The notes under the pieces were generated by a model, which saw only the letters and a list, made by a program, of their open reading frames with translations, made no database searches and was not told the origin of the DNA. This document shows, piece by piece, positions 1-36,109 of a stretch of 36,109 bases of DNA (positions are counted from its first letter, which is position 1; each line of letters starts with the position of its first letter). Location of the stretch: the NCBI GenBank assembly GCA_018385395.1, contig JAHBAD010000106.1, positions 1 through 36,109 on the forward strand. The letters are read 5' to 3'. The DNA comes from Treponema sp. (GTDB lineage Bacteria; Spirochaetota; Spirochaetia; Treponematales; Treponemataceae). Position numbers and translations under genes: made by a program.

Positions 1-6
1 CTTGGG

Positions 7-24
7 GGCGGGCCCCCAAACTAG
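7..24. repeat. GC-rich hairpin at the left edge
   Basis: TTGGGGG and CCCCCAA are separated by four bases and would form a seven-pair stem. It resembles the other GC-rich intergenic hairpins of this window (near 1914, 2001 and 14454). It could be the terminator of a gene left of the window, but no T-run follows, so the role is uncertain. Confidence 0.5.
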
Positions 25-122
25 CGTCCTGACACACCCATTTTTGTGACTGGGAGTAATTCATTAAACTTGAATAAACAAATCTATTTGATTTAATCCT
101 ACCTTTTCTTATGGAGTCTTTT

Positions 123-1220
123 ATGGCAACACCATTTTCGAAGAACAAGCTTTCACCGGAAGCAAAAAAACTTATGAACTTTTTGCAAGAAAACTACGGA
201 AAAAAAATCATTTCAGGACAGATGACCTGTACCTGGAATTACAATGTGGACTGTCTGGAACTTGTTCACCACGACACTGGAAAATATCCTCTTATTGCAG
301 GCTTTGACCTTATGAATATGGCAAATGCCTTGCCGGAACCGGTTTTAAATGAAAAAAGCGAAATCCTAGGAAAAGACGGAAAATATCATCAGCGTCACGG
401 ACACCTGGAACTTGAAAAAGCAGAAGCCTGGCATAAAAAAGGTGGAATCGTAACCTTCTGCTGGCACTGGTACGTTACAGGTTCAAACGGAAAAACTTCT
501 TTTTACGCTCACAATGAAAACGGCTGGGAAACTGATTTTCGTATTCCTTATGACACTGAAAAATCAGACCCCAAAAACGACATATATCTTCTAGATGAAA
601 ATGCCGAAGAATTCAAACAGCTTAAGACTGGGGCTGAAAAAGCTGCCGGCTACCTCACCGTCCTGAAAGAAAAAAATATTCCGGTTTTATGGCGTCCTCT
701 TCATGAAGCTAGCGGAACCTGGTTCTGGTGGGGCTGCGGAAATAAAGAAGGAAAATACAAAAACGAGAGTTTCATTGCCCTTTGGAGATGGCTTCTATAT
801 TTTTTCAATCAAAAAGGTCTTGATAATTTAATATGGGTTTATAACGGGCAGGATAAAAACCTATACCCTGGAGACGAATACTGCGACATAATCTCAGAAG
901 ACATCTACGCATCAGGAAATGGAAAAACTGATTTATCAAGTCAGCTGCCACGATTCAAAAGTGCCGCTTCCTGCCAGGAAAATTCTTCTGCTCCAAAAAA
1001 AATGATTTCTTTAAGCGAAACTGGAACAATTCCTGAAATTGACAGATGTTTCAAAGACGGTGCAACCTGGAGCTGGTTCATGGTCTGGAACGACTGCCGT
1101 TTTGAAAATAATAATCCTGTTGGCGACGAGGGAAACTTCTGGAGTGGTGAACTCCATAACCCGCTGGAACATAGGATAAAAGTTTATGCAGACCCAAGAA
1201 TTATAACATTGGATGACTAA
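123..1220 (+). CDS. GH26 beta-mannanase-type glycoside hydrolase, no signal peptide
   Basis: This is a family GH26 glycoside hydrolase (clan GH-A), a retaining enzyme that usually cleaves beta-1,4-mannan or manno-oligosaccharides. From the start chosen here (365 residues) the acid/base Glu is E195 in WRPLHEASG and the nucleophile is E299 in LSETG; the aromatic stretch GTWFWWG after the first Glu is typical. The ATG at 123 is preferred over the one at 111 because GGAG at 113-116 lies six bases upstream. There is no signal peptide, lipobox or carbohydrate-binding module, so it probably acts in the cytoplasm on imported oligosaccharides, unlike most secreted mannanases. GH26 also contains xylanases and lichenases, so the exact substrate is inferred. 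It stands alone and converges with the J-domain gene, overlapping it by four bases. Confidence 0.85.
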   Translation: MATPFSKNKLSPEAKKLMNFLQENYGKKIISGQMTCTWNYNVDCLELVHHDTGKYPLIAGFDLMNMANALPEPVLNEKSEILGKDGKYHQRHGHLELEKAEAWHKKGGIVTFCWHWYVTGSNGKTSFYAHNENGWETDFRIPYDTEKSDPKNDIYLLDENAEEFKQLKTGAEKAAGYLTVLKEKNIPVLWRPLHEASGTWFWWGCGNKEGKYKNESFIALWRWLLYFFNQKGLDNLIWVYNGQDKNLYPGDEYCDIISEDIYASGNGKTDLSSQLPRFKSAASCQENSSAPKKMISLSETGTIPEIDRCFKDGATWSWFMVWNDCRFENNNPVGDEGNFWSGELHNPLEHRIKVYADPRIITLDD

Positions 1221-1804
1221 TCTATTCCTTCATTTTTCATATACTGTTGGCCCCATGGAGAATCTTTCATTTCTTTCATTAATCTTTGAAGTCTCCCATC
1301 TACCATTGCTTTATAAATTCGAGCCATTTGTAAAAAATGCTTAACAAGTTCAATCCGTTCTAAAGGTTGATTTTTTGTAGACCACTTTTCAAAGGCTTTT
1401 ATGCAATCATCTAAATAAGTCAAAGCATCTTTCATTTTATCATCCATATCATAAAAGGACTTTGCCGCATAATAACAGTATTTTCCATAATTGAATAAAA
1501 ATTCGTTGTAATCATCGAAGGATTTTTCCTCACCAAAATATGTTACATATTTGAAAGGACCTTTTTTGTTATTCTGCACAACAGGTTTCGGAACATCACC
1601 CTTTTCGAAACGATCATAAACCTGATTTATTATCCGCATACATTCTGTACAGAATAATTTTTCTTCTTCACTTTTACCATTCGTATCTGGATGGTACTTT
1701 TTTGAAAGTTCTATATAGGATTTTTTTATTTCTTCTTCACTTTTTCTTGAAGCAATAAGAGAAGTTAATTTTGTAAGGTCTTTTTTGAAATCCGAAGAAG
1801 TCAT
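1217..1804 (-). CDS. J-domain (DnaJ-like) protein
   Basis: The N-terminal ~70 residues form a J domain carrying the HPD tripeptide (YHPDTN, about residue 37), the motif that stimulates the ATPase of DnaK-type Hsp70s. The remaining ~125 residues are charged and helical, without the Gly/Phe region, zinc finger or C-terminal substrate domains of full DnaJ, so this is a short class C J protein with an unknown client. No clear Shine-Dalgarno precedes the ATG, and the upstream bases are very AT-rich. It overlaps the 3' end of the GH26 gene tail to tail. The J domain is secure; the cellular role is not known. Confidence 0.8.
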   Translation of the reverse strand: MTSSDFKKDLTKLTSLIASRKSEEEIKKSYIELSKKYHPDTNGKSEEEKLFCTECMRIINQVYDRFEKGDVPKPVVQNNKKGPFKYVTYFGEEKSFDDYNEFLFNYGKYCYYAAKSFYDMDDKMKDALTYLDDCIKAFEKWSTKNQPLERIELVKHFLQMARIYKAMVDGRLQRLMKEMKDSPWGQQYMKNEGID

Positions 1805-1913
1805 ATTTTTAATTTATGAAATAGATTCATAACAATTATGTCATACTTAATAGCGCAAAACAAGCAGCCACTGCAAAAGGACCTTGGGGCAACCTTACTC
1901 ACCTAGCGGGCGT

Positions 1914-1938
1914 TGCGGGCCGGCGACTGAGGCCCGCA
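1914..1938. repeat. GC-rich inverted repeat
   Basis: TGCGGGCC and GGCCCGCA form a perfect eight-pair stem around a nine-base loop. No T-run follows, so it is probably part of a dispersed repeat and not a terminator. Confidence 0.55.
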
Positions 1939-1951
1939 GAGGGGGTGGCGG

Positions 1952-1994
1952 AAAAAGAAAAGGCGTTGTGAAAATTCACAACCCTTTTCTTTTT
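1952..1994. terminator. Bidirectional Rho-independent terminator
   Basis: The core TTGTGAA/TTCACAA is extended by a G-C pair, one bulged C, and then AAAAAGAAAAGG paired with CCTTTTCTTTTT, giving about 20 pairs around a two-base turn. The flanking A and T runs allow termination on both strands. On the minus strand it lies about 130 bases past the pta stop codon. Confidence 0.75.
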
Positions 1995-2000
1995 AAGACA

Positions 2001-2024
2001 GGGGGAGACTTCCCCCTCCTTTTA
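2001..2024 (+). terminator. Possible terminator hairpin, GGGGGA/TCCCCC
   Basis: A six-pair GC stem with a GACT loop (2001-2016) is followed by TCCTTTT on the plus strand. The T-run is weak, so it may equally be a repeat-family hairpin. Confidence 0.4.
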
Positions 2025-2065
2025 TTAAATCTTACACTTTACTTATGCCTGAAGTGCAGTTAGTC

Positions 2066-2106
2066 ACACGCTGTCGCGTGTTCACTTAGTTTGCTTTCGC
2101 AAACTA
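2066..2106. repeat. Two tandem small hairpins downstream of pta
   Basis: ACACGC-tgtc-GCGTGT (2066-2081) and TAGTTTGC-tttc-GCAAACTA (2087-2106) lie directly after the pta stop codon on the minus strand. Both are perfect stems with four-base loops. They could stabilise the pta mRNA end or belong to the intergenic repeat family. Confidence 0.5.
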
Positions 2107-2120
2107 GCACCGTAACATCT

Positions 2121-3152
2121 TTACGCCTGTAAAGCAGTAACGGCCACTGTAGCAATTATGTCTTCTACAGAGCAGCCGCGGCTAAGGTCGTTCAGTGGTT
2201 TTGCAAAGCCCTGACAGATAGGACCGATTGCCATCCAGCCGCCCATACGCTGACAGATTTTGTAACCGATGTTACCTGCGTTGATGTTAGGGAAAATAAA
2301 TGTGTTTGCGTGACCTGCAACTTTGCTTCCTGGAGCTTTAAGTTCTCCAACTTCTGGAGCAACTGCAGCGTCAAACTGGAATTCTCCGTCCAGAGCTAAA
2401 TCTGGAGCGGCTGTCTTTGCAAGTTCTGTAGCTTTCTGAACTTTTGAAACTGTGTCGTAGAATTTTGCATCGTTTCCAGAACCTTTTGTAGAGAATGAAA
2501 GCATTGCTACACGTGGTTCAATTCCACCAATTTTCTTTGCTGTATCTGCTGAAGCAATAGCGATGTCACAAAGTTCTTCTGCACTTGGTTCAATGTTGAT
2601 TGCACAGTCACCAAATACAGCAACTCCTTCTGGAACATATTTGTTTCCGCATTCTGGAGCAACCATGATGAAACAAGAAGAAACTGTTTTGAATCCAGGA
2701 GCTGTTTTAATTACCTGAAGTCCCGGGCGAAGTGTGTTAGCAGTAGAATGGCATGCGCCGGAAACGAATCCGTCAGCATCCCCTGCTTTAAGAATAAGAG
2801 CACCATACATTGTATGGTCTTTAAGAATAGCAGCTTTTGCCGCAGCTACATCAGCATATTCAGGGAGTCCTGTCTTTTTGTTGATTTTTCCTTCGCGGGC
2901 TTTGAACAGAAGTTCAGCATATTTGTCTGCGTCAGGATCTTTTGCAGGATCAATAACTGTTACACCAGAAAGATCTGCCTTTGATCCGCTTGCTTTAATA
3001 TCGTCGTCTGAACCAATAAGAATGATTTTGGCGATTCCGTCTTTTACGATTTTTGAAGCTGCTTCAACAACACGTTTATCTTCACCTTCACAAAGAACGA
3101 TTGTTTTGTTTGCAGCCTTTGCTTTGTTCAATAATTCATCAACAAATGCCAT
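2121..3152 (-). CDS. pta: Phosphate acetyltransferase
   Basis: Phosphate acetyltransferase interconverts acetyl-CoA and acetyl phosphate and, with acetate kinase, makes ATP during acetate fermentation in the cytoplasm. The 343-residue protein has the length of the short, catalytic-domain-only Pta. It begins MAFVDELLNKAKAANK, followed by IVLCEGEDKRVVEAA, and has the family stretches GDADGFVSGACHSTANTLRP and, near the C-terminus, FPNINAGNIGYKICQR. The start is the ATG at 3152, where AAGGAAG lies six bases upstream; an upstream extension of 17 codons is open but has no ribosome site and would cover the promoter. The gene is monocistronic, with its own promoter and downstream hairpins. Acetate kinase is not in the window. 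Confidence 0.93.
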   Translation of the reverse strand: MAFVDELLNKAKAANKTIVLCEGEDKRVVEAASKIVKDGIAKIILIGSDDDIKASGSKADLSGVTVIDPAKDPDADKYAELLFKAREGKINKKTGLPEYADVAAAKAAILKDHTMYGALILKAGDADGFVSGACHSTANTLRPGLQVIKTAPGFKTVSSCFIMVAPECGNKYVPEGVAVFGDCAINIEPSAEELCDIAIASADTAKKIGGIEPRVAMLSFSTKGSGNDAKFYDTVSKVQKATELAKTAAPDLALDGEFQFDAAVAPEVGELKAPGSKVAGHANTFIFPNINAGNIGYKICQRMGGWMAIGPICQGFAKPLNDLSRGCSVEDIIATVAVTALQA

Positions 3153-3190
3153 GATTTCTTCCTTAAAATAAATGAAATTTTGATGCGGAT

Positions 3191-3219
3191 AGAATACTCC
3201 CAAAACAGGTATTTTTCAA
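3191..3219 (-). promoter_or_regulatory. Sigma-70 promoter of pta
   Basis: On the minus strand TTGAAA (3219-3214) and TATTCT (3196-3191) are separated by exactly 17 bases. The -10 box lies about 40 bases before the pta start codon. Confidence 0.6.
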
Positions 3220-3284
3220 TAACAGACATTATGTTATAATTTCGCCATCAGGAAACAGGAAACTTCATCTGTGGAAACGGTCTA

Positions 3285-3475
3285 ATGGATATCCGCTTTT
3301 ACACAAACTTCCTGGTAAGTTACCTTTATAACACGAACCGTATCAATGAGGACGACCGTTACAGACTTCAGATAACTCTTACGGAATCTTCCTTAGTAAA
3401 ATGCTTGCACAGCGTCTGCAGCCACAGACAAGAGTAAGCCTTGAACTGAAAAAGCAACTGGAAAACAATAAATAA
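3285..3475 (+). pseudogene. Frameshifted 3' remnant of an unidentified gene
   Basis: One frame reads MDIRFYTNFLVSYLYNTNR and continues to about 3390. A second frame, shifted by one base, continues from about 3395 as KMLAQRLQPQTRVSLELKKQ to a stop at 3473-3475. Both halves have protein-like composition and join naturally if one base is restored, so this is probably the tail of a decayed gene. The first frame is open back to about 3240 with no good start or ribosome site. I do not recognise the family. It lies between the pta promoter and azlC; TATAAT just upstream at 3234-3239 may now serve azlC. Confidence 0.4.
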
Positions 3476-3489
3476 TTTCGGGAATTAAA

Positions 3490-4236
3490 ATGAGCACCAA
3501 CAAAAACTATTTTCTTCTGACACTGAAAACCTCTCTGCCTGTATTTTTCGGATACCTTGCCATCGGCATTGCATTCGGTCTTATGCTTACTACAGCCGGC
3601 TACCCGTGGTGGCTCGCCCCTATTATGAGCATCACTATGTACGCCGGCGCCGGCCAGTACATTGCCGTAGGACTTTTTGCCGCAGGTATTCCACTTACAA
3701 TGATTCTCATTACAGAAGCACTTGTAAATATCCGTCACATTGTTTACGGACTTTCCCTCATCACAAAATTTAAAGAATGCGGAAAATGGAAATACTATAT
3801 GATTTTCGCATTAACAGACGAAACATATTCTCTCCTTACCACAACAGATGCACCATTAGATGCAAACAAAGGAAAGTTTTATTTTACAATTGCAATTCTG
3901 AACCAGAGCTACTGGCTTTTAGGAAGCGTGATTGGAGCCGTTGCCGGCTCACTTATTCCTTTTGATTTTGCAGGCGTTGATTTTGCACTCACTGCCCTTT
4001 TTGTTGTTCTGCTTATAGACCAGATTGAAAAATCGGGAGACTTCTTTCCGCCATGTGTCGGACTTCTTACAACTTTCTGTGCTGTCCTTATGTGGAGACT
4101 TGGAATCTTAAAAGATTCAAACAATATCCTTCTGATTGCCCTTGCTTTAGGAATGGCAGTGATTTCGCTTGTACGTTATCCCAAACATAAAAAAGCACTT
4201 ACCGAAAGCGCAGAAAATCAGGGAGGTAACGAATAA
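3490..4236 (+). CDS. azlC: AzlC-family branched-chain amino-acid exporter, large subunit
   Basis: AzlC is the large subunit of the AzlCD (LIV-E) inner-membrane exporter, which in characterised bacteria expels branched-chain amino acids or their analogues. The 248-residue protein has about six to seven membrane segments. It shows the family stretches PVFFGYLAIGIAFGL near the N-terminus, MYAGAGQYIAVGL and NIRHIVYGLSL, followed by a short loop with LTDETYSL. The gene is followed by azlD with a one-base overlap (TAATG), so the two are translationally coupled. No regulator lies beside it. The family is secure; the substrate is inferred. Confidence 0.9.
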   Translation: MSTNKNYFLLTLKTSLPVFFGYLAIGIAFGLMLTTAGYPWWLAPIMSITMYAGAGQYIAVGLFAAGIPLTMILITEALVNIRHIVYGLSLITKFKECGKWKYYMIFALTDETYSLLTTTDAPLDANKGKFYFTIAILNQSYWLLGSVIGAVAGSLIPFDFAGVDFALTALFVVLLIDQIEKSGDFFPPCVGLLTTFCAVLMWRLGILKDSNNILLIALALGMAVISLVRYPKHKKALTESAENQGGNE

Positions 4237-4562
4237 TGCAGCTGACACTTTCACAGGCAATTATTGCAACTTTCTGCATCGCCCTGGTTATTCTTTGCGA
4301 ACGCGCATTTCCATTTGTTCTGTTTACAAAAAAAGAACCGCCTGCCCTCATCCGCTTTATTGAAAAATACATTCCGCCAATGGTTATGGCTGCCCTTGTT
4401 GTTTACTGCCTGAAAGATCTCCAGCCAGGAAACATGGCAAGTCTTGTTCCAAACCTTGCAGGTATACTTATTACCTTCATTGCATACAAATGGAAGCGCA
4501 ATTCCCTTGTAGCAATTTTTGGCGGAACAATCGTTTATATGGTTTTGATCAGAGTTTTATAA
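4236..4562 (+). CDS. azlD: AzlD-family branched-chain amino-acid exporter, small subunit
   Basis: This 108-residue, four-segment membrane protein is the small partner of AzlC. The stretch ERAFPFVLFTKKEPPALI and the following YIPPMVMAALVVYCL are typical of AzlD. AGGGAGGTAACGA in the end of azlC supplies the ribosome site, and the start codon overlaps the azlC stop by one base. The gene ends two bases from the convergent glycan gene, so transcription from both sides collides here. Confidence 0.88.
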   Translation: MQLTLSQAIIATFCIALVILCERAFPFVLFTKKEPPALIRFIEKYIPPMVMAALVVYCLKDLQPGNMASLVPNLAGILITFIAYKWKRNSLVAIFGGTIVYMVLIRVL

Positions 4563-4564
4563 AC

Positions 4565-7063
4565 TTAGATTTTCACACAGTAGATTTCTACTGTGTCACC
4601 AAGATTTTTTCGTAAAGATTTTTTCATAACCTTTTCCCATTCACGTGAACCAGGTTTCGCACCGTTCTTTTTTATTTCAGGGAAACGTTCAGGATGATGC
4701 CCTGTTGAAACAGTCTTTACAACGCTGAATCCGAACTTTTTCAAAATCTTTTTAGCACGGGACGGTTCCCATACAGAATAATGATCTGTCGGACTGATTG
4801 AATAAAAATGATCTTTATCAGTTACGGCAGAAACACCTTGGCCACTTGGAGTTGAAAAAGCAAAGACGCCTCCTTTTTTTACAAGACTTCCCGCTTTTTC
4901 TAAAACGGATTTCAAATTTTGAAAGTGTTCGATTACATACCACATTGTTACGGCATCAAATTCTTTTTTACAAAATTCTTTTTCCGTATCAATTTCAGGA
5001 AAAGCCGAAACGCAGGCTTTGAACCCCAGTTCATTTTTCACACTTTCAACTGCGTCATCACAAATATCAGTGCCATAAACATTCCAGCCCTTTTCAGAAG
5101 CAGCTTTCAAAAAAGGTCCGTAAGCACAGCCGATATCCAGAACAGAAGACTCATTTTTTGGCAGAAGAATTTTATTGATTTCAGAGACTCGTTTTACACA
5201 GGAAACTTTTATATTTTCAAAATCTTCTTTATAGGTTTTTCCATACTGATTTTTATAACTTTCAAAGAAATATTCTTTTTCATATTTTGTTTCTGGAACG
5301 CAGGAAAATGATATATAAATCATTCCGCATTCAGGACAGCGGCGGTAAGTCCTTGTTTCATTTCTGGAAATTATTTTTGCTGATTTTTCATTTTCAAGTT
5401 TTCCGCAAACCGGACAATGATACTGCTTTCCAAAAGCAAGCTGATTCAAAAAAGAAGAATATTTTACAGACCGGTTCATAGATTTAAAAAAAGATTCATT
5501 ATATATTTTTTTATTTCTCAGGTTTTCTTCAATGAATTTTCTGTCAATTTTTTTTACAGAACAATTTGCAAAATCATACTTCTCTGCAAGTTTTTTATGA
5601 AGTTTTGTAGTAGGAAGCAGAACTACCCCACAGCCTGACGAAAGAGATTCAAAAGCTGTAAGACCATAATGAGTGAAAACCAGATCAAAATTCACAAGGC
5701 CTTCACTAAGATTCTGGAGATAAGGAATATACTCAATACGTGTTTCACTTTCAGGACTAACACAATCTATGGAACCAGAAATTTCTGTCTGTGGACGATT
5801 CTTTGTAATAACTATAATTTCTTTTCCTAAAGGAAAAACTTCTTTTAATTTTTCCGCAACAGGAACTGCAAGTTCTGCAGGATCTTCCCCACCAAAACAC
5901 ACAAGGATTTTTCTAAGTTCATCAGAAGATGTTATTTTGGGACGTTTTATATTTGGCAAATCAAGAAAACCAATATTTTCTTTATTAGACTTATAATCGC
6001 TTTTTAATGAAGGAATGATATCAAGAACATAATCAGCGTTATCCCGAAACTTGGAACCGTCATCAATTGTTATGAGAGTTGATTTTCCGTAAAAACAGGC
6101 TTCTTCTTTTGTCATTTCAAAAGGATCAACAATATATGTACAGTCAAAACCTTCTTCCGGAAGGCGTGAAATAACAAGATTCTTTCTCAATCCCTTTTCC
6201 AGAGCTGCATCAACCAATGGCGAAGATTCTGTAACATAAATGAATGCTTCTCTCTCCGCCGCCTGCTTCAGGCAGCGGACAAGATGTCCTGTTCCATGTC
6301 CTTTTTTCATGCAAGGAACAAAAATCACCGGCTTTCTGATTACAGGATTTTTTGCAACTTCCATTATTTCATCTACAGAACATGAAGTCTCAGTTTCAAA
6401 ATTTCTTTTTAAGGAAGCAAGACCATTATAAATGGCTATGGCTCTAATATAATCCCCATAAGTATCCACTGTTGTTCGAAGGTCAGGAGCATAGAATTTT
6501 TCCGGTGCTTTTTCAAATACACAGCGAAAATGATCTTTATGTCTGTATAATGCAGGACCTGCATGTTCATGGTCATAAGGGTCATCTGTCATTCCAGCAG
6601 CTTTTAAAAGTGCATTACCGTCAAAAATTTCAACACCGCTTCCATGAGGAAGACCTGACCAGGTAAGATAATCACATTCTTTTTCAGTTCCACGGAATGA
6701 ATCAAATTCTTCAGCTGATTCCACAGCCGCTTCATAAAAGAGAAAAGGATTGTCCCCCGTTGCACGAACAACTGTATCAAGATTAAATTTTCGGATAACC
6801 ATACAGAAACGTTCAAGAACATCTTCAAGTGGTCCTTCAAAACATTCATATCCTGTTTCATCACAGACCGGCTTAAGCTGTGAAAAGGAATCTTTATCAG
6901 TTGCAAGAATATAAAAATCTGCAGGAACTTTTTTCATGGCTTCAAGTGTCCACTGAACAAGAGGTTTTCCTCCAAGAGGATACAAAGCTTTTCCAGGAAG
7001 TCTTGATGATGAAAGGCGGCACTGAACAACCACACCGCGAACAGGTCTTCTTTTTTCGCTCAT
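4565..7063 (-). CDS. Three-domain glycan enzyme: SpsF-like cytidylyltransferase, PseG/SpsG-like domain, SAM methyltransferase
   Basis: This 832-residue protein joins three enzymes. Residues 1-240 are an SpsF/NeuA-type nucleotidyltransferase with the nucleotide-binding motif RLSSSRLPGKAL (16-27) and RATGDNPF (100-107). Residues 245-545 resemble PseG/SpsG, the GT-B-like UDP-sugar hydrolases of the pseudaminic acid pathway, with GHGTGHLVRC (255-264) matching the GxGHxxRC signature and FTHYGLTAFESLSSG (463-477) as the second nucleotide-sugar site. Residues 545-832 contain a zinc ribbon (C550, C553, C576, C579) and a class I methyltransferase with motif I VLDIGCAYGP (641-650). It is the last gene of a minus-strand operon, three bases after the glycosyltransferase. 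It probably activates, processes and methylates a sugar for a surface or flagellar glycan. The domain calls are firm; the sugar is inferred. Confidence 0.82.
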   Translation of the reverse strand: MSEKRRPVRGVVVQCRLSSSRLPGKALYPLGGKPLVQWTLEAMKKVPADFYILATDKDSFSQLKPVCDETGYECFEGPLEDVLERFCMVIRKFNLDTVVRATGDNPFLFYEAAVESAEEFDSFRGTEKECDYLTWSGLPHGSGVEIFDGNALLKAAGMTDDPYDHEHAGPALYRHKDHFRCVFEKAPEKFYAPDLRTTVDTYGDYIRAIAIYNGLASLKRNFETETSCSVDEIMEVAKNPVIRKPVIFVPCMKKGHGTGHLVRCLKQAAEREAFIYVTESSPLVDAALEKGLRKNLVISRLPEEGFDCTYIVDPFEMTKEEACFYGKSTLITIDDGSKFRDNADYVLDIIPSLKSDYKSNKENIGFLDLPNIKRPKITSSDELRKILVCFGGEDPAELAVPVAEKLKEVFPLGKEIIVITKNRPQTEISGSIDCVSPESETRIEYIPYLQNLSEGLVNFDLVFTHYGLTAFESLSSGCGVVLLPTTKLHKKLAEKYDFANCSVKKIDRKFIEENLRNKKIYNESFFKSMNRSVKYSSFLNQLAFGKQYHCPVCGKLENEKSAKIISRNETRTYRRCPECGMIYISFSCVPETKYEKEYFFESYKNQYGKTYKEDFENIKVSCVKRVSEINKILLPKNESSVLDIGCAYGPFLKAASEKGWNVYGTDICDDAVESVKNELGFKACVSAFPEIDTEKEFCKKEFDAVTMWYVIEHFQNLKSVLEKAGSLVKKGGVFAFSTPSGQGVSAVTDKDHFYSISPTDHYSVWEPSRAKKILKKFGFSVVKTVSTGHHPERFPEIKKNGAKPGSREWEKVMKKSLRKNLGDTVEIYCVKI
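4575..4610 (+). terminator. Possible azlCD terminator inside the convergent gene
   Basis: ACACAGTAG and CTACTGTGT form a perfect nine-pair stem with a four-base loop (4575-4596), followed nine bases later by a T-run. It lies in the last codons of the minus-strand glycan gene, so it must also encode protein there. Confidence 0.4.
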
Positions 7064-7066
7064 TTT

Positions 7067-8020
7067 CTAATTCCAGTTTTCTATAAGAGTCTGCAGATCG
7101 ATTTTAAATTTATATTTATTCTGTTCGAGCCAGCTCATGGCATCTTTAAACTGACGGCGGGCTTCAAACCAGCCGCAACCTGAATGCCGGTAAAAACGTC
7201 CAAAGGATGATTTTTTTATTACAGCATGATCAAGCTTGTATTTTGGAAGTTCGTTCTTAAGATAGAAACGGAGTGAATCAAGATTTGCTGTACTGTCTTC
7301 AACAGGGGCTTCTTCCACAGAATAGGAAAGCTGAAGGGCTGTTGTTATTTTTATTTTTTCGCCCCAAAGCCAGGAACGGACTCCAAAATCAAGAAGCTGC
7401 CAGTAAGGGGATTTTATTGAATAATCAAAACCGCCAACATCAATAAATTTCTGGCGGTTATAAATTCCTACAAAATCAAATGGATATACAGTACTCATAT
7501 CATCCTGAACCTGTGTCAAAGATTCCACGATAAAACGCATTTTTTTTGATGAAGGAATTTTATGAATTGGAAGTGAATTCCGTCTTGAATCAACAAGTCG
7601 GGGAGCAAGACAGATGCAATTATTTTTTAAAAGTTTTTCGGCAAGGTTCGGAAGAAGAACTCCAGACGGAATATAAAGATCATCTTTCAGAACCAGAAGA
7701 AACTCACTTGTTATTTCTTCCATAGCAATATTGATATATTCCCCGTCCGTAACACTTTCATGCGGAATAATAAATTTTACCTGAGGAAACCGATGTGAAA
7801 TTTCTTCGATATTATAATTTCCTGTATCAGGCTCAATTGAAATAATGGAAGCAAAATTGCACTTAATCAGTTCTTCAAAAATTTTCAATTTGAACTGGCT
7901 TCCCATTTTATTAAGAAGAACAACAGAAACATTCATTGGATTAACGGGGAGATTTTCCTTACCGCCTATTGTTGTCCTGTCAACCTGATGCTCATTAAAA
8001 GTTAAAGGTATAGTATTCAT
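7067..8020 (-). CDS. GT2-like (GT-A fold) glycosyltransferase
   Basis: This 317-residue protein resembles family 2 glycosyltransferases. It has an N-terminal Rossmann-like strand MNVSVVLLN, an acidic pair in LVLKDDLYIPSG at the place of the metal-binding DxD, and the late stretch VGGFDYSIKSPYWQLLDFG that resembles the acceptor-side GGFDE...ED region. No membrane segment or signal is present, so it acts in the cytoplasm. The ATG at 8020 is chosen because GGAG lies six bases upstream; it overlaps the upstream gene by 26 bases, so the two are probably translationally coupled. A longer in-frame extension upstream is very Lys-rich and is only the shadow of the upstream gene. Donor and acceptor are unknown; the operon suggests it transfers the sugar made by the fusion protein. 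Confidence 0.7.
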   Translation of the reverse strand: MNTIPLTFNEHQVDRTTIGGKENLPVNPMNVSVVLLNKMGSQFKLKIFEELIKCNFASIISIEPDTGNYNIEEISHRFPQVKFIIPHESVTDGEYINIAMEEITSEFLLVLKDDLYIPSGVLLPNLAEKLLKNNCICLAPRLVDSRRNSLPIHKIPSSKKMRFIVESLTQVQDDMSTVYPFDFVGIYNRQKFIDVGGFDYSIKSPYWQLLDFGVRSWLWGEKIKITTALQLSYSVEEAPVEDSTANLDSLRFYLKNELPKYKLDHAVIKKSSFGRFYRHSGCGWFEARRQFKDAMSWLEQNKYKFKIDLQTLIENWN

Positions 8021-9572
8021 CACAGTCTCCGCAGTTTTTACAATATTTATTTTCAGTCTGATTTTTAATTTCTTCTTCAGTTTCTTTCCATATTTCAGAA
8101 AGAGTTTTTTCAAAAACATTTCCTGTCACTTTTTTATAAAGGCAGTGACAGAATGTTACGTCTCCGTTTGAAAGAATGTTCATATCCCGGCGAAGATGCC
8201 AGCACACATTTCTTTCAACAGGCGAAAGGTCAGCAGGTTTTCTGTCTGGAAGAGTTTTACAGAAAGAATTGTATTTCTGGATAATCAGATTTCCTTTTGA
8301 AGGATTTGATTTTTCATTCCAGTAACGATAAAAAGTTTCAAGTTCCCCTTCATTTTCATTAAGCCTTGTAAACTGAGGATAAGTTGATTCCGGGAAAAGA
8401 TCTGAAACCTTTGCCACACAGGAAAGTGCTTTTTCAAAATCCCCTTCACTTTTTCCACGAAGCTTTGCATAAGTTCCTGAACTTGCCGCATCAAGATTTA
8501 TTGAAATCATGATTTTTTCATAACCGTTTGTTCTTTCAAGAGCACTATCTGAAACGGCCTTAAGTTCCGAGGCAAGGTTTTCGCTCATATAATCTGTTTC
8601 GATAAAAACTGAAAGTCCTGTGAATGAAAGGATTTTTTCAACGATTCTTACAAGGTCAGGATGATTTACAGGATCTCCCAAATAACTCAAATTCACAACG
8701 GCGTTTTCGGAAAAAGCCGCAATCTGTTCTATAAGTAAAAGAGCTTTTTCTGTATCCATATTTTCGCCCTGGTTCAAAGGAGCGTCCGAAGGAACATAAT
8801 CTGGTTTTGAACTGCTTACAGGAGAAAGCTGGATATTGTAATAGCCGGGCACAGTTTTCAAAATGTTTTGATTTTTTGTACATCGAACAGAAACAGCTTC
8901 TGCATCAAGACTTTGTAAATCTTTCTTTTCAGCTTCAGAAAGACTTTCATAAAGTGCCTTACACTGAAGAAGGTTTTCTTTTTTTCCTGTATCAAAGCTG
9001 TAACGGAAAAGACGGTAATCATCATCGGCAAGGACAGTTTCAACTTCAAAGGCGTTGATGTCAGTTTTCAAAAGATCATACAAGGCGGTGCGTGTTATTT
9101 CTGCTTCAGACGCTTTTTTGAAAGTGGAAGCAAAAAGACCTGTAAGGATTCCAAGAGTTCCTGCATCAATCATTTCAGGAGCAAAACCGTAAGAATAGCC
9201 GTCTGCAAAAGTATACTCAGAAAGAAACTCATTATGAGAAGTGATAATTTCAGAAGTTATGCTCCGGTTCAGAAAGGGACAGTCGGCCCAGGCAAAAATA
9301 ACTGATTCAGCACCTGTCTTTTCTGCGGCATTTTTCATCTCAACAACAAGATTTCCAGCTTTCCACTCAGGACTGGAAACAAGTTCACCACGTCCTGAAA
9401 GCAGTTTTTCTACAAGGCTTTTGTTTTCATCAAAAGAAAAAACAATCACTTTTTCACTTTTGTTGGAATGTGCCCAGTCCAGGGCTTTTTCAAAGGCAGA
9501 TACGCCGCCAAAACATGGTTCGGCCATATATTTTGCGTTCTTATGGGCAAATAAAATAGTTACGGTTTTCAT
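7995..9572 (-). CDS. Spiro-SPASM protein: nucleotidyltransferase-like and radical-SAM-like domains with SPASM C-terminus
   Basis: First gene of the glycan operon, 525 residues. The N-terminal ~220 residues look like an IspD/MobA/SpsF-type nucleotidyltransferase with ADCPFLNRS at about 97-105. Residues 240-440 follow the radical-SAM barrel pattern (LSYLGDPVNHPDLVRI resembles the GGEPLLHPD strand), but the place of the CxxxCxxC cluster reads LSPVSSSKPDYVPSD, with no cysteine. The C-terminus is a SPASM domain with cysteines at about 457, 475, 477, 511, 514 and 517. This combination matches what I recall as the spirochaete-restricted spiro-SPASM family. It probably binds one auxiliary Fe-S cluster but cannot do standard radical-SAM chemistry. 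GTG at 9575 is an alternative start one codon upstream. The function is unknown; the neighbours point to glycan synthesis or attachment. Confidence 0.75.
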   Translation of the reverse strand: MKTVTILFAHKNAKYMAEPCFGGVSAFEKALDWAHSNKSEKVIVFSFDENKSLVEKLLSGRGELVSSPEWKAGNLVVEMKNAAEKTGAESVIFAWADCPFLNRSITSEIITSHNEFLSEYTFADGYSYGFAPEMIDAGTLGILTGLFASTFKKASEAEITRTALYDLLKTDINAFEVETVLADDDYRLFRYSFDTGKKENLLQCKALYESLSEAEKKDLQSLDAEAVSVRCTKNQNILKTVPGYYNIQLSPVSSSKPDYVPSDAPLNQGENMDTEKALLLIEQIAAFSENAVVNLSYLGDPVNHPDLVRIVEKILSFTGLSVFIETDYMSENLASELKAVSDSALERTNGYEKIMISINLDAASSGTYAKLRGKSEGDFEKALSCVAKVSDLFPESTYPQFTRLNENEGELETFYRYWNEKSNPSKGNLIIQKYNSFCKTLPDRKPADLSPVERNVCWHLRRDMNILSNGDVTFCHCLYKKVTGNVFEKTLSEIWKETEEEIKNQTENKYCKNCGDCDEYYTFNF

Positions 9573-9632
9573 CACTTATATATCGGCATAAAAAATATCC
9601 GGTTTAAGAGCAATTTTAAGGATTTATCCGTA

Positions 9633-9648
9633 AGTAAAACGTTTTACT
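9633..9648. promoter_or_regulatory. LacI-family-type operator palindrome
   Basis: AGTAAAACGTTTTACT is a perfect 16-base palindrome with a central CG, the usual architecture of LacI/GalR-family operators. Its right half overlaps the -35 box of the kinase promoter, so binding would block RNA polymerase. It lies in the 176-base divergent region between the glycan operon and the kinase and could affect both. No repressor gene is in the window. Confidence 0.65.
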
Positions 9649-9671
9649 AACAAACATCTCTAGTTTATAAT
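9643..9671 (+). promoter_or_regulatory. Sigma-70 promoter of the pentulose kinase
   Basis: TTTACT (9643-9648) and a consensus TATAAT (9666-9671) are separated by 17 bases. The -35 box is part of the operator palindrome. The leader of about 70 bases ends in AGAGGAAAAAAAAC before the ATG. Confidence 0.7.
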
Positions 9672-9748
9672 TATTCTACAAAATCACCTGTTTTAGTGAT
9701 AAAATGAATATCTGAAATCAAAACAAACCAAAATAGAGGAAAAAAAAC

Positions 9749-11326
9749 ATGACTACAGAAGAAATCAAAGCTGAAATTGAAAGCTGCCAGACAAGTCTTG
9801 GTATTGAATTCGGTTCTACACGTATTAAAGCTGTTCTTATCAACTCAAAATTTGAACCTGTTGCAGGCGGAAGTTTTGAATGGGAAAACCAGCTGGTAAA
9901 CGGAGTCTGGACTTACGACCTGGATCTGATCCACAAAGGACTTCAGACCTGTTACAAAGACCTGAAAAAAGATGTAAAAGAAAAATACGGCGTTACACTT
10001 AAAAGCTTCAAGGCTTTCGGTGTTTCAGCAATGATGCACGGTTATCTTGCTTTCGATAAAGATGACAATCTTCTGGTTCCATTCCGCACATGGCGTAACA
10101 CAATTACAGGTCAGGCTTCTAAAGAGCTTTCTGAAAAATTCAACTTCCCGGTTCCTGAACGCTGGAGCATTTCTCATCTGTATCAGGCAATTCTGAACAA
10201 AGAACCTCATGTTTCTTCTATTAAAAACGTATATACACTGGCCGGATACATCCATTACATGCTTACAGGCGAAAAAGTTCTTGGTGTAGGCGATGCTTCT
10301 GGTATGTTCCCTATCGACAGAAATACAGGAAACTACAAAGCTGAATATGCTGCCACATTCAAAGAAATGACAGGATTTGATGTAAGCGAAGTATTCCCAA
10401 AAGTTCTTCCAGCAGGGGCCGCAGCCGGAAACCTTACAGAAAAAGGTGCTGCTTTCCTGGACCCTGACGGAGACCTGGTTCCAGGAGTTCCAATGTGTCC
10501 ACCGGAAGGAGACGCCGGAACTGGTATGGCTGCAACAAACTCTGTTCGCGTAAAAACCGGAAACATTTCTGCCGGAACTTCTATCTTCAGTATGGTTGTT
10601 CTTGATAAAGACCTTAAGAAAACATACCCTGGCCTTATAGACATTGTAACAACTCCGGACGGAATTCCTGTTGCTATGGTTCACTGCAACAACTGTACAG
10701 GAGAAAACAACTACTGGATCAACCTGTTTGATGAAGTGGTTCAGACAATGGGATTTTCTGCTTCGAAAGGTGAACTCTTTGACAAGCTTATTGGAAAATC
10801 TCTTGAAGCAGACAAAGATGTTGGCGGACTTCTTTCCTACAACTATCTTTCAGGGGAAACAATTACAGGCTTCAATTCAGGACGCCCACTTTTTGTTCGT
10901 TCAGAAAACTGTAACTTCACTCTTGCAAACTTCATGCGCTCCCTTATGTTCACAGCCCTTGGTGCAAACCGCAAAGGTATGGATATTCTTTTTGATGAAA
11001 ATGTTTCGATTGATTCTATGTTCGGAGCCGGCGGTTACTTCAAGACAGAAGCAGGCCTTAAATACATGGCAGCTTCTATCCACACACCGGTAAGCGCAAT
11101 GGAAACTGCCGGCGAAGGCGGACCATGGGGAATGGCAATTCTTGCTTCCTTCATGGCAGACAACAAGGGAAAAGTTCTTCCAGACTTCCTGGATTCAGAA
11201 GTATTCGGAAGCTGCAAAAAGACAACAGCAGAAGCTGAACCTGAACTTGTTGAAAGCTTCAACATTTTCTACGAACGCTACCTTAAAGGTCTTGCAGTAG
11301 AAAAAGCTGCAGTTGAAAACCTGTAA
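9749..11326 (+). CDS. FGGY-family pentulose kinase (ribulokinase or xylulokinase-like)
   Basis: FGGY kinases phosphorylate pentuloses and related sugars with ATP in the cytoplasm. The 525-residue protein has the N-terminal phosphate loop LGIEFGSTRIKAVL (17-30), the substrate-loop region MMHGYLAFD, and the catalytic base D255 in PEGDAGTGMAAT, followed by the ADP-binding stretch KTGNISAGTSIFS. The family is secure but the substrate is not. AraD, 1.5 kb downstream, suggests L-ribulose or L-xylulose. The start has AGAGG ten bases upstream. The gene is controlled by a LacI-type operator and ends in a terminator inside a heptad-repeat block. An intact kinase-araD operon may have been split by the decayed genes between them. 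Confidence 0.82.
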   Translation: MTTEEIKAEIESCQTSLGIEFGSTRIKAVLINSKFEPVAGGSFEWENQLVNGVWTYDLDLIHKGLQTCYKDLKKDVKEKYGVTLKSFKAFGVSAMMHGYLAFDKDDNLLVPFRTWRNTITGQASKELSEKFNFPVPERWSISHLYQAILNKEPHVSSIKNVYTLAGYIHYMLTGEKVLGVGDASGMFPIDRNTGNYKAEYAATFKEMTGFDVSEVFPKVLPAGAAAGNLTEKGAAFLDPDGDLVPGVPMCPPEGDAGTGMAATNSVRVKTGNISAGTSIFSMVVLDKDLKKTYPGLIDIVTTPDGIPVAMVHCNNCTGENNYWINLFDEVVQTMGFSASKGELFDKLIGKSLEADKDVGGLLSYNYLSGETITGFNSGRPLFVRSENCNFTLANFMRSLMFTALGANRKGMDILFDENVSIDSMFGAGGYFKTEAGLKYMAASIHTPVSAMETAGEGGPWGMAILASFMADNKGKVLPDFLDSEVFGSCKKTTAEAEPELVESFNIFYERYLKGLAVEKAAVENL

Positions 11327-11327
11327 T

Positions 11328-11390
11328 AATGCACAATTCATAATGCATAATTCACAATTAAGAATTGATAATTGACAATTGAGAATGATA
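11328..11390 (+). repeat. Heptad repeat array, left arm
   Basis: Nine consecutive seven-base units of the form AATTNAN run from the stop codon of the kinase: AATGCAC, AATTCAT, AATGCAT, AATTCAC, AATTAAG, AATTGAT, AATTGAC, AATTGAG, AATGATA. The same unit occurs at 19533, 19677 (inverted) and 27597. Confidence 0.85.
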
Positions 11391-11436
11391 TCTTCTTCAA
11401 GAGACGACAGTCTGACGAAGAGATATCATTTTTTTT
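11384..11436 (+). terminator. Terminator of the pentulose kinase gene
   Basis: AATGATATC (11384-11392) pairs with GATATCATT (11422-11430), with partial inner pairing of TCTTC with GAAGA. The stem runs into eight T residues. It lies between the two inverted heptad arrays. Confidence 0.75.
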
Positions 11437-11439
11437 ACA

Positions 11440-11488
11440 ATTGTCCATTTTCCATTGTCTATTGTCTATTGTCCATTATCAATTGTCA
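11440..11488 (-). repeat. Heptad repeat array, right arm
   Basis: Seven seven-base units in the opposite orientation: ATTGTCC, ATTTTCC, ATTGTCT, ATTGTCT, ATTGTCC, ATTATCA, ATTGTCA. Together with the left arm and central hairpin they make a foldback structure of about 160 bases. The array ends at the stop codon of the aldose-epimerase fragment. Confidence 0.8.
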
Positions 11489-11490
11489 AT

Positions 11491-11643
11491 TTATTCAATC
11501 ACAATATTCTGTACTGCATCAAAACTTTCACCTGGAGCAAGTTCAATAAGGCCTGCTTTATTTTCCCAGATGTGGTCTGTGTTTTCTGCATCAGGAATTC
11601 CATACCATGGTTCGATACAGATAAAGCCTGCTTTATTTTCCAT
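11491..11643 (-). pseudogene. 3' fragment of an aldose 1-epimerase gene
   Basis: The minus strand reads MENKAGFICIEPWYGIPD and continues to a run ending in IELAPGESF and a stop at 11491. GFICIEPWYGIPD and LAPGESF are the C-terminal signatures of galactose mutarotase-like (aldose 1-epimerase) proteins. Only about 50 of the usual ~290 residues remain, and the upstream side runs directly into the 3' end of hicB, so the rest was lost by a deletion or rearrangement. A heptad array touches its stop codon. Confidence 0.75.
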
Positions 11644-12091
11644 ATTTTTCTTTTTTTTCCATTACAACAAGATTATTACAACCTTTCATGGAATAAGAAG
11701 AGTGCAATTTTTCTAATAAAGCTTCCTGCAAAACCTGAGAGAAATTTATATTCAATGCGACGGCTTCTTCGTTTATCCACTGGGGAATACTTAATGTCTT
11801 TTTTACAGATTTTGAATTATGCTTTCGCCTGTACTCTCCCATATCGAACTGAACAGCAACAACATAAGAGTCTCCCGGAATTTCCTCTTGATCTAATGAA
11901 GATGGTTTCGGCAAGACTTTTGATTCTTTCTGATAATCAGTTATGCAAAGACCTAATGCATCACAAGCCATTTCATAAGATTGTGACAAATCATCTCCTT
12001 CTGTAAGGCATTCAGGAAAATCAGGGAAAGATACCCAAAAACCACCTTCCTCTGCCTTATGAAAAATTGCAGGATAAAAATATTTTTCCAT
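11633..12091 (-). CDS. hicB: HicB-family antitoxin, orphan
   Basis: HicB proteins neutralise the mRNA-cleaving toxin HicA and repress their own operon. The N-terminal half (residues 1-75) is the partly degraded RNase-H-like HicB fold: FYPAIFHKAEEGGFWVSFPD, then PECLTEGDD. The C-terminal part, KKTLSIPQWINEEAVALNI followed by NFSQVLQEAL, is a ribbon-helix-helix DNA-binding motif. The last ~23 residues after EKL look foreign and run into the aldose-epimerase fragment, so the C-terminus may be altered. AGAGG is placed upstream of the ATG. Only the last codons of hicA remain, so this is an antitoxin without a toxin and probably without its native promoter. It could be silent or could regulate other loci. 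Confidence 0.8.
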   Translation of the reverse strand: MEKYFYPAIFHKAEEGGFWVSFPDFPECLTEGDDLSQSYEMACDALGLCITDYQKESKVLPKPSSLDQEEIPGDSYVVAVQFDMGEYRRKHNSKSVKKTLSIPQWINEEAVALNINFSQVLQEALLEKLHSSYSMKGCNNLVVMEKKEKYGK

Positions 12092-12103
12092 AAAATCTTG
12101 CCT

Positions 12104-12157
12104 CTATTTTAAGCCAGCCTGTTTTAATATAGCTTGTTCTAAACCTGTCACGAGATG
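12104..12157 (-). pseudogene. hicA: hicA remnant, last ~17 codons only
   Basis: Directly upstream of hicB the minus strand reads TGLEQAILKQAGLK and then TAG. This matches the conserved HicA C-terminus. A TGA in the same frame at 12158-12160 shows that the catalytic double-stranded-RNA-binding-like part, with its key His, is gone. Confidence 0.7.
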
Positions 12158-12179
12158 TCATCGGCATAATCACATACTA

Positions 12180-12197
12180 ATACGTATTATTACGTAT
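12180..12197. promoter_or_regulatory. Inverted repeat ATACGTA-N4-TACGTAT
   Basis: A perfect seven-base inverted repeat with a four-base spacer lies about 90 bases upstream of hicB and beyond the deletion point of hicA. It has operator-like geometry and could be the old hicAB operator or the control site of another lost gene. The role is a guess. Confidence 0.35.
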
Positions 12198-12317
12198 GTC
12201 AATATTTTTCATCAATTCTAATACTTTGTCACATCAAATACAAATACATCGAGTCAAGCCACGTCCGCCTTCTGTTTCCTTAAAGCCTTGAGTCGCCGCA
12301 TTTAAGGTTTGAAGTAA

Positions 12318-12815
12318 ACCCTTATAAAAGAAAATCTGAACGAAATTCTTGAAAAATCAAAATCAAATATTATTGAAATTCGCTCAATATGTCAGAATCT
12401 TTTTCCGCCGGATTTTGAAAAACAGAATCTGGACTGGATTATCGCCGAACTTTGTCATAACATAAAAAAATCTTCGGGAATAAAATGTTCATATCTTTTT
12501 GATTCTGAAAGTCCATTTGCAAAAATGAAAACAAAAAACAAATTGAATCTTTTCAGAATCATTCAGGAAGCAGTTAATAATGCTGTAAATCATTCAGGCT
12601 GCACAGAAATCCAGATTTCCATTACAAAAAAAGAAGTTCTTATTTCAGACAACGGAACAGGCTTTGATTTTCAGAAAGAACTTTTGTATAAACAAGATCA
12701 TTTCGGTCTCCGTTCCATGAAAGAGCGGGCTTCACTTTTAGGCTCATCTCTGGAAATTGTTAGCAGCGAGAAAGGTACTGCAATTCACCTGAAGTGTTTT
12801 AAGGAAAAATCCTAA
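12318..12815 (+). pseudogene. Truncated NarL-type sensor histidine kinase, C-terminal part
   Basis: The open frame runs from 12318, just after an in-frame stop, with no start codon or ribosome site. It begins in the middle of a HisKA_3 dimerisation domain (NLFPPDFEKQNLDWIIAEL), so the phosphorylated His is missing. It then carries a complete ATPase domain: N-box RIIQEAVNNAVNHS, G1 box ISDNGTGF and the GLRSMKERASLLG helix typical of NarX/LiaS/DegS kinases. The sensor and the response-regulator partner are absent. An ATG at 12525 could only give a bare ATPase fragment. This is a 5'-truncated pseudogene. Confidence 0.75.
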
Positions 12816-12833
12816 CTTCATTAAACGATTTAC

Positions 12834-12845
12834 TTGTTATATAAT
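12834..12845 (+). promoter_or_regulatory. Promoter of araD (-10 element)
   Basis: TTGTTATATAAT contains a consensus -10 TATAAT (12840-12845). The -35 position 17 bases upstream (TTCATT) is weak. The deoA promoter has the same twelve bases (14623-14634), which may point to shared activator control or simply to similar promoters. Confidence 0.55.
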
Positions 12846-12879
12846 AAATTCATATCAGTCATTTTAAGGAGACTTTAAT

Positions 12880-13596
12880 ATGTATTCAGACATTAAACAG
12901 GCGGCTTATGAAGCCAATATGCTTATTCCTGCCAATCACCTGGCTCTTTACACATGGGGAAACGTTTCCGCTTTCGATAAAGACAAGGGAGTTTTCGCCA
13001 TTAAACCTTCAGGAGTTCCATACCCGGAACTTACTCCCGACTCAATGGTAATTGTTGACGTTGACGGAAACAAAGTTGAAGGAAAACTGAATCCTTCTTC
13101 TGACACACCGACTCACGCAGTTCTTTACAAAGTATTTGGTCTTGAACGCGGAGCTGAAATCGGCGGAATCATCCACACTCACTCAACTTTTGCAGTAAGC
13201 TGGGCACAGGCTGTAAAATCTGTTCCCCTTTACGGAACAACTCACGCAGACCACCTTCAGAAAGACATTCCTTGTACTCCATACCTTTCAAAAGAAGCCG
13301 TACAGAAAGCATACGAACTTGAAACAGGTCTCCAGATTATCAAATACTTTGAAGAAAAGGGCCTGAATCCAAGCGAAGTAAACATGGTTCTCTGCGGCGG
13401 TCACGGTCCTTTTGCCTGGGGAAAAAACGCTGACAAAGCAGTTTACAACGGAACAGTTCTTGAAGAAATCTGTAAAATGGCTACTTTCACAAGACTGAAT
13501 GGAGCTTCAATGGAAGACCGCCTTCCAGAATACATCATTAACAAGCACTACGAAAGAAAACACGGTCCAAACTCTTACTACGGACAGGGAAAATAA
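12880..13596 (+). CDS. araD: L-ribulose-5-phosphate 4-epimerase
   Basis: AraD (also the UlaF/SgbE type) is a class II aldolase-fold, zinc-dependent enzyme that converts L-ribulose-5-phosphate to D-xylulose-5-phosphate and feeds the pentose phosphate pathway. The zinc ligands are H99 and H101 in IIHTHST and H175 in GGHGPF. The substrate-binding region SSDTPTH (73-79), D124 in THADH, and the C-terminal Tyr pair in NSYYGQGK fit catalytic epimerases and not fuculose aldolases. The length of 238 residues is normal. TAAGGAG lies eight bases before the ATG. The FGGY kinase upstream is the likely supplier of its substrate. recO follows immediately, probably by translational coupling. Confidence 0.9.
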   Translation: MYSDIKQAAYEANMLIPANHLALYTWGNVSAFDKDKGVFAIKPSGVPYPELTPDSMVIVDVDGNKVEGKLNPSSDTPTHAVLYKVFGLERGAEIGGIIHTHSTFAVSWAQAVKSVPLYGTTHADHLQKDIPCTPYLSKEAVQKAYELETGLQIIKYFEEKGLNPSEVNMVLCGGHGPFAWGKNADKAVYNGTVLEEICKMATFTRLNGASMEDRLPEYIINKHYERKHGPNSYYGQGK

Positions 13597-13597
13597 A

Positions 13598-14443
13598 CTG
13601 AACCGTAACTATCAGACAGAAGCTGTTGTTCTTTCTCTTTCCTCTCTTGGTGAAAACAATTCCCTGGTCACACTTTTGACAAAAGACCGGGGAATTGTAA
13701 AAGCCTGCCTTTACGGCGGACCAAAGTCCAAACTCCGGAGCCTTTGTGCCCAGTTCCACACGGGAAAAGTGTGGATTTATGAAACTCCTGAAAAAAACCA
13801 GAATAAAATAAGCGATTTCGAAGTTTCAAAATATCACGTTACCTTTACAGAAAGTCTTTATAAAAGTTACGCCGCCCTTCTTGCGTCCGAACTTGTAATA
13901 AAAACTGAATGTGCAGGCGGCGGCGAAAACATAGAAAACTGCTGGAATCTTTTAAACGGATTTTTTGACGGGCTGGAACTTGTAAACGAAGAACAGGGAA
14001 AAGCAGGATTAATCCGTTTTCTCTGGCGTTTTGTCCATCTGTCGGGACTTCTTCCCGACACAGAAGAATGTGAATCCTGCGGAAAAACTTTTAGTCTGGA
14101 GAGCGAAAATCAGAAACCAGAAAAAGTACGCCTTCTTGAAGAAATGTTTGGAAATCCTTCTCAGGAACAGGTTTCTGTTCCTGACACCATATATTTCAGT
14201 TCCTATAACAGTACTTTTATCTGCCCCGAATGTGCAGGAAGCACACAGGGAACAAAATTCCCTCTTTCAAGAATGGGTTTAAACTATCTTTCTTCTATAA
14301 CAAATCTTCCGGCCTCGGTTTCCCGAAACATGCCTTTGGATCAGGCAAGCTACTTTCAGATCAAACAGATAGTCTTTGACCTGGCAGAAAAATGTGCCAG
14401 CGGCCCTTTGAATACATTACGAACAGGAATGGGCATTTTTTAA
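13598..14443 (+). CDS. recO: DNA repair protein RecO, probable CTG start
   Basis: RecO loads RecA onto SSB-coated DNA in the RecFOR gap-repair pathway. The protein begins with the family's OB-fold pattern (YQTEAVVLSLSSLGENNS, then LVTLLTKDRGIVKA, then LYGGPKSKLRSL) and contains a zinc-finger pair (CESCGKTF and CPECAGS) before the C-terminal helices, as in zinc-bearing RecO. There is no ATG, GTG or TTG near the expected start. An ATG at 13499 is in frame but would add 33 residues that only mirror the end of araD. A CTG at 13598 with AGGGA seven bases upstream fits the family start exactly, giving 281 residues. I therefore place the start there, with moderate confidence. Confidence 0.8.
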   Translation: MNRNYQTEAVVLSLSSLGENNSLVTLLTKDRGIVKACLYGGPKSKLRSLCAQFHTGKVWIYETPEKNQNKISDFEVSKYHVTFTESLYKSYAALLASELVIKTECAGGGENIENCWNLLNGFFDGLELVNEEQGKAGLIRFLWRFVHLSGLLPDTEECESCGKTFSLESENQKPEKVRLLEEMFGNPSQEQVSVPDTIYFSSYNSTFICPECAGSTQGTKFPLSRMGLNYLSSITNLPASVSRNMPLDQASYFQIKQIVFDLAEKCASGPLNTLRTGMGIF

Positions 14444-14453
14444 GGTACTTTTC

Positions 14454-14577
14454 GGGGCTTGGGGCAGAGCCCCAGGAGAAGGGGGTGTGGAGGCAACGCA
14501 GTGCCGACCAGGGGGATGCCCAAGCCGCGTTAGCGGCGACTTAAATAATTTCCTCTAGGCAAACGACCAAAGGTCGT
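14454..14577. repeat. Cluster of GC-rich intergenic hairpins
   Basis: Three perfect inverted repeats follow recO: GGGGCT/AGCCCC (14454-14473), GCCGC-gtta-GCGGC (14524-14537) and ACGACC-aaa-GGTCGT (14563-14577). The stretch between them is much more GC-rich than the genes. It resembles the cluster at 1914-2106. The first hairpin may act in recO termination, but there is no T-run. No gene lies in this 217-base gap. Confidence 0.55.
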
Positions 14578-14622
14578 ATGGCTTTCCCCCTCACCTAATT
14601 ATTTTTTCCAATTTCTCCAGTT

Positions 14623-14634
14623 TTGTTATATAAT
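14623..14634 (+). promoter_or_regulatory. Promoter of the pyrimidine-nucleoside phosphorylase gene (-10 element)
   Basis: TTGTTATATAAT with consensus TATAAT at 14629-14634, identical to the twelve bases upstream of araD. The -35 position is weak (TTCCAA). A good ribosome site, GGGAGG, lies before the ATG. Confidence 0.55.
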
Positions 14635-14660
14635 TAAATATCAATTCTTGGGAGGATTTT

Positions 14661-16016
14661 ATGCGCGCAACAGATATTATTGCTAAAAAACGCGGTATTT
14701 TTATTACTGATTCAAAGGGAAACCGCACTCTTACAGGCGACACTACACTTTCAAAAGAAGAAATTGAATTTATGGTGAAAGGATGTACTGATAAATCTAT
14801 CCCGGACTACCAGATGAGTGCCTTTTTAATGGCAATATTTTTTAACGGAATGACTGCAGAAGAAACTGCACACCTGACTAACGCCATGCTTTATTCAGGC
14901 GACGTAATGGATTTTTACGCAAAGAAAAACCCGGCTCTCCACGGCGTCTTTGTAGACAAACATTCAACCGGCGGCGTTGGAGACAAAATCAGTCTTCCTC
15001 TGGCTCCAATCGTGGCAGCCTGCGGACTTCAGGATCCTATGATGAGCGGCCGCGCCCTTGGACACACCGGTGGAACTCTGGACAAGCTTGAATCCATAAA
15101 AGGTTACCGAACAAACCTTTCAGAAGACGAGTTTGCTTCATTTATTGCAGAAAACAACTATGCCATGACAGGTCAGACTGAAAAAATCGCTCCGGCAGAT
15201 AAAATTCTTTACGCCCTCCGGGACGTTACTGGTACTGTCGAATCAATTCCGCTTATTACGGCAAGCATTCTTTCAAAGAAAGTGGCCGAAGGAAGTGACG
15301 GCCTTGTTTTTGACGTAAAATTCGGTAGCGGCGCCTTTATGAAATCAACAGAGGATGCAGAACTTCTTGCAAGAAGCCTTGTAAATACTGTGAAAGCCAT
15401 GGGTAAAAAGGCTTCCGCATTCCTTACCAACATGAATACTCCTTTAGGACGCAAAATCGGAAACTTCCTTGAGATTGAAGAAACAATTGACTGCCTTAAA
15501 GGGAAAGGTCCTTCGGACGTTATGGAACTGACTTACGAACTTGGTGCCGAAATGCTGGTTCTTGGGGAAATTGCAAAAAGCCGTGAAGAAGGGCTTGAAC
15601 TTTGTAAAAAAGCCGTTGAATCAGGCGATGCCTACAAAGTATTCCTTAAAAACGTGGAAATGCAGGGCGGCGATGTAAAACAGCTTGAAAAAGACTACAA
15701 CACAAGACGAAGCCCTTATAAAACTGAAATCTTTGCGGAAGAAGACGGATATATCACTATTGATGCTTACGGACTTGGAATTACCGGCGTTGGGCTTGGG
15801 GTTGGACGAAGTAAGACAACAGATGCTGTATGCCCGGATGCCGGTCTGATTCTTCATAAAATCCAGGGAGACAAGGTTTCTAAAGGTGACCTTATTATGG
15901 AAGTATTCGGTAAAAACAAAGAATGCCTTGCTCCTGCTGCCGATTTGATAAAAAAAGCCCTGAAATACGACACAAAGAGGGCAGAATATGGTAAACTTAT
16001 ATATAAGAAGATATAA
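14661..16016 (+). CDS. deoA: Pyrimidine-nucleoside (thymidine) phosphorylase
   Basis: This cytoplasmic enzyme splits thymidine or other pyrimidine nucleosides with phosphate, giving the base and (deoxy)ribose-1-phosphate. The phosphate-binding and catalytic stretch DKHSTGGVGDK (99-109) and the nucleoside-phosphorylase signature SGRALGHTGGTLDKLESI (129-146) are complete. The length of 451 residues is between that of DeoA and Pdp; the assignment as DeoA or the broader Pdp cannot be settled here. Its catabolic partner deoC lies 17 kb downstream. It stands alone with its own promoter and is followed by a foldback element. Confidence 0.9.
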   Translation: MRATDIIAKKRGIFITDSKGNRTLTGDTTLSKEEIEFMVKGCTDKSIPDYQMSAFLMAIFFNGMTAEETAHLTNAMLYSGDVMDFYAKKNPALHGVFVDKHSTGGVGDKISLPLAPIVAACGLQDPMMSGRALGHTGGTLDKLESIKGYRTNLSEDEFASFIAENNYAMTGQTEKIAPADKILYALRDVTGTVESIPLITASILSKKVAEGSDGLVFDVKFGSGAFMKSTEDAELLARSLVNTVKAMGKKASAFLTNMNTPLGRKIGNFLEIEETIDCLKGKGPSDVMELTYELGAEMLVLGEIAKSREEGLELCKKAVESGDAYKVFLKNVEMQGGDVKQLEKDYNTRRSPYKTEIFAEEDGYITIDAYGLGITGVGLGVGRSKTTDAVCPDAGLILHKIQGDKVSKGDLIMEVFGKNKECLAPAADLIKKALKYDTKRAEYGKLIYKKI

Positions 16017-16022
16017 ATAATA

Positions 16023-16224
16023 TTTAGTGAAACTCCTGATTGATGAATTTTGTTATAAACATTACGCGAGGAGTTTGCAAAGGGCTGGCAGCATTTGAAG
16101 CGCGGCTTGATAGTTTCCTATCCGCGCTTCACATGGAGCGACGCTAGCTAGCGTTGCCAGACACTTTGTAAAAACGACGGGAGTAATGTTTATACTGTGT
16201 TTTATAAAATTGAGTTTCACTAAA
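16023..16224. mobile_element. Foldback MITE-like element between deoA and recJ
   Basis: The ends TTTAGTGAAACTC (16023-16035) and GAGTTTCACTAAA (16212-16224) are perfect 13-base inverted repeats. Further matches follow inward: TATAAACATTAC with GTAATGTTTATA, TTTGCAAAG with CTTTGTAAA, and CTGGCA with TGCCAG. A central hairpin GAAGCGCGG/CCGCGCTTC and the palindrome ACGCTAGCTAGCGT sit in the middle. Almost all of the ~202 bases can fold on themselves. No coding sequence or clear target duplication was seen. It behaves like a non-autonomous transposable element or a large intergenic foldback repeat. Confidence 0.65.
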
Positions 16225-16293
16225 AAGTATTAATGTCTGTGCCAGGGAAAGCCTGCTTACAGCATTATTTATTACCCTTTGGGAACTATAGAA

Positions 16294-18432
16294 ATGACAT
16301 ATACAAAAACTCCTGTGACTCTGGCGGAGGTGACCCCTCTTTGTCAGAAATTCGGCATGGATCAGCTTCTTGCGTCCATTTTTGTCCGCCGTGGCGTAAC
16401 AAAAGCCGAAGATCTTCTGTATTTTATGGAAGATGATATCCGGTTTGAACATAATCCCTTCCTTTTTTCACAAATGGAAGACGCCGTTGACCGTATTCTT
16501 GCCGCCTGTGAAGAAGGCGAAAAAGTCCTGATTTTTGGTGACCGTGACGTAGACGGTATTACAAGTACAGCAATCCTTTACTCGCAGCTTAAAAGTATGG
16601 GCCTTGACGTTTCATGGAGACTTCCCCTTGCCGAAGAGGCTTACGGACTTTCCATGGAAGCCGTAGATGATTTCGCCAAAGACAACGGCACTTTAATCAT
16701 TACAGTGGACTGCGGTATTTCAAATGCACCGGAAATCCAGCATGCGGCAGAGCTTGGAATTGATGTAATCGTAACAGACCATCATAACCCGCCGGAACTT
16801 ACTCCTGACGCCGTAGCAGTAATTGACCCTAAATGTTCTGATTCAGGCTACCCTTTTGACGGCATTTCTGGCGCCGCTGTAAGCTACAAACTTGTAAGCG
16901 CCCTCCGATTTTCTTCAAGTGATTTCTACAAAAGCGAAATCTGCCTCCTTAATATAGAAGAAAGTGCTGAAGAAAACTGCTGCTACATCACCTGTACAAA
17001 AATCAGAAACCTTACAAAACACCGGGAAATCCGTGAAAAAATCATTCCGGGAATTACTGCTATTTCTGAAACAAGACTCCCGGCATTCCTTTCGGGGCAT
17101 TACATTTATGTCTGGGATAACCAGAGAATCACAAACCTTTTCCATCAGCTTTTTGGAAAAGGGATAGAAATTGGATTTGCCGATTTACGCGAACAGGTAA
17201 AACAGTTCTGGCCTGTTTTTGCTGACAAGAAAGCAGAAGACCTGTGTTCTCTTTCTAAAAGTGCAAAGTATTCATCTGATGAAGCCATGCCGACTGTAAT
17301 GGACAGCATTTTCAATCTTTTCGTTACATACGTAAATGCACTTTCACAGAGAAAAAACAAGAATCTTGAAAGCCTTCGCGAACGGGATCTTCAGCTGGTA
17401 GGCATTGCAGCCCTTGCTGATATTATGCCTATGAAAAATGAAAACCGGCTTTTTGTGAATTCCGCATTGAAATCCATGAGAACAAAAGGTCCTGTTCCGG
17501 GGCTTGCAGAACTTTTTGCAAAACTTTCACTTGATTTCCATAACGTTACATCAAAAGATCTTGGGTGGACAGTAATTCCTGCCCTTAATGCTTCAGGCCG
17601 TATGGGACAGTCAAATCTTTCCCTTGAAGTTCTTATTTCTGAAGATCCGAAAGAACGTGATATTCTTTCTACAAAAATCATTGACCTTAATGAAATGAGA
17701 AAGAACCTGGTAAATGAAGCGGCACTTAAAACTGCCGGTCAGGCACAGGAAAGCCTTTCTAATCACAATGGAAAACTCTGCATTGTATTCAACGAAGAAA
17801 TCCATAAGGGCGTTACTGGAATTCTTGCCAACAAAATCATGAATACTTATGAAGTTCCGTCTCTTGCCATTACCGATAACGACGGTATTTATGCTGGAAG
17901 CATGAGAAGCTGCCGCGGAGTTGTGGCCACTGACTTCCTTAAAGAATTCGGAGATTTTTTCATTGCTTACGGCGGGCACAATGCAGCCGCGGGATTCAGT
18001 TTTACCAAAGATAAAATGCCTGAATTTATGGCAAAGGCAAAAGAGATATCTTCCCGCTTTAATCTTGAAGAACCAGGAGCTGGAAACATAGTAGATGCCG
18101 AAGTTCCTGCAGAGTACATTACTCCGGATTTATTAAAAATAATCGATATGTTTGAACCATACGGAAACGAAAACGATGAACTGCTTTTTGTTTCGAAAAA
18201 TCTTCCTGTCTGTGACGGAATGATTGTAGGGAAAAAAGAACCTTATCACCTGAAGCTTACATTTGACTGCGGTAAATACAAATTCCCTGCCATGTTCTGG
18301 AGTGCAGGTGATAAATGGAACAAAGAAGTGAAACCTGGAAGCCTGTGTGATGTTCTTTTTTCTGTAAACAAAAACATATATAATGGGAACATCACTCCGC
18401 AAATGATAATTAGTGAACTGGAAGTTAAATAA
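16294..18432 (+). CDS. recJ: Single-stranded-DNA-specific exonuclease RecJ with a large insertion
   Basis: RecJ degrades single-stranded DNA 5' to 3' in recombination and mismatch repair. The DHH-family motifs are present: DRDVDG (about 83-88), VDCGIS, TDHHNPP (161-167), DGISGAAVSYK, the late LADIMPMKNENR, and the DHHA1-type GGHNAAAGF. Between the SGAAVSYK helix and LADIMP there is an extra segment of about 155 residues (roughly 205-363), rich in Cys and charged residues, which makes the protein 712 residues instead of the usual ~560-580. The ATG at 16294 is preferred to a TTG five codons upstream; only a weak GGGA precedes either. The M23 peptidase follows after 14 bases, so the two may be cotranscribed. 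Confidence 0.88.
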   Translation: MTYTKTPVTLAEVTPLCQKFGMDQLLASIFVRRGVTKAEDLLYFMEDDIRFEHNPFLFSQMEDAVDRILAACEEGEKVLIFGDRDVDGITSTAILYSQLKSMGLDVSWRLPLAEEAYGLSMEAVDDFAKDNGTLIITVDCGISNAPEIQHAAELGIDVIVTDHHNPPELTPDAVAVIDPKCSDSGYPFDGISGAAVSYKLVSALRFSSSDFYKSEICLLNIEESAEENCCYITCTKIRNLTKHREIREKIIPGITAISETRLPAFLSGHYIYVWDNQRITNLFHQLFGKGIEIGFADLREQVKQFWPVFADKKAEDLCSLSKSAKYSSDEAMPTVMDSIFNLFVTYVNALSQRKNKNLESLRERDLQLVGIAALADIMPMKNENRLFVNSALKSMRTKGPVPGLAELFAKLSLDFHNVTSKDLGWTVIPALNASGRMGQSNLSLEVLISEDPKERDILSTKIIDLNEMRKNLVNEAALKTAGQAQESLSNHNGKLCIVFNEEIHKGVTGILANKIMNTYEVPSLAITDNDGIYAGSMRSCRGVVATDFLKEFGDFFIAYGGHNAAAGFSFTKDKMPEFMAKAKEISSRFNLEEPGAGNIVDAEVPAEYITPDLLKIIDMFEPYGNENDELLFVSKNLPVCDGMIVGKKEPYHLKLTFDCGKYKFPAMFWSAGDKWNKEVKPGSLCDVLFSVNKNIYNGNITPQMIISELEVK

Positions 18433-18446
18433 CAGGGGGCTGGAAA

Positions 18447-19424
18447 ATGAAACAGATTAAAAGATTTGCACTTATCCTCATTGCTTTGATTTGCACAGGC
18501 ACTCTTTATGGAGCGGCTGCTGTTTACAATGGCGAAGAATACAGCCTTAAAGTCAATTACAATGATAAAATTGTTCCGGGTGATGCTGTTTTTGTTCGCA
18601 TGACTTTCCAGTACGGAAAAAATCTGAAAAAAGCCCGATCTGAATCTGAAAAATCTGCAATCCTTCAGTTATACAAAAATAAAAAACTGGTAGACAAATC
18701 AGTTTTTTACAGTCTGACAAAACCTTCAAAAAAATCCATTCCAGTTGATTTCCTTACAGGACTTCCCCTTTCTTCCTGGCTTGATGAAGGCGATTACAGC
18801 CTTAAAGTTACATTCTATCTTGATGACAGCGCAAAAGAATTCGAACTGCCAGTTTATTTTGAAGCCCGTGAATTCCATTCTGAAACAGTTGAACTTGATG
18901 CGGCAAATACTGCAATCAAGACAAACAACTCACCTGAACGTGCCGCTCAGATCGACAAGCTGAATACAATTCTTGAAACCTCCATCGCTACAGACATTTT
19001 CAATCTGAAACCTTTTACATCGCCTATCGAATCAACCCGCTATACAGCACATTTTGGTGACCGCCGCATTTATGCATATTCAAACGGAAAATCTTCCACA
19101 AGCCTTCATTACGGAAATGACTACGGCATTCCAACAGGAAGCGAAGTACGCGCCTGCGGCGACGGCAAAGTTGTAATGGCAGAAAACCGTATTTCTACAG
19201 GATGGACTGTTGTCATTGAACATCTTCCAGGTCTTTACAGTCTTTACTATCATATGGATTCTCTGAACGCAAAAGAAGGCGACATGGTAAAACAGGGAGA
19301 ACTGATAGGTAAATCAGGCAGCACTGGTCTTTCCACAGGTCCTCACCTTCACTGGGAAGTCCGCCTGAATATGTGTGCCGTTCGTCCGGAATTCTTTATG
19401 TCAAACTTCACATTCTGCGAGTAA
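18447..19424 (+). CDS. Secreted M23 (LytM-type) peptidase
   Basis: Residues 1-23 form a signal peptide (RFALILIALICTGTLYG). The middle (25-180) is beta-rich with an immunoglobulin-like pattern. The C-terminal 195-325 is a LytM domain with the zinc ligands H221 and D225 in HYGNDYGIP, and H300 and H302 in GPHLHWEV. All catalytic residues are kept, so it is probably an active murein endopeptidase in the periplasm. GGGGCTGG lies before the ATG. It sits between recJ and udg, an unexpected place for an envelope gene, with spacings of 14 and 3 bases, so it is probably part of the same transcript. Confidence 0.85.
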   Translation: MKQIKRFALILIALICTGTLYGAAAVYNGEEYSLKVNYNDKIVPGDAVFVRMTFQYGKNLKKARSESEKSAILQLYKNKKLVDKSVFYSLTKPSKKSIPVDFLTGLPLSSWLDEGDYSLKVTFYLDDSAKEFELPVYFEAREFHSETVELDAANTAIKTNNSPERAAQIDKLNTILETSIATDIFNLKPFTSPIESTRYTAHFGDRRIYAYSNGKSSTSLHYGNDYGIPTGSEVRACGDGKVVMAENRISTGWTVVIEHLPGLYSLYYHMDSLNAKEGDMVKQGELIGKSGSTGLSTGPHLHWEVRLNMCAVRPEFFMSNFTFCE

Positions 19425-19427
19425 AAA

Positions 19428-20315
19428 ATGACCAAAGAAGACAAACAGACCATTTATAATCTCCTGAGAACTGCCTCACAAAACGTTTACGGTTATACAA
19501 CACCGGCATTTGAAAATGATGAGTTTGTAGATAATGCACAATGTACAATGCACAATGCACAATTGAATTCCGTACCAGTTAATATTCCGGCTCAGAGTCA
19601 GATAATCGAAACTGAAATAAAACAACCTATTAAGGTTACTTCTTCAACAGCAAATTCAAATCAGGATAACACAAATAATTCTGAATTAGGCATTGTGAAT
19701 TGTGAATTAAAAGGCATGTCGCTTGGAGACGTAATACTTAAAATTGCCCGCTGTACAAGATGTTCCCTTGCAAGAACCCGAACCAATGTTGTTCCGGGAC
19801 AGGGATCAAAATCAGCAGAAGTTTTAGTAATCGGAGACGGACCTGCCATGGAAGATGATGCATCGGGAGTTCCTTTCTCAGGTGCCGCAGGTCTTCTTAT
19901 GGATAAAATGCTTAATGCCGTAAAGCTTGACCGCAGACAGAACTGTTTTCTTACAAATATAGTAAAGTGTACTCCGCCTCAGAACAGAGATCCGTACCCT
20001 GAAGAAACAGACGCCTGTTTCGGATTCATAGAAGCACAGATTAAAATCATAAAACCAAAACTAATTCTATGCTCAGGACGAGTTGCCGCTGTCAGCCTTT
20101 TAAAAAATAATCCGAAGGTGAACCTTTCACTTCCTGTAGACCAGCTTCGGGGCCAGTGGTTTGATTACAACGGTATTCCTGTAATGGTTGTTTACAGCCC
20201 TGCAGAAGTACTTAAAAATCCTGCCTTAAAAAAGCCAATATGGGATGATCTTCGTGCATTCGCAACTAAACTGAAAGAACTTTCGCCAACCTATGCTGCC
20301 CTTTTCAATTCGTAA
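19428..20315 (+). CDS. Family-4 (Fe-S) uracil-DNA glycosylase-like protein with repeat insertion
   Basis: Family-4 uracil-DNA glycosylases remove uracil from DNA and hold a 4Fe-4S cluster. The four ligands are visible as C109, C112 (CTRCSLARTR), C181 and C197 (KCTPPQNRDPYPEETDAC). Motif A reads GDGPAMEDDASGVPFSG (136-152), with Asp where most members have Glu. Motif B reads YSPAEVLKNPALK (256-268), with Ser in place of the usual His of HPxxLLR, so activity may be altered. Residues 36-46 and 84-95 are encoded by heptad repeats in opposite orientation, and the linker between them is low in complexity. The start follows the M23 stop by three bases. A non-uracil specificity is possible. Confidence 0.8.
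   Translation: MTKEDKQTIYNLLRTASQNVYGYTTPAFENDEFVDNAQCTMHNAQLNSVPVNIPAQSQIIETEIKQPIKVTSSTANSNQDNTNNSELGIVNCELKGMSLGDVILKIARCTRCSLARTRTNVVPGQGSKSAEVLVIGDGPAMEDDASGVPFSGAAGLLMDKMLNAVKLDRRQNCFLTNIVKCTPPQNRDPYPEETDACFGFIEAQIKIIKPKLILCSGRVAAVSLLKNNPKVNLSLPVDQLRGQWFDYNGIPVMVVYSPAEVLKNPALKKPIWDDLRAFATKLKELSPTYAALFNS
19533..19567 (+). repeat. Heptad repeat array inside the glycosylase gene, left
   Basis: Five in-register seven-base units: AATGCAC, AATGTAC, AATGCAC, AATGCAC, AATTGAA. They are translated as part of the protein (residues 36-46). Confidence 0.8.
19677..19711 (-). repeat. Heptad repeat array inside the glycosylase gene, right, inverted
   Basis: Five units that are the reverse complement of the heptad family: AATTCTG, AATTAGG, CATTGTG, AATTGTG, AATTAAA. 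With the left array they bound an in-frame segment of about 180 bases. Confidence 0.75.
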
Positions 20316-20329
20316 AACAGGAATAAAAA

Positions 20330-22345
20330 ATGCAGTATCTGGACGTGATTCTGAACCTTCCGGTTGACCAGCCTTTTACATATTCTTTTGTTCCTCTTAA
20401 AGATCCGAAAAAAGCGGAAAAAGAAAACAAACCTGAAATCGGAAAACGTGCAGAAATCATGTTCGGAAACAGAAAAACCACAGGCTTCATTACAGCCGTA
20501 TATGATGATTTTCCTGAAACCTGTGCTGTGCCGCCTGAAAAAGTCCGGCCTGTAAAAAAGGTGCTGGACACGGAACCACTTTTCGGGCCGGAACTTATTG
20601 AAACTGCCAGGTGGATTGCAAGATATTATCTTTGTACATTCGGAGAAGCAGTTTTTGCCATGATTCCTTCCGGCCGCAGGGAAACTTCTGCCGGTGGATT
20701 TGCTTTTGAAGCAGAACTTGCAGATGAAATAAAGCGAAATGAACTTTCACAAGAACAGCAGACGGCAGTTGATGAAATTCTTTCTTCATCCGGAAAAAGC
20801 GGTCAGTTCCATTATCTTTACGGACCAACTGGTTCCGGAAAAACTGAAGTTTTTCTTTCTGTTGCAGAAAAAGTTCTCCAGCAGGGAAAAGGCGTTATTT
20901 ACCTGGTTCCGGAAATCGGGCTTACAAGCCAGGTAAGTCAGGACATTGTAAACCGATTCGGTGACACTGCAGCTATTTTACATTCAGGCCTTACTCCAAG
21001 CCGCCGCCTGAACGAATGGCACAGAATTCAAAACAGACAGGCACGTGTTGTTGTGGGAGCCCGAAGTGCCGTTTTTGCCCCAGTACCAGATCTTGGATTA
21101 ATCATTATTGACGAAGAACATGACGGCTCTTATAAATCGGGAACTACTCCCCGTTACCATGCCCGCCAGGTTGCAATGCACAGAGCAGTTACTGAAAACT
21201 TTCCTCTTGTAATGGGAAGTGCGACTCCAAGCGTTGAAGCATGGCATGGTATGAGTAAAGGAACAATAAAAGCACATACACTTTCTGTCCGCCTGGCAGG
21301 CGGCGCCATGCCGCACATAAATACAATCAACCTGAACCTTTTCAAAAACGCAGACGGCGGTTGTATTTCCCGTCCCCTTGAAGATGAAATCAACAAGACT
21401 CTTGAACAGAAAAAACAGGCCATCCTTTTTTTGAACCGCCGTGGTTTTACCCATTACTTTACCTGCCGAACCTGCAGTAACGAAATCACCTGCAAGAACT
21501 GTTCAGTTCCCATGACTTATCACAAAGGAGAAAACCGCCTTAAATGTCACTACTGCGGATGGTCAATCCAGCCGCCTCAAAGCTGTCCAAAATGCGGAAG
21601 TCTTGATATTGGAACATCCGGATTCGGAACAGAATTCATTGAAGCTGAAACAAAAGCCAAATTTCCTCAGGCAAAAATCCTCCGTCTGGACACCGATGTA
21701 ATCACAAAAAAAGAAGAACTGGTAGAAAAACTTGAACAGTTCAGAAACGGCGAATATGACATTCTTCTTGGAACCCAGATGGTTGCAAAAGGATTGAACT
21801 TTCCCCGCCTCCAGCTTGTTGGCGTCATTCTTGCAGACACGGGACTTCACATGCCGGACTTCCGGGCCGGAGAACGAACCTTCAGCCTTATTACACAGGT
21901 TGCAGGCAGAGCCGGCCGCTATTTCCCGGACGGAAAAGTTTATGTCCAGACTTACAACCCGTATCAGGAACCTATTGCTTTTGCAGTATCGGGCCGCACC
22001 CGTGACTTTTACAACAATGAACTTCAGACCCGCGAAATTCTGGATTTCCCTCCTTTCTGCCGCATGATCCGCCTTGTTTTCCGGAGTGCCAACCAGAACC
22101 TTGCATACCAGGCCTGTGCCCAGGCGGCAGAAATATTGAATCAGAATCTTCAGAAAGGCATTCTTATCCTTGGTCCTGCAGAATGTCCTGTGAACAAAAT
22201 CAGCCAGAATTACCGCTTCCAGATTTTAATGAAAGCCTCTTCCATTATTCCGCTTCAGGCTCTGGCAAAAAACCTTCAGACCAACTACAGGCTGAATCCA
22301 AACGTTTACGTGGAATATGACGTAGATCCTGTCAATCTGTTGTAA
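20330..22345 (+). CDS. priA: Primosomal protein N' (replication restart helicase PriA)
   Basis: PriA recognises stalled forks and restarts replication as a 3' to 5' helicase. The protein has the N-terminal DNA-binding domain (about 1-110), Walker A GPTGSGKT (165-172), DEEH (261-264), and the two zinc-binding modules inside the helicase domain with eight cysteines (CRTC, CKNC, CHYC, CPKC). The C-terminal helicase motifs LLGTQMVAKGLNFPRL and QVAGRAGR are intact. The length of 671 residues is slightly short of the E. coli protein. AGGA lies eight bases before the ATG and the gap to the glycosylase gene is 14 bases. It is the last gene of the recJ-to-priA run. Confidence 0.93.
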   Translation: MQYLDVILNLPVDQPFTYSFVPLKDPKKAEKENKPEIGKRAEIMFGNRKTTGFITAVYDDFPETCAVPPEKVRPVKKVLDTEPLFGPELIETARWIARYYLCTFGEAVFAMIPSGRRETSAGGFAFEAELADEIKRNELSQEQQTAVDEILSSSGKSGQFHYLYGPTGSGKTEVFLSVAEKVLQQGKGVIYLVPEIGLTSQVSQDIVNRFGDTAAILHSGLTPSRRLNEWHRIQNRQARVVVGARSAVFAPVPDLGLIIIDEEHDGSYKSGTTPRYHARQVAMHRAVTENFPLVMGSATPSVEAWHGMSKGTIKAHTLSVRLAGGAMPHINTINLNLFKNADGGCISRPLEDEINKTLEQKKQAILFLNRRGFTHYFTCRTCSNEITCKNCSVPMTYHKGENRLKCHYCGWSIQPPQSCPKCGSLDIGTSGFGTEFIEAETKAKFPQAKILRLDTDVITKKEELVEKLEQFRNGEYDILLGTQMVAKGLNFPRLQLVGVILADTGLHMPDFRAGERTFSLITQVAGRAGRYFPDGKVYVQTYNPYQEPIAFAVSGRTRDFYNNELQTREILDFPPFCRMIRLVFRSANQNLAYQACAQAAEILNQNLQKGILILGPAECPVNKISQNYRFQILMKASSIIPLQALAKNLQTNYRLNPNVYVEYDVDPVNLL

Positions 22346-22374
22346 GCAAAGCTCTTTATCATTATTATTTAAGT

Positions 22375-22998
22375 ATGTATACATTTGCCCTTTTACTTCT
22401 GCCTGTTGTACTGGCATTTTACTTTGTCCAGTCAGAAAAAAAAGTTAATATCATTCTTCTTATCACAGGATCCGTTACAGGATTCCTTGTTTTCGCCCTT
22501 AAAGAATTCCTGACACTTTCTCATAGAATAGTACCACTTTCCGTAGGATCAAACTTTGCCTATCTTTTTTTCAGAGAAGCTTTTCTACCGATTGTAATTC
22601 TTTACGGAATTTTCTTTCTGATTTCAAAAGATGATCTCCATTTCAAATTCGATGCTTTCTTTCCGCTTGTAGCCTCATTCTATTGTGTATTCCTTCCATA
22701 CAATGTTGCTACTTCGCCGGAAGCAAAAACTGCTTTCGAACTTCTGGCAAAACCTTTGCTGACATTATGTCTTCTTGGTTCTCTAAGTCATGGACTTATA
22801 CTCATAAAGGAAAGCATAAATGGGAAAAAAATCCTTCTGGTTCCTGCAATCGCACTGATTATCATTTCATTTGCGTTACCGGCATTTGCAGAAGCACTGT
22901 TCCTTACAGCAGCCCCTGTTTTCAGTTACACTCTGATTACAATTTTTTCTCTTCTACTGACTGGTGGAAGCAGTTTTTTAACAAAAATTAAAATTTAA
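22375..22998 (+). CDS. Hypothetical polytopic membrane protein
   Basis: A 207-residue protein with about six hydrophobic segments (near residues 1-18, 24-46, 60-83, 90-108, 122-145 and 155-200) and short loops. No family was recognised and no catalytic motif is visible. No clear Shine-Dalgarno precedes the ATG, which lies 29 bases after priA. The promoter at 23028-23056 separates it from the ABC operon. It may be cotranscribed with priA. An integral inner-membrane protein is all that can be stated. Confidence 0.65.
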   Translation: MYTFALLLLPVVLAFYFVQSEKKVNIILLITGSVTGFLVFALKEFLTLSHRIVPLSVGSNFAYLFFREAFLPIVILYGIFFLISKDDLHFKFDAFFPLVASFYCVFLPYNVATSPEAKTAFELLAKPLLTLCLLGSLSHGLILIKESINGKKILLVPAIALIIISFALPAFAEALFLTAAPVFSYTLITIFSLLLTGGSSFLTKIKI

Positions 22999-23027
22999 AT
23001 CTCCAAAAACTTTAAAGCAAAACTTTA

Positions 23028-23056
23028 TTGACATAAAATCTGTACCACTGTATTAT
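23028..23056 (+). promoter_or_regulatory. Sigma-70 promoter of the ABC export operon
   Basis: A consensus TTGACA (23028-23033) and TATTAT (23051-23056) are separated by exactly 17 bases. The leader is about 40 bases and ends in TTAAGGAG seven bases before the ATG. Confidence 0.8.
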
Positions 23057-23105
23057 GCAAATAATACAACCTAACAAATCATTGTTATTTGATTAAGGAG
23101 ATTTT

Positions 23106-23903
23106 ATGTCAGTTGTTAAACTCCAGAACATTGAAAAAACTTATCCTCTTGGAAAACAGGAAGTTCACGCAGTAAAAGGCATTTCCCTGGAAATTGAAAA
23201 AGGCGAATTTGCCAGTATTTCAGGTCCGTCAGGATCGGGTAAATCAACTCTTCTGAACATGATTGGTTTGATTGATACTCCTACTGCAGGTGAAATCATT
23301 ATTGACGGAAAAAACATTTACGAAGGAATTGACCTTGGTGCAAAAAATTTCGGCTCAAGTCGCAAGGGAAAAGCTGTAGATAAAAGAATTACAGCACTCC
23401 GCCGTTCTCACCTTGGCTTCATTTTCCAGACTTTCAACCTTATTCCCGTTCTCAACGTTTATGAAAACATTGAATTCCCGCTTCTTCTTACTTCAAAAGA
23501 AAAAGACTGTATGTGTGCAGTTGATTCATTTACAAAGAGCCAGAAAGAAGAATGGATTAACTTTCTTATGGAAAAAGTAGGCCTTGCAGACTGGCGCGAC
23601 CATAAACCTGGAGAACTTTCGGGCGGTCAGCGTCAGCGTGTTGCCATTGCACGTGCCCTTGTTACAAAAGCACCGGTTATTCTTGCAGATGAACCTACAG
23701 CTAACCTGGACAGTTTAAACTCAAAGCAGATTCTTTCCCTTATGAAGGAACTGAATAAAGATCCTGAACTTCAGACCACATTCATTTTCTCAACTCATGA
23801 CAAACGCATCGTAAACATGTGTGACCATGTAATCCACATTTTCGACGGTCTCGTAAAAGAAGATGAACACAAAGAAGGTTCTGACATCTACGAAAACAAC
23901 TAA
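23106..23903 (+). CDS. LolD/MacB-type ABC transporter ATPase
   Basis: This is the ATPase of a type VII (MacB/LolCDE) ABC system, which uses ATP to drive periplasmic movement and does not carry solutes across the membrane. Walker A is GPSGSGKST (40-48), the Q-loop is Q108 in IFQTFNLIP, the signature is LSGGQRQRVAIARAL (171-185) and Walker B is VILADEPTANLD (191-202). Insertions near residues 75-95 (after DGKNIYEG) and 130-148 lengthen it to 265 residues compared with the usual ~230. It is the first gene of a five-gene operon, 29 bases before the first permease. Confidence 0.88.
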   Translation: MSVVKLQNIEKTYPLGKQEVHAVKGISLEIEKGEFASISGPSGSGKSTLLNMIGLIDTPTAGEIIIDGKNIYEGIDLGAKNFGSSRKGKAVDKRITALRRSHLGFIFQTFNLIPVLNVYENIEFPLLLTSKEKDCMCAVDSFTKSQKEEWINFLMEKVGLADWRDHKPGELSGGQRQRVAIARALVTKAPVILADEPTANLDSLNSKQILSLMKELNKDPELQTTFIFSTHDKRIVNMCDHVIHIFDGLVKEDEHKEGSDIYENN

Positions 23904-23932
23904 GCAAAACTTAAATTGATACGGAAAAAACT

Positions 23933-25447
23933 ATGGGTGTAATATTCAGAATGGCTCTCCGCAATTTAAGAGAGCACAAACGTAAAACAACAATTATCGG
24001 ACTTTTCATTGCTTTCGGTGTATGCATCATCGAACTTGGAAACGGCTTTATAGAAGCTACTACCCGCGGTATGGAACGTGACTTCCGTGCAAACTACACC
24101 GGCGATGTTATGATTTCAGCTCCGATTCCAGAGGGATGTCAGATGGACCTTTTCGGTATTTCATCTCTCCAGACAATTACAGAAGTGCCTTCAATTCCTG
24201 CCATGATGGACAGAGAAAAAGTTGAAAAGATTCTTTCTGAAACTAAAGGCATTAAAAAGCAGACAAAAGTGATTTCTTCAAAAGCACTTCTCATGAACAA
24301 CGATTATGCTGACTTCCAGATTGAAGACCAGAACATGATGAATGCTCCAGTTTTCTTCCTTTTTGCAGGAGAAAATGAAACATATTTTGACATGTTCCCG
24401 GGACAGAAAATCACAGAAGGCCGCAGACCAACTCCTGGCACAAATGAAATCCTGGTTGATGAAAGATTAAAAACAAAATACAAGGATTTTTTTAAGGAAG
24501 ACCTGGAACTGAACAAGACCTACCTTGTTGCAGGAGCCAGTGCAGGAAACATTCTCCGAGAAGGTGTCATTTCAGGTTTCTTCCGCCAGGAAAACGAAGA
24601 TACCTGTATGTTTACAATTGTTTATGCAGATCCTTCTTTTACAAGAAGCTTTGCAGAACTTACTTATGCCAGCAGCTTTGCAGAAGAACTGCCAGATGAA
24701 ATCGACACTTCTCTTTCTGCTTTCTCGGAAGATGACCTTTTTGGCGACGATTTCCTGGGCGTTGAAGACGAAATCGACCTTACTTCAACTGGTACAGACT
24801 TTGATGCAATTCTTGGAGACACCACCCTCCGCGACAAACTGAACGAAACTGACGACGGAGCCTGGCACTTCATTCTCTTAAAGCTTGATAATCCGGCAAA
24901 AACAGATGAATTTGTTTCCATGCTGGAAGCCCGTTTCCAGGCAGAAGGTCTCCAGGCCCGCGCCTGCAACTGGAAAGAAGCTTCAGGAACCTTTACAAGT
25001 TCTGTTGAAGGAATCAACATTCTTTTCGTTGCTCTTGTTGTAATTCTTGCAGTAGTTGTATTCATCATCATCATGAATACAATGCTCATTTCTATCCTTG
25101 AGCGTACAGGCGAAATCGGAACAATGCGTGCACTTGGTTCTGACAAAAAATTTGTAAGAAAGCTTTTCTTGACCGAATCTCTTTCAATCACTTTATTCAG
25201 TGCGGCAGCAGGTTCTGTTCTGGCCCTTATTCTTATGGCAGTATTCAATGAAGCGGGAATCAAGGTAACAAATGACATTGCAAAAATGATTCTTGGCGGC
25301 GGAGCCGTAAACCTGATTCCAACCTTCGGAAGTTTCTTCCGCACAATTATTATCGTAACTCTCGGAAGTGTCATGGCTTGTTTCTACCCTGTTTCCATGG
25401 CACTTAAAATTACACCGCTCAAAGCTTTAAGCCAGGGCGACAAATAA
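23933..25447 (+). CDS. FtsX/MacB-type ABC permease (LolC/E-like), first
   Basis: The 504-residue protein has one N-terminal membrane helix (about 15-40), a large periplasmic domain, and three C-terminal helices after about residue 365, with the FtsX coupling stretch ERTGEIGTMRALGSDKKFVR. The periplasmic domain holds a very acidic loop around residues 250-285 (DEIDTSLSAFSEDDLFGDD) not usual for LolC or LolE. It pairs with the next permease, probably as a heterodimer served by the preceding ATPase. Lipoprotein release is the likely job by analogy with LolCDE, but MacB-like export is also possible. Confidence 0.85.
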   Translation: MGVIFRMALRNLREHKRKTTIIGLFIAFGVCIIELGNGFIEATTRGMERDFRANYTGDVMISAPIPEGCQMDLFGISSLQTITEVPSIPAMMDREKVEKILSETKGIKKQTKVISSKALLMNNDYADFQIEDQNMMNAPVFFLFAGENETYFDMFPGQKITEGRRPTPGTNEILVDERLKTKYKDFFKEDLELNKTYLVAGASAGNILREGVISGFFRQENEDTCMFTIVYADPSFTRSFAELTYASSFAEELPDEIDTSLSAFSEDDLFGDDFLGVEDEIDLTSTGTDFDAILGDTTLRDKLNETDDGAWHFILLKLDNPAKTDEFVSMLEARFQAEGLQARACNWKEASGTFTSSVEGINILFVALVVILAVVVFIIIMNTMLISILERTGEIGTMRALGSDKKFVRKLFLTESLSITLFSAAAGSVLALILMAVFNEAGIKVTNDIAKMILGGGAVNLIPTFGSFFRTIIIVTLGSVMACFYPVSMALKITPLKALSQGDK

Positions 25448-25457
25448 GGAGGGATTT

Positions 25458-26789
25458 ATGCAGAAATCAACTATCAGAATGGCCCTCAGAAACCTTTCAC
25501 GCCAGAAACGCCGCAGTTTCATGCTGGCTTTGGCAATCGGTTTCGGATTCCTTGTTGTAACGGCAATCGACGGTCTTGCAGGAGGTGCTGTTAAGTGTCT
25601 TGAAGACCTGATTTCTCAGATGAATGGTGGAAACGTTTTTATAGAAGGCGTTGAACACCTAAAAGATGAAGATGGAAACATCAGTAAAAAATTTACATCA
25701 ATTATCCGTAACCGTTCTTATACAGAAAAACTGGTTCTGGATAACGTAAAAGATTACGAATATTACTCTCTGCGTTCTCAGTGTACAGGAACTCTTCTTT
25801 TCAACTCGAATAAAGTTACTTCAGTTGTGTTAGGATGTGACTTTACAAAAGAAGACCATCTTCTGGACTCCCTAACAATTCTTGAAGGAAGTCTGGACAA
25901 TCTTTCAAAGCCCAATGCCCTCATTCTTTCAAAGAAAACTGCAGATGCCCTTAAAGTTGCTGTTGGTGACACAGTTCTTATTTCCACAATCACTCTGACA
26001 AACCAGAAAAACGTTGGTGAACTTTCTGTTGCCGCAATCATAAAAGATGCAACTCTGGTCAGCTCTGCAATGTGTTACGCTTCAATCGATTACATCAATG
26101 AAATAATGGAACTGCCTGAAGATTCCTACACCATGTTCTCAATCTCGCTGAAAGATAAAACAAAACAGAATGTATTTTCACAGATTCTTGAAAACAAACT
26201 TCGTGAAGACGGAAACCATGTTACAAGCCGTATGGAAGCTTACAAAGCTTCTCCAAACAATCCGGCTGGAAACTTCAGAAAACAGCTTAACAATACTCTT
26301 GTAGACGGAACTCTTTACTGTGCCTATTCCCTTGAAGATGCCATTCCTCAGCTTCAGACTGTAATAAGCATCGTTCATATGGTAACAACAATCATTCTTC
26401 TGGTAATTCTTCTGATTGTCATGGTCGGAATTTCCAACACATACAGAATGATTCTTTACGAACGCATTAAGGAAATCGGAACAATGCGCGCCGTTGGAAT
26501 GACGGGAAAACAGAGCGGAAACCTGTTCACAACAGAAGCCGTTATTCTTTCCCTGATTGGCGCCGTTGCAGGCTGTATTCTTGCAATAATCATTATGGTT
26601 ATTGCATCTATGTTTACAATCGAAAACGAAGCACTGTCTTTTTTCCTTCATAACGGTAAACTTACATGGACCCTGTCTTTGGGCTCTGTAATTGCAAAAT
26701 ACATACTGATGATTATTCTGACAATTCTTGCTGTTCGCGGAACAAGCAAAAAAGTGTCTAAAATGTGGCCTGCACAGGCACTTCGCTAG
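25458..26789 (+). CDS. FtsX/MacB-type ABC permease (LolC/E-like), second
   Basis: The 443-residue protein has the same layout as its neighbour: an N-terminal helix (SFMLALAIGFGFLVVTAID), a periplasmic domain and three C-terminal helices with the coupling motif ERIKEIGTMRAVGMTGKQ. Its periplasmic domain lacks the acidic loop of the first permease, so the two subunits are not equivalent. AGGAGGG lies six bases before the ATG and the gap to the first permease is ten bases, so the stoichiometry is probably one to one. Confidence 0.85.
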   Translation: MQKSTIRMALRNLSRQKRRSFMLALAIGFGFLVVTAIDGLAGGAVKCLEDLISQMNGGNVFIEGVEHLKDEDGNISKKFTSIIRNRSYTEKLVLDNVKDYEYYSLRSQCTGTLLFNSNKVTSVVLGCDFTKEDHLLDSLTILEGSLDNLSKPNALILSKKTADALKVAVGDTVLISTITLTNQKNVGELSVAAIIKDATLVSSAMCYASIDYINEIMELPEDSYTMFSISLKDKTKQNVFSQILENKLREDGNHVTSRMEAYKASPNNPAGNFRKQLNNTLVDGTLYCAYSLEDAIPQLQTVISIVHMVTTIILLVILLIVMVGISNTYRMILYERIKEIGTMRAVGMTGKQSGNLFTTEAVILSLIGAVAGCILAIIIMVIASMFTIENEALSFFLHNGKLTWTLSLGSVIAKYILMIILTILAVRGTSKKVSKMWPAQALR

Positions 26790-26836
26790 TCTGATTCCCT
26801 CTTCAGGCCTGAGACAAATATTAAAGGAGTTAAACT

Positions 26837-27598
26837 TTGAAAAAACTTTTATCTATTCTTGCAGCACTTACAATGGCTGTTTCTCTTTTTGCAGAAGTAA
26901 CAGCCCAGGACTCTGACAAAGCTTTCTCTATTATGGAAGCTGCCGACAATCAGATGGCTTATAAAGGCGATTATTCCTGCACGGTTTCCCTTGTTGTAGA
27001 AAAACCCGGAAAACCAAAAGAAAACCTGCAGTTCAAAATGTTTGAACGCATCGGGAAAGATACTTTCACAATGGTCCAGCTTTTTCCTGAAGCAGACAAA
27101 GGAAACGGATATCTCCGCGACGGCGACAATATCTGGGCATATGATCCTATAGGACGAAAGTTCTCTCACTCTTCACTTAAAGACGCCCTTGCTGACAGCG
27201 ACCTGAAAATTGACGATATGTCGAAAGACGACAACAAATGGCGTAAAAACTACAAAGTCGCAGATTTCAAGGAAGAAACTCTTGGAAAATATGCAGTTTA
27301 CGCCATTACTCTCGAAGCCGTGACAAACAAACCTGCATATGAAAAATCAATCTACTATATCAGAAAAGACATTCCTCTCCTTCTGAAGATTTCTGACTAC
27401 AGTGCCTCCGGCCGTCTTATGAGAACTGTCCTCATTCCAAAATACACAAAAACAGATAAAGGCTACGTAGGATATCACACAATCATGCGCGACGAACTGA
27501 ATCCTGGAGAACAGACTCAGCAGATTATTTCTGAACTGAGTTTTGACAGTCTTCCTGACCGTATTTTCACAAAAGCTTATCTTGAAGGACTTAACTAA
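26837..27598 (+). CDS. LolA-like outer-membrane lipoprotein-sorting protein, TTG start
   Basis: The 253-residue protein has a signal peptide (KKLLSILAALTMAVSLFA) and a LolA/LolB-like half-barrel. The stretches MFERIGKDTFTMVQLFPEAD and GYLRDGDNIWAYDP match the family of uncharacterised outer-membrane lipoprotein-sorting proteins. It would carry lipids or lipoproteins across the periplasm and receive them from the ABC complex encoded just upstream. The TTG at 26837 is taken as the start because AAAGGAG lies seven bases upstream and the signal peptide starts there; no ATG is suitably placed. The following gene starts at its stop codon (TAATG). Confidence 0.82.
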   Translation: MKKLLSILAALTMAVSLFAEVTAQDSDKAFSIMEAADNQMAYKGDYSCTVSLVVEKPGKPKENLQFKMFERIGKDTFTMVQLFPEADKGNGYLRDGDNIWAYDPIGRKFSHSSLKDALADSDLKIDDMSKDDNKWRKNYKVADFKEETLGKYAVYAITLEAVTNKPAYEKSIYYIRKDIPLLLKISDYSASGRLMRTVLIPKYTKTDKGYVGYHTIMRDELNPGEQTQQIISELSFDSLPDRIFTKAYLEGLN

Positions 27599-27624
27599 TG
27601 CACAATTCACAATTCACAATTCAC
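27597..27624 (+). repeat. Heptad repeat array at a gene start
   Basis: Four seven-base units, AATGCAC and then AATTCAC three times. The first unit contains the ATG used by the barrel gene and overlaps the stop codon of the LolA-like gene, so the array encodes the first residues (MHNSQFTIHN). Confidence 0.85.
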
Positions 27625-28929
27625 AATACTGCCGTACGAAGGATTCTTTTGTCCATAATGACCTTCCTTTGTGTGGGACTTTTATTTGCGCAGGACTTTT
27701 CTGATGATGATTTTTTCTTCGCTGATGATGACGGCATTATTGAAATGGAAGAAGTCGCAGCACCCAAAACAGATCTTGCCCGCGGAGTTCTTTTTGAAAC
27801 AGGCTCTGTAAAGATCGGTGGCACTTTTGATTTATCCCTGACAACACTTACAACATTCAGCAAAGAAAAAGTTTTCAAAGATGAACTGAAAGATACCCTT
27901 CTTTTACCCACAGCAGGGGCTTCTCTTACTGTAGATGCACGTCCCACAGAAAATCTTCGCATGTACATGAAAACTGGGATTGCATATCCTTTTGTTACTG
28001 CAGGAAATGCCGCTCTTATGGGCAATCCTATTAAACTGCCGGAAATCCTTTTCCAATCCCCTGAAGATATAACAATTCCAACCCTTATTTCAAATGACAT
28101 GTCATTAAGAAACATGTTCTACGTAAAGGAACTTTTCTCTGACTTCAATCTTGGGCAGAATGTTGCCATACGCTTTGGAAAACAGACTGTAACATGGGGT
28201 GTCGGCTACTTTTACTCTCCCTCTGATGTTATTAACCTTACACAGATTGACCCTGAAAATCCGACAGCACAGGTTGAAGGTCCATTATGTCTTAGAAGCC
28301 AGGTTGTATTCCCGGGAACACAGGCTGCCATATACTCCTACATTATCCCTGACACAAGCCTGAATATCACATCAAATGGGCTTGGAGTCATGGCACGGGA
28401 CACAGCACTGGCAGCAAAAGGCGAATATGTAATTGGCGGATGGGAAATCGGTGGAGGAGCCTGGTACAAATACCAGAACCCTTCCCGACTTACTGCAACC
28501 GCTTCAGGTACCATTTTCAACAAAATCAGCGTTTTTGGCGAAGCCGTTTTTGCCTTTGACCAGGATACAAAATTCGGTCAGGGAACAGCCGGGTTCATGT
28601 ACAACTGGAAAACTCCTGAAATCACATTCATGGGTCAGTATTACTTCAATGGAGATGAATCTGCCAAAGAAGCATTTACAGGTGCTTACGGTCAGAACGC
28701 AGCAATTGCCATAAATTTCGGAAAAATCCTTAACAAGAAAGTAACCGCAAACATTTTTGGTATTTCAAACTTTACAAATGAAACGACAATTGCTTCCGCC
28801 ATGCTGAACTATAATCCTGTAAATGAACTTAAGGTCAGCGCCGGTCCATACATAATGTGGAAAGATTACAAGGAAAAACCTGTAACTTCTGCAAAAATCA
28901 CCGTTACACTGGGCGGCGGTAAATTCTAA
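27598..28929 (+). CDS. Predicted outer-membrane beta-barrel protein of the export operon
   Basis: The 443-residue protein has a signal peptide (RRILLSIMTFLCVGLLFAQ), a very acidic mature N-terminus (DFSDDDFFFADDDG) and then many alternating amphipathic strands ending in TLGGGKF, whose terminal Phe is typical of barrels assembled by BamA. It resembles DUF1302-like barrels only in general form. The first ten residues come from the heptad array, with GAAGGA eight bases before the ATG. An older start could be TTG at 27649, which has its own GAAGG six bases upstream but would lose the two Arg residues of the signal peptide. As last gene of the operon it may be the outer-membrane acceptor or a client of the LolA-like protein. 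The function is inferred. Confidence 0.7.
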   Translation: MHNSQFTIHNTAVRRILLSIMTFLCVGLLFAQDFSDDDFFFADDDGIIEMEEVAAPKTDLARGVLFETGSVKIGGTFDLSLTTLTTFSKEKVFKDELKDTLLLPTAGASLTVDARPTENLRMYMKTGIAYPFVTAGNAALMGNPIKLPEILFQSPEDITIPTLISNDMSLRNMFYVKELFSDFNLGQNVAIRFGKQTVTWGVGYFYSPSDVINLTQIDPENPTAQVEGPLCLRSQVVFPGTQAAIYSYIIPDTSLNITSNGLGVMARDTALAAKGEYVIGGWEIGGGAWYKYQNPSRLTATASGTIFNKISVFGEAVFAFDQDTKFGQGTAGFMYNWKTPEITFMGQYYFNGDESAKEAFTGAYGQNAAIAINFGKILNKKVTANIFGISNFTNETTIASAMLNYNPVNELKVSAGPYIMWKDYKEKPVTSAKITVTLGGGKF

Positions 28930-28983
28930 TCCTGTCACTTTCTGATTCTGTCAGGTATTGCATAAATTCATATAAAATAATGC

Positions 28984-29012
28984 TTGACAGAATCTAACAT
29001 TCACTGTATAAA
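28984..29012 (+). promoter_or_regulatory. Sigma-70 promoter P1 upstream of the TPR gene
   Basis: A consensus TTGACA (28984-28989) and TATAAA (29007-29012), spacer 17 bases. The leader to the ATG at 29084 would be about 65 bases. Confidence 0.75.
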
Positions 29013-29039
29013 CTTTGTTCCTAAATTCTCACTTTTTCA

Positions 29040-29068
29040 TTGACCTTTGATTTTCAATATCTTATAAT
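29040..29068 (+). promoter_or_regulatory. Sigma-70 promoter P2, nearly leaderless
   Basis: TTGACC (29040-29045) and a consensus TATAAT (29063-29068), spacer 17 bases. Transcription would start only about nine bases before the ATG at 29084, leaving no room for a ribosome site. Confidence 0.65.
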
Positions 29069-29083
29069 ATATTTTACTGCCGT

Positions 29084-30010
29084 ATGAATATTCAGACTGA
29101 AAAAGGATTAAAAGAAGCGCTTTCTTATCTGGAATCAGGAAATCCTGAAAAATGCCATTTGATTATTGCACCTTTATTCGAATCAGATCTGGAAAGCTTT
29201 GAACTTGTTTATACAACTCAGGTCTGTACCTTCTGGACAGGCACTATCAGAAATCTTAGTACTATGGCAGACCCTTATGAACGGGGTGAATCTCTTCTGA
29301 ATGAATGGAAACTTTTCGTTCCCCATATGAAAAAATTCAAAGAGTATCTTCCCGCATTTTATGCAGTTCAAAAGGGAATTTTTCAGCTGGCTCTGGACAA
29401 TTACATTAAACTTTTTGACCAGCAGGCTTCAAAACTTAAAGCAGAAATATACCGTAAAGCAGGTATGTGCTATAAAAAACTCGGCTCTTTTGAAAATGCC
29501 AGCCGTTGCCTTACAGATGCAAATGCTCTGAATCCCGGCCAGGCTTCAATTCTTGCCGAACTAGCAGACTGTTTTTCACTTTGTGGAAACGATAAAAATG
29601 CAAAAGTAATGTTCCGGGAAGCATTTTTCCTCTCCCCTGAACAGATTGATACAGATTTTCTGGATTCAGGGCTGATTCGCAGCCTAATTTCAAAACTGGA
29701 AGAAAAAAATTATCACGGACGAACACTCAATGAATGGATTCCCGTTTATGGTGTACTCTGGGGTATTTTCAATATAAAAAGAGTGATGACATCACAGGAA
29801 ATAGCAAAGCTAAAACAGGATATTTTCGCCATGGAAATGGAACGAAAAAACCCAACCTGCGATGACGACATTCTGGTACCACGCTTATTAAAGAGTTATT
29901 TTTGGCTCATTGATCAGTACGTTCTGTCTAACAATACAGGCGCACAGGTGAATGAGATTTTACTAAAGATCAAGATACTGGATTCAAATATTTACGACTT
30001 GTACATTTAA
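29084..30010 (+). CDS. Tetratricopeptide-repeat (TPR) protein
   Basis: The 308-residue protein is helical, with TPR-like units around residues 100-205: AEIYRKAGMCYKKLGSFENA then CLTDANALNP, followed by ASILAELADCFSLCGNDKNA then MFREAFFLSP. No signal peptide or membrane segment is present. TPR arrays bind other proteins; the partner is unknown. No Shine-Dalgarno precedes the ATG, and two promoters lie upstream. The long greA follows after 24 bases, so the two are probably one operon, which makes a role near transcription elongation a reasonable guess. Confidence 0.7.
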   Translation: MNIQTEKGLKEALSYLESGNPEKCHLIIAPLFESDLESFELVYTTQVCTFWTGTIRNLSTMADPYERGESLLNEWKLFVPHMKKFKEYLPAFYAVQKGIFQLALDNYIKLFDQQASKLKAEIYRKAGMCYKKLGSFENASRCLTDANALNPGQASILAELADCFSLCGNDKNAKVMFREAFFLSPEQIDTDFLDSGLIRSLISKLEEKNYHGRTLNEWIPVYGVLWGIFNIKRVMTSQEIAKLKQDIFAMEMERKNPTCDDDILVPRLLKSYFWLIDQYVLSNNTGAQVNEILLKIKILDSNIYDLYI

Positions 30011-30034
30011 TTTTCCAGAATAAGGAGCACTGCA

Positions 30035-32737
30035 ATGGCAGAAAATTTAATCGAATCAGTTCAGGAAAAACTGAAAGAAGAAACCTGGACACGCGCAACT
30101 ATCACAAACTTCACATCAACAAGTTTGAATGAACTGGCTGGTTTTGTTGACAAGGCAAAATCAGAAGGTGTAACAGATGAAATAATTGCCGCATGTTATG
30201 AACATCTGGCACACACAAAAGACAGTGTAAGCGCCCTTTACCTTGCAGGTATGCTTTCTCTTTACAAGGGAAATCTTGATGACACATGTCTCGAAACTCT
30301 TACAGACATTCTTCTTAAAAACCACAAAGAACAGATTGTAATTTCTCTCTGTGACTCAATTCTTGAAACAGAACAGAACAACAAGTTTGCACTCCGCACT
30401 CTTGCTGAAATCAAAAAATCTGAAAACAACGAAGAATACTGGGACCTTTATAACAAAATCGTAAAAATCGACTTTGAAGAATGTGAACTGGTTAAGCTCC
30501 TGGCAGAACACTACGAAGAACTCGGTGACAACGATATGGCCATTGAATTCTACAAAAAGGCCCTTCTCCGCTATGTAAACGCAAAAAACCTTACTGCAAT
30601 CAAAGAAATCTGGGTAAAACTCGTTGCTACAATCCCAGCTGAAATCGACTTCTTCCAGCTTGTTCGCCGCAAGATTGCAAAAACAATGGGAGAAATCAAA
30701 ACAACAACTCTCATGCAGGAACTGTACGGATGGTACAAAGACAACAAGAAATGGGATATTGCAATTGATATCCTTAAACAGAATCTTTCTGTAGATTCTC
30801 ATGATACATGGGCACGTAAAGAAATCGTAGACTGTTACAGAGGTAAATATGCAGGTCACAGCCACCTGGAAGACTACATCCGTCAGTCAAACCTTACAGC
30901 TTCTTATCGTGATGTATTCGAAGCTATCAGTGATTTCGAAAAACACATCGCTTTCGACACAGGTTCTTTTGTATTCCACAAGAACTGGGGTGTTGGTAAG
31001 ATTATGAGTCTTGAAAATGACGTTCTTAAAATCAACTTCGGTAAAAAGAACGGCGAACACGAAATGAGCCTTAAAATGGCTGTTTCTGCTCTTAAACCAC
31101 TTTCAAAGAAACACATCTGGGTTCTTAAAGCAACAAAAAAACCTGAAGTACTTAAAGAAAAAATCAAGAAGGACCATGCATGGACTCTCAAAACAATCAT
31201 CCAGAGTTTTGACAACTCATGTGACTTCAAACGCATCAAAGCTGAACTTGTTCCATCTATCCTTACAGCAAGTGAATGGACTTCATGGAACTCAAAAGCA
31301 AAGAAGATTCTTGAAACAGACTCTCTCTTTGGTGTAGATGCAAATGACATCAACTCATACGTAGTGCGTGATCATGAGCTTTCTCCTGAAGAAAAACTTT
31401 CAAACGAATTCAAAGCACAGAAACAGTTCTTCGCCCGCGTTGACATCCTCATGCGCTTCTTCAACTCAGAACTTACAGATAAAACTTCTGATCTGTTCGC
31501 CGAAATGTATACATACTTCACAAGCTCTCTGAAGAGCATTTCTCACGTTGATGAAAAAATCGTAACTTCATACCTGGTAGTAAGAACACTTTCAAAAGCA
31601 GACAAAATGTTTGATTTCCAGTGCTCTGAAACTTTTGAACAGATTTACAGAAGAATTGAAGATCCACGCGACATGTACGATCTTCTTAAAGATACAAAAG
31701 ACACAAACCTTAAAGCAGAATTCATTGAATGCGTAAAAATGCTTCCAAACTGGGTAGATGAATACATCCGTCTCTTCCCTAGAGTTCTGTCAAAAGACAT
31801 GCTGGCAACACTGCTTAAAGAAGGACACAAAGACGACGTTCAGAAACTTGTTCGTACAGCATTTGACAGTTACCGAGATTTCCGCGAAACAGTACTTTTC
31901 TTCTTCAAAGAATGCCAGAAGGAAGTTTGGTACAACGAAGCTGGTGTTTCATACGAAAAACAGCTCATTACTCTTATCAACATCATTGAACTTGCTTTCC
32001 GCGAAATCAACAGCCATGTAAATACAACAGAAAACAAGAAAATCCAGAAAAACGCACAGATTCTGCTTTTCGAAAACGAATCTCTTTACAACTACATGTT
32101 CTCTAACGATGAAAACACAGTTAAGAAAATGTATACTCTGGTAAATGATATTGCAGACCTTGATCCAACAATCAAAGCTAAGATGCGTAAACGTATTCTG
32201 GAAAAATATCCTGACTTCAAGTTCCAGATTTCTGAAGAAAAAGCAGCAACTGCAACAGCTAAGGGTATGATTGTTACAAAAGCTAAGCTGGACGAAAAGA
32301 AAGCCCTGCTTAAAGACATTCAGGAAGTTCAGATGCCTGAAAATGCAAAAGACATTGCCGTTGCAAAAGAAAAAGGTGACTTGAAAGAAAACGCTGAATA
32401 CCATGCTGCAAGAGAAAAGCAGAATCTTCTTGGAAAAGAAGTTTCACGTCTTCAGAGTGAACTTAACCGTGCCGTTGTATTTGACCCGACAACTCTTACA
32501 ACAGCTATGATTTCTTTCGCTACAGTGGTCACACTTACAGACAATGTTTCTGGAAATGATGAAACATACACAATCCTTGGACCATGGGAATCAGACCCAG
32601 ATTCAGGAATCATTTCCTATATGTCTCCATTCGGAAGCAAACTGATGGACAAAAAAGTTGGTGAAAAACTTTCTTTCACAATCAACGAACACAAATACGA
32701 TTACACTGTAAAAGCTATCACAGCTGCAAAAATATAA
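30035..32737 (+). CDS. greA: Long GreA-family transcription elongation factor
   Basis: The last ~165 of 900 residues are a complete GreA: a coiled coil whose tip reads AKEKGDLKENAEYHAA, with the Asp and Glu that reactivate backtracked RNA polymerase, followed by the FKBP-like C-terminal domain (VTLTDNVSGNDETYTILGPW). Ahead of it lie some 730 residues of helical repeats (for example LAEHYEELGDNDMAIEFYKK near 150-170, TPR-like) and a CarD/Tudor-like stretch FHKNWGVGKIMSLENDVLKI near 310. Ordinary GreA is about 158 residues. As far as I recall, treponemes share this long form. AGGAG lies seven bases before the ATG and a strong terminator follows. The N-terminal part probably adds protein contacts. 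Confidence 0.88.
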   Translation: MAENLIESVQEKLKEETWTRATITNFTSTSLNELAGFVDKAKSEGVTDEIIAACYEHLAHTKDSVSALYLAGMLSLYKGNLDDTCLETLTDILLKNHKEQIVISLCDSILETEQNNKFALRTLAEIKKSENNEEYWDLYNKIVKIDFEECELVKLLAEHYEELGDNDMAIEFYKKALLRYVNAKNLTAIKEIWVKLVATIPAEIDFFQLVRRKIAKTMGEIKTTTLMQELYGWYKDNKKWDIAIDILKQNLSVDSHDTWARKEIVDCYRGKYAGHSHLEDYIRQSNLTASYRDVFEAISDFEKHIAFDTGSFVFHKNWGVGKIMSLENDVLKINFGKKNGEHEMSLKMAVSALKPLSKKHIWVLKATKKPEVLKEKIKKDHAWTLKTIIQSFDNSCDFKRIKAELVPSILTASEWTSWNSKAKKILETDSLFGVDANDINSYVVRDHELSPEEKLSNEFKAQKQFFARVDILMRFFNSELTDKTSDLFAEMYTYFTSSLKSISHVDEKIVTSYLVVRTLSKADKMFDFQCSETFEQIYRRIEDPRDMYDLLKDTKDTNLKAEFIECVKMLPNWVDEYIRLFPRVLSKDMLATLLKEGHKDDVQKLVRTAFDSYRDFRETVLFFFKECQKEVWYNEAGVSYEKQLITLINIIELAFREINSHVNTTENKKIQKNAQILLFENESLYNYMFSNDENTVKKMYTLVNDIADLDPTIKAKMRKRILEKYPDFKFQISEEKAATATAKGMIVTKAKLDEKKALLKDIQEVQMPENAKDIAVAKEKGDLKENAEYHAAREKQNLLGKEVSRLQSELNRAVVFDPTTLTTAMISFATVVTLTDNVSGNDETYTILGPWESDPDSGIISYMSPFGSKLMDKKVGEKLSFTINEHKYDYTVKAITAAKI

Positions 32738-32747
32738 TTGAATAAAT

Positions 32748-32785
32748 AAAAGCTGTCGGGTCATTCTGCCCGACAGCTTTTTTCT
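32748..32785 (+). terminator. Rho-independent terminator of greA
   Basis: AGCTGTCGGG pairs with CCCGACAGCT around an eight-base loop and is followed by TTTTTTCTTTTT; the AAA before the stem extends it. Confidence 0.92.
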
Positions 32786-32812
32786 TTTTAAATCACTTTT
32801 CAGGAGATTAAT

Positions 32813-33520
32813 ATGACAAAAGAAGAAGTTGCCGGAATGATTGACCACACTATCCTGGCTCCAAACATCAAAACCGCTCAGGTTGAAAAACTTTGCAAAG
32901 AAGCTGATGAAAATCACTTTGCTTCAGTTTGTGTTAATCCAAGTTTTGTAAAAATTTCTGCAGAATTATTAAAAAAATCAAGCGTAAAAGTTTGTACAGT
33001 TATCGGCTTCCCTCTTGGTGCTGTAACCACTGAAGACAAAGCCTCGGAAACAACTGTAGCAGTTGCAAATGGTGCTGATGAAGTGGATATGGTAATTGAA
33101 ATCAGTAAAGCACTTGAAGGAAACTTCTCTTATATCGAAAAGGATATCGAAGGGGTTGTAAAAGCAGCTTCTGAAGCTGGAACTAAAGTTTCAAAAAAAA
33201 TTACAGTCAAAGTTATCCTTGAAACCTGTTATCTTGATAATGAAACAATCCGTCAGTGCTGTATTGCTGCAAAAAATGCTGGTGCTGACTTTGTTAAAAC
33301 TTCAACAGGATTCGGAACTCCAAAAGCTGCCGATGGCACAAGCCTGCCAAACGGTGCCACAGCCGAACATATCCGCCTTATGCGCGAAACAGTAGGTCCT
33401 GACATGGGCGTAAAAGCTTCCGGCGGTGTCAGAACTGCAGAACAGGCAAAAGCAATGATCGAAGCCGGAGCAAACAGAATCGGTACTTCAAGCGGTATAA
33501 AAATCATGGAAACATGGTAA
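32813..33520 (+). CDS. deoC: Deoxyribose-phosphate aldolase
   Basis: DeoC cleaves 2-deoxyribose-5-phosphate to acetaldehyde and glyceraldehyde-3-phosphate, the last step of deoxynucleoside catabolism. The 235-residue TIM barrel has the Schiff-base lysine K162 in [10 protein letters not shown], the second lysine K201 in [10 protein letters not shown], and the proton-relay aspartate D92 in [14 protein letters not shown] lies before the ATG. It is separated from greA by a strong terminator, so it needs its own promoter, which is not obvious in the 75-base gap. The partner phosphorylase is at 14661-16016; the phosphopentomutase is not in the window. Confidence 0.93.
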
Positions 33521-33566
33521 TATTGCTTTTTAGAGATTTTTATTTTATATTTAAATTATTAACTTG

Positions 33567-33580
33567 CGTAATTCATTACG
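33567..33580. repeat. Palindrome CGTAAT-tc-ATTACG before the ferredoxin gene
   Basis: A perfect six-base inverted repeat with a two-base spacer ends four bases before the ferredoxin Shine-Dalgarno. It could be an operator or a small mRNA hairpin; nothing more can be said. Confidence 0.4.
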
Positions 33581-33596
33581 TTATAAGGAGTCCATC

Positions 33597-33767
33597 ATGG
33601 CATACAAAATTACTGATGCTTGTGTAAACTGCGGTGCTTGTGAATCAGAATGCCCAGTTTCAGCTATTTCTGAAAAAGACGGAGCACGTGCAATCGATGC
33701 AGGTGCATGTATTGATTGTGGAACATGTGCTTCAACATGTCCAACAGAAGCTATTGTTTCTGAATAA
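33597..33767 (+). CDS. 2[4Fe-4S] ferredoxin
   Basis: This 56-residue clostridial-type ferredoxin carries two low-potential 4Fe-4S clusters for electron transfer in anaerobic fermentation (for example with pyruvate:ferredoxin oxidoreductase or hydrogenase). The two cluster motifs are CVNCGACESECP and CIDCGTCASTCP, each CxxCxxCxxxCP. The start at 33597 is chosen because AAGGAG at 33585-33590 lies six bases upstream; an in-frame ATG at 33564 has no ribosome site and would add an unrelated 11 residues. A terminator follows, so the gene is monocistronic. Confidence 0.95.
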   Translation: MAYKITDACVNCGACESECPVSAISEKDGARAIDAGACIDCGTCASTCPTEAIVSE

Positions 33768-33789
33768 TCAATAGTCGTAAAAACACAAA

Positions 33790-33827
33790 AAGGGGCGGCC
33801 AAAATGTGACCACCCCTTATTTTTTTA
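33790..33827 (+). terminator. Rho-independent terminator of the ferredoxin gene
   Basis: AAGGGGCGG pairs with CCACCCCTT, with one C-A mismatch, followed by ATTTTTTT. The next gene starts only three bases after the T-run. Confidence 0.85.
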
Positions 33828-33829
33828 AT

Positions 33830-34039
33830 ATGAAAAAGTTCCGTTCATTTTTAAGTTTTGTTCTGATTCTGTTCCTCTGCCTTATCACAGCCTTTATTAT
33901 CGTCTGGCCCCTATGGAAATTTGCCACAACAAATGCCAGAGCTTATACCATTACTGTTCTGATAATTGCAGCACTATGGGTTATTTTTCTTTGCATGCGG
34001 AAAATCAGAAATAAAATAAAGAAAACTGATGAAAAATAA
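33830..34039 (+). CDS. Small two-helix membrane protein
   Basis: A protein of 69 residues from the ATG at 33830 with two hydrophobic helices (FLSFVLILFLCLITAFIIVW and AYTITVLIIAALWVIFLCM) and basic ends (KKFR and RKIRNKIKK), so both ends probably face the cytoplasm. No family was recognised. No Shine-Dalgarno is visible because the ferredoxin terminator sits just upstream; read-through or a promoter inside the preceding region would be needed. Its 3' end overlaps the M23 gene by 11 bases, so the two are likely coupled. Confidence 0.6.
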   Translation: MKKFRSFLSFVLILFLCLITAFIIVWPLWKFATTNARAYTITVLIIAALWVIFLCMRKIRNKIKKTDEK

Positions 34040-34964
34040 AAAAGCCGTATTACTTCCATTTTTGTTACTTCTTTTTTCATGTCTTTTTTCTTCAGAAAAA
34101 AAAATAAATATTTCCAGACTTCCAGAAATTTCATTTCTATCATCAAAAGATGAAGTTTTCAAAGAGTATACTGCCATAGTTGATGAAAACTACAAAAATC
34201 TTGCTTCGGGAAGCGAAACAATGATGCTGTTTTTCAAATGCAGAATCCAGGAAAAAACAAATCTTCTGGCTCTGGCGGCAAGATGCAATATTCCTTACGA
34301 AACAATAGCTACACTTAATCACATAGAATCAAACGGCAAAATTATTGAAGGAAATGTTATAATTCTCCCTACTGTTCCAGGATTATTCATAAATACAAAA
34401 TCAAATGATTTTCTTACAGTAATTTTACAGACAAGATGCAACGCAATTTTACAAAAAGAAAATTTATGTTATAATTTTGGTACTGAAAGTTTTATTTTTC
34501 TTCAGAATGAAAGGTTCAGTCCAACAGAAAGAGCTTATTTTCTTGATACATCCCTTGGGCTGCCTATAGATTCTTCTCAGTCTGTAATTTCATCAAGTTT
34601 CGGGCGCAGAAAAAACCCCTTCTCTGGTGAATGGAAAAACCATAACGGTGTAGATTTTGCTGCAAATGAAGGTACTCCTGTTTATGCAGTAAAAGACAGC
34701 ACAGTTTATCTTGCAAAAAATGATCCGGTTTTCGGAAATTATATAATATTAAAACACAGGGACAATGATGCTACCAGCGTTTACGCACACCTTTCTAAAA
34801 TGAACGTAAAGGCAGGACAGAAAGTAAAACGAGGTGACATTATTGGAAATGTCGGCAAAACAGGGATGGCCACTGGCCCTCACCTGCATTTTGAAATCAG
34901 ATTCGGCGGAATAGCAGAAGACCCGGAAAAATACCTTCCGGTAAAGCAAAAAAATGAAGATTAA
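34029..34964 (+). CDS. LysM-like and M23 (LytM) peptidase, probable lipoprotein
   Basis: The N-terminus is a signal sequence (AVLLPFLLLLFSC) whose Cys at residue 18 after LFS could be a spirochaete lipobox. Residues 65-115 resemble a LysM peptidoglycan-binding module (LAARCNIPYETIATLN, then KIIEGNVIILP). Residues 190-300 form an M23 domain with zinc ligands H205 and D209 (NHNGVDFAA) and H285 and H287 (GPHLHFEI), so it should be an active murein endopeptidase. It overlaps the small membrane gene by 11 bases and the next gene by 11 bases; the three form one operon. It is the second M23 gene in this window and has a different domain layout from the one at 18447. Confidence 0.83.
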   Translation: MKNKKAVLLPFLLLLFSCLFSSEKKINISRLPEISFLSSKDEVFKEYTAIVDENYKNLASGSETMMLFFKCRIQEKTNLLALAARCNIPYETIATLNHIESNGKIIEGNVIILPTVPGLFINTKSNDFLTVILQTRCNAILQKENLCYNFGTESFIFLQNERFSPTERAYFLDTSLGLPIDSSQSVISSSFGRRKNPFSGEWKNHNGVDFAANEGTPVYAVKDSTVYLAKNDPVFGNYIILKHRDNDATSVYAHLSKMNVKAGQKVKRGDIIGNVGKTGMATGPHLHFEIRFGGIAEDPEKYLPVKQKNED

Positions 34965-35931
34965 AAAAAGTATTTCAATTTTTACATTTTCTCTTTTTCT
35001 TTTAAACATACACGCAGAATCTTTCCGTATTCGTAAAGCACATGTAATCAGCCTTAAAAATGAGTTAACTGAAGTTTCTGCCGGAGAATGCAATATTTAT
35101 GATGCAGTTGCAGTTTATCTTCCGGAAGATAAGACATTTATCGAAGGAATCGAAATTAAAATGGTGATTCCGGAAAGCATTGCTTCCTGGAAAAATTCTG
35201 TAGCAGCAACTGTTTATGATAAAATCACTCCAGAACCAAAATCAAACCAGATAGATTACTCAGGAACCAGATTGTTTGTAAGCACAATTCCAGGGAAACT
35301 TTCATGGGTCCTTCAAGTTCCACTCAAAAAAGAAAATTCAATAAAAGAAAACAATTACTCAACTAAAATAGATAACATTCCTTCTTCTCAGGCAACAAAT
35401 CTTTTTGTGAAGTTTCAGCCTGTTATGAAAGGAATCCCGGAAGAAGTTCTAAATTCCAATATCACAGTAAGTGCCCGCCCTATCTTTTCTGACAAAGGCC
35501 GGCTGGAACTTAATCTTATAGGAGAAGAAACTTCTTCTGAAAATTTTTCAGTATTTATAGATGACAGTCCCGTTAATTTAAAAAAAGACATTATTCTTAA
35601 AACCGGAATGCACAACCTCTCGGTTATCTCCGAAAACTACAGAAATGAAATGCGTACTTTCGTTATTGATCAGGCAAAAACCACAAAACTTGATATTGTT
35701 CTTCGTGGCGTTGAACCGTCTTTAATCCTTGAAGCACCAGAAGGTGTTTCTATCTGGCTGGACGACATTGACTGTACAAAACAAAGGGGAAAAGAATTTA
35801 TAATCACAGAAGGTGAGCATTCCCTTAAATTCGTAATCGGCAGTTATGAAGTTGTTCGAAATATCAGTGCAATAAAAGGCAAAACCTACAAAGCATCCCT
35901 GGATGTTGACCTGTCTATCAGCGAAAATTAA
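34954..35931 (+). CDS. Secreted protein with PEGA-like C-terminal domains
   Basis: The 325-residue protein has a signal peptide (KKSISIFTFSLFLLNIHA). The C-terminal half looks like two beta-rich PEGA-type repeats: FSVFIDDSPVNLKKDIILK then GMHNLSVISENYRNE, and LILEAPEGVSIWLDD then GEHSLKFVIGSYEV. The N-terminal half is beta-rich and unrecognised. PEGA domains often occur in surface or periplasmic proteins of spirochaetes. Overlap with the M23 gene by 11 bases suggests a joint envelope function. The signal peptide is secure, the PEGA assignment is moderate and the function is unknown. Confidence 0.65.
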   Translation: MKIKKSISIFTFSLFLLNIHAESFRIRKAHVISLKNELTEVSAGECNIYDAVAVYLPEDKTFIEGIEIKMVIPESIASWKNSVAATVYDKITPEPKSNQIDYSGTRLFVSTIPGKLSWVLQVPLKKENSIKENNYSTKIDNIPSSQATNLFVKFQPVMKGIPEEVLNSNITVSARPIFSDKGRLELNLIGEETSSENFSVFIDDSPVNLKKDIILKTGMHNLSVISENYRNEMRTFVIDQAKTTKLDIVLRGVEPSLILEAPEGVSIWLDDIDCTKQRGKEFIITEGEHSLKFVIGSYEVVRNISAIKGKTYKASLDVDLSISEN

Positions 35932-36029
35932 CAGTCAAACCTTTTAAAAATAAAAAATTCTTATTTTTTTACATTTTTTTTCGAAAAACATTAAAGATTT
36001 AGGCCCCCACTGACGATATTTAAAGTACC

Positions 36030-36063
36030 AAGGGCATTTTCCCCTCCCACCCATGTCCTTGGT
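36030..36063. repeat. Interrupted hairpin near the right edge
   Basis: ACCAAGG pairs with CCTTGGT, with inner CAT/ATG, around a loop of about 15 bases rich in C. It precedes the terminator by about 15 bases and resembles the GC-rich intergenic hairpins elsewhere in the window. Confidence 0.45.
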
Positions 36064-36078
36064 TGCCTGATGGGCATG

Positions 36079-36109
36079 GGCACGGTACCCGCCGTGCCTT
36101 TTTTTTTTT
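36079..36109 (+). terminator. Rho-independent terminator at the right edge
   Basis: GGCACGG and CCGTGCC form a seven-pair stem with a six-base loop, followed by at least eleven T residues up to the window end. It probably terminates the envelope operon ending at 35931. Confidence 0.88.

Follow-up and report, generated by a model that had tools for sequence, protein, structure and literature searches.

The window analysed here, a 36,109-nucleotide stretch of DNA from a Treponema sp., carries on its reverse strand an open reading frame of 832 amino acids (4565..7063, stop included, ATG start) in which an SpsF-like cytidylyltransferase, a PseG/SpsG-like GT-B domain and a zinc-ribbon methyltransferase follow one another in a single chain. 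An earlier note had read these three identities, and a spirochaetal, Treponema-like origin, from the letters alone; it gave neither the strand nor the operon genes that lie upstream. The origin was borne out, and the domain assignments are upheld by Pfam, by the NCBIfam model TIGR03590, by four invariant cysteines and by active-site motifs that are undamaged in the window protein (RLSSSRLPGK, GDNPFLF, GTGHLVRC, GGED and LDIGCAYG). All domain and motif coordinates below refer to the reverse strand, and invariance was scored over an alignment of 62 sequences.

The SpsF-type cytidylyltransferase domain occupies residues 9-243 (6335..7039) and contains the motifs RLSSSRLPGK, GDNPFLF and LPHGSGVE. 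CTP_transf_3 (PF02348) spans residues 11-213 with an E-value of 6.4e-27 and 95.2 bits, against a curated cut-off of 22.6, and residues R16, S19, R21, K25, D104 and N105, which belong to the RxxSxRLPGK-type motif and to the Asp/Asn of GDNP, are invariant. The PseG/SpsG-like domain (residues 246-540, 5444..6328) contains the motifs GTGHLVRC (residues 257-264, 6272-6295), GGED (5882-5893) and HYGLTAFE (5648-5671), with G257, G259, H260 and R263 invariant, H260 being the histidine of GxGHxxR. TIGR03590 (PseG) was the only model to match this domain; it matched all 62 aligned homologues (best E-value 1.3e-15), in one relative (L140) with 66 bits over profile positions 10-267 of 280. The curated cut-off of 153.55 bits was reached neither by the window protein, where the match is weak (27 bits), nor by its relatives (at most 66 bits), and the domain is therefore filed as PseG-like rather than as PseG. 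A zinc ribbon of the form CPxC...CxxC follows (residues 546-590, 5294..5428), whose cysteines C550, C553, C576 and C579 are the invariant set, and leads into a class-I SAM methyltransferase domain (residues 591-832, 4568..5293) with the motifs LDIGCAYG, WYVIEHF and HHPERFP, in which Methyltransf_23 (PF13489) spans residues 629-783 (E-value 9.3e-25).

Predicted structure of the three domains

The whole chain was modelled with AlphaFold2 from the 62-sequence alignment, giving a mean pLDDT of 91.9 and a pTM of 0.90, and both of the first two domains took up nucleotide-sugar folds, in line with what the earlier note had expected of them. The solved structure closest to domain 1 in both fold and sequence is 6oew, a cytidylyltransferase from another spirochaete, Leptospira borgpetersenii (Z 28.5, 25% identity; sequence profile E-value 1.5e-29), although 6oew is a single-domain protein; next come CMP-Kdo and CMP-NeuNAc synthetases. 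NCBIfam names KdsB for this domain, but Kdo activation was rejected, since those scores lie far below the cut-off and the likeness to 6oew and SpsF is stronger. The ribbon and methyltransferase superpose on the sugar C-methyltransferases MtmC, TcaB9 and KijD1 with Z 22-24 over about 230 residues, sharing with them a zinc-binding N-terminal part followed by a Rossmann methyltransferase. These proteins of about 405 residues align only up to residue 265-266, where the fusion ends at residue 832, so that their C-terminal part has no counterpart in it. For the fusion, either O- or C-methylation would fit.

The middle domain, modelled alone (pLDDT 91.9), took up a GT-B fold, for which the best of the matches listed was MurG with UDP-GlcNAc (Z 16.2); a search of solved structures with a profile of this domain found no relative. 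The solved PseG of Campylobacter jejuni was absent among the matches listed, to which we give no weight either way. The modelled fold by itself would fit either a hydrolase or a transferase. It is conceivable, though unlikely, that the domain is a nucleotide-sugar glycosyltransferase (or an epimerase), and that the protein activates a sugar, transfers one and methylates the product. MurG and other glycosyltransferases are the closest folds among the matches listed, TIGR03590 scores are all below the cut-off, a GxGH motif within a GT-B fold would also suit a glycosyltransferase, and Glyco_tran_28_C gave weak matches in 6 of the 62 homologues. However, among NCBIfam models PseG matches best and is the only one to do so consistently, covering nearly the full profile together with GxGHxxRC in several sequences; genes of the SpsF and SpsG/PseG types also adjoin in Caulobacter, as flmC and flmD (PMC7591256), and in the genomes tested no other PseG-like protein was found except a probable MurG, judged as such from its length. 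We therefore retain the PseG/SpsG-like hydrolase as the preferred reading.

A conserved locus around the fusion

Three bases upstream of the fusion, and in the same operon, lies a gene for a GT2-like protein of 317 amino acids (7067..8020, reverse strand), matched by Glycos_transf_2 below threshold (E-value 0.0054). It occupies the same place beside the fusion or the SpsF gene in most relatives. This protein belongs to an uncharacterised spirochaete family to which no Pfam model matches above its cut-off. It is overlapped by a third gene of the operon, encoding a spiro-SPASM radical-SAM protein (7995..9575, reverse strand; TIGR04321, 507 bits), whose synteny holds through most of the phylum and whose family was not named in the open-licence literature searched. 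The N-terminal third of this protein (8874..9572, reverse strand) is a degenerate SpsF-like nucleotidyltransferase domain, which hhalign matches with the fusion's SpsF domain at a probability of 96.4% (E-value 1.4e-9, 218 columns); the nucleotide-binding motif R-x-x-S-x-R-L-P-G-K is not present in this region. This degenerate domain may bind the fusion's own SpsF domain or form a dimer with it.

Across the phylum the recurrent gene order is spiro-SPASM, GT2-like, SpsF, PseG-methyltransferase, ATP-grasp, amidase and GerMN, the GT2-like and ATP-grasp genes being absent from some distant lineages. In the genome of the window the last three genes lie on another contig (C93), and the fusion is followed instead by convergent AzlC/AzlD-like genes (3490-4562), which by sequence inspection are branched-chain amino-acid transporter genes and which end 2 bases from its 3' end, where relatives have ATP-grasp, amidase and GerMN. 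The ancestral locus is thus broken up in this genome. The conserved ATP-grasp enzyme (L048:8501-10183; ortholog in the window's genome at C93:3097-4701, also L132) is of the L-amino-acid-ligase type and is encoded 3' of the fusion in the majority of Treponema and in many further spirochaetes; it is a candidate for the amide-forming enzyme that would place an N-acyl group on the sugar. The fusion operon adjoins neither neuB nor flagellar genes.

Nonulosonic acid genes elsewhere in the genome

The placement of the fusion in a nonulosonic acid (NulO) pathway, as the earlier note had proposed, is supported by genes found outside the locus. Two NeuB-type synthases are encoded in the genome of the window, and one in a single-contig genome of the size of that of T. 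pallidum (G056, 1,139,633 bp). The contig that carries one of the NeuB genes (C41) also encodes a PseC-like aminotransferase (328 bits, against a cut-off of 423.5) adjoining a PglF/PseB-like dehydratase, and Maf-type proteins number two in the window's genome and four in the 1.14-Mb genome. The two NeuB genes of the window's genome (L033:6594-7724 and L034:2775-3905) are paralogues with SAF domains, each directly following a small lipoprotein-like gene, and close relatives have one to four copies of the family.

The product of NeuB needs a CMP-NulO synthetase before it can be used. In 8/8 carrier genomes the sole CTP_transf_3 match was the fusion or its SpsF part, and NeuB was present in all those checked among the eight, which leaves the fusion as the only visible candidate for the CMP-NulO synthetase. 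Maf proteins were present in 19/19 carriers of the locus and in 1/15 non-carriers (Fisher p 1e-8), an association between related, non-independent genomes that is no test of independent events. Two non-carrier families (f9 and f12) are without flagellin, and a third (f6), with genomes of about 1 Mb and probably corresponding to the Borreliaceae, has flagellin and is without the locus, NeuB and Maf. A Maf/MptE-like protein (G250:C8:10564-11064) was seen in a genome without the locus, in a family without flagellin.

Taking these observations together with the domain assignments, we consider it likely that the fusion combines three activities in one cytoplasmic enzyme of spirochaetal NulO biosynthesis, which feeds flagellin glycosylation by Maf. 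The middle domain would hydrolyse a UDP-linked 2,4-diamino-2,4,6-trideoxyhexose derivative (the PseG/SpsG step), a separate NeuB-type synthase would condense the freed sugar with phosphoenolpyruvate, and domain 1 would activate the resulting NulO with CTP to give CMP-NulO (the PseF/SpsF step). The zinc-ribbon methyltransferase would methylate the sugar or its acyl substituent, and Maf-type glycosyltransferases would place the CMP-activated sugar on flagellin before export. The fused protein would accordingly combine the step before NeuB, the step after it and a methylation. Substrate channelling, which the earlier note had offered as one possible reason for such a fusion, is unsupported, because the synthase that acts in between, NeuB, is not part of the chain and because SpsF is separate in most lineages outside the Treponemataceae, leaving many relatives without the fusion. 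A more likely reason would be co-expression or complex formation with NeuB. A methylated acidic sugar, also suggested in that note, is plausible as the product.

The link to the flagellum that had been suggested from the sequence holds up against the literature, since the FlaB proteins of T. denticola carry a novel glycan of 450.2 Da that is essential for filament assembly (PMC9481697), and which is O-linked near the D1 domain (PMC7431986). In the open-licence literature searched, no description was found of the enzymes responsible for the treponemal glycan. The T. denticola flagellin glycan is reportedly a nonulosonic acid of the pseudaminic type whose N-acyl chain bears a methoxy group; if so, its synthesis would call for exactly the kinds of enzyme encoded here, a methyltransferase and an amide ligase of the ATP-grasp type.

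The CMP-activated NulO of this operon could instead be destined for a surface polysaccharide or glycolipid, a destination that we regard as improbable. In its favour, the Bacillus subtilis pair SpsF and SpsG contributes to the spore surface (PMC7439481), the genes that neighbour the operon are for an amidase and GerMN and not for flagellar proteins, and a GT2-like protein is encoded within it. Yet the locus is retained in the 1.14-Mb genome alongside four Maf copies, Maf, NeuB and the locus occur together, and the non-flagellated families are without the locus, all of which speaks against a surface destination.

Conservation and evolution of the fused gene

The distribution of the fusion was followed in 296 genomes, all Spirochaetota, 49 of which are from the family of the window (Treponemataceae). 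All three domains lie in one open frame in 46 of these 49; of the remaining three, one gene contains a stop, another lies at contig ends and the third is interrupted within the GT-B domain. The fusion is likewise one open frame in 66 independently retrieved loci, among cultured species in T. bryantii, T. porcinum and T. saccharophilum, and in G056, one of the 46, it forms an 862-amino-acid protein with all motifs. The idea that a frameshift or assembly error has joined separate genes, to which the separate SpsF frame of most lineages outside the Treponemataceae and the gene of G288, broken inside its GT-B domain, might have lent something, can be dismissed as vanishingly improbable, since the same fused frame recurs in independent genomes. 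The fused protein is genuine and complete, and it is widely conserved among spirochaetes.

Outside the Treponemataceae, SpsF mostly has a gene of its own, placed immediately upstream of one for PseG-methyltransferase, and the full fusion is also found in a second, distant group (G015, G038, G060, G053 and G001). A tree of the PseG-methyltransferase part requires four changes between the fused and unfused labels, and a single change suffices in 0/200 bootstrap trees. Two of the four are probably no true fissions, as the gene of G067 is seemingly cut by a contig end and that of G288 is broken. At least two changes, by fusion or by fission, are left, so that a single origin of the fusion was rejected in its simple form; parsimony prefers two separate fusions, though one ancestral fusion followed by repeated fission is conceivable. 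The chain of G288 (L157, 2014-4733) is split between the lobes of the GT-B domain into two frames that overlap by 4 bases, by frameshift or by fission.

Discussion

The two activities predicted in domains 1 and 2 of the fusion are those of SpsF and SpsG of B. subtilis, where spsG is needed for full levels of legionaminic acid and spsF for legionaminic acid delivered to the surface; a spsF mutant still makes legionaminic acid without delivering it, which fits a role in activation and is no direct assay of it (PMC7439481). By genetics, the CMP-NulO pathway of B. subtilis has a separate synthase, SpsE (PMC7439481), as NeuB is separate here. In B. subtilis, however, SpsF and SpsG are separate proteins, no methyltransferase is joined to them and the destination is the spore crust. 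Caulobacter crescentus, in which flagellin glycosylation is needed for motility, has neighbouring genes for a cytidylyltransferase (FlmC) and a PseG-type protein (FlmD) and a separate NeuB (PMC7591256), but these are unfused, the glycosyltransferase is FlmG and not Maf, and there is no zinc-ribbon methyltransferase. Fusions involving SpsF are known, since a NulO cluster of Vibrionaceae and Moritella joins an SpsF-like domain to an aldo-keto reductase (PMC7371886), a different partner, with neither a PseG nor a methyltransferase domain. Another spirochaetal NulO gene fusion, of a synthase with a phosphatase and thus of other enzymes, occurs in Leptospira interrogans (PMC3438082).

Each domain of the fusion is thus of a known kind or similar to one, and the pairing of SpsF with SpsG/PseG genes is also already known (PMC7439481, PMC7591256). 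What is new, as far as the open-licence literature shows and allowing for an earlier description elsewhere, is the three-domain architecture, near-universal in the Treponemataceae, the locus, spread across the phylum, that adds a radical-SAM protein and an ATP-grasp enzyme, and the gap-filling argument, based on gene content, for the fusion as the putative CMP-NulO synthetase.

SpsF-type cytidylyltransferases are usually dimers. Tentatively, and with considerable doubt, the products of the locus might form a single assembly of several enzymes for an unusual NulO, with the degenerate domain of spiro-SPASM docked onto the fusion's SpsF domain; the sugar or its N-acyl chain would then undergo radical-SAM chemistry, methylation and amide formation by the ATP-grasp enzyme. 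Such an assembly, if real, would represent a new way of making a nonulosonic acid that is both methylated and N-acylated. The trifunctional reading of the fusion names a concrete set of candidate genes for the flagellin glycosylation on which filament assembly depends in T. denticola (PMC9481697), and synteny links two orphans, the spiro-SPASM radical-SAM family and an ATP-grasp enzyme, with the metabolism of NulO. This gene set has been kept even in a 1.14-Mb, T. pallidum-sized genome.
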